This document shows positions 1-64,000 of a DNA stretch of 64,000 bases, piece after piece. The notes under the pieces are model-generated. The model had not been told where the DNA came from and did not search any database. It saw nothing but the letters and a program-made list of their open reading frames with translations. Made by a program: the position numbers and the translations under genes. Each line of letters starts with the position of its first letter. Positions within the stretch are counted from its first letter, which is position 1. Origin of the DNA: Candidatus Stahliibacteriota bacterium (GTDB lineage: Bacteria; Hydrothermota; Tepidihabitantia; SM23-42). The stretch is taken from assembly GCA_030602565.1 (NCBI GenBank), contig JAUVZL010000004.1, positions 1 to 64,000 of the forward strand. Direction: 5' to 3'.

Positions 1-2724
1 CTGTAGAGTGTCGACATAAATGCCAGACACGACTTCAACCTCAAAATTAACTACTGTACCAGTCGGTGTCGTAGCACTTGCCGTGACATTATACGGGTCA
101 CTGGAATTAGAACCCTGGTTACCCGGATCGATCGTACCAAAGTTACCTGAAGCATCATTGATCGTAATATAAGATGAAGAAGTCATTAATGTCGAGGTTA
201 CATTCGCCGCGGTCGCACCACCCTCATTCTCAATGGTAATGACGACATCGGTCGTCTCACCCGGATCCAGAATGCCATTGCCATTACCACCGATAATACT
301 TACATCCTGATACGTTAAGACCGGCGCATAAACCGTCACCGAAGGTGTTGCGGTCCAGATCGTATCGTTAGTATCGTGGAATTCAAGATCAAAGCTGATG
401 CCATGATTGTTTGGACAGTTCGTTGCGACCGTGAACTGGTAATAGGGGCTTGAAAGTGAAGAATCATCGACTGCGATATCACCGTACCAGCTTGAATCAA
501 TACTCAGTGATACATAAGGATCAGATTCGGCAAGCAAGCCGTAGACACTAAAAGCAGTGGACGTGCCGACATTCTTTCCATAAATACCATAGTCTATTGT
601 TTCGCCCGGGTTGACCACACCGTCATTATTGCCACCAGAAGCATCGTCAATGATCTGAGTACCGAGTACGACATAAGGTCCAGATGCAGTAGTGACGAGT
701 GCATAACCTTGATGCGGTACGTAATTGTGTCTGGTTACGGTCACGTACATTGTGTCGCCAGGGGTTGTCGGTGCAATACTGAGGTTTGCATTGCCCGATG
801 CATCAGTGTATTCTGCAACATGCATTTCTGGAGACTGGTTTGGTATCCAGCAGCAGACCAGGGCATCAGCCAAAGGCGCGCCGTCAGTAACGGTTACCGT
901 AAATGTGCTCGCTCCAGGAAAAACAATCGCTGGATAGTTGACATTCATGTTCTGAGGTTCCTCAGTCCACAAATCAAGCGAGGGATCACCGAGCACATGA
1001 TATGCCTCGTAATAATACTGCTTTATCCCCGATGATGATTGGTATACGCCATCATACATACCGTCTTCGGTGAAGCGTCCGTGTTCATATATTTCATCTG
1101 CATAAATCGCCTCATACCATTCTCTTTGCAGCCAGTCATCTTCATTCCAGTACGTTGAAGGACAGGAACCATAATAAGCAACCCCGCCGCCATTTTGCTT
1201 TCTTATCCATGATTCACCACCGCATGGGTTTGTGGATGAGCCAAAATTATTGGCAAGACAGCAATGTCCAGTGGCGATCGTCAGCCGGTCGCCATTAGTA
1301 AGCTGATTTACATGGGTAACGGTAAACTGAGGTCCATCATGCCAGCCATCATCACTGCCATGACCAGACATCGTGATCAATGTACGACCAGCATTTACAT
1401 TGTCAAAGACATCCTGAGTCGTAGCGCCATAGGTTACCATATAGAGTTTATGAGTTGTATAACCATTCGGGTCCATAAACGTGCTCGTACAGTAGTTATG
1501 CGTTCCTTCACTTATTGTATAATTATCATTACCCGCACAAAAAGCATCGTCCTTATACCATCCAGTCGGCATATTGGCTTTTTGATATTTGAGGATTTTT
1601 TCAACTTCAGTAGTTATGTGAGTTGCTGTTTCGCAGGACAAGCGACCGTGGAAAATGTCTGGCAGATAGCCAGTACCATCGAGCTCTGCATAATACAGAT
1701 CTGTTACCTTACCATTACCAGGTGCACTACCAATCGGTGCTGGCATATAACCACCATTAACATCACCAACTAAAAGAAGATAGGTCGGTGCAGGACTCTG
1801 TGCATCAATATAATTTTCAATGGACGAAACATTCCATGGGCTTATGCTGTCTTGATTTGCAACCTTTACATCAAAGCCTTTTTTCTTGAGCCAGTATGCA
1901 AGGTTATCAACCTGGGTCTGAAAACTATTGTGCGTGATTATTAGATAGTGAATAGGCAGGGGGAGTACATCCCTGAGCATCTGTTCATAGAAAGAGTAGT
2001 AATTAAGCACTTTATTTTCGATGAAGTCTTCGAAGAGTATCGAATAGTCTTGTCTGACCCTTTGTTTGGTCTTTGCAAAATCACCGCTCGTAAAAGAGAT
2101 TCTGATTTCGATATTAGTATAAAAGCGAATGGAATTTGTGACCGGGTTGTATTGGATTGGAACAATCTCCAGTAAGACGAGCCGGTGTCCGCGCATTATG
2201 TCGTCATTTTGAATTCTCACAATCTCTTGCGGATACAGTCCATCGCGTGCATAAATCTGCTCATCGAGTTCAAACACAGGTTTTTCTCCGGGCATTTTCA
2301 AAACTGATGCAAGGGCCGGCATAATACGGTTATTAATACCGATTTCTTGTAAACTGATTTCTTCATAATCAGTATTCATGACCTCAATAGAGAGTGTTGC
2401 ATTGAATGGTACACCGATTGTTTTTTTGATAGCCGGCAATCGTGGCTTGCCTATTTCTCCAGTGTAATACCCATCTGGTATCGTTAAAAGGGAGAAAGTT
2501 TCGTTGTTTGTGTTGATCATGCCTTTTGTGCTAATCATATGCTCATCGCATCCAGCAAGACTTACCCGAAAGGATAGGGAGGTGAGGCCTGAGGATAAGA
2601 TTTGTGTTTCTGAAGGTTGTGCCAATCTGGAATTACCGAATGGTAACCACGCAGCAAACCCATGACCGAATGATAATAAGATGACAACAATTAATCCCGT
2701 TGTAGAGATTAATCTAGTTTTCAT
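1..2724 (-). CDS. Secreted gingipain-like (peptidase C25) protein, 3'-truncated by the window edge
   Basis: Reverse-strand frame open from ATG at 2724 to base 1 (absent from ORF track because no stop lies in the window). My translation starts MKTRLISTTGLIVVILLSFGHGFAA (signal peptide) and contains THNSFQTQVDNLAYWLKKKGFDVKV, YLLLVGDVNGGYMPAP, catalytic-type ITMSGHGSDDGW and IATGHCCLANNFG, and HVLGDPSLDLWT typical of C25. Confidence 0.9.
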   Translation of the reverse strand, partial: MKTRLISTTGLIVVILLSFGHGFAAWLPFGNSRLAQPSETQILSSGLTSLSFRVSLAGCDEHMISTKGMINTNNETFSLLTIPDGYYTGEIGKPRLPAIKKTIGVPFNATLSIEVMNTDYEEISLQEIGINNRIMPALASVLKMPGEKPVFELDEQIYARDGLYPQEIVRIQNDDIMRGHRLVLLEIVPIQYNPVTNSIRFYTNIEIRISFTSGDFAKTKQRVRQDYSILFEDFIENKVLNYYSFYEQMLRDVLPLPIHYLIITHNSFQTQVDNLAYWLKKKGFDVKVANQDSISPWNVSSIENYIDAQSPAPTYLLLVGDVNGGYMPAPIGSAPGNGKVTDLYYAELDGTGYLPDIFHGRLSCETATHITTEVEKILKYQKANMPTGWYKDDAFCAGNDNYTISEGTHNYCTSTFMDPNGYTTHKLYMVTYGATTQDVFDNVNAGRTLITMSGHGSDDGWHDGPQFTVTHVNQLTNGDRLTIATGHCCLANNFGSSTNPCGGESWIRKQNGGGVAYYGSCPSTYWNEDDWLQREWYEAIYADEIYEHGRFTEDGMYDGVYQSSSGIKQYYYEAYHVLGDPSLDLWTEEPQNMNVNYPAIVFPGASTFTVTVTDGAPLADALVCCWIPNQSPEMHVAEYTDASGNANLSIAPTTPGDTMYVTVTRHNYVPHQGYALVTTASGPYVVLGTQIIDDASGGNNDGVVNPGETIDYGIYGKNVGTSTAFSVYGLLAESDPYVSLSIDSSWYGDIAVDDSSLSSPYYQFTVATNCPNNHGISFDLEFHDTNDTIWTATPSVTVYAPVLTYQDVSIIGGNGNGILDPGETTDVVITIENEGGATAANVTSTLMTSSSYITINDASGNFGTIDPGNQGSNSSDPYNVTASATTPTGTVVNFEVEVVSGIYVDTLQ

Positions 2725-2850
2725 ATTACCCCCTTTTGTTCTGTATATTTACATATTCTCCTAAGATATAGTCTTAAGCCTCGTAAGATGATTAAGCCTC
2801 CTTTATCCAGGCTAAGATTCTAACTCAAAAACAAGAAGTTTCTTTGTATA

Positions 2851-2878
2851 ATAATAAGGAAAATTACGTAATTGTCAA
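2851..2878 (-). promoter_or_regulatory. Predicted sigma70-type promoter of the C25 gene (TTGACA-N16-TATTAT)
   Basis: Reverse strand TTGACA (2878-2873), 16-bp spacer, TATTAT (2856-2851). Confidence 0.65.
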
Positions 2879-2973
2879 GTCCTTTATTTTCAAAAAAAGT
2901 CCTTAAAAATCGAAGCAAAAAAGTGATAAAATGAATCTTGCTGGCATTTCAGTAAAACTGAATTATTGTCCTT

Positions 2974-5454
2974 TCAAAATTGCCTTAATTCACGCTTTAA
3001 AATGGACAGGATTTCGTTATTTTCCGGGTTGACTTTAGCCGCAGCTTTGAGTGCACTGATTGACCGTGCAAGATCACCTTTGTTCTTGTATACCAAACTG
3101 CTCAAGAACAGATTTTGACCCTTGAGGTATCGGCTCATCTTTTCGGGGTTATCAATATTAGCAAAGGTATTTATTATATCACTTCTGTGTTTTAGCAGTT
3201 CAATCAAATTGATATGCCAGTTTTCTCGGCGTAGACTGCGCGCTGCAAAAAACTCCAGAACAGGACGGTCGTCAGTATTGACTCGGGCGTCTTTAGTAAA
3301 GTGATGTACAGCATTTTCATCGAGGATTAAAGACGTGGCGATTAAGTATGGGTCGTTGAGTATGTCATCAGCCAACCCAGCCAATTGGTTGGTGAATTGA
3401 GCAAAGTCAAGCTGGATAGATTTATCATATCCAAGGAGAATACCGTGGGAATGCGCGAGCCAAACTGAGGTGTGTGGAAAGACCAAAGAAAATGTTCTTA
3501 TAAGGGTCTTGAATTCATTGAGCGACAACTTATGCAAAGGCAGGTATTGGCAGATAACACCCCCCGGGTTCAAGAGCCGTTTGCAGCTCACGAAGTATTC
3601 TTTTGTATACAAATTATTGCAGCCCAAGGTTGGATGGGTTGGGTCGCATGAGATGATGTCATACTTCTTATTAGTCAGGAGAACGTAGTGTCTACCGTCA
3701 TCGCTGATAAACTTGATTCGGGGGTCAGTAACGACGTTCTTATTGAAACGACTGAAGAACTTCGCGGCCGTCTTGACACCTGGACAGATTTCAACGCAGT
3801 CGATACTGGTAACATCGTGTTCAGCTACGGCTGATGAAGTAATGCCGATGCCAAAACCGACAACCAACACTGTATCGGCATCTGGATTGACGAAGAATGG
3901 TAAATGGCCTAATAGCCTGACGACTTTCAAGGCATCATAAGTAGTACCACAGACCGCACTATTATTTATATAACAAGCCCTAATACCCGTGAGCCGATCC
4001 TCGTTGACAATAACTGTACCCTGGGGCGTTTCTTTATAAAAAAGAATTTTATCAGAACGCATTTTGCTTCGGAACATTGAAGGTGGCAGCACCATGTGCT
4101 TGCCGAAAGTAGACCAGGCAAGAACCAGAACGATGATGAGTACACAGGATACAGTTACTGCAAAACGCATTTTTTTCTTTGATACAAAAACAGCAAAGAG
4201 AACCAACCCCATACTCAGGTTGATAAAAGCAATGAAGACGATGCTTTTAACGATTCCTAATAAAGGTATTAGAAGGAAACCAGCGATTAAAGAACCAATA
4301 ATAGAACCCATAGTATTTGTGAAAAAGACTTTGCCTACATTCCTACCTAAAGTCTGCAGATTTTGTGCGAGTAGTTTGCACAGAAGTGGAAAACTGATAC
4401 CCATGCAAAGGGTCGGGATAAACGCAATGACGAAAGAAAGAAGTAGACCAGGAAGGATCAGGCGCAGCACTGGTACTTGTAAGGCACTTCTGATCGAAAA
4501 AAGCAAACCAGGTAGATCATTGAGCAGACATGCGCCTAATACAACATATAGACCGATGATTGTCTGACAGATGGCGAGTACCGGGATCAGTCTTTTTTTC
4601 GTATCGAAAAATCTCGCAAAAAGCATGCTGCCAAGTGCGATTCCGAAGAGAAAAACAATGAGGATACTGGTGAAGCTATAGGTCGAATTAGCAAGGAAGA
4701 TATACAGGGCTCGGGTCCAGAGTATTTCATGGGCTAATCCACAGAAACCAACAAGCCCAGCGATCACCAGTAGATTATTGCGCATTGATTGCCGAAGAGG
4801 AGTTTCTGCAATGTTTTTGTTTAGTTCTGTCGTTTTTGTTTTGCGCGTGAACCATAGACGTGAAGCAAGACCTAACAATAAATTGATCGCCACTGCGAAC
4901 ATGATACTTAAGGTCTGACCAAAATTTGCGATTAGGTAAAAACCAGCTACAAGGGCACCGAGTACACTACCCAGAGTATTGATTGCATATACCCAGCCGA
5001 TTCCCTGACCGATTCTATTCTGGTCATGCACAAATACCTTGCTCAGAATTGGCAGGGTGCCACCCATTAGCAAGGCAGGTATGAGCATGAACAAAGAAGA
5101 AATCAGTATGATAGGCAATGTTGAAACCGAGCTGCTTCTTGATATCAGATAAAGTATTCTATGAAATGTCGGTAGTTTTCCAAAGACAAAGAAAGCAACC
5201 ACCGAGGAAATACTTATTCCGAATTGCAAGACGCTAAAAAGTTTTAGGGCGTGAATGGTTTTATCGACTTTTTTACCAAAAATCATACTGCCGAAGCCGA
5301 GTCCGGCCATGAATACGGCGACTACGATCGTGGTGGCTATTACTGTGCCGCCAAAAATTAAAGCAAGCTGTCGAACCCAGATTATTTCATAAACAAGAAC
5401 AGAAAAACCAGATAGAAAACACAGGATTAATAGCATTGCCTTATTTTTAAGCAA
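2974..5454 (-). CDS. Membrane spermidine synthase-like protein: MFS-like multi-TM region + aminopropyltransferase-like domain + short C-terminal TPR-like tail
   Basis: Many TM segments in the first ~480 aa, then a Rossmann methyltransferase-like VLVVGFGIGITSSAVAEHDVTSIDCVEICPGV...DDGRHYVLLTNKKYDIISCDPTHP; first codon TTG, alternative ATG at 5436. Confidence 0.8.
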   Translation of the reverse strand: MLKNKAMLLILCFLSGFSVLVYEIIWVRQLALIFGGTVIATTIVVAVFMAGLGFGSMIFGKKVDKTIHALKLFSVLQFGISISSVVAFFVFGKLPTFHRILYLISRSSSVSTLPIILISSLFMLIPALLMGGTLPILSKVFVHDQNRIGQGIGWVYAINTLGSVLGALVAGFYLIANFGQTLSIMFAVAINLLLGLASRLWFTRKTKTTELNKNIAETPLRQSMRNNLLVIAGLVGFCGLAHEILWTRALYIFLANSTYSFTSILIVFLFGIALGSMLFARFFDTKKRLIPVLAICQTIIGLYVVLGACLLNDLPGLLFSIRSALQVPVLRLILPGLLLSFVIAFIPTLCMGISFPLLCKLLAQNLQTLGRNVGKVFFTNTMGSIIGSLIAGFLLIPLLGIVKSIVFIAFINLSMGLVLFAVFVSKKKMRFAVTVSCVLIIVLVLAWSTFGKHMVLPPSMFRSKMRSDKILFYKETPQGTVIVNEDRLTGIRACYINNSAVCGTTYDALKVVRLLGHLPFFVNPDADTVLVVGFGIGITSSAVAEHDVTSIDCVEICPGVKTAAKFFSRFNKNVVTDPRIKFISDDGRHYVLLTNKKYDIISCDPTHPTLGCNNLYTKEYFVSCKRLLNPGGVICQYLPLHKLSLNEFKTLIRTFSLVFPHTSVWLAHSHGILLGYDKSIQLDFAQFTNQLAGLADDILNDPYLIATSLILDENAVHHFTKDARVNTDDRPVLEFFAARSLRRENWHINLIELLKHRSDIINTFANIDNPEKMSRYLKGQNLFLSSLVYKNKGDLARSISALKAAAKVNPENNEILSILKRELRQF

Positions 5455-5520
5455 TTTCTTTTCTTATGTTTAAAATGTAATCATAATTATGTAATTTAGG
5501 TATTTAGAATTTTAGGCATT

Positions 5521-6495
5521 TTACCATTTCATCAATACACCACCCCAGGTAAAACCAGCGCCAAAAGCAACCATCAGGACTAAATCTCCTTTTTTAATGC
5601 GACCTGATTGTGCTGCTTCAGCAAGTCCAATGGGGATTGATGCAGCTGAGGTATTGCCGTGCCGGTCTAAGTTGATGCCGACTTTATCCATAGGTATATG
5701 TAACCTTTTGGCAGTCGCTTCAATGATTCTAATATTAGCCTGATGTGGGACAAGCAAGGTAATATCTTCGGGTTTTACATTTGTTTTTTCGAGCGTTTTG
5801 ATCGCTGATTCATACATGGCGCGTACGGCAACTTTGTAAACTTTATTGCCCTCCATTTTAAGATAATGGAGTTTCTTCTCGATTGTTTCTGTGGTGGCAG
5901 GCATTCTTGTCCCACCTGCTGGCATGTAAAGAAGATCGCCGTATGAACCGTCAGCGGCAAAATACGTAGACAGGATACCGCGTTCTTCAGAGGTTTTTTT
6001 GAACAAGGCTGCACCAGCCCCATCACCGAGAAGTACACACGTTGAGCGATCCGTATAATCAGTCACTTTGCTCAATTCCTCAGCTCCAATAACTAGTATA
6101 TTGTCATACCCAGTTTTAATAAAGGAATCAACGATTGAAAGTCCGTACAGCCATCCTGTACAACCCGCACCAATATCAAATGAGATGATTTTGCGAGCAC
6201 CGATTTTAGTCTGGACCAAACACGCGGTTGAAGGAAAAAACATGTCCGGTGTCGCGGTAGCCACTATTATTGCTTGGACCTCAGCTGGTTCAATATGAGC
6301 TGCCTGCAAAGCTTTTCTTGCAGCAGCTGCAGCGAGTTCACTCGTTGGTTCGTCTTCAGCTGAAATCCTTCTTTCTTTGATCCCTGACCTTGTTCGAATC
6401 CATTCATCTGAAGTTTCAATTATTTTCTCTAAGTCGAAGTTGGTTAGTATTTTTTCTGGGACGTGGCTGCCAAGACCTGCTATATATGCGTTCAT
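5521..6495 (-). CDS. fabH: 3-oxoacyl-[ACP] synthase III
   Basis: MNAYIAGLGSHVPEKILTNFDLEKIIETSDEWIRTRSGIKERRI; active-site region DIGAGCTGWLYGL; HQANIRI; GNTSAASIP. Confidence 0.97.
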   Translation of the reverse strand: MNAYIAGLGSHVPEKILTNFDLEKIIETSDEWIRTRSGIKERRISAEDEPTSELAAAAARKALQAAHIEPAEVQAIIVATATPDMFFPSTACLVQTKIGARKIISFDIGAGCTGWLYGLSIVDSFIKTGYDNILVIGAEELSKVTDYTDRSTCVLLGDGAGAALFKKTSEERGILSTYFAADGSYGDLLYMPAGGTRMPATTETIEKKLHYLKMEGNKVYKVAVRAMYESAIKTLEKTNVKPEDITLLVPHQANIRIIEATAKRLHIPMDKVGINLDRHGNTSAASIPIGLAEAAQSGRIKKGDLVLMVAFGAGFTWGGVLMKW

Positions 6496-7460
6496 ATTTT
6501 CATTCTCTTTTTTATTTCATCAACAATATTGAACTCGACGCAGGTGTTGGTGAGTTTGATTGCATTCTTTAGGGCTTGGGCAGAGGAATGCCCGTGGCAG
6601 ACAACCACAACACCTTCAACACCTACAAGGATGCCACCGCCGTACTCTTCATAATTAAATCTTGCTTTCAACGCCTCAATCGCCGGTCGAACCAGGAACT
6701 GGCCGAATTTACGGCGGGCTACATCATCAACTTCATCCTTTAGCATAGTCATTATTGTATCAATCATCCCTTCAAGGAATTTCAGGATAACGTTCCCAGT
6801 AAAACCATCGGTCACAATGACATCTGCAAAGCCCTTCATCATGTTGTTACCTTCTATGTTGCCGATAAAGTCTATGTCACTTTCCTCAAGGAGCTTATAG
6901 GCTTTTTGTCTTATTTCATCACCTTTTACGCTTTCACTGCCGATGTTTAGGATGGCAACTCGCGGTTTCTTCTTTTTTAGAACTACTTCGGCAAGGATAG
7001 CGCCCATTTGACCATAGTTGTAGTAGTCAATGGTTTTAGGATTGATATTTGAACCTATATCGAGCATTATTGAATAGCCTGATTCAGCTGGCAAAGTGAT
7101 CGCGAGACCGGCTCGTGAAAGACCTTCTATTTTGCCCAACGTGATCATACTGAACCCCAATATAGCACCGGTATTGCCAGCACTGACAACCGCATCGACT
7201 TCTCGTTTCTTGAGCAGGTTAATCAAAACACCGAGTGACGAATGTCTTTTTTTGCGAATAGCAACTGAGGGGATTTCGTGCATGCCGATTACTTCGTCAG
7301 CGAGTCTAAATTCAAAGCCGAGTTCGTGCACTTGTTTTTCGTAGTCACCTTTGCCGCAGACCACTATGTCGCAAATGGGATCTTCTTTGAGCAACTCCAG
7401 TGTCTCAAGCTCATTCTTGGGCGCGGCGTCTGAACCCATCAAGTCAAAGCCGATTCTCAA
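6492..7460 (-). CDS. plsX: Phosphate acyltransferase PlsX
   Basis: MRIGFDLMGSDAAPKNE..., VSAGNTGAILGFS, VVTDGFTGNVILK; overlaps fabH start by 4 nt. Confidence 0.97.
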   Translation of the reverse strand: MRIGFDLMGSDAAPKNELETLELLKEDPICDIVVCGKGDYEKQVHELGFEFRLADEVIGMHEIPSVAIRKKRHSSLGVLINLLKKREVDAVVSAGNTGAILGFSMITLGKIEGLSRAGLAITLPAESGYSIMLDIGSNINPKTIDYYNYGQMGAILAEVVLKKKKPRVAILNIGSESVKGDEIRQKAYKLLEESDIDFIGNIEGNNMMKGFADVIVTDGFTGNVILKFLEGMIDTIMTMLKDEVDDVARRKFGQFLVRPAIEALKARFNYEEYGGGILVGVEGVVVVCHGHSSAQALKNAIKLTNTCVEFNIVDEIKKRMKI

Positions 7461-7651
7461 CCTTTTTCCTCTTTTTCCTTGGGCGGCACAACAATCACAT
7501 CTTTGTAATTACCGCAGTTTGGGCAAACCCGATGCGGGAGTTTTGGACTGTGACATTTTGGGCATTCAATATAGTCTCTTTTTTTCATCTTGTATTGGGA
7601 GCGCCTTTTATTTTTACGGGCATGCGATTGCCTTCGTTTTGGCAGTGCCAT
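7457..7651 (-). CDS. rpmF: 50S ribosomal protein L32
   Basis: MALPKRRQSHARKNKRRSQYKMKK...ECPKCHSPKLPHRVCPNCGNYK; conserved rpmF-plsX-fabH order. Confidence 0.97.
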   Translation of the reverse strand: MALPKRRQSHARKNKRRSQYKMKKRDYIECPKCHSPKLPHRVCPNCGNYKDVIVVPPKEKEEKG

Positions 7652-7702
7652 CTAGCCTCCTTTTAATTCTCTCCATTTCTCTTTGTCACTTTTTTCCTTA
7701 TC

Positions 7703-9502
7703 TTATATCTCGGGATACAAATTCATTGCCGCGAACCATTCATTCAACTTTTCCATCCGTTTACCCTTATTTTCTGGTAGATTAAATGGTCGTCCACGGC
7801 AGTCGATAACCAAACCAACAACCCCTCCAAACACTGTTGCTTCCAGAGACTTACCTCGTCCTTCACCAACATCAAAACCCTTTTCCGGGTGCAACATGAT
7901 TTTTGCTTCCTCTTCCTGGCTAAGGGGGAGGAGTTTGATTTCACCAAATTTAACGACTACTTCTTTGGGTTTTTCATCTTTGCGTTGAAGCTTAATCGTA
8001 ATGACTTTTTGGCCTTCTTTACCAACTCCAAGGGGCGCTATGCAAAAGCCTAATGGGATGAGGCAGTCTTTATTAAAGACCTCGGTAGCTGATTTTTCAT
8101 GGACCGTTGACAAAACACCGAGATGCGGCATCATGAATATCGAGTCAACCGCAAGGCGAGTTATGCCTTCAGGTAGAAACGCGTCGATTGTCATCAAGGC
8201 TGCTTGATGTCTGCGTGGTGAATGGGAAAGTGCTCCACCTGATCCAATAATAAGGTTTAAAGACATGAGATCGATAAGGCTTTCACCGGTCATGCTTTGG
8301 GAAAACGCATCCGAGATTGTTCTTTCCTGCTGAACGCCTTTTAGACCAACCGCCATATTTTTGTGCTGTTCAAAAGCAAGCCTTAATGCCTCACGGGCTA
8401 TCGCCTGTTCAAGCTTCAAATCTTCTAAGGCACTGGGTATGGTAGTTGGCCGGATCATTTTATTTCTTATCCGGTTTCGGAGGGTTTTCTCTTCAATATC
8501 TTCAGGTAACCAGCGCATGATATTTTCAATGCCGGTTTCAGCAAGCACATTACTTATTGAATAAGACATACCGAGGTTGGCGCTGACCGTTCGGTTGAAG
8601 ACCCCCTGGAATACTGAGAATACATCGGTTGTCGCGCCACCTATATCAACCCCGATTGCGGCAATTTTTTCTTTCTTGGCGACTGTTTCAACGAGAAGAC
8701 CGACGGCTCCAGGTGTAGGCATGATCGGTACATCGGTCATGGTCATGAGATCTTTGTATCCTGGTGCGTGCGCCATCACGTGTTCCATGAACTGATCATG
8801 GATCTTATTGCGTGCCGGATTGAGATTTTCCCTTTCAAGAATTGGGCGGAGGTTTTCGACGATGACCAGTTCAGTCTTTTCCTTTAAGGTATTAATGATA
8901 ATATCGCGGGCGTCTTTGTTGCCAGCATAGATAACCGGAAGTTGATATCCGATGCCGAACCTTGGTCTTGGGTCAGCAGCCTTTATCAGTTCTGCCAATT
9001 CGACAACGTGGGAAATAGTCCCACCATCGATACCGCCGGACAGGAGGATCATGTCCGGTCGCAGGTTTCTTATTCTCTCTATCTTTTGATGGGGGAGTCG
9101 GCCATCGTTTGAGGCGATGACGTCCATCACTATTGCTCCTGCACCAAGAGCAGCGCGCGCGGCACTTTCAGCGGTCATTGTCAAGACGACACCAGCGACC
9201 ATCATTTGTAGACCGCCGCCTGCTGAAGAGGTCGAGACATAAAAATCAACGCCTTCTTTGTCTTTTACGCCTTTGATAATATTCTCACCATCCAGTACCT
9301 TTATACCCGAGAGTTCCTCGACCTCACGCACCGAATTTAAAACACCTTTGGTGACATCCTCAAAAGGAGCCTCCACAGTTGTTGGAGCTTCTCCTCTCAC
9401 AACGAGACGGTACTCTTCACCTTTTTTCTCAATTAGAATAGCCTTAGTCGTGGTACTGCCACAATCAGTGGCGAGAATTCTTTTTGGCTCTTTTGGACTC
9501 AT
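7703..9502 (-). CDS. Glutamate mutase L / GlmL (MutL)-family protein
   Basis: ILATDCGSTTTKAILIEKKGEEYRLVVRGEAPTTVEAPFEDVTKGV...; ASKHA-like GVDIGGATTDVFSV. ORF track start 9532; MSPKEPKR at 9502 is the more likely start. Confidence 0.88.
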   Translation of the reverse strand: MSPKEPKRILATDCGSTTTKAILIEKKGEEYRLVVRGEAPTTVEAPFEDVTKGVLNSVREVEELSGIKVLDGENIIKGVKDKEGVDFYVSTSSAGGGLQMMVAGVVLTMTAESAARAALGAGAIVMDVIASNDGRLPHQKIERIRNLRPDMILLSGGIDGGTISHVVELAELIKAADPRPRFGIGYQLPVIYAGNKDARDIIINTLKEKTELVIVENLRPILERENLNPARNKIHDQFMEHVMAHAPGYKDLMTMTDVPIMPTPGAVGLLVETVAKKEKIAAIGVDIGGATTDVFSVFQGVFNRTVSANLGMSYSISNVLAETGIENIMRWLPEDIEEKTLRNRIRNKMIRPTTIPSALEDLKLEQAIAREALRLAFEQHKNMAVGLKGVQQERTISDAFSQSMTGESLIDLMSLNLIIGSGGALSHSPRRHQAALMTIDAFLPEGITRLAVDSIFMMPHLGVLSTVHEKSATEVFNKDCLIPLGFCIAPLGVGKEGQKVITIKLQRKDEKPKEVVVKFGEIKLLPLSQEEEAKIMLHPEKGFDVGEGRGKSLEATVFGGVVGLVIDCRGRPFNLPENKGKRMEKLNEWFAAMNLYPEI

Positions 9503-9785
9503 GCCTTTCCTCCTCAAGGCGTTCAATTTCACAGATTAACGCCTCAATATTATTTCGGTCCTCCAACATCGCGGTTATCTCTTCATATTCACGATAAGCA
9601 AATAAGGCGCGGTAAAAAGGTTGCATAAATATCAAGAACTGATTACCCAAAAACGAAATTGGCTTTGATGATTCCAGAAACACGATTGCAACTGGCGATA
9701 GACGATAATCAATCACCTTTTGAGCAATCTTGTTAATCAAGATTTTCTTTCTTTCTTCAGTTACTTCAAATTTTGGCTCGTCCAT
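9465..9785 (-). CDS. Conserved hypothetical, 106 aa, between gcvPB and the GlmL-family gene
   Basis: Overlaps both neighbours by short stretches (ends 9465, starts 9785); same strand, consistent with translational coupling. Confidence 0.75.
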   Translation of the reverse strand: MDEPKFEVTEERKKILINKIAQKVIDYRLSPVAIVFLESSKPISFLGNQFLIFMQPFYRALFAYREYEEITAMLEDRNNIEALICEIERLEEERHESKRAKKNSRH

Positions 9786-11200
9786 TTTACTTTGAGTTCT
9801 TTTATTGCTTTTACTTCATCAAGCCGACGCACGGGCGTGTTATGGGGTGCTGATTTCAGGATGTCGGGGGTGTCTTTAGCTTCCTTGCGTATTTGTTTCA
9901 TTACTGCAATAAAGTGATCCAGGGTTTCCTTTGGTTCGCTGTCAGTCGGTTCAATCATCAGTGCCTCGCTAACGATTAGTGGGAAATACACAGTAGGTGC
10001 GTGCAGACCGAAATCCAGGAGTCTTTTTGCGACATCAAGCGTCTTGACTCCGTAGTCGCGCAGGGCTTTGCCAGATAAAACCCCTTCATGCATGCAATAA
10101 CCTTTAAACGGTAAATAATAATCATGTTTTAATGATTGAATTATATAATTCGCATTGAGAATCGCTGACTTGGATATTTCTTTTAATCCTTGTTCACCAA
10201 CCATCCTTAAGTAAGTATAAGCTCGCACCAGGACGAGAAAATTACCGTAAAAAGTCTGGACTTTACCGATCGTGTCAGGTAAATCATAATCCAAGGTGTA
10301 GTTATTTTCTTTCTTTGAAACGATAGGGACCGGCAGATAGGGGGCAAGGGTTTTGATAACTGCAACCGGACCTGAACCAGGACCACCGCCGCCATGGGGT
10401 GTTGAAAATGTCTTATGGAGGTTGAAATGGACTGCATCAAAACCCAGGTCACCGGGTCGCGTAATACCCAGTAGCGCATTGAGATTGGCACCATCAAGGT
10501 AAACAAAACCGCCCTTTTCGTGGACAATGTTAGTAATTTCGTTAACCTCTTTTTCAAAAAGCCCCAAGGTATTGGGATTGGTCAGCATGAGTCCGGCAAC
10601 TTCTTCGTTCATGAGTTCTTTGAGTTTATTAACATCGACGAGTCCTTGATCATTTGATGGTTGCGTAATGGGTTTGAACCCCGAAAAGTTCACGCTCGCT
10701 GGGTTAGTTCCGTGTGCTGAATCAGGTACCAGGATATACTGACGCTGCTCATTCTGTTTGTTAAAATGAGCTTTAAACATGCTGATTGCGGTGAATTCGC
10801 CTTGGGCACCGGCGGCTGGTTGCAATGTTATTGCATCAAGGTTCACGATCTTCTTTAAATAATCACCCAATTCATACATTAACCTCAAGGCGCCTTGAGC
10901 AGTTTTTTCTGGTTGTAAAGGGTGGACATCAGTAAAACCGGCGAGCCGCGACGTTTCTTCGTTGATCTTTGGATTATACTTCATTGTGCAAGAACCAAGT
11001 GGGTAGAAATTTTTATCGATGTGATGATTCATCGAGGAGAGGTTGACAAAGTGCCGCATTATTTGAGGTTCACTCACTTCAGGTAATTCAGCGATTTTCT
11101 TGCGACGAAAGCGAGCGGAGATTTCAAACTCGGGAACATCACAATCAGACAATGAGTAGCCTTTACGTCCTGGTTTTGATACTTCAAAAATAAGTTCCAT
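9761..11200 (-). CDS. gcvPB: Glycine dehydrogenase (decarboxylating) subunit 2
   Basis: GSCTMKYNPKINEE, GAQGEFTAISMFKAHF, DSAHGTNPASVNFSGF, NLHKTFSTPHGGGGPGSGP (PLP Lys). Confidence 0.97.
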   Translation of the reverse strand: MELIFEVSKPGRKGYSLSDCDVPEFEISARFRRKKIAELPEVSEPQIMRHFVNLSSMNHHIDKNFYPLGSCTMKYNPKINEETSRLAGFTDVHPLQPEKTAQGALRLMYELGDYLKKIVNLDAITLQPAAGAQGEFTAISMFKAHFNKQNEQRQYILVPDSAHGTNPASVNFSGFKPITQPSNDQGLVDVNKLKELMNEEVAGLMLTNPNTLGLFEKEVNEITNIVHEKGGFVYLDGANLNALLGITRPGDLGFDAVHFNLHKTFSTPHGGGGPGSGPVAVIKTLAPYLPVPIVSKKENNYTLDYDLPDTIGKVQTFYGNFLVLVRAYTYLRMVGEQGLKEISKSAILNANYIIQSLKHDYYLPFKGYCMHEGVLSGKALRDYGVKTLDVAKRLLDFGLHAPTVYFPLIVSEALMIEPTDSEPKETLDHFIAVMKQIRKEAKDTPDILKSAPHNTPVRRLDEVKAIKELKVKWTSQNLK

Positions 11201-11209
11201 TTAACTTCT

Positions 11210-11407
11210 TTATTTCTTCTTATAAAATTCTGCAAAACGTGCAAAAGACCGGTCATAGGTCTTTTCAATATCATCAGGAAAGCAGCAAGCGGGTAATTCG
11301 TTCATGGCTAGATGGTAGCTGATGCATTCACAACACTTACCCTTGCGCGCACACGGTTCATAAGTACAATTGCAATGCTTTAAATTGGCTTCTATATTGC
11401 ACTCCAT
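11210..11407 (-). CDS. Cys-rich small protein (DUF6485-like), 65 aa
   Basis: [55 protein letters not shown]; 9 Cys in 65 aa. Start moved from 11500 to ATG 11407, just downstream of a promoter. Confidence 0.75.
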
Positions 11408-11414
11408 GGCTAAT

Positions 11415-11442
11415 ATTATATATAGAATAGGTTTGATGTCAA
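11415..11442 (-). promoter_or_regulatory. Promoter TTGACA-N16-TATAAT, 7 nt before the ATG at 11407
   Basis: Reverse strand TTGACA (11442-11437), 16 bp, TATAAT (11420-11415). Confidence 0.75.
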
Positions 11443-11583
11443 CTGGACAATTTGTATTTAAATTAGATGAACATGTTGAACGGTTATCAAGAAAAAACAT
11501 TCAAACTGTTCTTATTAGATAAAAAAGAAGGTTTTATACCACGCGTGTAGCACTTTTTTGACTATCTTAAGAACGAAAATTCC

Positions 11584-11611
11584 TTGACATTTAGCCGAAG
11601 GAAGATATTAT
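11584..11611 (+). promoter_or_regulatory. Promoter TTGACA-N16-TATTAT upstream of the saccharopine dehydrogenase-like gene
   Basis: TTGACA 11584-11589, TATTAT 11606-11611, followed by AAAGGAG and ATG 11636. Confidence 0.7.
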
Positions 11612-11635
11612 CTTCAATATTGAAAGGAGATAGAA

Positions 11636-12874
11636 ATGAAAATATTGGTTTTTGGTGGTTCCGGTAAGATCGGTTCAGCTGTTGCCTGGGACTTAGTGAA
11701 AGATAAAGAAATCACTGGTGTGGGATTGGTTGGTAGAAACAAGGGTACTCTTGAAAAAGTAAAGAACTGGATTGGCAGCGATAAGGTCCATGTACATATA
11801 CTCGACATCAACGATAAACAAGCTACCATGGATTTGATGAGGGAGTATGATGTTGGTGCTCTTGCTTTGCCCAATAGAAAGACGAGTTACAAGGTTGTCC
11901 ATACTGCAATTGAAGCTGGTTTGCACATCGTTGACACGATTGAGGAATTTCACCGTACACCAGACGCTTACGAAATCGAAGGCCTGGAGATTCCTAAAGA
12001 AATGTCGCTGGAGGAGTACGGTGAGTGGCTCCACAGCAGAGCAGTTGAAAACAACGTGACCTTTGTGGACGGCATGGGTTTTGCTCCGGGCTTAAGCAAT
12101 GTTACACTGGGTGAGGGTATAAGAAAGATCGATGAGGCTGAGAAAGCAGTTGCCAGGGTGGGTGGAATTCCTTCAAAAGAGGCAGCGCAACGCCATCCCC
12201 TTCGTTACATGATCACCTGGGCTTTTGAGCACGTCCTGCGGGAGTATATGATTAAACTGAAGGTCATAAAGGGTGGCAAGATCGTTGACGTCGATGCGGC
12301 AACCGAGCTGGAACCGTTTCGCTTTGACAAGTTTGGAAAGGATGAAGAGCTGGTATGCGCCATTACACCTGGGATGCCGAGTTTTCTTTTTACACGATCG
12401 CAACTAAAGGAATTTGCCGAGAAGACCGTGCGCTGGCCTGGCCACTGGCAAGGTGTCCATACGCTGAAAGAGTGTGGCATGCTCGACATCGAGCCAGTTG
12501 ATTTTAAAGGAAGCAAGATTGTACCCCGAGAATTCTTGCTTTCGATCATCACACCCCGTTTGGTCCCGGGTAAAGGAGAAACCGATGTCTGCGTTATGTA
12601 CAATACCTTGATCGGTAAAAAGGACGGTAAAAAAGTGAAGATCGAATATTACATGTGGGACGAGCCGCGTGAACCAAAAGAGATATCCGCAATGATGCGG
12701 GTAACCGGATTCCCTCTGGCAATTACCGCCGCGATGATTGCCAAGGGCAAAATTACGGAAAAAGGCATTGTTGCGCCTGAAGATGCGATTAAAGGTGACC
12801 TTTACACCGAATTCATGGACGAACTCAAAAGGCGCCAAATAGACATATTAGAGGTTTTTGAAACCATAGAGTAG
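11636..12874 (+). CDS. Saccharopine dehydrogenase-family (NAD(P)-binding) protein
   Basis: N-terminal Rossmann MKILVFGGSGKIGSAVAWDLVKDKEITGVGLVGRN; FVDGMGFAPGLSNV. Confidence 0.85.
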   Translation: MKILVFGGSGKIGSAVAWDLVKDKEITGVGLVGRNKGTLEKVKNWIGSDKVHVHILDINDKQATMDLMREYDVGALALPNRKTSYKVVHTAIEAGLHIVDTIEEFHRTPDAYEIEGLEIPKEMSLEEYGEWLHSRAVENNVTFVDGMGFAPGLSNVTLGEGIRKIDEAEKAVARVGGIPSKEAAQRHPLRYMITWAFEHVLREYMIKLKVIKGGKIVDVDAATELEPFRFDKFGKDEELVCAITPGMPSFLFTRSQLKEFAEKTVRWPGHWQGVHTLKECGMLDIEPVDFKGSKIVPREFLLSIITPRLVPGKGETDVCVMYNTLIGKKDGKKVKIEYYMWDEPREPKEISAMMRVTGFPLAITAAMIAKGKITEKGIVAPEDAIKGDLYTEFMDELKRRQIDILEVFETIE

Positions 12875-12892
12875 TCTGTGCAACAGAATCGC

Positions 12893-12927
12893 CCCCACAC
12901 CAAAGATTTTGGTGTGGGGTTTTTTTT
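12893..12927 (+). terminator. Intrinsic terminator
   Basis: CCCCACACCAAA (12893-12904) / TTTGGTGTGGGG (12908-12919), followed by 8 T. Confidence 0.93.
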
Positions 12928-12930
12928 CGC

Positions 12931-15900
12931 TTAACCCAGCTTAGTAGGCAGCTTCAGACTCGGTCTTTTCCCAAACTTGGGGATCTTGGGCGGTCTCTTT
13001 TTCATTAACTTCAGACATTCTTTTACGCCTCTTGTTAGTTGTGGGTCGCGACCTTTAACATAATCCTGCGGTCTGTTCTCAACTTCGATATCCGGGTCAG
13101 TTCCGTAATTCTCCACATGCCAGCCGACGTCAATAAACCAGAAAGAGTATTCTGGTTGGGTAGTCAAACCACCGTCAGACAAGGCATAATATGGAGAAAT
13201 GCCGATAACGCCACCCCAGGTTCGTTTTCCAATAAGCGGTCCGAGCTTATATAATTTGAAGGCATGGCTGAATATGTCGCCATCTGAGCCGGCGTTTTCA
13301 TTGGTTAAACAGACAATTGGACCAAGTACTGATTCTGAAGGATATGGTTCAGGCGGTGCCCAACGTTGAATGTCATAGCCGACTCTCTTACGTGCCAATT
13401 TTTCAAGGAGGAGTTCTGAAACGTGGCCGCCGCGATTGAACCTGACGTCGACGATAAGACCTGGATATTGAATTTCACTCAAGAAATAGCGATGGAATTC
13501 AGCAAATCCAGCGGGTCCCATATCTGGGATATGGACATATCCTATCTTGTGCTTGCTCGCCTGGTGGATCTTTGCGCGGTTTACCTCAACCCAATCACGG
13601 TAGCGCGCCCCGGCTTCATCCTTAAGAGCTTTTACGGTAACCGTTTTTTTGTTTCTTCCTTTTGAATTTGCCGTGGTTATGGCGAGCTCTACACCTGCAC
13701 GATTGACCAGCATCTCCCCGGGCAATGTTTTTTTGTGGATTCTTTTGCCGTCGATGCTGAATAGGAGGTCGCCTTTTTTGATATTCAATCCTGGTGCGAG
13801 CAAAGGCGAAGTCTTGGATTGATCCCAGGGGTCCCCTTTGACAATGTTTGTTATGCAATACGCATTGAATTTCCGGTCGTATGCCAAATCAGCGCCAATA
13901 AAGCCCTGTCTGTACTGGGGATGTTTTCGGTAGTCGCCACCCCATTCATAGGCGTGTGAAGTACCAAGTTCACCCTGCATTTCCCAGATTAGATCAGAGA
14001 ATTCTGTGCGTGTACCGAGTCGGTCCAGCAAAGGCAGGTATTTTTTGTACACCTTTTTCCAATCGATCCCTGACATATCTTTGGTCCAGAAATGATCGCG
14101 CTGCAAACGCCAGACATCGCGGTACATCTGGCGCCATTCATTGCGCGGTTCAACAAGTACTTTTATGCGCGCGAGATCAAGCCAACCGCTTTTTGGTCCG
14201 ACCGGATCTTTTTGGAGTTTCTCATCTAGTTTTTCAACCGGTTTAGCAACCCTCAATCGATTTTGTGCTCGGTATACAAGGATTTCACCGCTTTGAGAGA
14301 CTTTGAAACTGACGATGCCTGAAGTGATGATACCTGCCTTTTGCTCCTTAAGGTCAAAGACATGGAGTGTCGCCTTGGATTGGACAGCCTCAGTAAACCA
14401 TGATTCAATACCGCCGATGATTGGAGATTTCGTGTACAAAACCTTATCCTTGATCCCCCAAATCTGTTGGTATATGCCAGCTTGCACTGGAAAAGGTATG
14501 ACCCGATCTTGAATACCTGAAATGTCGATTTTTAAACGCTTTAACGGCTTCTTGGATTGTAACATCGTCTTGTCAGAAGCCGGCATCTGGAGTCCTTTTG
14601 GTGGGATCTGGGTGTACTTAAATGGTGAAGCTGTATCTTTACTCAGGGTTATTAGATAAGGTTTCATATTTGCTGGAAAGCCGAGCTCAAACTGCATTGT
14701 GTCATATACCGGGTCAAAATGCCGATTCGACAAAAAATAGAGGTAATTGCCATCAGGGTCAAAGTTCGGTGAGAAATCCCATAATACAGTCCTTGTGGCA
14801 ACATACGTCTTGCTGGTCCTGGTATTGCATAATTTGATACACTGAGTCCTTGTTGAATTCGTGAAACTATAGGCAAGCCACGTACCGTCGGGTGACCAGG
14901 TTATTCCGTTGATTCGATAATATTTGCTCCGGTCGAGTACTATGCGCTTCTTTGATTTTAGATTCACAAGGATCAATTCAAAACGATGATTGGTTAGGGC
15001 AACCAGTGGTTTGGTTGGCGAAGGTTCAAGTTCGATCGGTCGACCAATATCCAACATGGGAAGGTTTTCTACTTTCTTACTGCCTTTAGTATGGTGGATT
15101 TGCAGAGCATCTTCACCTTTGTCATCAGTGACGACAATCAGGTGTTTTCCATCTGAGAGCCATCGGCCAAGACGGTAACGCGCCTTGGTTGTTTGTCCGG
15201 CTTGCATTACCGGACCTTCCCAGTTCGACATTGAAAAAACCTTGCCGCGACTCGTTACTGAAACCATCTCACCTTTAGGGTGTACTGAGTAGTCTTCTAA
15301 ATAATCTGCTGCATTGACAAATTTGCGATTAGTTTGAACACGCGGACTATGGTACTGGATTCTTACTTTCTTTGATTTACCTTGCGCAGGATAGTAGACA
15401 TATAAGTCACCTCCAGCCTGGTATGTGATGTTTTTGCCATCAGTACTTGCATTTCTCACGTAGAAGTCAGTGTGAATGGTGTGGCGCTGTAGTCCTTTAC
15501 CACTTGGCAAACATGAGTAGATATTGCCGATACCTTCATGATCACATATGAAATAGATCCTTTTGCCAATCCACATCGGTGAGGCGAAATTTCCCTTAAG
15601 GTCTATCAACTTGTTAAAATTGCCGCTGCCGCGCGCATCTATCCAGAGTACGCCCGCAGTACCTCCACGATATCTTTTCCAGCGTGCCGGATCAGCGGTG
15701 TACCGACCAATGACAACACTTGAACCAGGACCAAATGAAATCTGGGTAGCTGGTCCAACGCGAATGATTCTCGGTGTGTCCTTATATTTACTTACTGAAT
15801 AGATGTACATCGTCCTTAAATACCACTGTTTAGTATTGCTCGCGAAAATGATTCGCTTGCTGTCATGACTCCAGCCAACTACGGTGCAAGTGGTGCCTAA

Positions 15901-16146
15901 GTAAGTCAACCTTTTTGCAGTTCCACCTTGGGCTGGCATAGAGTATATTTCAGATTGTCCTTCTTCAAAACCGACAAATGCAACATCCTTGCCATCAGGT
16001 GAAATCAAAGGGTGGCTTACTTGAGCGAGGTTTGAGGTCAACCTTCGTGCCATACCGCCCGGTGCAGGAACTGTCCAAAGATCATCTTCGCAAACAAAGA
16101 TAATCGTATTTTTATTAATTGTTGAAAAACGATAATAACCTTGCAT
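12931..16146 (-). CDS. Tricorn protease homolog (S41-type C-terminal protease, N-terminal beta-propellers, PDZ)
   Basis: WD/TolB-like repeats (GMARRLTSNLAQVSHPLISPDGKDVAFVG), PDZ-like segment, protease core LTNENAGSDGDIFSHAFK. Confidence 0.93.
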   Translation of the reverse strand: MQGYYRFSTINKNTIIFVCEDDLWTVPAPGGMARRLTSNLAQVSHPLISPDGKDVAFVGFEEGQSEIYSMPAQGGTAKRLTYLGTTCTVVGWSHDSKRIIFASNTKQWYLRTMYIYSVSKYKDTPRIIRVGPATQISFGPGSSVVIGRYTADPARWKRYRGGTAGVLWIDARGSGNFNKLIDLKGNFASPMWIGKRIYFICDHEGIGNIYSCLPSGKGLQRHTIHTDFYVRNASTDGKNITYQAGGDLYVYYPAQGKSKKVRIQYHSPRVQTNRKFVNAADYLEDYSVHPKGEMVSVTSRGKVFSMSNWEGPVMQAGQTTKARYRLGRWLSDGKHLIVVTDDKGEDALQIHHTKGSKKVENLPMLDIGRPIELEPSPTKPLVALTNHRFELILVNLKSKKRIVLDRSKYYRINGITWSPDGTWLAYSFTNSTRTQCIKLCNTRTSKTYVATRTVLWDFSPNFDPDGNYLYFLSNRHFDPVYDTMQFELGFPANMKPYLITLSKDTASPFKYTQIPPKGLQMPASDKTMLQSKKPLKRLKIDISGIQDRVIPFPVQAGIYQQIWGIKDKVLYTKSPIIGGIESWFTEAVQSKATLHVFDLKEQKAGIITSGIVSFKVSQSGEILVYRAQNRLRVAKPVEKLDEKLQKDPVGPKSGWLDLARIKVLVEPRNEWRQMYRDVWRLQRDHFWTKDMSGIDWKKVYKKYLPLLDRLGTRTEFSDLIWEMQGELGTSHAYEWGGDYRKHPQYRQGFIGADLAYDRKFNAYCITNIVKGDPWDQSKTSPLLAPGLNIKKGDLLFSIDGKRIHKKTLPGEMLVNRAGVELAITTANSKGRNKKTVTVKALKDEAGARYRDWVEVNRAKIHQASKHKIGYVHIPDMGPAGFAEFHRYFLSEIQYPGLIVDVRFNRGGHVSELLLEKLARKRVGYDIQRWAPPEPYPSESVLGPIVCLTNENAGSDGDIFSHAFKLYKLGPLIGKRTWGGVIGISPYYALSDGGLTTQPEYSFWFIDVGWHVENYGTDPDIEVENRPQDYVKGRDPQLTRGVKECLKLMKKRPPKIPKFGKRPSLKLPTKLG

Positions 16147-16228
16147 ATAATCTCCTTGTTTGTTTTATTATTTTTATTATAATGATAATCACGCCAGATG
16201 CAAGTCTTGAATCACCTTGCTCTTTGTC

Positions 16229-16256
16229 TTGACATATTATTTATTTAGAATAGACT
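16229..16256 (+). promoter_or_regulatory. Promoter TTGACA-N16-TAGACT
   Basis: TTGACA 16229-16234, TAGACT 16251-16256, then AAGGAGG before ATG 16270/16273. Confidence 0.55.
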
Positions 16257-16269
16257 AATATAAGGAGGT

Positions 16270-16776
16270 ATGATGAAAATATGGGTTTGCTTTGTTTTAC
16301 CGCTGATTATTATTGGCTGTGCTGGTCAGGGCGCGATTGAGTTCGGCATTAATGATGGCGCGCTCTTTGACGGCACCCTCGGTGATATCAGTATGACCGT
16401 TACGAGAATTGAGATGCCTGAAGGTGATGTATACACAATGGTCTGGGAAGGTGCAAAAGAAGTGGTCGTTGCCCTCGGGGTTGCTGATTTCGTTAGTATC
16501 ACTGATCGCTATGTTGAGGTAACCCCAGGTTCTTATCAGAATGTCAGGTTGACTGTTGAATCAGTACGTTATATACAGGATAGCAAAAGTGTTCTACTTA
16601 TTGATACATCATACCGATTTACTGCCACTGCATTCTCAGCACTTCCCGTCGCAGAGAATTTCGATCAAGAATTTGTCGTCGGTATTATGAGCACAACATG
16701 GTTTGATATTGATCCGCCAAAGATCAAGGACGGGTACGTAGCGTTTCAAGGAGCATCGCTTAAGATTAATTATTAA
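16270..16776 (+). CDS. Putative lipoprotein, DUF4382-like
   Basis: Signal with lipobox MKIWVCFVLPLIIIGC; body resembles DUF4382 (ISMTVTRIEM...VTPGSYQNVRLTVE). Confidence 0.65.
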   Translation: MMKIWVCFVLPLIIIGCAGQGAIEFGINDGALFDGTLGDISMTVTRIEMPEGDVYTMVWEGAKEVVVALGVADFVSITDRYVEVTPGSYQNVRLTVESVRYIQDSKSVLLIDTSYRFTATAFSALPVAENFDQEFVVGIMSTTWFDIDPPKIKDGYVAFQGASLKINY

Positions 16777-16781
16777 TCTTA

Positions 16782-17477
16782 ATGATCAAGCAGATCATCA
16801 GGTTCAAAACAGTAGTATCGACACAAGATACAGCAAAGAGATTTGTAAGTCAAAATAAAGAGCTGGCGATTTCCTCTTTACATCAGAAAAAAGGTCGCGG
16901 TAGACAGGGCCGGACATGGTATTCACCAGCCGGGGGATTATATGTTTCACTTTTGCTTTTTCCACGTACTCAGCTGAGTTCGATCCCCATGTTGGCATCT
17001 CTGGCCGTGGTGAAGGTCCTGGAAGATTATGGTTTTTCCCGGATATCAATACACTGGCCCAATGATGTCCTGCTCAATCAGAAAAAAGTATCAGGTATCA
17101 TATGTGAGCAGTTCAAGAATGCAATTATCTGCGGGATAGGTTTGAATGTCAATAATGATGACTTTTCACCGAGATTAGAAAATGCCACATCTCTCAAGAT
17201 CGATGCAGGAAAGACTTTTGATATCGACGAGATACTCAGTCATTTTATCGGCAAATTCAATCCGCTGTACAACGAGTTGCAGAGTCTGGGAATAAAGGTG
17301 AAGGAGGTATTGAATTACATCGATAGTATTGGCGAACCAGTTGAAGTGGTTACGTCCAAGGGCGTTATCAGGGGTTCGGTGTATGATATTGATGATGATT
17401 GGGCGCTTTTACTGAGAGATGAAACTGGGATGATCAGGAAGTTCTATTACGGTGATGTCCGCAAGTTGAGATGGTAG
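16782..17477 (+). CDS. birA: Biotin--[acetyl-CoA-carboxylase] ligase (no N-terminal HTH)
   Basis: KKGRGRQGRTWYSPAGGLYVSLLL; HWPNDVLLNQKKVSGIICE. Confidence 0.95.
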   Translation: MIKQIIRFKTVVSTQDTAKRFVSQNKELAISSLHQKKGRGRQGRTWYSPAGGLYVSLLLFPRTQLSSIPMLASLAVVKVLEDYGFSRISIHWPNDVLLNQKKVSGIICEQFKNAIICGIGLNVNNDDFSPRLENATSLKIDAGKTFDIDEILSHFIGKFNPLYNELQSLGIKVKEVLNYIDSIGEPVEVVTSKGVIRGSVYDIDDDWALLLRDETGMIRKFYYGDVRKLRW

Positions 17478-18208
17478 CCGCTTTTGACATTGGTAATTCA
17501 AACATCCATCTTGGTGTGTATCGCGGTGGGCGTCTTGTGAAAAGAACAGTATCGCCAGTACATAGTAAACATATTGAGTGCGACCTAATGAAGATGCTGG
17601 ACAGAAAAAAAATTACTGGTGCCGCTATTGCTTCAGTTAAACCCAAGCTTACATCAAAAGTAGTGCGTTTTCTCAAAGGCCAATACAGGATAGAACCAGT
17701 CATTGTTTCCTCAAAAGTAGATTGTCATTTGAAATTTGACTATCACAAGCCAACGACGCTTGGTGCAGACCGTATTGCTAATGCAGTCGGTGGCTTGGCG
17801 CGGTATAAAAAAGATCTGCTCATCGCGAGTTTTGGAACGGCGACGACCCTTGATATTGTTTTAAAGGACGGTCATTACTTGGGTGGACTTATCACACCAG
17901 GTGTGGGTTTACTCTTGGATGGGCTTACAAGCCGAACCGCACTTTTGCAAAAAGTCGCTCTTCAAGCACCCCGTAGGTTCATCGCTCAAAGTACAGAAGA
18001 GTGTATTCAGTCAGGTGTTGTCAACGGTGCGGTAGTGATGATCCAAGGGCTTATCCAGGGGATAAGGCGGGAATGTAAGAAGAGATTACTATGTGTTGCG
18101 ACTGGAGGCTGGGGTCAGTTTATGGCAAAGCAGGTTAAGCAAATCGCTTGTTTTGATCAAGATCTTGCTACCTTTGGAGTTTTCAAAATATATGAATACA
18201 ACGCATGA
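17471..18208 (+). CDS. coaX: Type III pantothenate kinase
   Basis: MVAAFDIGNSNIHLGVYRGG; TLGADRIANAVGG; SFGTATTLDIV. Confidence 0.96.
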   Translation: MVAAFDIGNSNIHLGVYRGGRLVKRTVSPVHSKHIECDLMKMLDRKKITGAAIASVKPKLTSKVVRFLKGQYRIEPVIVSSKVDCHLKFDYHKPTTLGADRIANAVGGLARYKKDLLIASFGTATTLDIVLKDGHYLGGLITPGVGLLLDGLTSRTALLQKVALQAPRRFIAQSTEECIQSGVVNGAVVMIQGLIQGIRRECKKRLLCVATGGWGQFMAKQVKQIACFDQDLATFGVFKIYEYNA

Positions 18209-18635
18209 CATGAAACGTACCAGGAAAATAACATCGTCTTCTCCAAAAGAGACTATGGATCTCGGTAAGGCACTCGCTAGCGAGCTGAAACCAGGGGATA
18301 TCATCTGTCTGTACGGCGAATTAGGGAGCGGCAAGACTGTTTTTGTAAAGGGTGTATGTATGGGTTTGGGTGTTGAGGAAGAGGTTACCAGTTCAAGCTT
18401 TGTTATTGCAACTGAATATGAAGGGAGGATGCCGGTTGTTCATATCGACCTCTACCGTCTCGACAAGCAAGCATTGGATATGTTACTGATCGACGAGTAT
18501 TTTATTGAGGATGGTATTACCGTGATCGAATGGGCGGATCGACTCGATGCAAAATCGATCGCCGGTATCTATGTGAAAATTGTCATAGATGAGCAGAAAA
18601 AACGGGAGCTGACAATTGAAGATCTTAGGGATTGA
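18192..18635 (+). CDS. tsaE: tRNA t6A biosynthesis ATPase TsaE
   Basis: ICLYGELGSGKTVFVKGVCMGLGVEEEVTSSSFVI; VIEWADRL. ORF track start 18093 overlaps coaX; ATG 18192 or 18210 more likely. Confidence 0.95.
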   Translation: MNTTHDMKRTRKITSSSPKETMDLGKALASELKPGDIICLYGELGSGKTVFVKGVCMGLGVEEEVTSSSFVIATEYEGRMPVVHIDLYRLDKQALDMLLIDEYFIEDGITVIEWADRLDAKSIAGIYVKIVIDEQKKRELTIEDLRD

Positions 18636-19302
18636 AACATCATCGACTGTTTTTTCTTTGTCAGTGTATGAAGATAAGAGACTGCTTTGTGAAATTAAGA
18701 GGAGTCGTCAGCCACATAGCGGGTCTCGGGATGCTGGGCTGTTTACTGAAGCAAGGCAACTTATCGACGAATTCAACAAAGGAGAGATCACCGCGCTTGC
18801 GGTGAGCATTGGACCGGGGATGTTTACGTCGTTGAGAGTTGGCCTTAGTTTAGCTAAAGGGTTAGCTTTGGCAAAAGGGATCCCTACGGTTGCGGTAAAC
18901 ACACTCGATGTCATCGGCATTCCATTATCGTTTACAAAAGAACCTGTCATTGCCGTAATCAATGCATTCCATCAGGAAATATATGCTGCCGTATATGAAT
19001 GGGGTAAAAGAACGAGCGCGTATAAACTTACAACACCTGATATGGTTCTTGACCATATTGAAGGCAGTGCAATAATCGCTGGTTCTGGTGTTGATGTATT
19101 CAGAAAAAAAGGCTTGGCGATTAATAGCGAGAAGCTGATTTTCTTAGAAGAAGATTTTGTTTTACCTTCTGCAGTAAAAGTTGTGAGCATAGCGTTACCG
19201 AAAATCAAGGCGAAGGAATTTGACGACATTGAAGTACTTGAACCTTTTTATATAAAGAAGACCGATGCCGAGAGAAATTACAATAAGACCAATGTACCTT
19301 GA
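18616..19302 (+). CDS. tsaB: tRNA t6A biosynthesis protein TsaB
   Basis: MKILGIETSSTVFSLSVYEDKRL; VSIGPGMFTSLRVGLSLAKGLA. Confidence 0.95.
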   Translation: MKILGIETSSTVFSLSVYEDKRLLCEIKRSRQPHSGSRDAGLFTEARQLIDEFNKGEITALAVSIGPGMFTSLRVGLSLAKGLALAKGIPTVAVNTLDVIGIPLSFTKEPVIAVINAFHQEIYAAVYEWGKRTSAYKLTTPDMVLDHIEGSAIIAGSGVDVFRKKGLAINSEKLIFLEEDFVLPSAVKVVSIALPKIKAKEFDDIEVLEPFYIKKTDAERNYNKTNVP

Positions 19303-19711
19303 TGACATAGACAAGGTCCATGCATTAGAGGTAGAGCTTTTCCCAAACCCTTGGCCCAGGTCTTTTTTCGAACATGATTTGGTGGCGAAAAGAACTATTG
19401 CTTTTATCATAGAATGCGAGAAAGAAATGATAGGGTATTCGTTAGCATCTTGTCATGATGGGAAGTTCCACATAACGAATATTGCGGTAACTAAAGAGTG
19501 TCAGCGCAAGGGGTTTGGGACTGAATTAGTGCACCGGCTTGAAAGGATCGCGCTTGATCGAGGTTGCACTTATGCCTATCTTGAGGTCAGGACTGATAAC
19601 ATTGCGGCGATCAAGATGTATAAAGATCTTGGTTATGCTATTGCACGCCGGCACAAGCTATATTATATTAATGGTGACGATGCCTATGTCATGGATAAGG
19701 AGCTAAGATGA
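19265..19711 (+). CDS. rimI: Ribosomal protein S18-alanine N-acetyltransferase-like GNAT
   Basis: GNAT fold: HITNIAVTKECQRKGFGTELVHRLE; LEVRTDNIAAIKMYKDLGYAIARRHKLYY; next to tsaB. Confidence 0.93.
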   Translation: MPREITIRPMYLDDIDKVHALEVELFPNPWPRSFFEHDLVAKRTIAFIIECEKEMIGYSLASCHDGKFHITNIAVTKECQRKGFGTELVHRLERIALDRGCTYAYLEVRTDNIAAIKMYKDLGYAIARRHKLYYINGDDAYVMDKELR

Positions 19712-20235
19712 ATATAATCCTTATGTTTGCACTTATCACCGGTGTGAACCTTTACTATGTGAAAGATTCACCGGATTTACTGGTCAGGATAACTTCGGAA
19801 ACCCAGGTTGAGAACCTGACTCTGTACTACAGTTTCTCAAGGACTGATTGGGATTCCGTGGTTGTAGAACGGAAAGGTAGGTTGTTTGAAACCAAATTGA
19901 AGTCACCCGACATACCGCTTTTAAAGGTCATCGGCCTATATTTTACATACACTAACGGTGAAACTGATGACAATAATGGTGGATTATACCTTTATGAATT
20001 GAGTATATACCCACGTATCCTCATGCCATTTTCTCTTGAAGATTTTGAGGTCATGGTCGAGCAGGCAAGAAAAAAGATACTATCTCACACTCATATTAGC
20101 GAAGCGGTCAGGTTACTCAGTTATATGGGAGATATGCTGCAAGTAGTTCCGTATGTCAAGGATGAACAGAGTGAATCAGACAGGAATAGATTGCTCATTG
20201 AAGTTGAGGACCTGAAGAGTAAAATCAGCCGATAA
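19708..20235 (+). CDS. Hypothetical secreted protein, 175 aa
   Basis: Start overlaps rimI stop; hydrophobic N-terminus MNIILMFALITGVNLYYV. Confidence 0.6.
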   Translation: MNIILMFALITGVNLYYVKDSPDLLVRITSETQVENLTLYYSFSRTDWDSVVVERKGRLFETKLKSPDIPLLKVIGLYFTYTNGETDDNNGGLYLYELSIYPRILMPFSLEDFEVMVEQARKKILSHTHISEAVRLLSYMGDMLQVVPYVKDEQSESDRNRLLIEVEDLKSKISR

Positions 20236-20247
20236 AATGAATCCTTT

Positions 20248-23200
20248 ATGAAATGCCCGAAGTGTGGTTTTAAGAACCCAGAAGATGCCAGGTTCTGCAA
20301 TCAGTGTGGTGCTCAACTCCATGTTGTCACACGCCGCAGAGACCGGGGGCAGCGAAGACGTGTCGCGGTGCTTTTCGCAGACATTTCGGGTTTTACGCCA
20401 CTTTCAGAAAGCCTCGACCCCGAGGAAGTCAGGGATTTAATAGACGCTTGTTTGCAGCGTTTAGCCGGGGTAATCTATAAATATGAGGGGTACATTGATA
20501 AATTCATCGGCGATTGTATTATGGCGCTTTTTGGTGCCCCGGTTGCTCATGAAGATGATCCACTGCGCGCCGTCATCTCGGCACTCGAACTTCAGCAAGA
20601 AATAAGAGAGTTTAACAAAGAAAAGAAATTAGATTTCTTTCTTTCCATCGGTGTTAATTACGGACTAGTTGCTACTGGCGACCTTGGTCGACCTGGCGAG
20701 TATACAGTGATGGGTGATGTTGTAAATCTGGCGCAGCGTCTCCAATACGCAGCTCCAAAAGGTCGAATCTATACGAGCGAATCAGTCTATAAACATACCT
20801 CAGAAGAGATAACATTCAAGAAGTTGAAGAGGATAAAAGTCAAGGGTAAGAAAGTAGCAGTCCTTGTTTATGAACCACAATCGGTCCAGCGACAGTATTC
20901 ATTGCGTCGGATAAAAGAGTTGCCCTTGGTTGGTCGTGGTCAGGAGTTGGATAAACTCCTCAGTTTGTATTTGAAAACCGAATCTGGCTCTGGTCAGATC
21001 GTGTCGATCATTGGTGAAGCCGGGATAGGTAAGTCAAAGTTGACATATGAATTTAAGAAGCAGCTGACAAAAGATACCTTTGTTATTGAAGGAAGGGGTA
21101 TTCAATATCTGAGTTCAGCTTCTTATCTTGTTTTACAGGACATTCTGAAAAACCTTTTAGGTATCGAGGAGATTCGTACAAAAGAGAAAGCGGCGCATCA
21201 GGTCGATAAATTCATTAAGGCAACCCACTTTTCCTCGCTCATAAGGATTGTGCCGTTTCTAAAATACTTCCTGGGTATACCCTTGAGTCCTGGTGATCAC
21301 AGTCGTTTTACATCGATGCAACCAAAAGACCGAATTAGAATGATAAATGAAGCGCTACGCACCTTATTGCTGCGTATCTCGAACATAAAACCACTTGTTA
21401 TCATATTTGAGGACTGCCATTGGATTGACCAAGAGACGATTGACTTTATGCACTGGCTGGCAAAAGATATTGGCAACAAAAAGATGATGATAATCAGTTT
21501 GTTTCGTCCAGAATTCAATATAGGTAAGAAAACGCAGCGCTTGGCTCACTTCACGCAACTTGATCTAAAACCGTTGAATCAGGATGACACAGCTACATTA
21601 CTGTATGGTTTGCTTCGCTGCAAGAATATCGAAGATAAGCTGGTAAGACTATTGATGAAAAAATCAGGACGCGTACCATTTTACATCCATGAGCTCGTTA
21701 ATAACCTTCTGAATAATGATATAATATATATTGAAGAAAGTACGGCAAAGTTGCGACGTGGCAAAGAATCGGCCGTTCCACGCACGCTTGATGAATTGGT
21801 CATGTCAAAGGTGGACAAACTCGATGGTGAGCAGAGGGTGATCGTTGATATCGCTGCAGTCATCGGCGACGAGTTTTCAGTTAAGTTGCTTAATACTGTG
21901 CTCGAATTAGGTAAAGGACTGAAAGATGATCTATTCATGCTGATTCAAAAGGGTATTGTCCAACCCCTGCAAACTGCAAAAGGTACGCCAACGAGTGAGG
22001 TAAAATACACTTTTGGTCATTCGCTTATGAAGGAGGCAATTTATCAATCTCTGCTAAGGAAAACAATAAAAGAGTACCATCAGCAAATTGGTTTTGCAAT
22101 TGAGCAAGTCTATGCTCATGATTTAAGTGAATACTTTGACGTGCTGGCAAATCATTTCTTGATTGCCGGTGAAAAAGGCAAGGCTGTAGAGTATCTGGAA
22201 AAGGCGGCAGACCGTAAGAAAGAGCTCTATGTAAATGAAGAAGCCATTGATCTCTATCACAAGGCTATCAAGCTCATTGATAAAGATAATTATAAAGAAA
22301 CCGCTGATATGTATGAAAAGCTCGGTCAGATCTACGAACTCATTGGCCAGTATGATAAAGCGAAAAGTGCTTATGCGGAAATGGGTAAGAGCGGAAAAAA
22401 GAATGTTTTGACACGGGCGCGGTCTTTTATTGCAAGGACCGAGGTATTTATCGGTCAAGGGCTATTTGACCAAGCCATAGCCATGCTCAGTAAAGCCGAA
22501 CGAGCACTGAAGACGATTAGAATATCTAATAGTAAGGCGAAGATTGAGCGAGCTAATATATTACGACTTAAATGTTGGATTTACCGAATAAAAGGTAAGA
22601 TGGATATAGCTGAGAAAAAGGGTTTGGAAGCTATTTCCTTGATCAAGAAAGTGAAGAGCAAGAAAGCGTGGCAGCATAACAAAGAGTTGATGCATACATT
22701 ACTCGTTGCCCATGCGCCACTTGCTATTGTCTATTCCTTTCTGGGCGAATATGAAAAAGCTGTGCATTTATTGGAACAAGCATTGCTCATTGCTGAAGAC
22801 CTCGGTGAACGCCGGGCACTTGGTGATGTATACAATATTTTGGGTACTATATACCGTACCCAGAGTAAGTTTAACCAGGCAATAGATGCCTTTGCCATGA
22901 AATTGAAGATTAGTCAGGAATTGGGCGACAAGGGTGGTATTGGCATTGCCTACTGTAATCTGGGTAATGTTTATGAGAACAAAGGAGAATATGAAAAAGC
23001 GAGTGAACTGCTCAAGAACTACTTGAAAATAAATAGAGAACTTGGCAGTAAACATGGTATCGGTACTGCCTACTGCAATTTGGCGGTTGTTTATCAACAT
23101 TCCTGTGAGTATGGAAAAGCAGTAGAGGTGCTTGAAGATGCGTTGAAGATCAGCGAAGAACTCGGTGACAACAGAATGATTACACTTGTTTTGCAGACTT

Positions 23201-23826
23201 TCGGTGAAGTATACGTGAGTAGGCTTGAATACAAAAAGGCGGTTTCATTGTGTCAAAAAGCTTTGAACATAAGCAAGAAAGCCGGTGACAAATGGCTCAT
23301 TGGTAGTACTTCGCGCCAGCTTGGCGCAGTTTATACTGAGATGGATGAACTGGTTAAGGCTGAGAAGTTTACAAGTGTTGCCATGAAGATTTTTGAGAAC
23401 ATCGGCAATAAAAGGTTTCTTAGTGCAATCTACAATACGTTCTCTACGTTGAGAATAAAACAGAATAGACTGGATGACGCATTTGATGCAGCTAATAGGG
23501 CAGTTGATTTTGCAAAAGAGATCGAGGCAATCGATATACATATTAGGACACTCATTAATCTGGGGATAATATACAGTAAAGAAAGTCGCTTGAAGTCTTT
23601 GGGCAAATCAAAGAACTGCTTTGAGCAAGCGCTCAGTCTTGCCCAAGAGTTCGGCAACAAGAAATTATTGGCTGATTGCTATTTTGAATATGCACGTACT
23701 TTCTGGGTATTGGGGAGTAAACAGGATAAAAACAAAGCGCGTAAAAATATCGCCAAGGCATTGAAAATCTACAAAGAAATCGATCTCAAAGCGCGGGTGA
23801 AAGAGATTGAAAGAATTACTAGATAA
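20248..23826 (+). CDS. Multi-domain class III nucleotide cyclase: zinc ribbon + cyclase + AAA/STAND-like ATPase + TPR array
   Basis: N-terminal CPKCGFKNPEDARFCNQCG; VLFADISGFTPLSE and FIGDCIMALFGAP (both metal Asp), VVNLAQRL; Walker A IGEAGIGKSKLTYEFKK; many TPRs. Confidence 0.93.
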   Translation: MKCPKCGFKNPEDARFCNQCGAQLHVVTRRRDRGQRRRVAVLFADISGFTPLSESLDPEEVRDLIDACLQRLAGVIYKYEGYIDKFIGDCIMALFGAPVAHEDDPLRAVISALELQQEIREFNKEKKLDFFLSIGVNYGLVATGDLGRPGEYTVMGDVVNLAQRLQYAAPKGRIYTSESVYKHTSEEITFKKLKRIKVKGKKVAVLVYEPQSVQRQYSLRRIKELPLVGRGQELDKLLSLYLKTESGSGQIVSIIGEAGIGKSKLTYEFKKQLTKDTFVIEGRGIQYLSSASYLVLQDILKNLLGIEEIRTKEKAAHQVDKFIKATHFSSLIRIVPFLKYFLGIPLSPGDHSRFTSMQPKDRIRMINEALRTLLLRISNIKPLVIIFEDCHWIDQETIDFMHWLAKDIGNKKMMIISLFRPEFNIGKKTQRLAHFTQLDLKPLNQDDTATLLYGLLRCKNIEDKLVRLLMKKSGRVPFYIHELVNNLLNNDIIYIEESTAKLRRGKESAVPRTLDELVMSKVDKLDGEQRVIVDIAAVIGDEFSVKLLNTVLELGKGLKDDLFMLIQKGIVQPLQTAKGTPTSEVKYTFGHSLMKEAIYQSLLRKTIKEYHQQIGFAIEQVYAHDLSEYFDVLANHFLIAGEKGKAVEYLEKAADRKKELYVNEEAIDLYHKAIKLIDKDNYKETADMYEKLGQIYELIGQYDKAKSAYAEMGKSGKKNVLTRARSFIARTEVFIGQGLFDQAIAMLSKAERALKTIRISNSKAKIERANILRLKCWIYRIKGKMDIAEKKGLEAISLIKKVKSKKAWQHNKELMHTLLVAHAPLAIVYSFLGEYEKAVHLLEQALLIAEDLGERRALGDVYNILGTIYRTQSKFNQAIDAFAMKLKISQELGDKGGIGIAYCNLGNVYENKGEYEKASELLKNYLKINRELGSKHGIGTAYCNLAVVYQHSCEYGKAVEVLEDALKISEELGDNRMITLVLQTFGEVYVSRLEYKKAVSLCQKALNISKKAGDKWLIGSTSRQLGAVYTEMDELVKAEKFTSVAMKIFENIGNKRFLSAIYNTFSTLRIKQNRLDDAFDAANRAVDFAKEIEAIDIHIRTLINLGIIYSKESRLKSLGKSKNCFEQALSLAQEFGNKKLLADCYFEYARTFWVLGSKQDKNKARKNIAKALKIYKEIDLKARVKEIERITR

Positions 23827-23837
23827 AGAATCAGGCG

Positions 23838-25958
23838 TTAAGGCAATACTTCAATTCTCGGTACAATATCCTGGATTATCTTGTGCTCGGCAAACCATTC
23901 AAGTATTGCCTGGTATGTATCCTTATCAGTTATTGTGTAGTCTATATTCTTGCCCAAGAAACGTTGTGCCCGCTCAGCAAGATAATCCTCGGTGGCGACT
24001 GTGTATTTCTTATTTGGCTTGAGCGTTGTTTGTGTAACTTTGATAGCTGAGTCTTCGGACACGTATTTGACTGTGAAACCAGAAATATAGCACCTCCAGT
24101 TTTCAGATTGATTCAGGTTATATTCCAGCATCTTTACTAATTCTTCACCCGATACTTTAAACTGACAGACCTTATTTCGGTAATGGCTATCATAGATGTT
24201 TTCAAGATAAATATTGCTTGAGATAATATCATTTCGGATCCCACTACGGCTAATCAGGGCGAGGTCTGCACCCGCAGCATCTTTGATCACATCTGCTTTC
24301 CAACAGCCCACAAGGGGATCGTCACCCTGTTTTGTCAATTCAATTTCAGTCTTACCGATAAGGTATTTGTCTGGGGTATAGGTTTCAAATTCTTGTGTTC
24401 CTGGTTCAACGTTCCAGGAAACACTTATGCCGTCTGTAGACTGGGTACAGATAAGCTCCTTTACATCTTCAGTGAATCCCTCATAAACTACCGCACCATT
24501 GATAATCAACGTGGTTTCGTGTTCAGGGTTTAAGTAGTGCTTGGGTGGGAAGACACTCATTTTTGATATGTTGCTGGTGTTTATCTTTATTATGTTACCA
24601 TACTTGACTTCGGCAGTGAGCTGTGCGAGTTGTCCCCAATTCTGCAAATCAGTTATCGCGGTCCAATACCACTTGCCATCTCTTGGTAATTCAGCAGCGC
24701 CAAAGATTTTTCTGGGCACAATATCCTTTGCTTCTTTGGGTTTTTTGATCAATATTGACTGGTTTGATATAAAGATATTGCCATCTTCTGATCCGATATA
24801 GAAGGCGCCATCTGAATATTCTATTGACTTGGGTTTCCTTATCATTGGAGGAATCAGGTAGTACTGGTATTTTTTGAGGTTTTCTGTTTTAGCGATATAG
24901 TATAGATTGTCCTTCTCAATAAGAAGATATAAAGAATCTTCTTTCACCAATACATCGGCTAGTCTATCATAATCAAGATTCACCTCTTTGGTTCGCTTGC
25001 CATCAAAGCTAAAAAGGAGTGTTTTTGCCTGGGGGACGAGTTGTCGGTCTTTATTCAAATAGTCAATGTATTCACCAAAGAGCCCTGGTATATATAGTTT
25101 GTTTTTGAATACAAATGGGTTGGTTACATAGCAGAGTTTATCTCTGGGGATTATGTCTTCGCAGCGCCATTTTTTGCTGTCATATGTAAGGACATCACAT
25201 TGACCAAAAATATCATTGGAAAGTATGAGATATTCATTGTCTGAAGAATATCTATGAGATAATGCTCCATGATATCTTATAGGGATGTCTTCTTTGGTCA
25301 AACCACTATAGGCAAAAGGGAATGCGTACAACTTATCTTTGTACACGATAAGAGCCTGTATGCGGTAAATACTGTTGTCCTCGCTCGGTGTTGCGTATGA
25401 GAGAGTCCAGGTCTTGCCAGTATCTGCTGAACAGAATATGCCCCCAAAGTAAAATTCAATATGCTCGCCGACACCACCAAAACTTCCTGTACTGACAAAC
25501 AATTTTTCGTCATATGATGCAAGGTGGTTGACGTGGATGCCATTCGGGATGGTTCTATGTTTTATCCAGCCGGTATCTGACAGGATATAGAAATTACCAA
25601 AATCCCAGTCTTCAGTGGCATCTATGCCAGGGATCATCAATGTATTATCAATGAGCTGGTAATAATATATCGCTTCATCAGCTACAGTAAAGTTAGAAAC
25701 AAACTCCTCATTGTCTAAGTCATAGTATATAATATCAGTGGGACCAGTATTGACAACCGCATCACCATGGCCAAGATACAGTTTCTTGTTGTGGAATATA
25801 AGGTCATGTATGGGCCATGCTGCTTGTTGTTTTTTTGCAGTAGGAAAACCGATCGATTCCAATTCTAAAAGGTAACACGGCGATAAAAGCTTCTGTCCCG
25901 TCAGAAAAAGATTCGGTAAAATAAAAATTAGCACAAGCCAAGACTTAAAATATTTCAT
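23838..25958 (-). CDS. Secreted protein with propeller-like N-terminal region and 5'-nucleotidase C-terminal-type domain
   Basis: Signal peptide; C-terminus WKADVIKDAAGADLALISRSGIRNDI...FKVSGEELVKMLEYNL...ISGFTVKY...YTVATEDYLAERAQRFLG as in 5_nucleotid_C; no metallophosphatase motifs seen N-terminally. Confidence 0.75.
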   Translation of the reverse strand: MKYFKSWLVLIFILPNLFLTGQKLLSPCYLLELESIGFPTAKKQQAAWPIHDLIFHNKKLYLGHGDAVVNTGPTDIIYYDLDNEEFVSNFTVADEAIYYYQLIDNTLMIPGIDATEDWDFGNFYILSDTGWIKHRTIPNGIHVNHLASYDEKLFVSTGSFGGVGEHIEFYFGGIFCSADTGKTWTLSYATPSEDNSIYRIQALIVYKDKLYAFPFAYSGLTKEDIPIRYHGALSHRYSSDNEYLILSNDIFGQCDVLTYDSKKWRCEDIIPRDKLCYVTNPFVFKNKLYIPGLFGEYIDYLNKDRQLVPQAKTLLFSFDGKRTKEVNLDYDRLADVLVKEDSLYLLIEKDNLYYIAKTENLKKYQYYLIPPMIRKPKSIEYSDGAFYIGSEDGNIFISNQSILIKKPKEAKDIVPRKIFGAAELPRDGKWYWTAITDLQNWGQLAQLTAEVKYGNIIKINTSNISKMSVFPPKHYLNPEHETTLIINGAVVYEGFTEDVKELICTQSTDGISVSWNVEPGTQEFETYTPDKYLIGKTEIELTKQGDDPLVGCWKADVIKDAAGADLALISRSGIRNDIISSNIYLENIYDSHYRNKVCQFKVSGEELVKMLEYNLNQSENWRCYISGFTVKYVSEDSAIKVTQTTLKPNKKYTVATEDYLAERAQRFLGKNIDYTITDKDTYQAILEWFAEHKIIQDIVPRIEVLP

Positions 25959-25973
25959 TTTTCCTCCTGATTG

Positions 25974-26001
25974 AGTATATGTGTTGGAGAGATGGAGTCA
26001 A
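25974..26001 (-). promoter_or_regulatory. Promoter TTGACT-N16-TATACT
   Basis: Reverse strand -35 26001-25996, -10 25979-25974, upstream of ATG 25958. Confidence 0.55.
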
Positions 26002-26010
26002 GCCCGTTAA

Positions 26011-28611
26011 TTAAAAGGCTATCGATAGTCCAATTCTTACCTTTCTTGGTGCAGTATAGGTGTTGGTCGAGTCTTCCATGTCTGCCGCGAAAGCGTAGAA
26101 TGCTTCTACTTGCTCCTCGCGGGTGAGTAGTCCATCATGATTCTTATCCGCCGGAGGCACGTAAAATCGCCTGTTATGAAAATCATATTCGAATGGGAAA
26201 CACAGGGTATCGATAAGTCCTAAAGACACTAGTGGCGAATGTTCGCTAATCTTATATATTGTATTGAACACATTGATTATTTCCAGGTTGGCATTTAACA
26301 ATACCTTACCTAATCTGAATGATTTTATAATAACGCAGTCAAATTGTTTCTGAAACTCATGTTTTAATACATTACGCTCTTCAGTTTGACCTTCGGCACC
26401 AGGTGGCGTATATGGAAAACCAACACCCAGATAACCGAAAAGATAGATTTTTGTCTGTAATGGAAGATTCGTAATACCCTGGATAAATATCCTGTGGCGC
26501 TGGTCAAAATCCAGATAATATTCTTCCGCATAATATGTTAAAGTATCGTAGCTTTCCAGCCAATCATACAGATCATAGACTTCTTCTGCATAGGAACTCG
26601 TGCCGCGCGCCCATGACAGCGTATAAGATATTTTGCCGGTGAATAATGAATTGGTAAATTCCAGAATCGCCTCACATCCTTTAATATTGGCTATCTCGAT
26701 ATTTTGGTAGCGCACATAATCTCTGGGATAACCTAATACGAATCGAGTACCAATGAGGTCAGATATATCCTTGTAAAATATATTGAGCGTCGTGCTTAGA
26801 TTGCGGTGTACCTGTCCCTGCAGGCCAATTTCATAGGCTATGGTTTTTTCTGGACCGAGGTCGGGATTACCAACCAAAGGCAACCATCTATAAAGATGGC
26901 GTGGTAATGGTATGAGATTATAGTACTGGTACACATGATCATAGAGCGGCGGTTGAGTATACTTCCCCACATTGCTTCGGAAAAGGAATTTTTCAGTCAC
27001 CATGACTGAAAATGCACAACGCGGGGAAATAACTGTTTCCGGGTCACTATCTGGGATGCCGGTTTCAAAATGATCGATTCTGCAGCCGATTTTTGCATAG
27101 GCGCTTCTGATATCTATGTTATCTTGAAAAAATAGAGAATATTCTTTGGGATGGAAATGATATTGATCGATAAGCCGACCCGTATCAAGAGCATGTATAT
27201 ATCTATGAGGTACAAAGTGAATGAAATTTTCTAAATCAAGATAGGTATATTCGAACCCTGCTTTTATTTCATGATATTTATGAGCCTGAATATTCGTGCT
27301 GAAATTTGCTTTCATGACCTGCGATGATTTATCCTGATATTCAGGACCCTCGCCTTCGACTATAGGATAGTCATACAGCTGCAGTACGGGTGGTCCGTAA
27401 TAAAACCAGTTGACGCCAAACGGATTTCTAGTAGTGAATTCCGGGTATTTCAGTAAATGATAATCCCTAAAAGCAAAGTCATCAAAAATACCATACTCGC
27501 GTTTTTCCTTTGCCCCGAACATCGTCTTTGAACATAACCTGCTAAGGGTTATATTAAAGAGTTTGCGTGAATCCGGCAGAAAATTTAAGCTGAGAACCTG
27601 AAGGTCGCCTTTTCTCAAGTCTGAGCGGTAGTGGTCAAGATTATATTTCCATTTTGTATCATAACGATCAAACTGGACCCTTGATTTTACGCCACTGAAC
27701 CCTAATTTCAGTTTTCCTGATGGGATAAAAATCCATTTGCCGTACAATGTATAATCATATCGCTGTTTATGCGGCATAATTTGAAGCCTTGGATTCCAGT
27801 CATCAGTACTCATTACATCAAAAGATAGCAGTCCCTTAAATTTCCGTGAAACCGGAATATGTACTGAGGACTGGTAATTTTGATACCCAAAACTATAGCA
27901 ATCAAACATACTGGTTTCTGTTTTGCCGTAGAAATTAGTTTTAAAATGATTTGAAGGATATTCAGTTATTAAATTAATGACACCTGACATTGCCCTGCCG
28001 TATTCAGCATCAAATCCGCCGGGTAAGAATATTATCTCATCAATAATGCCCTTTGATATATTGATTGCCGGGGCACCAGTCTGAGGGTCGATGATCGACA
28101 CATTATCAATTAGATAAAGAACTTCGGTCGCCCGTCCACCGCGTACATGCAAGGCAGTATCAAGCCGGGCAACTGATGGTTGGAATTGAACTAGATAGGT
28201 TGTATAATCAATAGGAAGCGCAGCAATTTCTTCTTTTCTAATAATATAGGTCGTGCTCGTCCAATCCTTTTCCACGAAAGGCGTCTTGTAGATTACCGTG
28301 ATTGGTTCAACTTCGATGGGTGATTGTCTGAGACTTACCTTCAGCCGAGCGGTCTGGTTTATCTCAACTGCAACGTTTTCAATCAATTGTGTTTCGTAAC
28401 CAATACAGGAAACCTCAATAGTATATGTGTTCGGTAGTACATTAAGAATGAAAAAAGCGCCCTCTTCATCCGTTGCCGTACCTGATTCTGTTTCGAGTAT
28501 TATTACACTGGCATAAGGGATCGGTTCCTTCGTTGCCTCATCGATGATAACGCCTTGGACCTTGCCGGTTAGCTCACCAAATAGACATAGGACCAGAAAT
28601 ATATTTATCAT
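26011..28611 (-). CDS. TonB-dependent receptor with N-terminal carboxypeptidase-regulatory-like domain
   Basis: GKVQGVIIDEATKEPIPYASVIILETESGTATDEEGAFFILNV; plug ALHVRGGRATEVLYLIDNVSIIDPQTG...GGFDAEYGRAMSGVINLIT; terminal aromatic VRIGLSIAF. Confidence 0.93.
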   Translation of the reverse strand: MINIFLVLCLFGELTGKVQGVIIDEATKEPIPYASVIILETESGTATDEEGAFFILNVLPNTYTIEVSCIGYETQLIENVAVEINQTARLKVSLRQSPIEVEPITVIYKTPFVEKDWTSTTYIIRKEEIAALPIDYTTYLVQFQPSVARLDTALHVRGGRATEVLYLIDNVSIIDPQTGAPAINISKGIIDEIIFLPGGFDAEYGRAMSGVINLITEYPSNHFKTNFYGKTETSMFDCYSFGYQNYQSSVHIPVSRKFKGLLSFDVMSTDDWNPRLQIMPHKQRYDYTLYGKWIFIPSGKLKLGFSGVKSRVQFDRYDTKWKYNLDHYRSDLRKGDLQVLSLNFLPDSRKLFNITLSRLCSKTMFGAKEKREYGIFDDFAFRDYHLLKYPEFTTRNPFGVNWFYYGPPVLQLYDYPIVEGEGPEYQDKSSQVMKANFSTNIQAHKYHEIKAGFEYTYLDLENFIHFVPHRYIHALDTGRLIDQYHFHPKEYSLFFQDNIDIRSAYAKIGCRIDHFETGIPDSDPETVISPRCAFSVMVTEKFLFRSNVGKYTQPPLYDHVYQYYNLIPLPRHLYRWLPLVGNPDLGPEKTIAYEIGLQGQVHRNLSTTLNIFYKDISDLIGTRFVLGYPRDYVRYQNIEIANIKGCEAILEFTNSLFTGKISYTLSWARGTSSYAEEVYDLYDWLESYDTLTYYAEEYYLDFDQRHRIFIQGITNLPLQTKIYLFGYLGVGFPYTPPGAEGQTEERNVLKHEFQKQFDCVIIKSFRLGKVLLNANLEIINVFNTIYKISEHSPLVSLGLIDTLCFPFEYDFHNRRFYVPPADKNHDGLLTREEQVEAFYAFAADMEDSTNTYTAPRKVRIGLSIAF

Positions 28612-28631
28612 TTTACCCCTCTTTCTATGAT

Positions 28632-28659
28632 ATTATAGTAACTATACCTATATTGTCAA
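28632..28659 (-). promoter_or_regulatory. Promoter TTGACA-N16-TATAAT of the TonB receptor gene
   Basis: Reverse strand TTGACA (28659-28654), TATAAT (28637-28632). Confidence 0.75.
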
Positions 28660-28942
28660 GGCTCTGACTGGAAACCTCGTCTACGAAAATCGTCTATTGT
28701 CAGGCAAATGGGGTCAAATCTCGAAACTTGAAACTAATTGACGGCACTATAGAAATCCAAACAAGTGTTTGATGGCACGACCTTACCGATTATAGAAAAA
28801 GAACTGTGTAAGCAATGAATTCTCTGCTCTTAACAATTGGCAAAACCAATAAATCCTATACAATGTTGTGGGGAGATCAGAAGATAAAGCAAAATAGATT
28901 GTGCAATTTGGACAAAAGTATCTATCGATAATCAATCTTTTA

Positions 28943-28970
28943 TTGACAAGTATGTCATTTTAATTATAAT
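28943..28970 (+). promoter_or_regulatory. Consensus promoter of the split tRNA gene (TTGACA-N16-TATAAT)
   Basis: TTGACA 28943-28948 and TATAAT 28965-28970; tRNA starts 28979. Confidence 0.85.
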
Positions 28971-29012
28971 AGCACGATTCCTCGGTAGCTCAACGGTAGA
29001 GCATCCGGCTGT

Positions 29013-29306
29013 AACAAAAGCAGCTTCCACGAGAAATCGTGGTTGAAAAATCGGGTGAATTCAGGGAAGCCTAAGTTCTGATTTTTGTCATTGCGAGCGC
29101 GAGCGAAGCAATCTCATATTGGAATATGGTAATCCTGAGCCAAGCCCCGCACTTTTGATAAAAGTGCGGGGAAGGTGCAGAGACTATTCCGTAAGGAAGT
29201 ACTTTTCGCTCAGTGCGGAAGGGAAGCGCCCGATCCCGCAATACCGGTAATAATTCGGTATCGGGAATGAGATAGTCCATTCTCTGATGAAAATCAGAGG
29301 TCAATG
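29013..29306 (+). other. Group I self-splicing intron (IC3-like) in tRNA-Asn between anticodon nt 35 and 36
   Basis: P1: exon GCTGT (29008-29012) pairs with IGS GCAGC (29020-29024), giving the u.G wobble at the 5' splice site; last intron nt is G (omega-G). Core matches remembered tRNA group I introns: TTCAGGGAAGCCTAAG, AATCCTGAGCCAAGCC, GGAAGGTGCAGAGACT, GATAGTCC. P2 (29027-29042) and P9 (29282-29299) hairpins carry GAAA tetraloops. Confidence 0.95.
29086..29128 (+). repeat. Dispersed palindromic repeat-like segment in the P5 region of the intron
   Basis: TTGTCATTGCGAGCGCGAGCGAAGCAATCTC plus CATATTGGAATATG hairpin; ATTGC/GCAAT stem. Confidence 0.6.
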
Positions 29307-29447
29307 TAACCGGAGGGTTGCAGGTTCGAATCCTGCCCGAGGAGTTATTATTTCTCTTAACGAGGGTAGTGAGTTTAGAGAAATATAATCTCGAATCCCG
29401 TGATAACGGGTGAGAGATACCTTTTTGAAACTCTGTTTAAACAAATA

Positions 29448-29726
29448 ATGGCAAAGATAATCCCACAACCTTGGTTTGTCTATATTGTTGAATGCAAAGA
29501 TAAATCACTTTATGTGGGGATTACTACAGAAATTGAAAAGAGAATCAATGACCACAATTCAGGAAAAGGTTGTCACTATACTAAATACAGAAAGCCCGTT
29601 AAGCTTTTATTCTATGAAAAACATAAGAACCGCAGTTCAGCAGTCAAAAGAGAGCTGGAGATCAAAAAATTCAGCAGAGCGAAGAAGTTTGATCTAATAA
29701 AGAATGATTTCTTGAGTTGCAAATGA
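29448..29726 (+). CDS. GIY-YIG domain protein (UPF0213-like)
   Basis: WFVYIVECKDKSLYVGITTEIEKRINDHNSGKGCHYTKYRKPVKLLFYEKHKNRSSAVKRELEIKKFSRAKK; ATG at 29448 preferred to 29400. Confidence 0.9.
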   Translation: MAKIIPQPWFVYIVECKDKSLYVGITTEIEKRINDHNSGKGCHYTKYRKPVKLLFYEKHKNRSSAVKRELEIKKFSRAKKFDLIKNDFLSCK

Positions 29727-29908
29727 GATTATTAAGAGTATATTCGTAAATACCCCTCTGGCTTTTAATAAAAGCCCTTATTTTCTCTCTTGAGCTTTAC
29801 GGGGATTAAACTCAACTTCTGCTTGCGTATCAGCTGATACTCTTGTATAAACAGCACATTTCATAATATTATTTGTGATGAAATATTAATTCTTTAACTC
29901 TTCCATTT

Positions 29909-30031
29909 TCATATTAGTTCTTTGCGGCCTTTCCTTATTTGATAAAAAGCAATTAATATTCCAATAATTGCAGCTACTGCTCCAATGACGACAGCGATAG
30001 TTTTAATCTCCAACCAAGTGAGTTCATTCAT
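29909..30031 (-). CDS. Small single-TM protein, 40 aa (not in ORF track)
   Basis: Translation MNELTWLEIKTIAVVIGAVAAIIGILIAFYQIRKGRKELI*; AGGAGG upstream on the minus strand. Confidence 0.6.
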   Translation of the reverse strand: MNELTWLEIKTIAVVIGAVAAIIGILIAFYQIRKGRKELI

Positions 30032-30087
30032 TTAGCTGGGTAAACCTCCTCATCTTTGTAATATGTACAGAGTTCCTCAGGATACTG

Positions 30088-30864
30088 CTAATCAATTTTA
30101 GGAGGGTAGAACACTCCCAAAATCATAAAATTATCGCGGAAGCGTTTCATGTTACCAACAAAGAAAAAAACATCATTTTTATCTGAGCACATTCGGGTTA
30201 ACCAACGTTCTTTTATCTTTTCTAACAGTAAACCCTGCGATTTATATTTCATACGCCAGTCACGGTAAGCTTGTCCTATTTCCCAATCAATGATAGGATA
30301 GTTATGTCCAGGGCATGAGGGTTCATTATGACAATAGAATTTGTAGCGGAAATCATAAGGTATATTCTCAATCACCTCTTTATTTCTATCAAAGAGACTA
30401 AGCTGTGCATAGCATGATTTTCTTGCCATCTCATCTTTTGGTTTTGCCTTAAGGCATTCAAAATCTACATTATGTGGTCTAAAGACTCCCAAAGATTTAT
30501 CATTTTTCTTGCTTTTTCTCAATATTTCGCACATAGACTTATCAAGTGTAGAAAGAACCATTCTTTTTCTTCTATCCCATTTATTTCTTGTATCTAAATA
30601 ACCTAATACTTTAATACTACCTGCATCGATTTTGTAACTTTCTGGTCTTTTATCATCCTTTGGTTTATGTACTTTTACTTTAATTATACTATATTTTTTG
30701 AATTTTTTATCTTCATCTAAATCTCTAAAGGATATGGGATAAAGCCTTATCCATTTTCTTTTGTCAGTATCTATGCCTGCAACACAGACAGTTTCGCCAT
30801 ACTTTCTGCTCGGGTTAGGATATGCTTTTACAGTGATGAGGATTGTCTTTGTTTCATCATACAT
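30088..30864 (-). CDS. Conserved hypothetical, 258 aa (possibly dual-OB-type domain protein), partner of the DUF488 gene
   Basis: Starts 6 bp after the DUF488 stop; beta-rich N-terminus ILITVKAYPNPSRKYGETVCVAGIDTDKRKWIRLYPISFRDLD; conserved-looking H/C positions (YCHNEPSCPGHNYPIIDWE). Confidence 0.75.
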   Translation of the reverse strand: MYDETKTILITVKAYPNPSRKYGETVCVAGIDTDKRKWIRLYPISFRDLDEDKKFKKYSIIKVKVHKPKDDKRPESYKIDAGSIKVLGYLDTRNKWDRRKRMVLSTLDKSMCEILRKSKKNDKSLGVFRPHNVDFECLKAKPKDEMARKSCYAQLSLFDRNKEVIENIPYDFRYKFYCHNEPSCPGHNYPIIDWEIGQAYRDWRMKYKSQGLLLEKIKERWLTRMCSDKNDVFFFVGNMKRFRDNFMILGVFYPPKID

Positions 30865-30870
30865 TTACTT

Positions 30871-31305
30871 TTAGATATGTTTAACCATAAGACCGTTATC
30901 ATCGATTTTCATTACTTCTTTTGCAACAATACTACGATGACATTTGTCAGGAAATCGTTCATAACACATAAGACAACAATTTTCACCTAAGACAATTTCA
31001 TACAGTTCTTCAATAATTTGTGCCTGAGATTTTATATATTTGTGATATTCTCTAAAAAAATAGTCATAATCACCATCAGATTTTAGCTTATCTCTTATAA
31101 CCTTAGGACTTCCTAAATCTCTAAAATGAATGTACTGAATACCGTTATTTTCTAAATACTGAGACAAATGTGTTTTTGAAAATCCTTTTTTTCTACTGAT
31201 AGGAATCTCTCTGACATCTATAAGGATTGATATGCCAAAGGTTTTGAGCTCGCAAATAAAGTCATCAAGATTCCTTTCTTGGTAACCTATTGTGTATAGC
31301 CTCAT
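30871..31305 (-). CDS. DUF488 family protein
   Basis: MRLYTIGYQERNLDDFICELKTFGISILIDVREIPISRKKGFSKTHLSQYLENNGIQYIHFRDLGSPK...CLMCYERFPDKCHRSIVAKEV; start at 31305 rather than 31368. Confidence 0.92.
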   Translation of the reverse strand: MRLYTIGYQERNLDDFICELKTFGISILIDVREIPISRKKGFSKTHLSQYLENNGIQYIHFRDLGSPKVIRDKLKSDGDYDYFFREYHKYIKSQAQIIEELYEIVLGENCCLMCYERFPDKCHRSIVAKEVMKIDDNGLMVKHI

Positions 31306-31353
31306 TGGTTTCCTCCATAACACCACTTTGCATGACAAAGAGGTATTATCCGT

Positions 31354-31387
31354 ATCGTAATATATCATATATATTACGATTTGTCAA
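31354..31387 (-). promoter_or_regulatory. Promoter overlain by a perfect palindromic operator
   Basis: ATCGTAATATAT-CAT-ATATATTACGAT (31354-31380, 12-3-12 perfect). Reverse-strand TTGACA (31387-31382) and TATATT (31364-31359), N17; the palindrome covers the spacer and -10. Confidence 0.75.
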
Positions 31388-31540
31388 GCAGAATTTATTA
31401 ATTTACACTCAAAAATTTCCCCTCTGCTCCCTTACCCAGACGAGAGGCGTTGAAAGGAATCTTTTAATAAAAAAATTCAATCCAAGCGGTCGCAATTCAT
31501 TAATAAAAGAAAAATAAAATAAGGAAGTCGCTAAGGCTCG

Positions 31541-31603
31541 CCCCGTTAGAAGTAAGCCTAAATATCATAGATAATTATTGCGATTTTAAATTTTCTAACG
31601 GGG
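31541..31603. repeat. Inverted repeat pair
   Basis: CCCCGTTAGAA (31541-31551) and TTCTAACGGGG (31593-31603), 41 bp apart. Confidence 0.6.
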
Positions 31604-31819
31604 CTCGTCCACGCTCTTGCCTCTGCAAAAGCAAGTCAAATCAGAGGTTTTTTTCCTTTGTCATTTGAAAAACTAATTTTGAAGCTGTTACCCCAAAAAG
31701 AAAAAATGGATTTCGTAATGCAACCAGGTTTGTTTTCTTCGGTTTCTTTCCCTTGATTTAGTGATAATAGTAGGTATAATAATCATAATGATAATAGGCA
31801 AAGTAAGGTCAAAAGAGAT

Positions 31820-32122
31820 ATGAAAAAGCTACCAAAGTTTTTAAAGAAGTATTTTTGGGATGTAGAATTCAAAGAGATAGATCTACGAAAACGTAGAGTG
31901 TATGTTTTAAAGCGCATTTTAGAATATGGCGACGAACAGGCCGTTGCGTGGATGCGGAAGAATTTCAAGAAGCCGGAAATAAGGAATCTTCTGACTAATT
32001 ATCGAGGGTGCTCTCTAAAAAGCGCTAATTTCTGGGCATTTTTATTAGATATCCCGAAAGAGGAGGTGCTATGTATGAAAAAACCCTCATCAAAGGCACA
32101 AAAGAGAATCTGGCCCTATTAG
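31820..32122 (+). CDS. DUF6922-like small protein (putative antitoxin component)
   Basis: MKKLPKFLKKYFWDVEFKEIDLRKRRVYVLKRILEYGDEQAVAWMRKNFKKPEIRNLLTNYRGCSLKSANFWAFLLDIP. Confidence 0.7.
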   Translation: MKKLPKFLKKYFWDVEFKEIDLRKRRVYVLKRILEYGDEQAVAWMRKNFKKPEIRNLLTNYRGCSLKSANFWAFLLDIPKEEVLCMKKPSSKAQKRIWPY

Positions 32123-32172
32123 GACGTTCAGGTATTCAAAGAAGTTGTTTTAAGCAATATATGCCAAGTTGA
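32071..32172 (+). pseudogene. Truncated N-terminus of an AbiEii-type nucleotidyltransferase toxin
   Basis: GAGGAGGTGCT-ATG then MYEKTLIKGTKENLALLGRSGIQRSCFKQYMPS*; matches the usual start of such toxins (..TKENLALLGKSG..) and then stops; overlaps the antitoxin-like ORF as in intact pairs. Confidence 0.55.
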
Positions 32173-32184
32173 CGTTTTTATCCC

Positions 32185-32212
32185 TTGACACCTTGAAAAT
32201 AATCATTATAAT
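32185..32212 (+). promoter_or_regulatory. Promoter TTGACA-N16-TATAAT, 8 nt before ATG 32221
   Basis: TTGACA 32185-32190, TATAAT 32207-32212. Confidence 0.75.
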
Positions 32213-32220
32213 TAAAACAT

Positions 32221-35200
32221 ATGAGGAGGTATTTTTCTATTATTAGAATAAGACTTAAGTATCTGGTGCTTTTGGCGATTTTGAGTTCAGTAGTCTATGG
32301 ACAAACCGGTGCCCGTTATCTAGTCATTACCCCGGATTATTTTTATAATACTTTACAGCCTCTGGTTGAATGGAAATACAAAAAAGGTATGAAGCCGGCA
32401 GTGTATACGACAAGCCAGATTGGCGGCAGTGACACGGCAACGGTCAGGAATTTTATCCTCAATTGCTATGACACATGGGATATCAAACCAGAGTTTGTTG
32501 TGCTGGTTGGCCATCCTGGGTTTATACCCATGCGTTATTATCCTTATGGTGGATACAGTTATTACACTGATAACTATTACGGCAATATGAACGGTGATCT
32601 TTACAATGAAATTTTGCCGGGTAGGCTTTCAGTTCAAGATACTACGCAATTGAAGACCGTTATCAATAAAGTCCTTGCTTATGAACGTCACCCATTTACA
32701 AGCGATTCATTGTGGTTCAAAAAAGGGTGTGCAATAGCAAATTGCGATGGCTCGGACGATTCAATATATCTTTATTGCATGAGGTATGCGGAAAGTCTTG
32801 CCGTTAATAATGGCTTTACGTTAGTCGATACATTGTGTGACTACTACGAGCATAACTACAACCATATAGTAAACGCGATAAATGATGGTCGAATGTTTGT
32901 GCAGTACCGCGGTAATGGGAGCGTTCATTGGTATGATCCTTTTGATATCAACCCTTATTCATTGGCTAACGGCAATAAGTTGCCAATCATTATTTCTACT
33001 ACGTGCCAGACCGTTTCGTCAAACTCAGGTCCTATTCTTGGCGAGAATTTTCTAAGGGTTGGCACGCCGACGAATTTGCGAGGTGCCGTCGCATTTTATG
33101 GGGGTACGCGCAATACAAGTAATGCTGCCCATTTGAGAAATGCGGTTGCGATCGGTTTTCTCGATGCGATTTTTATCGATCAGAAACGCACCTTTGGCGA
33201 AGCTGGCGAAGGAGGGAGAAAAAGAGTTTATCAGCAATGGGGTGATCTTCGCGAATACAATAATTTCACCTGCCTCGGTGATCCTGAACTTAACTTGTGG
33301 ACTGATACACCTTGTTCACTTGACGTTAAGCACCCTGAATTTGCGCCTTTTGCAGCATCCAATTTTGTGGTCACAGTTAAGAATGCCAATGACCAAACAC
33401 CGATCAGCAGTGCATTTGTCTGTGTTGCTGGGAAACTAGATACCACTGTCTATATCCTCGAAACAACTGATACTAATGGTGAAGCATATTTCAGCGTTGA
33501 TCCGCAAATCCTCAACGATACACTTTATGTGACAGTGACCGGCAGAAACCTTCTGCCTTATGAAGGGGCAATGCAAGTAAGAAGCTTCGACTATTGTTAC
33601 ATCGTCTATTTGAGCTCATTTGTTGACGATTCAGTAGGTGGTAATAACGATGGCAGGATTAACCCCACTGAGGATATTGAACTACCGCTCTGGATTAATA
33701 ATCTAAGCGAGAGCACCGGGGTAGCGATTATTGGAAAGCTGGCTTCAAACGACAGCTATATTACACTGACCGATACTTTAAAAGATTTTGGTGATATCAC
33801 AGGCAATGACTCTGCGTATACTGGTCCAGACGGCTATAATTTTATGGTAGCTCATTCATGCCCGGATGGACATCAAATAGATTTTGAATTGATATGTACA
33901 GATATCAATGATACAACATGGCTATCGACATTTTCAAAGACTGTCCGCTCTCCTGCTTTCAAGCTCAAAGGGATTACCCTTATTGGCGGCAATGGTAATA
34001 ATATGCTGGATCCTGCAGAAACTTTGTCAGTAGTTGTCGCGCTTGAAAACCATGGTGCTGCTCCAGCCGACAGTGTAAGCGCTATCCTGCGTAGTGAAGC
34101 GTCTGAAGTTTCTATAATCGACAGTATCGGTACCTTTGGTCATATCGGTGCGGATAGTCTTGAGGATAATGACCAGGATCCTTTTGTCGTAATCACTGAT
34201 TCCAGTGCGCCAACAGGCACTGTTGTTAGCTTTAAGTTGCTCGTTTACTCCAATTACATGAATGATACGATGCGCTTTGATTTGGTTATTGGACAGAAAA
34301 ACTATTATCTCTGGAACCCTGATCCATTACCATCATCTGGCGAAAATATCCACGCTATTCTGAGTAGTACCGGCTATAGTGGTGACTATGGAACTAACCT
34401 GCCTTCAGATTTGAATAACTATCAGACATTACTCGCTTGTCTGGGTGTTTATTCAATTCGCTATGTGATAACGCAAGGGAGTACTGAGGCGGTGGCAATT
34501 ACTGATTATCTGAACAATGGCGGCAGGGTTTATCTGGAGGGCAGTTCCGCATGGTTTCTTGACCCGCAGTATCACAATGGACATAATTTTAAACCACTCT
34601 TTGGTATCAATGCCATAACCTGGAGCGATGGCGATATGGGACCGGTCGTCGGTCAAACCAGCACATTTACCAATAGTATGTATTTTGATTATGAAGGTGA
34701 GAATAGATATATGGACCACACTGATCCAACTGGTACCGGCTTTCTGATATTTAGAGATAACAATAATTATTACAACTGCGGTGTGGCTAATGATCCTGGT
34801 TCATACCGGACTGTGGGCGTTTCTTTTGAACTGGGTGGACTTGTTGACGGGTCGCCGCCTTCAACGCGAGGTGCATTGCTTGATTCGATAATGAGCTTCT
34901 TTGGGGTACCACCACCGGGTGTGATTGAAAATTCTCCAGCGCGATTGAACATCGCTTATCTTAACATCTCACCGAATCCGTTTGCAAAACTAACAGAAAT
35001 TAGGTTCGGCACAGAGCATGGGGCAAAGGGCATAGAGTTTTTGGGAATCTACGATATTTTAGGACGGGTGATTCGTATTTTCCCTACCAGTCAGTGTAAT
35101 CTGAATGAATCTGTGAATTCTGTGTTGTGGGATGGTACAGACGAATATGCTCGTCCAATGCCGTCAGGTATATATTTTATTAAATTAAATACAGACAAAG

Positions 35201-35235
35201 CTCAACATATTAGAAAAATCATTTTGATAAGATAG
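32221..35235 (+). CDS. Secreted C25 (gingipain-like) peptidase with C-terminal sorting/FlgD-like domain
   Basis: Signal peptide; YLVITPDYFYNTLQPLVEWKYKKGMKPAVYTTSQIGG; FVVLVGHPGFIPM; VQYRGNGSVHWYDPFD; IIISTTCQTVSS; C-terminus NISPNPF...LWDGTDEYARPMPSGIYFIKLNTDKAQHIRKIILIR. Confidence 0.9.
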   Translation: MRRYFSIIRIRLKYLVLLAILSSVVYGQTGARYLVITPDYFYNTLQPLVEWKYKKGMKPAVYTTSQIGGSDTATVRNFILNCYDTWDIKPEFVVLVGHPGFIPMRYYPYGGYSYYTDNYYGNMNGDLYNEILPGRLSVQDTTQLKTVINKVLAYERHPFTSDSLWFKKGCAIANCDGSDDSIYLYCMRYAESLAVNNGFTLVDTLCDYYEHNYNHIVNAINDGRMFVQYRGNGSVHWYDPFDINPYSLANGNKLPIIISTTCQTVSSNSGPILGENFLRVGTPTNLRGAVAFYGGTRNTSNAAHLRNAVAIGFLDAIFIDQKRTFGEAGEGGRKRVYQQWGDLREYNNFTCLGDPELNLWTDTPCSLDVKHPEFAPFAASNFVVTVKNANDQTPISSAFVCVAGKLDTTVYILETTDTNGEAYFSVDPQILNDTLYVTVTGRNLLPYEGAMQVRSFDYCYIVYLSSFVDDSVGGNNDGRINPTEDIELPLWINNLSESTGVAIIGKLASNDSYITLTDTLKDFGDITGNDSAYTGPDGYNFMVAHSCPDGHQIDFELICTDINDTTWLSTFSKTVRSPAFKLKGITLIGGNGNNMLDPAETLSVVVALENHGAAPADSVSAILRSEASEVSIIDSIGTFGHIGADSLEDNDQDPFVVITDSSAPTGTVVSFKLLVYSNYMNDTMRFDLVIGQKNYYLWNPDPLPSSGENIHAILSSTGYSGDYGTNLPSDLNNYQTLLACLGVYSIRYVITQGSTEAVAITDYLNNGGRVYLEGSSAWFLDPQYHNGHNFKPLFGINAITWSDGDMGPVVGQTSTFTNSMYFDYEGENRYMDHTDPTGTGFLIFRDNNNYYNCGVANDPGSYRTVGVSFELGGLVDGSPPSTRGALLDSIMSFFGVPPPGVIENSPARLNIAYLNISPNPFAKLTEIRFGTEHGAKGIEFLGIYDILGRVIRIFPTSQCNLNESVNSVLWDGTDEYARPMPSGIYFIKLNTDKAQHIRKIILIR

Positions 35236-35243
35236 GGGGTGAG

Positions 35244-38200
35244 ATGAGGAAATATTTATTAGCGTTTTCTCTTCCTTTATTCATATTTAGTCAATCATTT
35301 GCCAAGAAACCCGAATATATTGATCCATATGATCGATCAATGACTTCATATGCAGAGTGGTCAGCAAAAATAGTGCGAGAACCATTTACGATTGGTCGTG
35401 TTTATCAAACCGCGCGCGAGAACTACCAAAATGAATTGGTTGACATCGTGGTGTATGCGCCAATCTATGATGGCATACTTGATTCGCTAAGCGTGTACAT
35501 CAGTGATCTTGAATCAGAAGGCTATACAATCCAGGTTGATACGGTAAGGGGTTGGAATGCGGAAGATCTTAGGGATCACTTTATTGCGCTCCTGCCCAGT
35601 GAACTCGTGGGTGCAGTACTGATAGGCAATGTTCCATTTGCTTGGTATGAGATGGAAGGCGGCGAGGGGCGTGAGGAGTTTCCCATTGATTTATATCTTA
35701 TGGATCTTGATGGTACCTGGATAGATAATGATGCAGATGGCCTGTTTGATAACCATACTGGGAATAAAGAACCAGAAATCTGGGTGGGCAGGATCTTTGC
35801 TTCATCTATAACCTGGGGTAATGAGATCTACCTTGTTAACAATTACTTCTCTAAGGTGCACAAGTACCGCACCGGCGGTTATAATATCTCTCAGAAAGCT
35901 CTTGCTTATGTGGATGACGATTGGTATGGATACAATGATTGTTCGCTCGGTGATCTTTATGATACTGTAGACGTTGTCAGGAATTACAATACGACAACCG
36001 CAACTGATTTTAGAACAAGGTTCACTGATGCCTATGAATGGGTGCAGATATGCAGTCACTCTTCGCCCTGGGGTAATACATTCAAATATACAGGTGGTTA
36101 TGCCGGGACGGTATTCAATTTTGAACTCTGGTTTGAAAATCCACCGTGGTTGTTCCTAAACCTTTTCCAATGCAGTGGCACACGCTTTTTTGAAGAAAAT
36201 TATTGTGGTGGAATCTATATCTTTGGTCAGGACAATGGTCTTTTTGCCGTAGGGTCAGCAAAGGTTGGCAGCATGCTTTATTTCTCTGATTTTTATGGAC
36301 CTTTGAATACCGGGATTTCCACGGGCGAAGCATTTAAATACTGGTTTGCCCTCCATGGTATTGATGACCCTTCATGGTTTTATGGCATGTGTATTTGTGG
36401 CGACCCGCTACTTAAGCCCAAACAATTAAGTAATATGTATGCCAGGCATGGGCGTCGCACTATCACCATTGATCCAAGGTTCAACTGGTCAGACCCTGAA
36501 CCAGTTGATCTGGATATAGAAACTGATGGTTATGTCGCAGCAACGACTGATGGTGCTGGTCGCATATGGGCAGCTTGGGTAACTGGTCGGTCGGTTTCGA
36601 ATGGTCGTACGGAGATTTGCGTGTCGTATAATCAGAATAACGTCTGGAGTTCACCCGAGATTATTGATCCGTACATCTACTGGGATTTTTTTCCAGCCCT
36701 CACCTGTGATACTTCGGGTCAGGCAGTGCTTTCTTGGTCAAGGTGCTATGGCAGAAATTATGATATTTATCTAACTTCTTATGACGGCGCTAACTGGGCG
36801 GTTCCGTACCGGGTGAGCAGCCGGGCCACAGATGCCCTGCATCCTGCTATGACCGTTGATGGTGGGGCTCGACTCTGGGTTACCATGGAGCGTTGGAACC
36901 ATCTGAACGGTGATATCTACTGCCGATACCATGACGGATCCACCTGGCAGTCGATGTTTGCGGTCACTATAGATGGAGCGAACGATTACAAGCCGAGTAT
37001 GGCGACTGATAGCAACGGTGTTGCCTGGACTGCGTGGGCAAGTGAGCGTTACGAGGATAATAGAAACATTTATGTTAAGAATTACAATGCCGGTACTGGG
37101 CACTGGGAAAATCTACGGAGGATTACAAGCAACCCTGGTCAGGACCAGGATGTAAAGGTTGCGGTTGATGGTAATGGCGATGTATGGGTTGTTTGGACGA
37201 CGTGGCGTCACGGGAACTCTGACATTTACCAGAGTTCTTACAACGGTTCAACCTGGTCAAATCCACAAGCGGTCACGACTGATTCGAGTCGGGACGAGCA
37301 CTGTGCCTTAGCGATTGACCAGGATGGTTATCTCTGGTGTATTTGGCAATCAGACCGAAGCGGTGATTGGGAAATTCTTGCACGCTTTTACAGAGATGGA
37401 CAATGGCACGACATTTCGAACATCAGTAACAACAGCTATTTCGATATTCTACCTGGGACCACGCTCGATGATTCAGGCAATATCTGGGTGCTTTTCCAGA
37501 CCAACCGCAACGGCAACTGGGACATCTATGCAAGTAAACTCTTCTCTGATTTGATAGAACCCCAGGTTGTAGTCATAGCACCAAATGGTGGTGAGGTTTT
37601 CTATACCGGTGAGATCGATACCATTCGCTGGATGGCAATTGATAACATCGGTGTGGATTCTGTTTCTCTGGAGTTCTCAAGTAATGATGGAAGTTCCTGG
37701 CAATTCGTCGATAATCCAGGACCTCAGGATTCAGTATATGAATGGACAATACCTCCAGTACACTCGACTGAATGTCTGGTCAGGGTGCGGGCTTTTGACG
37801 CCGGCCTTAATATGGGTGAAGACGTGTCTGATTCCTTGTTTTCGATACTCGATAATATCGCTCCGCAGATCTCAGTATTGGTTCCAAACGGCGGTGAGAT
37901 ATGGTATTGGAACGAGGTTCATACGATTGAGTGGAATTCACAGGACAATGTCGGTATTGAGAGTCTTGATGTACACCTTTCACTTGATGGTGGTATGACG
38001 TATTCTTTGCTGCTCGTCCACATCACGGGCAATGATTCTCTATATGACTGGGCGATTCCCGAAACGACTTCCTTTGATTGTCTCATACGGGTAACGGGAT
38101 ATGATATTGGGGGCAATATGGACTTCGATGTCAGCGACAGTCTATTCACGATCGGTGAGCTTGGGATTGAAGAACTTTTGGGTATGCCCCAGGCGTTTGC

Positions 38201-38453
38201 CTTTAGTATACGGTCATCAAATCCCTTTATCCATGCACTCAATATGAGGTTGCAGATCCCGCACAAAATGCCAGTAGAGATTACCGTCTATGATGTTAGG
38301 GGACGCGTTGTTGAAAACATAGTGGATACTGAAATGGAGCAAGGTTACTACACGCTGTCTTGGAACAATTCTAATATCGCAGCAGGTGTATATTTCCTGC
38401 GGGTGAAAACAAAAGATATCAAAAAAACCGAGAAAGTTGTAAAACTAAAATAG
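35244..38453 (+). CDS. Secreted C25/caspase-like protein with propeller-like and Ig-like repeats and sorting C-terminus
   Basis: VQICSHSSPWGN and FLNLFQCSGTRFFEENYCGG; repeated WxxW...DSNGVAW/W blocks; two copies of PNGGEI(V)WY..HTIEWN-type modules; C-terminal NIAAGVYFLRVKTKDIKKTEKVVKLK. Confidence 0.85.
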   Translation: MRKYLLAFSLPLFIFSQSFAKKPEYIDPYDRSMTSYAEWSAKIVREPFTIGRVYQTARENYQNELVDIVVYAPIYDGILDSLSVYISDLESEGYTIQVDTVRGWNAEDLRDHFIALLPSELVGAVLIGNVPFAWYEMEGGEGREEFPIDLYLMDLDGTWIDNDADGLFDNHTGNKEPEIWVGRIFASSITWGNEIYLVNNYFSKVHKYRTGGYNISQKALAYVDDDWYGYNDCSLGDLYDTVDVVRNYNTTTATDFRTRFTDAYEWVQICSHSSPWGNTFKYTGGYAGTVFNFELWFENPPWLFLNLFQCSGTRFFEENYCGGIYIFGQDNGLFAVGSAKVGSMLYFSDFYGPLNTGISTGEAFKYWFALHGIDDPSWFYGMCICGDPLLKPKQLSNMYARHGRRTITIDPRFNWSDPEPVDLDIETDGYVAATTDGAGRIWAAWVTGRSVSNGRTEICVSYNQNNVWSSPEIIDPYIYWDFFPALTCDTSGQAVLSWSRCYGRNYDIYLTSYDGANWAVPYRVSSRATDALHPAMTVDGGARLWVTMERWNHLNGDIYCRYHDGSTWQSMFAVTIDGANDYKPSMATDSNGVAWTAWASERYEDNRNIYVKNYNAGTGHWENLRRITSNPGQDQDVKVAVDGNGDVWVVWTTWRHGNSDIYQSSYNGSTWSNPQAVTTDSSRDEHCALAIDQDGYLWCIWQSDRSGDWEILARFYRDGQWHDISNISNNSYFDILPGTTLDDSGNIWVLFQTNRNGNWDIYASKLFSDLIEPQVVVIAPNGGEVFYTGEIDTIRWMAIDNIGVDSVSLEFSSNDGSSWQFVDNPGPQDSVYEWTIPPVHSTECLVRVRAFDAGLNMGEDVSDSLFSILDNIAPQISVLVPNGGEIWYWNEVHTIEWNSQDNVGIESLDVHLSLDGGMTYSLLLVHITGNDSLYDWAIPETTSFDCLIRVTGYDIGGNMDFDVSDSLFTIGELGIEELLGMPQAFAFSIRSSNPFIHALNMRLQIPHKMPVEITVYDVRGRVVENIVDTEMEQGYYTLSWNNSNIAAGVYFLRVKTKDIKKTEKVVKLK

Positions 38454-38481
38454 GCTAGAGTCAAATACTCACGCATTACTC

Positions 38482-38528
38482 ACTCCGTCACTCTGGTAAT
38501 TACCAGAGTGACGGAGTATCCTTTTTTT
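38482..38528 (+). terminator. Intrinsic terminator with 36-bp perfect palindrome
   Basis: ACTCCGTCACTCTGGTAA|TTACCAGAGTGACGGAGT (38482-38517) then ATCCTTTTTTT. Confidence 0.93.
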
Positions 38529-39819
38529 AGATACGTTGGGATAATAGATTTTTTATTTTGCGGTATAGTCTCGGTTTTGACTGAGGAAAGTGCCATGTAT
38601 AGAAGAGGTTATTGTGATATAAAGGGTCAGTCTTTTCATCAAAGCCGGTTTTTTCATATTCCTTGGTATGGGGAATGGGTGAGAATTCGCACAGATGTGC
38701 ATGCACTTTCAGTTTATGGCATAGCTTTATCGAATCGATTATCTCTTCATGTTCCTGACCAGGCATGCCAAACAATATGTAGGTATGTATTGTATCTGCA
38801 GAAAAGCCGGCTTGTTTCAGAACCTTGACTGCGTTAATGAATTCATCAGTGTTCACCTTACCACCGGTGCGTTTTTGAACCTCTGGATTGGTCGTTTCCA
38901 GGCTCAAATACATGGTTTTAAAATTCACCTTATACATTAAATGGGCTATCTCTTCAGTTATATACCGACAGTGTAAGCCATTAGAAGCGTGAAAGTTCAA
39001 CTTGTAATTGTGCTGTACGATTTTTTGCAGAAGGCTGGGAAATTTCTTGTTATAGAGCAATGCATCGTCAAAAAAGGCGATGTTTTTTGTCTTTTGTGCA
39101 AATCGGTCTAATTGCTTGATGACTACGTCATTAGCAAAAATGCTGAAGTTCGGGCACAATACCTTTATTGCGCAGTACGTGCAATTGAACGGGCAACCCC
39201 GTGAGGTTAGGATAATCCCATAATGGAGTTTATCATACAAAGAAAAATCAGGTGTAGTCCGAGCGGCGTTCAACTCAGTAGTTGCAGGATACCCTAAGTC
39301 AGCGAGTAGATTGATAAAATGTTCTTCTGAAGGTCCGGTAAAAACGATGTCCGCACCAGAATATTTTTTCGCATGCTTTTCACAGATCGTAGCGTAGATA
39401 CCGCCGAGGATGATCTTGGTTTTTGGGAATTCTGCTCTCAGTATCTTAATCACCTCGAATACACCGAGATACCAGTAGGTCATGCTCGAGGTTATGAATA
39501 TTATATCGGGCTTGGGCATTTTTTTTATTACTTGGATAAAACAATCCCTTGGTATGCCGTATCGTTTATAGCGTCGCGGCACCATTTTAAATATTTCGGG
39601 TTTCTCGACAACTTCATGGTGATATTTACCTCGACCAAATATATCGGTTTTGGTTTTGGTCTTGTAGTGCGGGTTCAAACGATCCATGCAATCAATAAAA
39701 TCGATTTCAAACCTTAGTTCTTTCATAATATTTGCGACGGTCAATAAACCAACCGGTTTGTTCCAGAAATCGAACGCCTTGAAATCATACACCCAGGGGT
39801 TGACGAGAAGCGCACGCAT
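38527..39819 (-). CDS. B12-binding/radical SAM protein
   Basis: CxxxCxxC in LTSRGCPFNCTYCAIKVL; N-terminal Rossmann/B12-like region; YILFGMPGQEHEEIIDSI. Confidence 0.92.
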   Translation of the reverse strand: MRALLVNPWVYDFKAFDFWNKPVGLLTVANIMKELRFEIDFIDCMDRLNPHYKTKTKTDIFGRGKYHHEVVEKPEIFKMVPRRYKRYGIPRDCFIQVIKKMPKPDIIFITSSMTYWYLGVFEVIKILRAEFPKTKIILGGIYATICEKHAKKYSGADIVFTGPSEEHFINLLADLGYPATTELNAARTTPDFSLYDKLHYGIILTSRGCPFNCTYCAIKVLCPNFSIFANDVVIKQLDRFAQKTKNIAFFDDALLYNKKFPSLLQKIVQHNYKLNFHASNGLHCRYITEEIAHLMYKVNFKTMYLSLETTNPEVQKRTGGKVNTDEFINAVKVLKQAGFSADTIHTYILFGMPGQEHEEIIDSIKLCHKLKVHAHLCEFSPIPHTKEYEKTGFDEKTDPLYHNNLFYTWHFPQSKPRLYRKIKNLLSQRI

Positions 39820-39935
39820 GGGCTTATTGTAGCTATTTGGAATGAAATATCAAGGCTGCAATTTTTTCATAGGTGATGCCAATTTGTTATGTTCATGCCT
39901 GCAAAAAATGGGCGTAAAACAAGTTTTTTCCAACC

Positions 39936-39963
39936 TTGACATGACTGTGGAAATGATTATGAT
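39936..39963 (+). promoter_or_regulatory. Promoter TTGACA-N16-TATGAT
   Basis: TTGACA 39936-39941, TATGAT 39958-39963. Confidence 0.65.
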
Positions 39964-39983
39964 TTACATTAAATGGAGTGTAA

Positions 39984-40205
39984 GTGAGCACAAAAATATA
40001 TCGATTCAAGTCTGTTGAAGAAGCAGATAGGTTTGAGTGGATACAAAGAATTAAGCAAGGTTTGCCCTATTGGGAATTTGATCGATTTGAGTATGCCAGA
40101 CTTTGTATTGCCTTTGAACCAGGAATTTATAAGTTTAGAACTTTCAAAGAAAAGGAAGATTGGGAGTTTACCCAGGTCTGTGAAAATTGGAAACAGCAAA
40201 ATTAG
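39984..40205 (+). CDS. Hypothetical 73-aa protein, putative antitoxin partner
   Basis: GTG start after GGAG; acidic/aromatic small ORF overlapping the next start by 19 nt. Confidence 0.6.
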   Translation: MSTKIYRFKSVEEADRFEWIQRIKQGLPYWEFDRFEYARLCIAFEPGIYKFRTFKEKEDWEFTQVCENWKQQN

Positions 40206-40675
40206 AAATATTGGCGGATATCTGCGAAAGATTCAATGAAGAGCAGGTTAAGTATGTAGTTTGCGGAGCATTTGCCGGCAAATTACATGGTATTGAAGAA
40301 ATCTCAAAGCAATTTAGACCTACAAAAGATTATGATTTTATAATTGATGGCAGCAAAGAGAATGTTAAAAAAATTAAAGCTGCATTAAAGGACCTTTTCA
40401 CGAAAATTGAGGATTTGCAGGATGATGAATTTGAAGAGTACACAACTATTCAGGTTGTTGAAGAAAAAAATGATCTCGTATTGGATTTGATTAAAGAGAT
40501 GTGGGGAATGAATTATTCTTATGTTATCAAGGATGCTGTTATAATTGAGTTGAAGGACGTGAAGATTCCGGTAATAAGTATTAATAACCTCCTTTGTATG
40601 AAAAAAAATTCTTTCAGACCACAGGATAGGTTTGATATCTATTGGCTCACAAAAATAAAGGGGAGAAAAAAGTGA
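40187..40675 (+). CDS. Nucleotidyltransferase-like protein (DUF6036/AbiEii-like)
   Basis: YVVCGAFAGKLHGI...RPTKDYDFIIDGSKENVKKIKAAL...NNLLCMKKNSFRPQDRFDIYWLTK. Confidence 0.7.
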   Translation: METAKLEILADICERFNEEQVKYVVCGAFAGKLHGIEEISKQFRPTKDYDFIIDGSKENVKKIKAALKDLFTKIEDLQDDEFEEYTTIQVVEEKNDLVLDLIKEMWGMNYSYVIKDAVIIELKDVKIPVISINNLLCMKKNSFRPQDRFDIYWLTKIKGRKK

Positions 40676-40729
40676 GTTTGTTAAGAGCAAGAACCACAGG
40701 GATTGCGGCGTGGGATGAAATATAATACT

Positions 40730-40870
40730 CCCTCTCCCTTGAGGGAGAGGGTTTACCCTGTGAAATAATACTGATTGAAACGTGATAAATCCATTACTAT
40801 GTTCGCTACTGAACTTTCACTCTTATTACCGTCAAAAAACGTTGTATTTCACGGGGTAAAGGGGTGAGGG
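40730..40870. repeat. MITE-like element with imperfect terminal inverted repeats
   Basis: Left CCCTC(TCCCTTGAGGGAGAGGG)TTTACCCTGTGAAATAATAC (40730-40771); right GTTGTATTTCACGGGGTAAAGGGGTGAGGG (40841-40870); no ORF inside. Confidence 0.7.
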
Positions 40871-40920
40871 TTTCCTAAAATGTCTATTAAACAATCTGTC
40901 CAAGTTTCTGTTTCTTTATA

Positions 40921-40948
40921 TTGACTTTGCTCTGCAGATTTGTAGAAT
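40921..40948 (+). promoter_or_regulatory. Promoter TTGACT-N16-TAGAAT, 6 nt before ATG 40955
   Basis: TTGACT 40921-40926, TAGAAT 40943-40948. Confidence 0.6.
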
Positions 40949-40954
40949 TGTAGT

Positions 40955-41176
40955 ATGGAAATAATAATTGTTCTTTTCTGGTTGGTCGCAATGGGAATCG
41001 GACTTCTGGCAACAGTATTCTGGATATGGATGATAATCGAAGTCGCGACAAAAGAGCCTGAAAATGGTAATGACAAAATCGTGTGGATTCTTATCGTGGT
41101 ATTGGCTGGTGTTATAGGTGCAGCAGTTTACTACTTTGTAAGAAGACCAGAACGAATAAAAAAGTTCGGTAAATAG
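40955..41176 (+). CDS. Small membrane protein, PLDc_N-like
   Basis: MEIIIVLFWLVAMGIGLLATVFWIWMIIEVATKEPENGNDKIVWILIVVLAGVIGAAVYYFVRRPERIKK. Confidence 0.8.
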   Translation: MEIIIVLFWLVAMGIGLLATVFWIWMIIEVATKEPENGNDKIVWILIVVLAGVIGAAVYYFVRRPERIKKFGK

Positions 41177-41224
41177 AAAGGAAACAATCCCTCTTGCTTA
41201 AGGGAGAGGGCAAGGCCTGTTCTA

Positions 41225-41332
41225 TCACCAAGCCTTTTTGTCTTTCTGTTTTTGCTTCCTTTCTTTCTTTGACATTCTTTTTTTCTTGGTTTTTGGTTTC
41301 TTTTTTTCTTTCTTATTTGGTTGCTTTGCCAT
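41225..41332 (-). CDS. Lysine-rich 35-aa microprotein downstream of glyA (not in ORF track)
   Basis: Minus-strand ATG 41332: MAKQPNKKEKKKPKTKKKRMSKKERKQKQKDKKAW*; 17 of 35 residues are Lys; 13 bp after glyA stop. Confidence 0.5.
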   Translation of the reverse strand: MAKQPNKKEKKKPKTKKKRMSKKERKQKQKDKKAW

Positions 41333-41345
41333 TATTTGTCCTTTT

Positions 41346-42791
41346 CTACAAAGGTTTTGCTATCTGCTGTAAATTGTCGACGAACTTCTTGAAGAATTCC
41401 TTTTCAGGAAAGATGCTTGCCAAAATCTTTGCGGCAAAAGGAGCCGCTTCTTCTGTTGGAAGGCAATACTGCATTTCCAAAAATTTCTTTCTAAATATCT
41501 TAACTTTCTTTTTCACATCAGTATTTTTTATGATAATCTCAGCTACGTATTCAGCAAGCACTTGGAAGTCTTTTTCTTTCATGCCAAACCTGGTCATTTC
41601 TTGGACACCCATTCTTATACCGCTTGCTTTAAGAAAGCTCTCATCATCGGGTAATGCTTGATAATTCGTTATAATATTATTCTCTTCCAGCCTTTGGGCA
41701 AGGTCCATGCCTGTACAGTGTTTACTTACCCGGATAACGACTTGATGGGTTTCAGTAAAACCATCTGCTTGGTCGCCTTCAACATCGATCCCCTTGTCTT
41801 TAAGGGCTTGGGCAAATGCCCGAGCATTTTTTCGCACCTGAGTTTGGTACTCTTTTTTAAAGACGTTCATCTCATAAGCTGCCATGAGTAGGGCGAGAAG
41901 TGTTCCCAAATGGTGGTTGCTCGTAGAGCCAGGGAAGGCTCGACTCTTGATATCTATCCAGAGCTTGGCTAATGGACTTCCTTTAGGTATGTTTGATGCA
42001 ATTACCCCGCGTTGAGGACCAAAAAAAGTTTTGTGCGTACTGCCGGTTACAATATCAGCGCCTTCTTTGAAAGGTTCTTGCAAAACCCCGTAGAGACCAA
42101 GAACATGAGCCATGTCATACATAATGACTGGCTTTGGATCCCAGTCTTTTACAATATCACTGACAAATTCGACTGGTTCTTTATGCAAAAACATGGACTT
42201 ACCAAAAACAATGAGTTCTGGTTTATGTTGTTCTAAGAGTTTCCTTAGTTCTTCGGTATCTGTTTTATAAAGACAATCTTTTTTCACCGGGAAATTTACA
42301 ACTTTTTCTTTCCCGGTTGCTGGGTCTTCTTCGACATAATTGAAAAGGGAACCCATTGGTTGAGAACTGAGATGACCACCTTTTGTCAATTCATTATTCA
42401 TCACCAATCTCAACTTGCGGAAGGGTTCACCTTGTTTTCTACCTCGGTTAATAAATTTCACATTAGCTTTAAACACCACTTCATTTGCCATTTGTCCGCT
42501 TATGGCTCTGAGTTCAACTCTGGGACAGTCAAAGTACTGCGCCATTTCCTGTCTCAAATCCTCTTCAACATCTCGAATTAAGTTGATACCCTGATAAAAA
42601 TATATTTCTTTTCCTTTCATGGTTCGGTGCTCAGCATACCTACCAGATGGGTCGGAAATCTCACACAACTTCACTAAAGAACTCGGCGTCGTCTCAGAAG
42701 GGATGAGGTTAACACATTCCTTCTGGCGCCACCGGTTATTTTCTTCAATTTTTTCCGTTAAATTTTCTATTTTTTCAAATAATATTGACAC
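41346..42791 (-). CDS. glyA: Serine hydroxymethyltransferase family protein (divergent)
   Basis: NLIPSETTPSSLVKLCEISDPSGRYAEH; MAHVLGLYG; ADIVTGSTHKTFFGPQRGVI (PLP Lys). Confidence 0.9.
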   Translation of the reverse strand: MSILFEKIENLTEKIEENNRWRQKECVNLIPSETTPSSLVKLCEISDPSGRYAEHRTMKGKEIYFYQGINLIRDVEEDLRQEMAQYFDCPRVELRAISGQMANEVVFKANVKFINRGRKQGEPFRKLRLVMNNELTKGGHLSSQPMGSLFNYVEEDPATGKEKVVNFPVKKDCLYKTDTEELRKLLEQHKPELIVFGKSMFLHKEPVEFVSDIVKDWDPKPVIMYDMAHVLGLYGVLQEPFKEGADIVTGSTHKTFFGPQRGVIASNIPKGSPLAKLWIDIKSRAFPGSTSNHHLGTLLALLMAAYEMNVFKKEYQTQVRKNARAFAQALKDKGIDVEGDQADGFTETHQVVIRVSKHCTGMDLAQRLEENNIITNYQALPDDESFLKASGIRMGVQEMTRFGMKEKDFQVLAEYVAEIIIKNTDVKKKVKIFRKKFLEMQYCLPTEEAAPFAAKILASIFPEKEFFKKFVDNLQQIAKPL

Positions 42792-42811
42792 ATAAATCTC
42801 CTTGCGTACTT

Positions 42812-42839
42812 ATAGTATTCCTTAAATTCTTGATGTCAA
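42812..42839 (-). promoter_or_regulatory. Promoter TTGACA-N16-TACTAT of glyA
   Basis: Reverse strand TTGACA (42839-42834), TACTAT (42817-42812). Confidence 0.5.
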
Positions 42840-42863
42840 GGGTCGGAACAAGTTGGGTTTTTT

Positions 42864-42924
42864 GCCCAATGAATTGGGCGACTACAAGAAAATCAGAATT
42901 TGGTAGTGGTCGAGCTTGCTCGAC
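42864..42924. repeat. Multi-hairpin palindromic element between glyA and purA
   Basis: GCCCAATGAATTGGGC (42864-42879), ACTAC/GTAGT (42881-42885/42903-42907), GTCGAGCTTGCTCGAC (42909-42924). Confidence 0.6.
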
Positions 42925-42948
42925 AGACTTTTGCAGCAAGAGAGACTA

Positions 42949-42976
42949 TTGACTTTTCCTGTTGCCTATGTAGAAT
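42949..42976 (+). promoter_or_regulatory. Promoter TTGACT-N16-TAGAAT of purA
   Basis: TTGACT 42949-42954, TAGAAT 42971-42976. Confidence 0.6.
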
Positions 42977-42995
42977 TAGGCGGAGTTAATGAGAT

Positions 42996-44243
42996 ATGAA
43001 GCTTGCAGTAGTTGGGTTACAATGGGGTGATGAAGGTAAAGGTAAGGTCGTTGACTATTTGGCGAAAGACTTTGACATTGACGCCCGATTTCAGGGTGGT
43101 ACTAATGCGGGTCATACGGTCCGCCACGAAGATCGAGAAGTCATTTTCCATCAAGTACCCTGCGGAGTCTTGAATAAAGGTGTTATCGGTGTTGTTGGTG
43201 CAGGGTGTGTGTTTGACCCGGCAATTTTCTTCAGTGAACTGTCCAATTTAAAAAAAATCAATCCCAAGATCGAAGAATGCATAAAAATCTCAAAATATTG
43301 TCATCTGATCATGCCTTATCACATTCTTATCGACAAGATACGAGAAGAATCAAAGCAAGGTATTGGCACTACAAAAAAAGGTATTGGGCCGGCTTATGAA
43401 GATAAATATGCTCGGGTCGGTTTAAGGGTTGGTGATCTTTTCAATCAAGAGTTCTTCAAAGAAAGACTGCGTGCGAATATTTCGAGAAAGAATCTTATGC
43501 TCATGGAAATCTATCATGCTGAACCTCTGTCAGACAGTGAGATATTTGACAAATATATGGACTATGCGAAAAAGCTCAAGCCAATAGTTATTAATGACGC
43601 CGCATATCTTAATGACGCGCTTACCAAAGGTAAGAACATCATCTTTGAAGGAGCCCAGGGTACTCTGTTGGATATTGATTTTGGCACTTACCCTTATGTT
43701 ACTTCATCACATACTGTAAGTGGCAGTGTTGGCGTTGGTCTTGGTTTACCACCGTTTTATGTTGAGCAAGTGCTTGGCGTTGCCAAAGCTTATACAACGA
43801 GGGTTGGTTTTGGACCTTTTCCGACCGAGAGCACCGAAGAATTTGGTAAAAGCCTTCGTGAAATAGGGAAAGAGTATGGTGCGACAACAGGCAGACCGCG
43901 TCGATGTGGACCTTTTGATGCTGCTATTGTAAAATATGCAGCTCAGTTGAACGGTGTGAAAGAGATCGTTCTGACGAAATTCGATGTTTTGTCTTCATTT
44001 GATAAATTGAAAATAGCAGTGGGTTATACTAATGCACCGGCATTTGATCCTTTTATCGCGGATAGGTTAGAACCTTCCTATGAAGAAATTCCAGGTTTTA
44101 AGAAAGATATTTCCAAGATAAGGGATTATGATGCCTTGCCTGATGAAGCCAAAGAGTACTTGAAATTGATTGAGCACTACACTGGTCTAAAAATAAAGTA
44201 TATCTCAGTTGGACCAGAAAGAAATGCCGTCATAAGGCTGTAG
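42996..44243 (+). CDS. purA: Adenylosuccinate synthetase
   Basis: VVGLQWGDEGKGKVVDYLA; GGTNAGHTV; GTTKKGIGPAYEDK; FEGAQGTLLDIDFGTYPYVTSS. Confidence 0.98.
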   Translation: MKLAVVGLQWGDEGKGKVVDYLAKDFDIDARFQGGTNAGHTVRHEDREVIFHQVPCGVLNKGVIGVVGAGCVFDPAIFFSELSNLKKINPKIEECIKISKYCHLIMPYHILIDKIREESKQGIGTTKKGIGPAYEDKYARVGLRVGDLFNQEFFKERLRANISRKNLMLMEIYHAEPLSDSEIFDKYMDYAKKLKPIVINDAAYLNDALTKGKNIIFEGAQGTLLDIDFGTYPYVTSSHTVSGSVGVGLGLPPFYVEQVLGVAKAYTTRVGFGPFPTESTEEFGKSLREIGKEYGATTGRPRRCGPFDAAIVKYAAQLNGVKEIVLTKFDVLSSFDKLKIAVGYTNAPAFDPFIADRLEPSYEEIPGFKKDISKIRDYDALPDEAKEYLKLIEHYTGLKIKYISVGPERNAVIRL

Positions 44244-44353
44244 GTCAAGTTTTAAAAAACAACCGATTAAAATCAACACAAGGAAATATTTGGATCAGTG
44301 AACGCGGCAAGCGTTGACTTTAAGCAAATCTTTAACCTTCATGAAATTTCCCC

Positions 44354-44381
44354 TTGATTTCTTTTTAATTATGTATATATT
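44354..44381 (+). promoter_or_regulatory. Promoter TTGATT-N16-TATATT, 7 nt before alr ATG 44389
   Basis: TTGATT 44354-44359, TATATT 44376-44381. Confidence 0.5.
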
Positions 44382-44388
44382 TATTTTA

Positions 44389-45567
44389 ATGGATGTTACA
44401 GAAGGAAGGGTCTGGGCAGAGATATTACTTGACCACTTGGTTAACAATTACAAAATCATAAAAAGGAAGGTAAAAAGCTCCGGAATCATGGCAGCGATCA
44501 AAGCAGATGCCTATGGTCACGGCGCGGTTGAAATTGCGCGGACACTTGAAGCTGAAGGTGTTTTTATGTTTGGCGTAGCCAGCGTTGAGGAGGGTATTGA
44601 ATTAAGACAAGGCGGTATCACGTCACGCATTCTCGTGCTCAGTCCGGTTCTGTATTCGCAGGTTGATGTCGTTTTTGAGTATAACCTAATACCGACGATA
44701 TCAGAGATGAAATTCTTTAACCTGCTTGACGAAAAAGCACGGGTTCTGAAAAAACCTATTCTCGTTCACATTGAGGTGGATACCGGGATGACAAGGACGG
44801 GTTTTCCGTATAATACTGCTTCAGCAGCAATCAGAAAGATTAGAAGGTCGCCGCACATCAAGATAGAAGGATTGTTTTCACACTTCCCCCTGGCTGATAG
44901 AGATGGCGCATTTACTAAAACGCAGATAAGACAGCTTGATACCCTTGTCCGAGACTTGGCTCGGCATAAGATAAAGCCACGATTTATACATCTTGCTAAT
45001 TCGTCAGGTATTTTCAAACACATTGACTCACACCATAATCTTGTGAGACCAGGCATTGCACTTTACGGTCTTGCAGCATCTCCAGATATTAGATACGGCA
45101 AGGGTTTTATGCCGGTGATGGCACTGAAATCTAAGGTTGTGAGCGTCCGGACCGTGAAGGCACATACACCAGTGAGCTATGGTCATACCTTTGTTACCAA
45201 AAAGAGGAGTAAAATCGCTACTATTAGTATTGGCTATGGTGATGGCTACCCACGGGTTCTTTCCAATATCGCCGATGTTCTGATAAAAGGGAAAAGGGCA
45301 CGTATTGTCGGAACCGTATGTATGGATTTGATAATGGTTGATGTTACTTACATAGCAGGTGTTAAGGTTGGTGATGTCGTGACCCTGATTGGGAAGGATG
45401 GTAAGGAGGAGATTACTGCTGAGGAATGTGCCAGGAAGTCAAAGACGATTGTATATGAGATAACATCAGGTATCGGACCAAGAGTTGCTCGTGTCTTCAA
45501 GTACAATGATCGTTTCATAAGCGTGAGAAACCTCTTGGGTCGATGGCGATATGATGGAAAGGTGTAG
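44389..45567 (+). CDS. alr: Alanine racemase
   Basis: MAAIKADAYGHGAVEIARTLE (PLP Lys), VSIGYGDGYPR; ORF track start 44314 lies upstream of the likely start MDVTEGRVWAEI. Confidence 0.96.
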   Translation: MDVTEGRVWAEILLDHLVNNYKIIKRKVKSSGIMAAIKADAYGHGAVEIARTLEAEGVFMFGVASVEEGIELRQGGITSRILVLSPVLYSQVDVVFEYNLIPTISEMKFFNLLDEKARVLKKPILVHIEVDTGMTRTGFPYNTASAAIRKIRRSPHIKIEGLFSHFPLADRDGAFTKTQIRQLDTLVRDLARHKIKPRFIHLANSSGIFKHIDSHHNLVRPGIALYGLAASPDIRYGKGFMPVMALKSKVVSVRTVKAHTPVSYGHTFVTKKRSKIATISIGYGDGYPRVLSNIADVLIKGKRARIVGTVCMDLIMVDVTYIAGVKVGDVVTLIGKDGKEEITAEECARKSKTIVYEITSGIGPRVARVFKYNDRFISVRNLLGRWRYDGKV

Positions 45568-45628
45568 GAGGGTTCTTGAATTTTTATTTGTTCAACACAA
45601 GGAAGATATTTCCAAAAAGGAGGTATAG

Positions 45629-46630
45629 ATGAAGAAATTGTTGATCCTTATGGTGTTTGTCTCTTTGTTTGCACAGGAGTCAACTCACCTAGTCAAAATA
45701 GATGATACTCTATGGGATATTGCAGATATTTATTATCAGAATCCGTTCCTCTGGCCCTATATTTGGCGCGCTAATTTGACGGAGATTGACGATCCTCACT
45801 GGATTTATCCTGATCAGATGTTTGTCATTCCACCTCATCCAGAAGGCGAGGTAACCGAGTATGAGTATGTTCCGGAAGCGGAACGTACAATAGTGTCGAT
45901 ACCACCAGAGAAAAAGGTAGCTGAGGTTATTTCAGTTATCGAGCCGGATCGAAGAATATTCAGTGAAGAAATCATCCATCGCGCGGGATTTATACTTGAG
46001 GAAGATATTCCACTGTGGGGTAAGATAGTCGGTACTGAGCCAAGTGGTGAGAAATTGATTACCAGTTACAAGAAGGTCTACATTGATCGTGCTGAAGACA
46101 TTAGCGTCGGTGATATTCTTACAATCTACCGCCCTGGGAAAACAATTAATCATCCTAAGACAGGCGAGTTTCTTGGTAAGGAAATTATCGTCTTGGGCAA
46201 AGCCGAAATCATAGATATCGGCAATGAAGGTTCAAGGGCTAAAGTCATCGCTTCGTATGCTGTTATAAAGAAGGGTGATTACGTGCTTCCTTATGAACCA
46301 ATTCTTGCCCCGGAAAATGTGGAGTTGGTTGCCACCGAAGATGAGATTGAAGGATACATAGTGGAAGTAAAAGATGAAGGTCTCCTCACCGAGCCGCACG
46401 TCTTTGCCTATATTGATCATGGAGAAAATACGGGCATCGCGGTCGGTGATTTATTTAATGTCTACCAGGAACGCAAGGTTGATGGTAAGGAGATGCCGGA
46501 TTTCGATATCGCAAAGATTCAAGTTATCAGTGTTTTCCAGAAGGCTTCAATCGGTTTGCTCCTTAATGTGAGAGAGACCGGCGTGGTGAAAAGGGGTGAG
46601 AAAATTAGATTAGCTATGGAGGCAAGGTGA
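45629..46630 (+). CDS. LysM-domain secreted protein
   Basis: Signal peptide then HLVKIDDTLWDIADIYYQNPFLWPYIWRANLTEIDDPHWIYPDQMFVIP. Confidence 0.9.
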   Translation: MKKLLILMVFVSLFAQESTHLVKIDDTLWDIADIYYQNPFLWPYIWRANLTEIDDPHWIYPDQMFVIPPHPEGEVTEYEYVPEAERTIVSIPPEKKVAEVISVIEPDRRIFSEEIIHRAGFILEEDIPLWGKIVGTEPSGEKLITSYKKVYIDRAEDISVGDILTIYRPGKTINHPKTGEFLGKEIIVLGKAEIIDIGNEGSRAKVIASYAVIKKGDYVLPYEPILAPENVELVATEDEIEGYIVEVKDEGLLTEPHVFAYIDHGENTGIAVGDLFNVYQERKVDGKEMPDFDIAKIQVISVFQKASIGLLLNVRETGVVKRGEKIRLAMEAR

Positions 46631-47091
46631 AGGATAAAGGCACATTAAGTCAAGTATACCTTTTTCGTGAGCTGACGCCTAGTGAAATGGATGTTCTGAT
46701 TTCTATTTCCAAAGAACTACGAGTAAAGAAGGGCGAGTTTATCTTCAAAGAAGGTGCCATGGGTGATGCTTTCTACCTTATTGTCTCGGGTAGTGTGCGG
46801 ATTTCAACGATCGTCCCTGGTGTGGGTGAGGAAGCTCTTACAATATTACGAGAAGGTGAGTACTTTGGCGAGATGGCTTTGATTGATGATGCGCCGCGTT
46901 CCGCGTCGGCTATTGCGAACGATGATACGATACTATTATTGATTGAAAAAGACAATTTTCAGAAACTGCTTGCTCAAGAAACCGGTATTGCCTATAAACT
47001 CTTGTGGGTATTTACGAGAACGCTATCGGCACGCCTGCGCAAAACAGATGAGCAGCTAAAGAGCATTCTCTCAATAGCCAAGACATTCTAA
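46627..47091 (+). CDS. Cyclic-nucleotide-binding domain protein without HTH
   Basis: GEFIFKEGAMGDAFYLIVSGSVRIS; phosphate-binding cassette YFGEMALIDDAPRSASAIA; GTG start overlaps upstream stop. Confidence 0.92.
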   Translation: MKDKGTLSQVYLFRELTPSEMDVLISISKELRVKKGEFIFKEGAMGDAFYLIVSGSVRISTIVPGVGEEALTILREGEYFGEMALIDDAPRSASAIANDDTILLLIEKDNFQKLLAQETGIAYKLLWVFTRTLSARLRKTDEQLKSILSIAKTF

Positions 47092-47224
47092 AAGATGGAT
47101 CATGGGTTTGGAAGCTGGAAACTGGTAAGACAATATTAGACTTTGATTTGTCCGTAAGTATCACAGTTATTTGATTATTGTCAAGGCGCTGGTTTTATGA
47201 AGGAGTTGACAGCTACGGTAAAAC

Positions 47225-50200
47225 ATGTTTGATATTTTTGGCTCAAAAGATCCACAGAAAGCCTTATTAAAGGCACAGGAATACGTCAAAGATGGTCGTA
47301 TTGATTCGGCTATTAAGATGCTTGAGCACAATCTAACTGAGGACAAAGAATCATTCGACCTTTACTTACTACTTGCCCGTCTTTATTTTGAGTCTGGAGA
47401 AAGAGGGAGAGCGGTCGAGACGCTGCGTGCGGTAAAATCAATCGCTCCACCGCGGATTGAGGAAATCGTTGTGCTTATGTCTGAATTGTATTACCAGCAT
47501 GCCTCTATTGATTCTGGTGATTTCCTGCTCCAGTTGCATATTGAGCAACATCGATACGATGAAATCAGCAAAACGCTAAGGCAACTTAGCGATCGGGAAC
47601 TGAAGCTTCTAATAACCCGCTACGATAAACTCAAGCAAAGTATCGAAAGCAAGAATGTCATTTCAAAAAGAGATTTTGAACATATGCTTGTGCTTTCCTC
47701 AATACGTTTCTTCACACACGAAAGTGAACGAGCCATTGAAGCCATGGAGTCTATGATTGATGTCGAGGTTTATGCCCCCATAGTACTGGAGTGGATTCGG
47801 ATAATATCCCGAGAAAATTACAATGACTGGCGTGCTGCTTTGTTGCTTTTAAGAACACAAATGGCGGCCCAGGATTTTGACAGCGCTTTGAATACGGCCC
47901 AGCGAACAGCGGATAAGTTCGCAGATAGCGTTGATTCGCTAATTGCCATAATCAGTGCGGCCAAGCCGCCCAAGGAAATAGAGGGAACTTTCGCTCAATT
48001 CTTGACTGATTTGTACATTAAGAAAGGCGACCTTGACGCGTCAATCGAGCTTCTTCAAGATCTGTTGAAGAAGGATACCAAAAAAGTCGATGATGTCATA
48101 AAAGGATTGCGCGAACTTGAAAGGATTAACCCTAAGAACCCGAGAATTATGTACGCACTCGGCGATACATATGTCAAAGCAAATAGAATTTCTTTAGCAG
48201 TAGCTGAATACGGTAAGATATTAGAGGCTGACACAACCCAGCATGAACAGATCGTCAAAAAATATCAGGACGCATTTCAAAAAGCACCAAACAACCCGGA
48301 GTTGATTGATGGTTTGGTAAAAGCATATCTATCCAAGGATGACATAGGTGCTGCAGTAGATGTTGTTGAGACCGCCTATAACTCAGACCCTGGACTCCTC
48401 GACGAATATATTATTAATCTGAATACAATATTGGATCAGAACATGGACAATGTTAAGGCACTTAATCTGTTAGGCGTATGTTATGCACACAAGGGCGACC
48501 ACGAAAGTGCGCAGTTGATATTTGAGAATCTTATAGACAGCCAACAGTACCAGTATGTTTTTGAATCAACCGAGGCGATTGTCAAAGAGAGACCTGATGA
48601 CCTGGGTTATACGGATTTGTGTGCCAAGAGTATGTTAATGCTGGGTCAGGAGCAAAAGGCGCTGTCTTTGCTTGAGTACTTTCTCGATCAACACCCAGAA
48701 CAAACTGCTTTGCTGATACCTACTTTAGATGCGATAATCAGCAAGAAACCAGACTTGGGTCCACAGATCATACCCATTTTCAAACAGTACAAGAAAGAGG
48801 ATCTTTTTCTTGGTGAGCTTGCCCTGGCCCGGGCTTCGGCATTTACTGGTGACTATAATGCGGCGGTTGTGCTTTTCGAGAAACTATTTGAGGATGAGCA
48901 GCATAAAAACAACACAAAACGAGCACTGATCGAAGTTCTCCAACAAAGACCTAAGGTAGTACAATTGCTCTTAGCCGCCGCAAGGATATTCATGAAAGAA
49001 GGCGAAGTGGAAATCGCCACAAAATTCTTCAAGACTGCACAGACGGTTGATCCAAAAGCGTTTTTTGAAATTGTTGATGAATTCTATGATGCCTTGAAGA
49101 GTTTCCCTAAAGATCGTGAGGTTCGGATTCTATTAATTGATACCTTTTACAACCGGAAACTCTGGGATCGAGTTATTGATGAATCCAAGCATGCAATTGA
49201 AGTCTTTGGTCGCGATGCTCAATACTTTAACCTCAAATTAGGTCAGGCACTTGTTGAGAAGGGTAATCTAAGCGATGCAGTCAGACCACTTATGCTTTCA
49301 CTTGAAGGTTCCCAAGATTGTTCTGGGGAAGTGATCAAATACCTGGATAAAATTTTGTATATAGACAGGAGTAATGTACCTGCCCATTTTGCACGAGGTA
49401 GGGCTTTGAGCAAAGCCCGGCGAATTGATGAAGCGGTTGAGGAGTACCTTTTGACGGTCAGAATACTCCCTGCCCGCGCTGAGTATGTATATGAGGAACT
49501 GCAAACACTTTCATCGAAATCCATAGCAAACCCTTTAATTGTTTTTGCCGTGGGCAGTGTCGAACTCGTTCTCAAGAAACATGATGAAGCGATTAAACAT
49601 TTGTTGCAAGCTTGTGAACTAGATAATGAGTTGGTCAAACGCGTTATACCATTGTATGAGAAACTGATGAAAGCAGCTTCCTCACCCTTGCTTGATTTCT
49701 CTTTGGCTAAGGTTTACCATCTTGCTGATCTAAAGAGTTCTGCGGTCAAATATTATATTAAAGCACAAGCTGCTGAGAAATCTTATCTGGAACCGGCAAT
49801 TTCTGAAATGAAGAAGATATGTGCCGAAAACCCGGATGATATTGAATCGCGCAAAGGTTTAGCAGAGATTTATTTCAATTTCAATAATCTCGAAGACTCC
49901 CTGGATTTGGTCAGTGAAGTCTATGAAGCAGATAAGAACGAAAGCACTTGGGCAAAGAAATTCGTATCAAACATTCTCCACAAAAACCCACAGCATATCC
50001 CCTCGTATTATTTCCTCGCGCATGTATTTCTGACTGAAAAAGCTCATAAAAAGGTTGTTGAAATCTACGGTAAACTGATTGAAATAGCGCCGGTTGAGAT
50101 AACAAACATTATTGACAAACTCGTGATGTACGAGGAAAAAAGCGGCGAGCTCATGTTATACCTCGGTAACCTTTACAAAGACACTGGCGATATCAATAAA

Positions 50201-50953
50201 GCTCTTGAGCTTTTTGATGAGCTTTTTACCCTCGATGCGAGTTTTGGAAATGCAATAACATATCAAATCAAGGAGATATTAAAGAAAAATGCTCATATTG
50301 GTTACGCATATCTGTTGGCTCAGCGGATATTTGTACATCAGAAAGAGTATGAAAGAGCTATCGAAGCCATCAAACGGGCTAGAGAGATGATCCCTGGAAG
50401 TGAAGAAATAACTCTTAAACAAGGTCAGATTTACTACGAGATGGGTGTTGCTGATAAGGCAATAAAGCTCTACACGGAACTTCTTGAGAAGACAAAAAAC
50501 CGCAAGGCGATATATCGGTTGATAAAAAAAACACGCCGCGATTACTTCAAGAACAAGATTGCAATGATAAAGGGCGATACAGATGAGGAGAGACTGGAGC
50601 GGGCAAACCTCTACCTCCTTATGAATAAGCTATCGAAGACTAAAAAGGAGCTTGATTTCGTGCCGCAGAGTAGATTTTCGGTCAAGCACCACACATTGTT
50701 GAAGGCGAGGCTGCAACTTAAGGACAGTCGTCCTATAAATGCCCTTGAAGTAATGAGAGACTTACCTGTGGATGAAGAAACCGCACCTGTTTATGCGGAT
50801 ATTTATGAAACCATGGGTTCTTATGAGGCAGCAGCACTTGTTCTGCGGGAGGCAGGTGTTGCTGATATGGAACAGAGGATTACAGGTTATGAAAGACTTG
50901 CCCAAGAGAGAAGGTTGGCAAAAGGAAAATATTTTATTGAAGGGAGGAGCTAA
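47225..50953 (+). CDS. Large TPR-repeat protein, 1242 aa
   Basis: Continuous TPR-type helical repeats; stop overlaps the next ATG (TAATG type). Confidence 0.9.
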   Translation: MFDIFGSKDPQKALLKAQEYVKDGRIDSAIKMLEHNLTEDKESFDLYLLLARLYFESGERGRAVETLRAVKSIAPPRIEEIVVLMSELYYQHASIDSGDFLLQLHIEQHRYDEISKTLRQLSDRELKLLITRYDKLKQSIESKNVISKRDFEHMLVLSSIRFFTHESERAIEAMESMIDVEVYAPIVLEWIRIISRENYNDWRAALLLLRTQMAAQDFDSALNTAQRTADKFADSVDSLIAIISAAKPPKEIEGTFAQFLTDLYIKKGDLDASIELLQDLLKKDTKKVDDVIKGLRELERINPKNPRIMYALGDTYVKANRISLAVAEYGKILEADTTQHEQIVKKYQDAFQKAPNNPELIDGLVKAYLSKDDIGAAVDVVETAYNSDPGLLDEYIINLNTILDQNMDNVKALNLLGVCYAHKGDHESAQLIFENLIDSQQYQYVFESTEAIVKERPDDLGYTDLCAKSMLMLGQEQKALSLLEYFLDQHPEQTALLIPTLDAIISKKPDLGPQIIPIFKQYKKEDLFLGELALARASAFTGDYNAAVVLFEKLFEDEQHKNNTKRALIEVLQQRPKVVQLLLAAARIFMKEGEVEIATKFFKTAQTVDPKAFFEIVDEFYDALKSFPKDREVRILLIDTFYNRKLWDRVIDESKHAIEVFGRDAQYFNLKLGQALVEKGNLSDAVRPLMLSLEGSQDCSGEVIKYLDKILYIDRSNVPAHFARGRALSKARRIDEAVEEYLLTVRILPARAEYVYEELQTLSSKSIANPLIVFAVGSVELVLKKHDEAIKHLLQACELDNELVKRVIPLYEKLMKAASSPLLDFSLAKVYHLADLKSSAVKYYIKAQAAEKSYLEPAISEMKKICAENPDDIESRKGLAEIYFNFNNLEDSLDLVSEVYEADKNESTWAKKFVSNILHKNPQHIPSYYFLAHVFLTEKAHKKVVEIYGKLIEIAPVEITNIIDKLVMYEEKSGELMLYLGNLYKDTGDINKALELFDELFTLDASFGNAITYQIKEILKKNAHIGYAYLLAQRIFVHQKEYERAIEAIKRAREMIPGSEEITLKQGQIYYEMGVADKAIKLYTELLEKTKNRKAIYRLIKKTRRDYFKNKIAMIKGDTDEERLERANLYLLMNKLSKTKKELDFVPQSRFSVKHHTLLKARLQLKDSRPINALEVMRDLPVDEETAPVYADIYETMGSYEAAALVLREAGVADMEQRITGYERLAQERRLAKGKYFIEGRS

Positions 50954-53130
50954 TGAAATGCCCATTTCTGGCGATAAGAAAAGATGTGTTCGATAAAGAT
51001 GGGAATAAAACCGGCGAGGAAATCGAACTTCAGGAGTGTGTAAGAAATGATTGCATGATCTACGATGGTGCTACTAAATTATGTTCGCTGCTCTCTTCAA
51101 ATATGAAAACTGGGGTCTTGATAGATGATCTTAAGAACGGCTTAAAAGACATAAAAGAAGAGATGTTCCAACGGTCAGAAGCGCTTGGCATAGTACTGTC
51201 GACAACGGTGCAAACACTGCAGGAAGCTTTACTGGGACGTTTTGATATTTTGAAAAAGCAGAATGAAGTCATGGTTCTTGGTTTTGATGGATTAGTTGAG
51301 ACGATAAGCAATAAATTTGAAGGCATCAAAACCAATTTTTCTGAACTCAACGAGACAACAAAAGCGCAGCGCGATGCATTAACTGAGAATTTCAAAACTT
51401 TGCGAGAAACTATCAACAGTCAGGTAGAGAGCTTGAAGTCAAATGGCACCGCACTACAATCAATGCTCGAGGAGATAAATAGCACATACTCTCAGTTCAT
51501 CATAGAAGTCAAGAACTTCAATGAGGCGTTTCTTATAAAACTAACCGAGTTCAGCGATTTCAGTTTAAAGAATGAGAAAGCCAATGAAGCGACAGTGTCA
51601 AAATTGGATATTTTGAACGAGAATGTCGGTAAATTGGCGACTACAAATCAGGTAAGCCTGGAGACAATAAGTGGAGCGATTGAGAGGCTCGCAACAACGA
51701 ATCAAGAGGTTTTGACCAAGCTAGATCAATTGGATCGTTTGGTCAACAGCACCGACGGCATCAATGATGCACTGAAAACTGAAGTTGCCGGGCTCAGAGC
51801 GGAAACTTTGAACGCATTGAGTGGTATATCAACCAAGTTTGGTGAATTAAGCAGCACGTTTGCCGATACAATGAAACCTGGTATTGACAGCATGACCGAA
51901 TTCATGAAAACCGAAGTTGTTGGGTTGAAGACCGACGTGATCAATGCGCTCACCGATCTTGCTTCGAAGTTTGATGATTTGGGTGGAGTGTTTACAGATT
52001 CTAGCAAAGTGCAGGAACAGAGTCTTCAAGGGTTGATAACGAGTTTCGCCGGTGTTGGTGATAGCATAAAGGGCGATGTTACTGAATTGAAAGCGCATAC
52101 TGCAACGATCCTTGAAGGGCTCAAGAATGATATAGGGGTTTACATCGATGGTGTGAAGTCAGAGATAAGCAATTTGAAGACCGATCAGACAGCCTCATTG
52201 AATAATGTTCAGGGTGTTATCATCCAGCTGCAGGAACTATTCAAACAGTCATCAGACAGTCTTGCGTCGATGAGCGACATGATGAAGAATTTAAACAGCA
52301 ACTATATTGAATCACTCGGTAAGATTGCTGGTTTGGCAGAAGGTATGACAAAGGGCGTCGACAGGGTTGGTGAAGGAATGCATGATTCAGTAAAGGATCT
52401 TGTGAAGGAAATGAAAACCGAGATCGGTGCACTTGAGAAGCAGTATGAGAAAACATTTGGTGATATTGCAAATCTTGCTGGCAAGTTTGATGAATTGAAC
52501 ATTCGGATCAGAGAGATGACAAAAGAAGTGGAAAAGGAATTCAAAGATTCCTTTGACCGACAGGAGAAACTCTCTAACTACACCAAGACAATTCTTGAAC
52601 ATATGAAAGAATATTTCGTGAAGGAAGAAACGCGGTACAAAGAGGAGCAAGAAAAACGATGGAAGAAAGAAGGACTTGATCACTTTGACCGTGCTACATT
52701 GTATTATTATCGTGGTAACTACGAACTTGCTGTAAATGAGATAAACAAAGCACTGGAGATTGAGCAGACCGCTGAGTATTTGAACCTCAAGGGTTTGCTC
52801 CTTGCCGAATTGGGTAAATTCAATGAGTCAAAGAAGATCTACAAGAAGGCATTGGATATGGAGCCCAATATGTCTGAAATACACAACAACCTTGGCTTGC
52901 TGCATCTTCGGATGAAGAAACTGGATGATGCAGTAATCGCATTCCAACAGGCAATCAAGAAAAATGTTAACTATGCACACGCCTATGTAAATCTCGGTAA
53001 AGCTCTAATCGAAATGGAGAAGTATGACGAGGCTATTAAAGCCTATGAACATGCTATCGAAATAGATCCCTCGAACCACGAAGCCCGCGAAGCAATAAAG
53101 TTGTACAAAGAGGGCAAAATTGGCGAGTAA
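50953..53130 (+). CDS. Cys-motif + long coiled coil + C-terminal TPR protein, 725 aa
   Basis: N-term MKCPFLAIRK...ECVRNDCMIYDGATKLC (C-x25-C-x4-C-x9-C), heptad-like region, then TPRs (KFNESKKIYKKALDMEPNMSEIHNNLGLLHL). Confidence 0.88.
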   Translation: MKCPFLAIRKDVFDKDGNKTGEEIELQECVRNDCMIYDGATKLCSLLSSNMKTGVLIDDLKNGLKDIKEEMFQRSEALGIVLSTTVQTLQEALLGRFDILKKQNEVMVLGFDGLVETISNKFEGIKTNFSELNETTKAQRDALTENFKTLRETINSQVESLKSNGTALQSMLEEINSTYSQFIIEVKNFNEAFLIKLTEFSDFSLKNEKANEATVSKLDILNENVGKLATTNQVSLETISGAIERLATTNQEVLTKLDQLDRLVNSTDGINDALKTEVAGLRAETLNALSGISTKFGELSSTFADTMKPGIDSMTEFMKTEVVGLKTDVINALTDLASKFDDLGGVFTDSSKVQEQSLQGLITSFAGVGDSIKGDVTELKAHTATILEGLKNDIGVYIDGVKSEISNLKTDQTASLNNVQGVIIQLQELFKQSSDSLASMSDMMKNLNSNYIESLGKIAGLAEGMTKGVDRVGEGMHDSVKDLVKEMKTEIGALEKQYEKTFGDIANLAGKFDELNIRIREMTKEVEKEFKDSFDRQEKLSNYTKTILEHMKEYFVKEETRYKEEQEKRWKKEGLDHFDRATLYYYRGNYELAVNEINKALEIEQTAEYLNLKGLLLAELGKFNESKKIYKKALDMEPNMSEIHNNLGLLHLRMKKLDDAVIAFQQAIKKNVNYAHAYVNLGKALIEMEKYDEAIKAYEHAIEIDPSNHEAREAIKLYKEGKIGE

Positions 53131-53151
53131 TATCGTCAAGAGGTAACAAAG

Positions 53152-53544
53152 ATGGGTATCCTTGACAAACTAAGAAAAGGCAAAAAGAGTAAATCGGTTT
53201 TAGACTCATTGATCAAGAAGAAAGAGCCGGACAAAGCTAAGGATGCAACGATTGAAAAATCAGATGACATTGAAGTTCGGGAGTTAAACCCTGTTGATGC
53301 AGAGAAGATCGCCATGCCCGAGGACATCGGTATGGAGCCCCTAGAAGAAGACGTTAAGCCTATGCGGGAATTTAGAACTGAAGGTATGCACGAATTCACT
53401 CTGGATAGTCTCGGGAATTCACCAGGCGAAAAGTTGAAGGCAGAATGCAAAGCAAGGGTTAGTCGTCTGCTTGCTGAAGATAAGATAGATGAAGCGATCA
53501 GCGCGCTTCAAGAACTAAAACGAAAGCTCGCTGAACAAAAGTAG
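53152..53544 (+). CDS. Hypothetical charged protein, 130 aa, end of the TPR operon
   Basis: 22 bp after upstream stop, same strand; KKGKKSKSVLDSLIKKKEPDK. Confidence 0.7.
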   Translation: MGILDKLRKGKKSKSVLDSLIKKKEPDKAKDATIEKSDDIEVRELNPVDAEKIAMPEDIGMEPLEEDVKPMREFRTEGMHEFTLDSLGNSPGEKLKAECKARVSRLLAEDKIDEAISALQELKRKLAEQK

Positions 53545-53552
53545 AACCTATA

Positions 53553-56192
53553 TTATTTCTTTTTCTTGAACTTCTCCTCTAATGCAGCATGGGCTGCAGA
53601 CAAACGTGCAATAGGCACCCGATAAGGCGAACAAGATACATAATCCATGCCGATCTTATGGCAGAAATGGATTGACTTTGGGTCTCCACCGTGCTCACCA
53701 CAAATACCTATTTCGAGTTTGGGCTTGGTTTTCCTGCCGAGTTTAATGCCCATTTCAAGGATTTTTCCAACGCCGTCAATATCAATTGTCTTAAACGGAT
53801 CATCTTTTAGAAGCCCCATTTCAATATATTTGGGAACAAACTTTGCCACATCGTCACGAGAAAAACCAAGGGTTGTCTGCGTCATATCATTTGTACCGTA
53901 TGAGAAGAAATCGGCGAATTCGGCAACTTTGTCTGCGGTTAGTGCAGCGCGCGGGATTTCAATCATTGTACCGATCATGTACTTCAGTTTCACACCATAT
54001 TTCTTCATGGTCTGCTTGGCTATTCTATCAACGATCGCTCTTTGATTGGCGAGCTCACCAGCTTCCATGACCACTGGGATCATGACCTCAGGTATCACCT
54101 TTATGCCCTTCTTAGAGACTTCGCACGCGGCCTCAAATATCGCTTGTGCTTGCATTTCGGTTATTTCCGGATAGGTAATGCCGAGACGACATCCGCGATG
54201 TCCAAGCATAGGGTTAGATTCGTGCAAAGAGACAACTATTGACTTGAGGTTGTCAAATGGTACGTTCAAATCATCGGCGAGTTTCCTTATTGACTCATCA
54301 TCCTTAGGAAGAAACTCATGTAAAGGTGGGTCAAGGGTTCTAATGATCACTGGCAAACCATCCATGGCTTTGAAAATACCGATGAAATCCTCACGTTGCA
54401 TGGGCAGTAGTTTTGCTACTGCTTTTCTCCTTCCTGCCTCATCCCGGGCAATGATCATCTCGCGCATCGCTGCAACACGTTCAGGTTTGAAAAACATGTG
54501 TTCAGTACGGCAGAGTCCTATGCCTTCGGCGCCATAATCGCGCGCAATCTTGGAATCTCCAGGGCGGTCCGCATTTGTTCTTACACCTAATCTTCTAAAG
54601 GAATCAGCCCATTTCAGTAATTGAATCACGTCTTTTGTCATTTCTGGTTCGATTAGTTTTACCTCACCTAAGATGACTTTTCCTTCGGTTCCATCAACGC
54701 TGATTATGTCACTTTTTCTCACCATTGTACTGCCTGCGGTGAATGTCTGGGTGGTCATATCGATATTTATTTCACCACAGCCAACAATACACGGTTTGCC
54801 CATGCCACGTGCAACAACGGCGGCGTGTGAGGTCATGCCACCGCGTGCCGTGAGCAAACCTTTTGCTGCTTCCATGCCGTGTATGTCATCAGCAGATGTT
54901 TCGAGCCTCACCAGGATAACCGCCTTGCCGTCCTTGGCAAGCCGAACAGCCTCTTCTGATGAGAAGACAACTTGACCAACCGCCGCACCGGGTGACGCAG
55001 GCAAGCCTTTAGCAAGGGTTTTATATTTAATTGTTGGGTCTATCATAGGGTGAAGGACCTGATCTAATTCAGTTGGTGTTACGCGCAGCACAGCCTCTTC
55101 TCTTTTTATCAGTTTCTGGGTCACCATGTCGACCGCAATCTTGATATTGGCAAGGGCGGTTCTCTTGCCAGCTCGTGTTTGGAGTATCCATAGTTTTTCT
55201 TGCTCGACTGTGAATTCAACGTCCTGAAGGTCACGGTAGTGTTTTTCTAGTTCTTTGAGTATACTGATGAGTTTATTGTAAGCAGCAGGTTGTAGCTTTT
55301 TCAGTTCAATCATCTTTCTGGGGGTTCTAATGCCGGCTACCACATCCTCACCCTGGGCATTCTGGAGAAACTCGCCATAGACTTTGTTTTCGCCGGTTGC
55401 TGGATTGCGCGTGAACACGACACCGGTTGCAGAGTTGGTTCCCATATTGCCAAAAACCATTGACTGTACATTTATTGCAGTTCCCCAATCATCGGGTATC
55501 TTGTATATCCTGCGGTATTCTTTTGCCCGCGGGGTGTTCCAGGAATTGAAGACTGCGCCGATCGCTCCCCACAGTTGTTCCCGGGGATCACCTGGAAACG
55601 CTTTTTTCGTTTCTATCATGACCAGCTTTTTGAATTGTTTAACGATTTCTTTCCAATCATCACCACTAAGATCGAGGTCGGTTTTGGCACGCTTTCGTTT
55701 TTTCATTTTATCAACGAGTGCTTCGAATTTTTCTCGAGGGATCTGGAGGACAATATCTGAGTACATTTGAATAAAACGGCGATAGCAATCATAAGCGAAT
55801 CGATGATCACCAGTTTTCTCGATTAATCCATTTATTGTCGAATCATTCAATCCAAGGTTGAGTATTGTATCCATCATCCCCGGCATCGAAGTACGGGCAC
55901 CAGAACGTACTGAAAAGAGAAGGGGATTTTTCTTATCACCAAACCTCTTGCCGGTAAGTTTTTCTACCCTTGCAATGCCTTTTTCGACATCCTGTTTCAA
56001 AATCTTTGGGTACTTTTTCCTCTTGAGGTAGTCGATACACAATTCTGACGAAACAGTGAAACCAGGCGGTATTGGTACCCCAAGGTTTGTCATCTCTGCA
56101 AGGTTTGCGCCTTTTCCACCGAGTACGTTTTTCATTTTTGCTGAGCCCTGTGCTTTTTTGCCACCGAAATTATAGACTAATCTTTTTGGCAT
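53553..56192 (-). CDS. ppdK: Pyruvate, phosphate dikinase
   Basis: KNVLGGKGANLAEMTNLGVPIPPGFT; LTARGGMTSHAAVVARGMGKPCIVG; GEHGGDPKSIHFCHKIGMDYVSCSPYRVPIARL. Confidence 0.98.
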   Translation of the reverse strand: MPKRLVYNFGGKKAQGSAKMKNVLGGKGANLAEMTNLGVPIPPGFTVSSELCIDYLKRKKYPKILKQDVEKGIARVEKLTGKRFGDKKNPLLFSVRSGARTSMPGMMDTILNLGLNDSTINGLIEKTGDHRFAYDCYRRFIQMYSDIVLQIPREKFEALVDKMKKRKRAKTDLDLSGDDWKEIVKQFKKLVMIETKKAFPGDPREQLWGAIGAVFNSWNTPRAKEYRRIYKIPDDWGTAINVQSMVFGNMGTNSATGVVFTRNPATGENKVYGEFLQNAQGEDVVAGIRTPRKMIELKKLQPAAYNKLISILKELEKHYRDLQDVEFTVEQEKLWILQTRAGKRTALANIKIAVDMVTQKLIKREEAVLRVTPTELDQVLHPMIDPTIKYKTLAKGLPASPGAAVGQVVFSSEEAVRLAKDGKAVILVRLETSADDIHGMEAAKGLLTARGGMTSHAAVVARGMGKPCIVGCGEINIDMTTQTFTAGSTMVRKSDIISVDGTEGKVILGEVKLIEPEMTKDVIQLLKWADSFRRLGVRTNADRPGDSKIARDYGAEGIGLCRTEHMFFKPERVAAMREMIIARDEAGRRKAVAKLLPMQREDFIGIFKAMDGLPVIIRTLDPPLHEFLPKDDESIRKLADDLNVPFDNLKSIVVSLHESNPMLGHRGCRLGITYPEITEMQAQAIFEAACEVSKKGIKVIPEVMIPVVMEAGELANQRAIVDRIAKQTMKKYGVKLKYMIGTMIEIPRAALTADKVAEFADFFSYGTNDMTQTTLGFSRDDVAKFVPKYIEMGLLKDDPFKTIDIDGVGKILEMGIKLGRKTKPKLEIGICGEHGGDPKSIHFCHKIGMDYVSCSPYRVPIARLSAAHAALEEKFKKKK

Positions 56193-56295
56193 TTTTTAGC
56201 TCCTTTCATTTTACTCCGTAAAATTTGATTTAGATAGATGTAGGCGGATTCAGACGGATTTCCATTTTCTTCTGTATGCATCCGTTACTATTCGT

Positions 56296-57609
56296 TTAAA
56301 TTCTAAGATGTTTTTTCAGAAACATCTTGAGTTTATCAACTGATTTTATTCTTAGCTCATAATTCACTTTTGCCGTGGGTTTGTTTAATGTCATCAGCTT
56401 GTGCAGGTCGACCGGCGTTGCCATTACTATTGAATCAGCCGGTACACTATTAATGCTTTTCTCGAGTTCTCTTATCTGCTTCTGTCCATAGCCCAGGGCA
56501 GGTATAAGCATACTGATCTGTGGATATTTTACATACGCTTTTTGTATTGACCCGATAACATACGGTCTTGGATCGACAATCTTCTTGGCCCTGAATTTCT
56601 TGGCGGCAACAATACCAATACCAAACGACATGCCACCGTGCGTGAGTGTTGGACCGTCCTCAACAACGACTACTTTGCGGTTGCGGATCAGTTCAGGTTT
56701 ATCAACGATGCAAGGGGATGTAGCTTCGAGTATAACAGCCCGCCTGTTCAATTTTCTTATATTTTCGTTGAGCAGCTTGACATCCTTGCGTGAGGCAGTA
56801 TCGACCTTATTTATTATTACAATATCAGCAAACCTGACATTCGCTTCTCCTGGATGATATACGGTTTCATCACCAACACGGAATGGATCAACGACAACGA
56901 TATGCAAGTCAGATTTGTAAAACGGCAGGTCATTGTTGCCGCCATCCCAAACAATAACATCAGAGATCTTCTCGGCTTGTTTCAAGATCAGTTCATAATC
57001 AACGCCCGCAAAAATAGTGTTACCTCTTCTGACATGCGGTTCATATTCTTCACGTTCTTCGATCGTGCACTTGTGGCGATCCAAATCAGCCATCTTAGAA
57101 AACATCTGTACTGCCTGTTTTTTTAGGTCACCGTACGGCATTGGATGCCGGATTGCTGAGAACCTTACACCCTCCGCCTGCAGGATATCGCATATTAGCC
57201 TTGTCGTTTGACTTTTGCCGGCACCGGTTCTCGAAGCACAAATCGAAACAATCTTTTTCCGGGATTTTAGTACGGACGAGCTCAGACCCAATAACCAAAA
57301 GTCAGCCCCCGCGGCAATTACTTCGGACGCCTTGTGCATTACATAATTGTGAGAAATGTCCGAGTAAGAAAAGACCACAATATCGGCTTTAAATTTCTTG
57401 ATTGAATCGGTTAATTTACTTTCTGGCAAAATAGGTATGCCACGCGGATACCTTTTTCCGGCAAGTTCTTTAGGATACTTACGCCCCGCGATATTGGGTA
57501 TTTGGGTGGCGGTAAAGCAGACCACTTTAAAATCCTTATTTTTTCTGAAAAACACATTGAAATTATGGAAATCCCTTCCTGCTGCTCCCATGATAATCAC
57601 CCGCCGCAT
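56296..57609 (-). CDS. Cyclic 2,3-diphosphoglycerate synthetase-like protein (COG2403-type)
   Basis: MRRVIIMGAAGRDFHNFNVFFRKNKDFKVVCFTATQIPNIAGRKYP; P-loop-like ASRTGAGKSQTTR; VVVEDGPTLTHGGMSFG. Confidence 0.85.
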   Translation of the reverse strand: MRRVIIMGAAGRDFHNFNVFFRKNKDFKVVCFTATQIPNIAGRKYPKELAGKRYPRGIPILPESKLTDSIKKFKADIVVFSYSDISHNYVMHKASEVIAAGADFWLLGLSSSVLKSRKKIVSICASRTGAGKSQTTRLICDILQAEGVRFSAIRHPMPYGDLKKQAVQMFSKMADLDRHKCTIEEREEYEPHVRRGNTIFAGVDYELILKQAEKISDVIVWDGGNNDLPFYKSDLHIVVVDPFRVGDETVYHPGEANVRFADIVIINKVDTASRKDVKLLNENIRKLNRRAVILEATSPCIVDKPELIRNRKVVVVEDGPTLTHGGMSFGIGIVAAKKFRAKKIVDPRPYVIGSIQKAYVKYPQISMLIPALGYGQKQIRELEKSINSVPADSIVMATPVDLHKLMTLNKPTAKVNYELRIKSVDKLKMFLKKHLRI

Positions 57610-57752
57610 AGAAATTCCTCCTTTCGATTATGACCTTCATTATAACCCACAAATCACTGGAAGTCAATGATATTGGAGATTGTGATATTGGAGATTGAAT
57701 ATTGGTAGACATTTGATTTCTAAAAAAACCCCATAAAAACAGCACTTTAATA

Positions 57753-57780
57753 TTGACAAAACTAAACTTTTGCGTATAAT
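57753..57780 (+). promoter_or_regulatory. Promoter TTGACA-N16-TATAAT of tRNA-Val
   Basis: TTGACA 57753-57758, TATAAT 57775-57780. Confidence 0.85.
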
Positions 57781-57792
57781 ATAGTGTCATAA

Positions 57793-57866
57793 GGGCGAAT
57801 AGCTCAGTTGGCGAGAGCGTCTGCCTTACAAGCAGAAGGTCACCCGTTCAAGTCGGGTTTCGCCCA
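57793..57866 (+). tRNA. tRNA-Val(TAC)
   Basis: GGGCGAATAGCTCAGTTGGCGAGAGCGTCTGCCTTACAAGCAGAAGGTCACCCGTTCAAGTCGGGTTTCGCCCA; loop CTTACAA; CCA not encoded. Confidence 0.96.
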
Positions 57867-57933
57867 ATGTGCTTGTGTTTTAAAGGCAGTAATTGTAATA
57901 AAATTATGATAGAGAGAAAAAAGGAGACGGGTT

Positions 57934-58436
57934 TTGCCAAAAGGAAGACGAGGTATTAGAGGGGGGCTGAGACCCCATCTCGATGATCCGTATTTGACTA
58001 GAAAGAGTTACAAGGAGCCGACTCTTTGTCCGCGCTGCGGACTTGTTTATAGACGCCGGCGGTGGCAGAGAATTCCAGATTTTGATCCAAAACTGGCAGT
58101 CGGGCAGCATAAATGCCCGGCCTGCCGGAAAGAAGAAGATCATTATGTAATGGGGATTGTCTATATAACTGGTAATTTTTTCGCGCAGAGACGTGATCAG
58201 ATTCTCAATATGTTGAGAAATGAAGAAGCTAAAGAGGTTACTCACAACCCGCTTGATAGAATCATTAATATCATTGAAAAAGATGATGAGGTTCGGGTTG
58301 AGACCACCTCGGAGAGTTTAGCAGTTCATCTGGGTAGAATGCTGTATCATTCCTATGGCGGTAGCGTGGAGTATAAATTCTCAGATGAGCAAAAGTTGGC
58401 AAGAGTCTATTGGTACAGAGAAAAGAAGGAGGAAAA

Positions 58437-58440
<4 letters not shown>
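57934..58440 (+). CDS. Zinc-ribbon protein, BCAM0308/NMD3-like
   Basis: TTG start after [19 protein letters not shown]...[54 protein letters not shown]. Confidence 0.8.
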
Positions 58441-60370
<1,930 letters not shown>

Positions 60371-60481
60371 ATGAGACACGGAGAAGGGGGGATGGGGAGT
60401 ATCGGTGATATGCATAACCAGAAAAAAACAGGTTCTTTCACCGTTTCTCCCTTTCCCCGGTTCTCCCATACTCAATAAGGT

Positions 60482-60799
60482 ATGCCTACTTACGAATACG
60501 AATGCACCAAGTGTAAATATACATTTGAGGAATTTCAGAAAATCACTGACAAACCTCTGCAAAGATGTCCGAAATGCCGTAGTAAATTAAGGCGTTTGAT
60601 TAGTGGAGGTGTGGGGTTGATCTTCAAAGGGAGCGGATTTTACGCAACTGACTACAAGAAACCTAACCTGCCGCAACCCCAGGAAAAAAGAAGTACCGAA
60701 TTGAAAAAGTTAGACAAAAAACCAACCCCGCCTGCTAAAGTAGATTCAAAACCGTCAAAGACTGCTGACAAGAAACCTTTAGAAAACAAAAAATCTTAG
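60482..60799 (+). CDS. FmdB-family zinc-ribbon protein
   Basis: MPTYEYECTKCKYTFEEFQKITDKPLQRCPKCRSKLRRLISGGVGLIFKGSGFYATDYK. Confidence 0.95.
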   Translation: MPTYEYECTKCKYTFEEFQKITDKPLQRCPKCRSKLRRLISGGVGLIFKGSGFYATDYKKPNLPQPQEKRSTELKKLDKKPTPPAKVDSKPSKTADKKPLENKKS

Positions 60800-60820
60800 A
60801 CTAATACTTAACCAAATACG

Positions 60821-60848
60821 TTGATTTCCAAACAGAATTGCGTATCAT
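60821..60848 (+). promoter_or_regulatory. Promoter TTGATT-N16-TATCAT of lpxB (overlaps the annotated TTG start)
   Basis: TTGATT 60821-60826, TATCAT 60843-60848; in-frame ATG at 60860. Confidence 0.4.
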
Positions 60849-60859
60849 TGGCGTATAAG

Positions 60860-61888
60860 ATGATGTCAATGCAAGTCGAGAGTCCTGTATTCATCAGTGT
60901 GGGTGAGCCATCTGGTGATTTGTATGCCTCATTCTTGGCCTGTGATATGAAAACCAAAACGCCAGGTCTGAGAATCTTTGCAGTGGGCGGCAAGAACCTG
61001 GTGGAGAGCGGGGTGGATGTTCTGGTAGATTATGATAGAATGACGACGCTTGGTTTTACAAGCGGAGTCTTAACAGCCTATCGTAATTACACAATCTACG
61101 GAAAGATCGCACGCCTGATGTACAGGATTCGACCTAAGACATTTATTGGGGTTGCTTACCCTGGTTTGAATATATTGCTCTGTAAGTATGCAAAGTATCT
61201 GGGTTGCAGAGTTTATTATTTCCTTCCACCTCAGATTTGGGCATGGGGTACATTCAGAAAATACTTTATCAAAAAATGGGTTGATAAAGTCATTTCAGTT
61301 TTCCCGTTTGAATACGAATTCTATAAAAAAATGGGTATTGATACAATTTATTTCAAAAATCCATTATTTGAGAGGTTGAAAAAGTACAAAAGAAATGATT
61401 TTAAAAAAAGAATCGGTCTCATGCCTGGTTCACGCAAAAGCGAAATCAAAAGGAATTTGCCGGTTATGATCGAGCTGATGAGGAGAATTGCTCAGAAAGG
61501 AAACGATATCGAATTTGTGTTGATTTTGCACTCAAGTCTCATAGGAGTAGGGCGTTCACGCCCGTTCTTCACGAGCCTAAAGGCTCTACTCCAGGATAAA
61601 GCAATAATTACAAGTGAAAATCGCTATCAAGCCATGAAGAACTGTGATTTGCTCATTGCCTGTTCGGGTACGGCGTCACTTGAGGCAGCAGCAATGGATA
61701 TACCTCAGATTTTCTTTAATCGACCTTCATTTTTTGATTATCATATCGCAAAAAGATTCTTGAAGATCAAAGAGTATAACTTAACAAATTTGTATTATAA
61801 TAGAAAAATAGTACCGAGTATTGTGTTACGTAATGCAGATTATATCTTACAGAGATTATTTATTGTAGTCAGTGATTGCATTTCTTGA
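60860..61888 (+). CDS. lpxB: Lipid-A-disaccharide synthase
   Basis: VFISVGEPSGDLYASFLACDM; PGLNILLCKYAKYLGCRVYYFLPPQIWAWG; LMPGSRKSEIKRNLPVM; CSGTASLEAAAMDIPQI. Confidence 0.93.
   Translation: MMSMQVESPVFISVGEPSGDLYASFLACDMKTKTPGLRIFAVGGKNLVESGVDVLVDYDRMTTLGFTSGVLTAYRNYTIYGKIARLMYRIRPKTFIGVAYPGLNILLCKYAKYLGCRVYYFLPPQIWAWGTFRKYFIKKWVDKVISVFPFEYEFYKKMGIDTIYFKNPLFERLKKYKRNDFKKRIGLMPGSRKSEIKRNLPVMIELMRRIAQKGNDIEFVLILHSSLIGVGRSRPFFTSLKALLQDKAIITSENRYQAMKNCDLLIACSGTASLEAAAMDIPQIFFNRPSFFDYHIAKRFLKIKEYNLTNLYYNRKIVPSIVLRNADYILQRLFIVVSDCIS
61544..61592 (+). repeat. 49-bp cloverleaf-like palindromic element inside lpxB
   Basis: Outer arms GGAGTAG (61544-61550)/CTACTCC (61586-61592); inner hairpins GGGCGTTCACGCCC (61550-61563) and GAGCCTAAAGGCTC (61573-61586). 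Confidence 0.7.
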
Positions 61889-61955
61889 AGAAAAACTTCA
61901 TCCTCGGAACTGACAAAACCAAGTTTTATCTTTGAATTATTGGATGTTTCAGATA

Positions 61956-61983
61956 TTGACTTCCTGTTTTTATATGGTATAGT
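61956..61983 (+). promoter_or_regulatory. Promoter TTGACT-N16-TATAGT
   Basis: TTGACT 61956-61961, TATAGT 61978-61983; ATG 61998. Confidence 0.65.
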
Positions 61984-61997
61984 ACAAAAGGTGATAA

Positions 61998-63014
61998 ATG
62001 AAATTCTGTAAAAAATGTCTTCTTCCAGAAACATATCCAAAAATGAAATTGAACTCAGCGGGGTATTGCAACGTATGTATTGAATATGAAAGGAAATTTG
62101 GGGATTTTGATTTTGAAAAATCCGAATCAGAATTGAGGAAAATTTTAGAAAAAGAAACTGCAAAAAACAACAAACTTATTGTAACATGTAGTGGCGGGAT
62201 TGACAGTTCATACGTTTTGTATTTATGCAAAACTAAATACAAACTTAATATAATCGGCGCCAATTTTGATCATGGTTTCCAATCTGAAACCGCCAAACAA
62301 AATCTCTCTAATTTAAGTAAAATTTTGAATATTGGTATTACCACAGTGAAACCGGATTATAGAATTTTATATCGACTATATCGCGATTTTTTGTTAAGAA
62401 CCGGCGATTTTTGTACGCCATGCTGTCAAGGTTGCTGCCGTTCTGGTTTTGTAGTTGGTGACAATAATAACATACAGACAATAATCCACGGTGGTGTGTC
62501 TGGCTCGCGGGTTGAATTCAATGTTCTCGGGATGTATAAACATCATTATGAAAGATTTATGAAGGTAGTTGGTAATGATTACAGTTTTGAGGAATTGCAG
62601 GATATAGTAACGCCAACAGATGAAATAAAAAGATTTAATCTCATTTCATTACCTCAATATTTAAACTGGGATGTAAGAAAAATAATGAGAATATTAAGTA
62701 AAGAAGTAAACTGGAAGGCGATGTCAAATGGTCGGATCTGGCACGTAGATTGTATGATTGCTGATGCTGCCGATCATTTTCTTCAAAGGAAATTTGGGTT
62801 TTCAAGGCACTGGATGAGTATTTCGGCAAATTTACGCGCCGGTTTCATAAGTATTGAAGAAGCTCGTACTATGCTCAATGACCAGGAAGAAGGAGTAAGA
62901 GAGGAACCTAAAGAAGCTATTGATGCATTATTGAAAAAAACAGGTCTTGAGAGGAAGGAAATTAACGAACTACCATTTTTTAACAGCGAGCCCGCTATTA
63001 AATTTCTACCATAG
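61998..63014 (+). CDS. PP-loop N-acetyl sugar amidotransferase-like protein
   Basis: FCKKCLLPETYPKMKLNSAGYCNVC; LIVTCSGGIDSSYVLYL (PP-loop SGGxDSS). Confidence 0.85.
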   Translation: MKFCKKCLLPETYPKMKLNSAGYCNVCIEYERKFGDFDFEKSESELRKILEKETAKNNKLIVTCSGGIDSSYVLYLCKTKYKLNIIGANFDHGFQSETAKQNLSNLSKILNIGITTVKPDYRILYRLYRDFLLRTGDFCTPCCQGCCRSGFVVGDNNNIQTIIHGGVSGSRVEFNVLGMYKHHYERFMKVVGNDYSFEELQDIVTPTDEIKRFNLISLPQYLNWDVRKIMRILSKEVNWKAMSNGRIWHVDCMIADAADHFLQRKFGFSRHWMSISANLRAGFISIEEARTMLNDQEEGVREEPKEAIDALLKKTGLERKEINELPFFNSEPAIKFLP

Positions 63015-63060
63015 AATACAATAACAAAAATTACCCTATATTGCTACCAGATGATTTTGA

Positions 63061-63088
63061 TTGACGACTATGTTATTTCGTATATAAT
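63061..63088 (+). promoter_or_regulatory. Promoter TTGACG-N16-TATAAT
   Basis: TTGACG 63061-63066, TATAAT 63083-63088; GTG start at 63094. Confidence 0.65.
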
Positions 63089-63093
63089 AAATT

Positions 63094-63936
63094 GTGGAGA
63101 CAGTGAATTTGGTGACAAACCCTTTTGGCATTGGCGAGAAGTTAATTTTTGAGCTATTGAAAAAGGGCGAGTCAGTTTACACGCTATTCCCTTCTCCTAA
63201 AGGCGTCCCCATGTCGTTTCTCGGTAAGATAAACCTTAAATATGGCTTCTTTAGATTTGATCGCGACACAAATGTTGATAAAACACTACCCAGGAAAGTC
63301 AAGTATGTGTGGCATTTGTATGAGGTATATAATGGTTCTTTCACGACGATTTTCAAATCAAATCCATGTGCCACGCTGCTTTTGCTCGATTGGGCAAGAA
63401 AAGTCGGCGTCAGTAAATTCATATACCTCTCAAGTGGTGAGGTCTATGGTCAGGGGCATGACCTCGATGAAAAGGCTGGCTATGACCCACGCAGTTTTTA
63501 TGCGACGACTAAATTCGAGACAGAAATACTTTTCCGCTATTATTTTAAATCATTTGCATTGCATACGGCGCGGGTTTTCTTTCCATTTGGAAAGAATTCA
63601 CCGCCTGGACATGTGTCGAACTTTTATCAAGCAATTAGGGACGGTAAAAATGTTGATACAGAATACAGTATTATTAGCCCGACTTGTGTTGATGACACTA
63701 TTGCTCCTTTGGTGAAGCTTCGGGATCTTGATGGGCATGAAGTGTTCAATCTATGTGGGAGTCCGGTCAGGGTTGATGATTTGGTCGATAAGATCAGATA
63801 TGTGTGCGTCGGGTCGCCAAAGAAAATTAGTGTTGGTAAGCTCGAGCTCACCGGAAACAATTCAAAGGCGAAGCAAGTGTTGGGTTATCTAGAGACATCC
63901 CTCAATGAGGCAATCAAGAACTCTTTTGGCAAATAG
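63094..63936 (+). CDS. NAD-dependent epimerase/dehydratase family protein
   Basis: SKFIYLSSGEVYGQG...YDPRSFYATTKFETEIL (SxS...YxxxK), ARVFFPFGKN. Confidence 0.85.
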   Translation: METVNLVTNPFGIGEKLIFELLKKGESVYTLFPSPKGVPMSFLGKINLKYGFFRFDRDTNVDKTLPRKVKYVWHLYEVYNGSFTTIFKSNPCATLLLLDWARKVGVSKFIYLSSGEVYGQGHDLDEKAGYDPRSFYATTKFETEILFRYYFKSFALHTARVFFPFGKNSPPGHVSNFYQAIRDGKNVDTEYSIISPTCVDDTIAPLVKLRDLDGHEVFNLCGSPVRVDDLVDKIRYVCVGSPKKISVGKLELTGNNSKAKQVLGYLETSLNEAIKNSFGK

Positions 63937-64000
63937 TCCAGCATCGCAAAATACGTGGTTTTCAAACACCCCATAACTGAATGATTGATGTACTTCTTGT

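Follow-up and report, generated by a model that had tools for sequence, protein, structure and literature searches.

A group I intron inside the anticodon of the apparent sole tRNA-Asn gene of a Stahlbacteria (WOR-3) genome

The interrupted tRNA-Asn gene and the fold of its intron

The window (the whole 64,000-nt stretch of DNA that was analysed) belongs to contig C93 of a Stahlbacteria (WOR-3) draft genome of 2.74 Mb. Positions 28979-29344 hold a tRNA-Asn(GUU) gene with a group I intron of 294 nt inserted between U35 and U36, and a neighbouring gene shares 96-97% identity with its counterpart in two Candidatus Stahlbacteria (WOR-3, Stahliibacteriota) MAGs. The features of the locus are as follows.

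28943-28970, + strand: sigma-70-type promoter match TTGACA-N16-TATAAT, 12/12 consensus bases, predicted from the consensus match only
28979-29012, + strand: tRNA-Asn 5′ exon, up to position 35 (ARAGORN with introns)
29013-29306, + strand: group I intron, 294 nt, final base omega-G at 29306 (RF00028, 94.2 bits; ARAGORN; covariation)
29020-29024, + strand: P1 3′ strand, or internal guide, GCAGC, which pairs with exon GCUGU with a U.G at the splice site (invariant in 18 introns)
29087-29115, + strand: dispersed-repeat copy (GTCATTGCGAG...GAAGCAATCTC) in loop L5, missing from the closely related intron L033
29182-29186, + strand: P7 5′ strand GACUA, with the 3′ strand at 29273-29277 (invariant in 18 introns)
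29187-29222, + strand: P7.1 and P7.2 hairpins, between the P7 5′ strand and the P3 3′ strand (covariation; inserted relative to the RF00028 consensus)
29307-29344, + strand: tRNA-Asn 3′ exon, running from U36 to discriminator G73 and lacking an encoded CCA (ARAGORN with introns)
29448-29726, + strand: gene with a GIY-YIG endonuclease domain, outside the intron (PF01541, E 1.3e-20)

When introns were allowed, ARAGORN read a complete tRNA-Asn(gtt) with a 294-nt intron inserted at 35-36 and the junction gctgt|taacc, and after in silico removal of the intron it drew a cloverleaf with paired stems and a GUU anticodon. Neither ARAGORN run without introns nor the Rfam tRNA model detects the gene. The Rfam group I model RF00028 matches positions 28951-29299 over its full length at 94.2 bits (gathering score 50, E 5.7e-23), and this is its sole match in the whole genome. 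These results bear out the initial annotation, which had proposed a tRNA-Asn(GTT) host, a group I intron placed inside the anticodon at 35|36, and a perfect consensus promoter. An equal promoter arrangement is found 5′ of the related tRNA-Asn gene at locus L033.

We assessed the fold by covariation in an alignment of 18 introns from which L1 had been trimmed, using a model drawn from the window intron that comprises P1-P9 with the P3/P7 crossing, plus P7.1 and P7.2 (76 pairs counted). Pairing is retained in 91.8% of pair cells across the alignment, and two-sided changes are seen at 45 of the 76 pairs. None of 500 shuffles attains the observed pairing values, and pairing falls to 33-45% when the partners are slid by 1-3 columns. 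All helices from P1 to P9 and the P3/P7 pseudoknot could be placed; P3 and P7 are unbroken in the 18 introns and P4 is 97.8% kept. P1 and P7 are invariant and therefore yield no covariation evidence of their own. The finer elements named in the initial annotation are likewise present: the P1 pairing GCUGU/GCAGC, with a U.G at the 5′ splice site that is invariant in the 18 introns, the omega-G as last intron base, and two GAAA tetraloops, which cap P2 and P9. The hairpins P7.1 and P7.2 both covary, with UUCC/GGAA of P7.1 swapped for GAGC/GCUC in relatives; P7.1 as drawn does not form in the four introns of host family f37. The minimum free energy of the window intron gives z = -6.2 against shuffles. 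Taken together, covariation in the 18 aligned introns supports the group I fold, including P7.1 and P7.2, which are absent from the Rfam consensus. The core strings GAGCCAAG, GUGCAGAGACUA and AUAGUCC match those that we take to be characteristic of IC3 tRNA introns, with P7.1 and P7.2 setting the window intron apart from the presumed IC3 layout, and on these sequence features it is probably an IC3-like group I ribozyme of the tRNA-intron type.

The repeat pattern found in L5 occurs in three copies in the genome, and its absence from the L033 intron means that it was gained or lost after the two introns split. A repeat family of the form GTCATTGCGA...GCAATCTC is present in L5 of four further introns (L053, L057, L060 and L073) as well as that of the window, and spans several genera. 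Another insert, a palindrome of about 40 nt, occupies the anticodon loop of a tRNA-Gly(TCC) on another contig (L030/L048, G000:C98:955-1067); since an intact tRNA-Gly(TCC) is present on C72, the C98 copy is probably a pseudogene into which a repeat has inserted.

Distribution in cellular genomes and viral contigs

The wider distribution was determined in 394 sampled genomes, 148 of the phylum and 246 of other phyla. A tRNA-Asn intron at the same 35|36 site is present in 19 of the 148 (18 introns read whole, that of G091 split across two contig ends), and 4 of the 246 carry tRNA-Asn 35|36 introns of 248-260 nt (G233, G247, G358 and G388). One host gene, L063, was called tRNA-Leu by ARAGORN and reads as tRNA-Asn from its splice junction; RF00028 matches in G034, G067, G072 and G122 lie inside 23S rRNA genes and were excluded from the count. 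Within genera g1, g10 and g79 the presence of the intron is patchy. The congeneric close relative L032, which has the same neighbourhood, carries an uninterrupted tRNA-Asn with near-identical exons; around this intact gene (c3243-3316), and beside a second GIY-YIG-like ORF, lies a broken tRNA-Asn 5′ piece whose D-loop region contains a repeat.

Scans of IMG/VR viral contigs with a sequence pattern and with the HNH protein described below gave, among the matches listed, at least about 20 contigs with tRNA-Asn 35|36 introns, mostly of 183-226 nt, and also a few tRNA-Lys introns. Seven viral introns (L094, L098, L179, L188, L206, L207 and L242) score above the RF00028 gathering score, and the remaining viral tRNA-Asn introns were recognised from core strings and exon pairing only. 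The L094 contig carries a serine recombinase and may be an integrated element. Searched as DNA against phage and plasmid records, the window gene had no match, and a viral intron probe matched named phages mostly beside or inside protein genes. Two phage tRNA genes with other inserts were also seen. In Gordonia phage Daredevil (NC_048021, about 41.8-42.1 kb; L294) an unannotated tRNA, tRNA-Lys by ARAGORN, contains a 238-nt group I-like insert near an integrase gene, and in an uncultured 595-kb phage (LR756511, about 409 kb; L301) a tRNA called Leu(TAA) is interrupted by 700 nt that include group I core strings and what looks like an HNH ORF.

In the intron tree, the cellular introns and viral L179, L242 and L094 fall on one side of a 99/99 branch, and inside this group the branches between host families are weakly supported. 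Inheritance from a common ancestor with repeated loss and no horizontal spread would agree with the clustering of WOR-3 introns by host family (f1+f2, f33 and f37) and with an AU test that does not reject a single WOR-3 clade (p 0.22). We nevertheless regard such purely vertical descent as unlikely, given the patchiness within genera, the presence of introns at the same site on viral contigs and the clustering of the other-phyla introns with those of f1+f2, the support for which (85/92) is not strong. Any direction of transfer between phages and hosts would be presumptive, the deep branches of the tree being weakly supported.

Endonuclease genes in and beside the intron

Three related introns, L053 (G090), L054 (G078) and L306 (G091), contain in L1 an intact ORF of 115 codons, the final 20 or so of which overlap ribozyme strands P1 to P4, with the stop codon in P5. 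Pfam assigned no family to the encoded protein, and we call it HNH from the motif CxxC...EFHH...CANCHREVH and from the annotation of its phage relatives. Differences among intact copies fall mainly at third codon positions (e.g. 16, 11, 56), and the one computable pair gives dN 0.16, dS 1.8 and dN/dS of about 0.09, so selection seems to act on the protein. Decay of the gene is evident in at least five genomes, with remnants in G137, G145, G076, G143 and G144; by locus, it is frameshifted in L055, present as recognisable fragments in L056, L061, L063, L064 and L065, and reduced to a short leftover in L059. In the window intron L1 measures 7 nt and the HNH gene is gone, and no HNH relative was found in the window's own genome. 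Relatives of the protein are encoded on 80 viral contigs (L095-L173 among IMG/VR), where nearly all of them sit by tRNA genes, for the most part within phage tRNA clusters; as a raw proportion, a tRNA gene lies within the flanks in 78 of the 80.

The GIY-YIG gene of the window, about 100 nt downstream of the tRNA-Asn, has similar genes next to tRNA-Asn at five related loci, of which one is intronless. In six loci such a gene lies 110-180 nt 3′ of tRNA-Asn, and small GIY-YIG genes are found near tRNA-Asn in several WOR-3 loci with or without an intron (the window, L032, L050, L054, L062, L064 and L093). The GIY-YIG gene was considered as a candidate for the intron's own nuclease and set aside. 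Such a gene also lies near the intronless tRNA-Asn genes of L032 and L093, which weighs against continued mobility in trans, in which the downstream GIY-YIG protein, or the HNH protein of a co-infecting phage (collaborative homing), would move the intron. The 110-180 nt spacing of the GIY-YIG gene from tRNA-Asn at the six loci would suit this mechanism, as would viral L098, where the intron-bearing tRNA-Asn is closely preceded on its 5′ side by a free-standing HNH gene. However, most intron-bearing loci have no GIY-YIG gene inside the examined flanks, and we consider mobility in trans improbable.

Copy number, history and significance

The 44 tRNA matches in the genome, all identified, cover the other 19 amino acids and include no second tRNA-Asn. 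This supports the initial annotation's view of the gene as probably the essential copy; with the assembly at 96% completeness, a gap could still hide an intact tRNA-Asn. We extended the survey to the sampled genomes with a sequence pattern for intact tRNA-Asn that allowed 3 mismatches and required the GTT anticodon. Within WOR-3 the pattern was found in 0 of 19 intron-bearing versus 98 of 129 intronless genomes (the 98 tallied by hand), with a Fisher p of 7e-11 that is only a guide, because related genomes are not independent. Adding the four genomes of other phyla, it was found in 0 of 23 intron-bearing genomes. Because not every tRNA-Asn gene is caught by the pattern, the 98 is a minimum, and an intact copy of unusual sequence could go unseen. 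G078, G086 and G087 are single-contig genomes in which the pattern found no intact copy, so that the absence is not merely an assembly gap. From this we infer that the window tRNA-Asn gene is essential. The draft state of the assembly (104 contigs) leaves slight room for a dead or dispensable gene, with an intron that no longer splices and another tRNA-Asn serving the cell, but the lack of such a tRNA both among the 44 matches and by pattern in the 23 genomes, the retention of core helices P3, P4 and P7 with covariation in the remainder, and the full consensus promoter make this very improbable indeed.

We are confident that the window holds a formerly homing IC3-like group I intron, now without its endonuclease, which is retained because it splices from the sole tRNA-Asn. 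Judging from its relatives, the intron would have arrived as a homing element whose HNH protein, encoded in L1, would cut empty tRNA-Asn anticodons. Comparison with those relatives shows that the HNH gene is gone from the window intron, leaving the 7-nt L1, and that L5 holds a dispersed repeat. In the pre-tRNA, an external guanosine would attack just 3′ of U35, which forms the U.G pair of P1, and U35 would then attack after omega-G, so that the anticodon is joined as GU|U and a normal tRNA-Asn results. Splicing of the window intron is thus a prediction from its sequence, as is homing by HNH cleavage of intronless tRNA-Asn. We propose that the intron persists because the cell's decoding of Asn codons depends on its splicing. 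A broader scenario is plausible, if somewhat short of probable: a tRNA-Asn-specific mobile group I family, with its own P7.1/P7.2 and a tRNA-specialised HNH protein, may circulate between phage tRNA arrays and the chromosomes of several phyla, repeatedly seizing the sole tRNA-Asn.

The window intron presumably shares with the bacterial IC3 tRNA introns, namely those of cyanobacterial tRNA-Leu(UAA), Azoarcus tRNA-Ile(CAU) and Agrobacterium tRNA-Arg(CCU), a group I ribozyme in the tRNA anticodon loop with a U.G in P1 and GAAA-capped P2 and P9. It differs from what we take to be the IC3 arrangement in its tRNA-Asn(GUU) host, the 35|36 site, P7.1/P7.2 between P7 and P3, and the HNH gene in L1 of its relatives. 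Like the cyanobacterial tRNA-fMet intron with I-Ssp6803I, it belongs to an anticodon-loop group I family of sporadic distribution in which some members bear an endonuclease. Unlike that intron, its host is tRNA-Asn and its family's nuclease is HNH, from which I-Ssp6803I differs in nuclease fold. With phage protein-gene group I introns that carry HNH or GIY-YIG nucleases, the family shares nuclease-armed and presumably mobile members, and its HNH proteins have phage relatives.

Bacterial group I introns have been described in fMet and Ile2 tRNAs (PMC8450103) and in Arg and Leu tRNAs (PMC4853749), and short inserts of 22-49 nt have been claimed for Arg, Gly and Lys tRNAs (PMC5733544). Our search of the open-access literature (5.39 million papers), which is weak evidence of absence, found no report of a tRNA-Asn group I intron, in keeping with the initial annotation, which had called an Asn host unusual beside the named hosts Leu, Arg, Ile and fMet. 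The results thus extend the host range of bacterial group I introns to tRNA-Asn, and in 23 genomes from several phyla the intron appears to interrupt the only such gene. They also show viral contigs with group I introns in their tRNA genes, whereas the phage introns known at the time of a 2014 review were all in protein genes (PMC3984707). Because tRNA finders run without introns miss the interrupted gene, such genomes would be listed as lacking an Asn tRNA. Finally, the HNH protein offers a direct route to testing homing into an essential tRNA gene.

Follow-up and report, generated by a model that had tools for sequence, protein, structure and literature searches.

Bacterial group I introns are found in the genes for tRNA-Leu and tRNA-Arg. 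Cases in tRNA-fMet and tRNA-Ile2 genes have also been described (PMC8450103), and palindromes within bacterial RNA genes are likewise already known. A review that cites Ogata et al. 2002 reports RPEs in Rickettsia M1 RNA (the RNase P ribozyme) and tmRNA (PMC2229807). Double-hairpin and repetitive hairpin elements of fungal and sponge mitochondria occupy variable, non-critical parts of RNA genes and are kept in the transcript (PMC2800124). The intron described here, like the known bacterial tRNA introns, is a group I intron in the anticodon loop; it differs in that its host is tRNA-Asn(GUU), interrupted between positions 35 and 36, and in bearing apparently captured dispersed palindromes in P5 and P6. 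Its P5 palindrome, family A, is, like the Rickettsia RPEs, a dispersed palindrome seemingly tolerated within a functional RNA gene, and is set apart by the length described for the RPE families (105-146 bp; PMC2229807). The mitochondrial elements are also hairpin repeats within RNA genes, but they are organellar and of other sequences, whereas the present case is bacterial and lies in an intron ribozyme. In the literature searched, which covered few subscription papers, we found neither a bacterial group I intron with inserted palindromes nor a bacterial group I intron tip reused by unrelated palindromes; TCATTGCGAG matched unrelated sequences only.

The window, i.e. the whole 64,000-nt stretch that was analysed, lies on contig C93 of the genome of an uncultured WOR-3/Stahlbacteria bacterium (G000; 2.74 Mb, assembly 96% complete). 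All features given below are on its forward strand. An intron-split tRNA-Asn(GUU) gene occupies positions 28979-29344. The 5' exon (28979-29012) ends ..CCGGCTGT and runs through anticodon position 35, the intron spans 294 nt (29013-29306), and the 3' exon (29307-29344) begins TAACCGGAGGG..; the boundaries were set by comparison with intron-free and intron-bearing relatives. The Rfam covariance model RF00028 matched the intron at 94.2 bits (E 5.7e-23), above the gathering score of 50. By direct reading, the IGS GCAGCT (GCAGCU) pairs with the final six nucleotides of the 5' exon, GGCTGT (GGCUGU), with a U.G pair at the splice site, and the final intron base is G. Joining the exons gives CTGTTAA in the anticodon loop, which places the intron between anticodon positions 35 and 36, and the product is an intact tRNA-Asn matching those of intron-free relatives such as G002 and G010. 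From the model match, the U.G pair, the terminal G and the restored exon product, sequence comparison identifies the element as a group I intron.

Relatives, among them the congener G002, have intron-free tRNA-Asn genes of almost the same sequence, and a GIY-YIG gene lies downstream in both cases; the intron is therefore optional at an orthologous locus. In the window, the GIY-YIG domain gene is located at 29442-29726 (PF01541, E 1.3e-20), 3' of tRNA-Asn. Since it also adjoins the intron-free genes of G002 and G010, it is linked to the locus and not to the intron. The split gene is absent from the results of a tRNA scan of the window. No second, intact tRNA-Asn gene was found in G000 with a query that does find such genes in relatives, though, as the assembly is 96% complete, one could be missing from it.

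The P5 arm and its extension span 29069-29130, as judged from the predicted fold of the P4-P6 domain and from P5 alignment in relatives. The basal strands are GCC (29069-29071) and GGT (29128-29130), and a distal stem, GTTCTGAT/ATTGGAAT (29075-29082 and 29118-29125), carries the palindrome at its tip. A sequence-only reading of this DNA had quoted TCATTGCGAGCGCGAGCGAAGCAATCTC between the P5 strands of a group I intron, and the quoted sequence is indeed present there, at 29088-29115. The reading correctly placed the insert in a peripheral part of P5; its extent is revised to 29079-29120, the segment that differs from empty orthologues. These 42 nt stand in place of the 11-nt loop CAACTAACGTC of G003, G012 and G016, and contain TCATTGCGAG..GAAGCAATCTC, the family-A palindrome, which was obtained by chance in 0 of 100 shuffles of the window. 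A separate CATATTGGAATATG hairpin (29115-29128), suggested to follow the palindrome, was rejected as an independent element: its pairing probability is 0.002, and half of it is GGAATATGG, the conserved 3' P5 strand of orthologues that lack CATATT.

The repeat is not unique in its genome. A strict pattern was found in three places in G000, and pattern searches for the family as a whole (TCATTGCGA-N4..34-GCAATCTC) revealed 15 copies, compared with none for a reversed-pattern control. The flanks of the copies are unrelated to each other. The best copy, at C99:7827-7864, matches the intron over 38 bp at 92% (E 1.1e-8), including TGATTTTTG on the left. Family A is present in 21 of the 27 genomes of the order, with fixed outer arms and variable centres; of the 52 different centres tested, 24 outperform 95% of their shuffled versions in folding, so such centres are themselves predicted inverted repeats. 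Neither a target-site duplication nor terminal repeats of a known transposase were evident by inspection, and no clear flank remains where the loop was replaced. Family A occurs in multiple copies at unrelated places and has an empty orthologous site, which mark it, at the level of sequence, as a dispersed palindromic repeat (MITE/REP-like).

Comparison of orthologous introns at the same tRNA position showed that G003, G012 and G016, whose intron cores are 93.7-96.1% identical to that of G000, are without the palindrome. Their aligned arms form a plain 22-nt P5, GTTCCAACTAACGTCGGAATAT; at the aligned site, G000 has GTTC[42 nt]GGAATAT. The proposal of a dispersed palindrome nested in a peripheral P5 extension was thus borne out, the element being multicopy and absent from some orthologues. 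The congener G001 (core 92.2% identical) contains at the same spot a palindrome unrelated to A, family B (CCCTGAGC..TCGAAGGG): its P5 tip, GCCCTGAGCATAGTCGAAGGGTAT, is a copy of this dispersed family, which is represented seven times in the G001 genome. Within a single genus, three species differ in having P5 tips unrelated to one another. The tip of G005 is family-B-like. In another genus, four introns (G018, G021, G022 and G014) carry family A with differing centres; the inserts of G018 and G021 have flanks in common and are probably of one origin, inherited rather than independently acquired. The distal P5 stem has been retained through two-sided changes (TTC/GAA, CCC/GGG, TCC/GGA). Identity of the tip with dispersed copies, presence or absence between orthologues, and exact nesting are direct observations.

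A tree of 13 intron cores, with P5 and P6 removed, was poorly resolved. Family A requires at least three changes on it and formed a single clade in 0% of 200 bootstrap trees; in an AU test, a single family-A origin gave p=0.075 and was not formally rejected. Five family-A copies were seen in the 13 introns, all in P5, versus 0.03 expected from genome density, or 0.23 if copies are eight times denser between genes. The intron-borne A and B copies are all oriented alike.

An exact core pattern retrieved 39 loci in GTDB genomes, whose titles name Nitrospirae, Deltaproteobacteria, WWE3 and Actinobacteria, among others; further introns were drawn from the phylum to which the Nitrospirae genome G043 belongs. 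Among 68 distinct P5 arms, five matched A and seven matched B when at most two mismatches per arm pattern were allowed; the means for shuffled arms were 0.001 and 0.037, respectively. Tips of family B are seen again in Nitrospirota and further phyla, and the family is dispersed in the genomes of G043 (9 copies), G048 (21), G044 (12) and G050 (216). A dispersed family B was rejected for G045 and G047, where genomic copies are too few, and the B label of G041 (L051) is doubtful, its matches being hardly above control. Outside Stahlbacteria, family-B tips are short and partly degenerate; they may be separate captures, or may go back to a single ancient capture that was passed along with the intron.

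The intron family (L051-L089, L209-L235) is spread over many phyla, mostly in tRNA-Asn. At three proteobacterial loci (L057, L064 and L079), the intron follows ..GGACTCAT, and the host gene is probably tRNA-Ile2(CAU). The P5 arm of L214 (G461, from the phylum of G043) is about 97 nt long and consists of AACTGATAACT/AGTTGTCAG-like units in direct and inverted orientation; as a dispersed repeat this arm was rejected, because it matched only itself in its genome at up to three mismatches. Sister introns L010 (G021), L012 (G005), L048/L080 (G014) and L016 (G013) contain a short HNH endonuclease ORF in the P1 loop. That of G021 matched PHROG 2255 (E 7e-31), with Pfam HNH below cut-off; the ORF is a remnant in G013 and is absent from the window's intron.

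The P6 hairpin, CCCCGCACTTTTGATAAAAGTGCGGGG (29145-29171), is also dispersed (family C), with a 27/27 identical copy at C83:74017-74043. Its inner pattern occurs in 11 places in G000 and nine in G016, where a family-C hairpin also forms P6; G003 has a different P6. Taken with the P5 evidence, this means that two tips of the G000 intron bear dispersed hairpins. The nesting is therefore wider than had been noted: P5 tips hold A, B or other sequences, and P6 holds another dispersed hairpin. Palindromes were also found within each other. One family-A repeat of G025 has a family-C hairpin in its middle. G002 has eight family-B copies, seven of which are centrally placed within family-A copies, an arrangement that is at least partly due to amplification of one composite. 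Tentatively, the dispersed palindromes of bacteria may land in, or be copied into, hairpin tips by preference, and would accordingly nest at each other's centres and enter P5 and P6 by the same rule; we regard this as possible but doubtful.

The minimum-energy fold of the P4-P6 domain contains P4, P5 and the palindrome stem, which extends P5 distally. For the pairs checked in P5 and in the palindrome, the predicted probabilities are 0.93-0.999. G003 served as the natural empty control, since deletion of the 42 nt leaves no loop and misfolds. P4 and P5 were retained in the predicted fold with the insert, as in G003 without it, in line with the original suggestion that an extension at this site would spare the core. 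Taken by itself, the repeat segment shows no unusual stability: 22% of its shuffles fold equally well. Rfam scores with an insert (94.2 bits in G000 and 87.5-89.8 in two others) come close to those without (98.8 and 103.3 in relatives), and the intron is a strong match in either state. The G000 ribozyme probably still splices, given that no tRNA-Asn other than the split gene was seen and that P4 and P5 stay paired in the prediction.

We consider it very probable that a copy of a dispersed palindrome took over the P5 apical loop of the tRNA-Asn intron and was tolerated there as a longer arm, and that the tip has repeatedly been taken by unrelated palindromes. A short copy would have inserted into, or replaced, the loop, arriving by insertion or by template copying into the hairpin tip, and would persist only if the RNA can accommodate an extended arm. 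Being self-complementary and placed at a hairpin tip, the palindrome would lengthen the P5 arm of the RNA in a direction away from the catalytic core, so that splicing, and hence the tRNA, would be tolerated. The flanking P5 stem would be kept through compensating changes, and the tip would act as a recurrent refuge, occupied on more than one occasion and by no fewer than two unrelated families (A and B). The direction of change, arrival by insertion or template copying as opposed to gradual growth, and retained splicing are what we infer from the comparisons above.

Gradual growth, in which an ordinary P5 arm slowly lengthens, is inherited with the intron and resembles the repeats by chance, would agree with the P5 tips, which vary in both sequence and length throughout these introns. 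We find it highly improbable: the tip matches a repeat of its own genome over 38 bp (E 1.1e-8), a match to A is almost never seen among shuffled P5 arms, and the tips of three congeneric species are unrelated to one another. Alternatively, the palindromic arm may have been recruited from repeats as a selected, functional part of the ribozyme (a fold stabiliser or a protein binder) and not merely tolerated. The common orientation of A and B copies in introns, most of which, among those tested, fold somewhat better as RNA than the other strand, speaks for such selection, as does the established fact that P5 extensions help the folding of other group I introns. Nevertheless, close orthologues without the arm score equally well or better in Rfam, centres differ freely among introns and shared ancestry can partly explain the orientation, which makes selection of the arm quite unlikely.

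A further suggestion, compatible with capture of a dispersed palindrome by the P5 tip, is that the palindromes are REP-like and were moved by Y1 (RAYT) transposases; since these act on single-stranded hairpins, insertion at hairpin tips would be explained. Family A shares with REP/REPIN-RAYT systems its short, dispersed, imperfect palindromes and a genome with many Y1 transposase genes, but differs in that consistent RAYT linkage was not found; its consensus is also unlike classical REPs. Matches to Y1_Tnp are abundant, with 13 in G000 (RAYT-like, e.g. L134 and L144-L154) and some in 26 of the 27 genomes of the order, and one RAYT locus of G025 (L159, C22:1797-5135) is bracketed by three family-A copies. 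The other 39 of 40 Y1 loci fetched are without a family-A copy (in G000, none was seen versus 0.21 expected), and G012 has family A and no Y1_Tnp match. With linkage at one of 40 fetched loci, RAYT as a demonstrated mobiliser finds no support beyond that locus, and we judge its involvement rather unlikely. The parasite-in-parasite arrangement envisaged from the sequence stands as regards nesting; current mobility or parasitism was not supported by the comparison, in which neither a target-site duplication nor a dedicated transposase link was found.

How short palindromic repeats that carry no genes spread in bacteria is an unsettled question. Here, empty, family-A and family-B versions in near relatives provide before and after sites in a molecule that can be assayed for activity in vitro and whose removal the host cell presumably needs. 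If the preference for tips is true, the intron would be a natural assay of tip-directed insertion on single-stranded or cruciform DNA. A ribozyme loop would appear to be both a recurrent safe harbour for such repeats and a source of new RNA structure.
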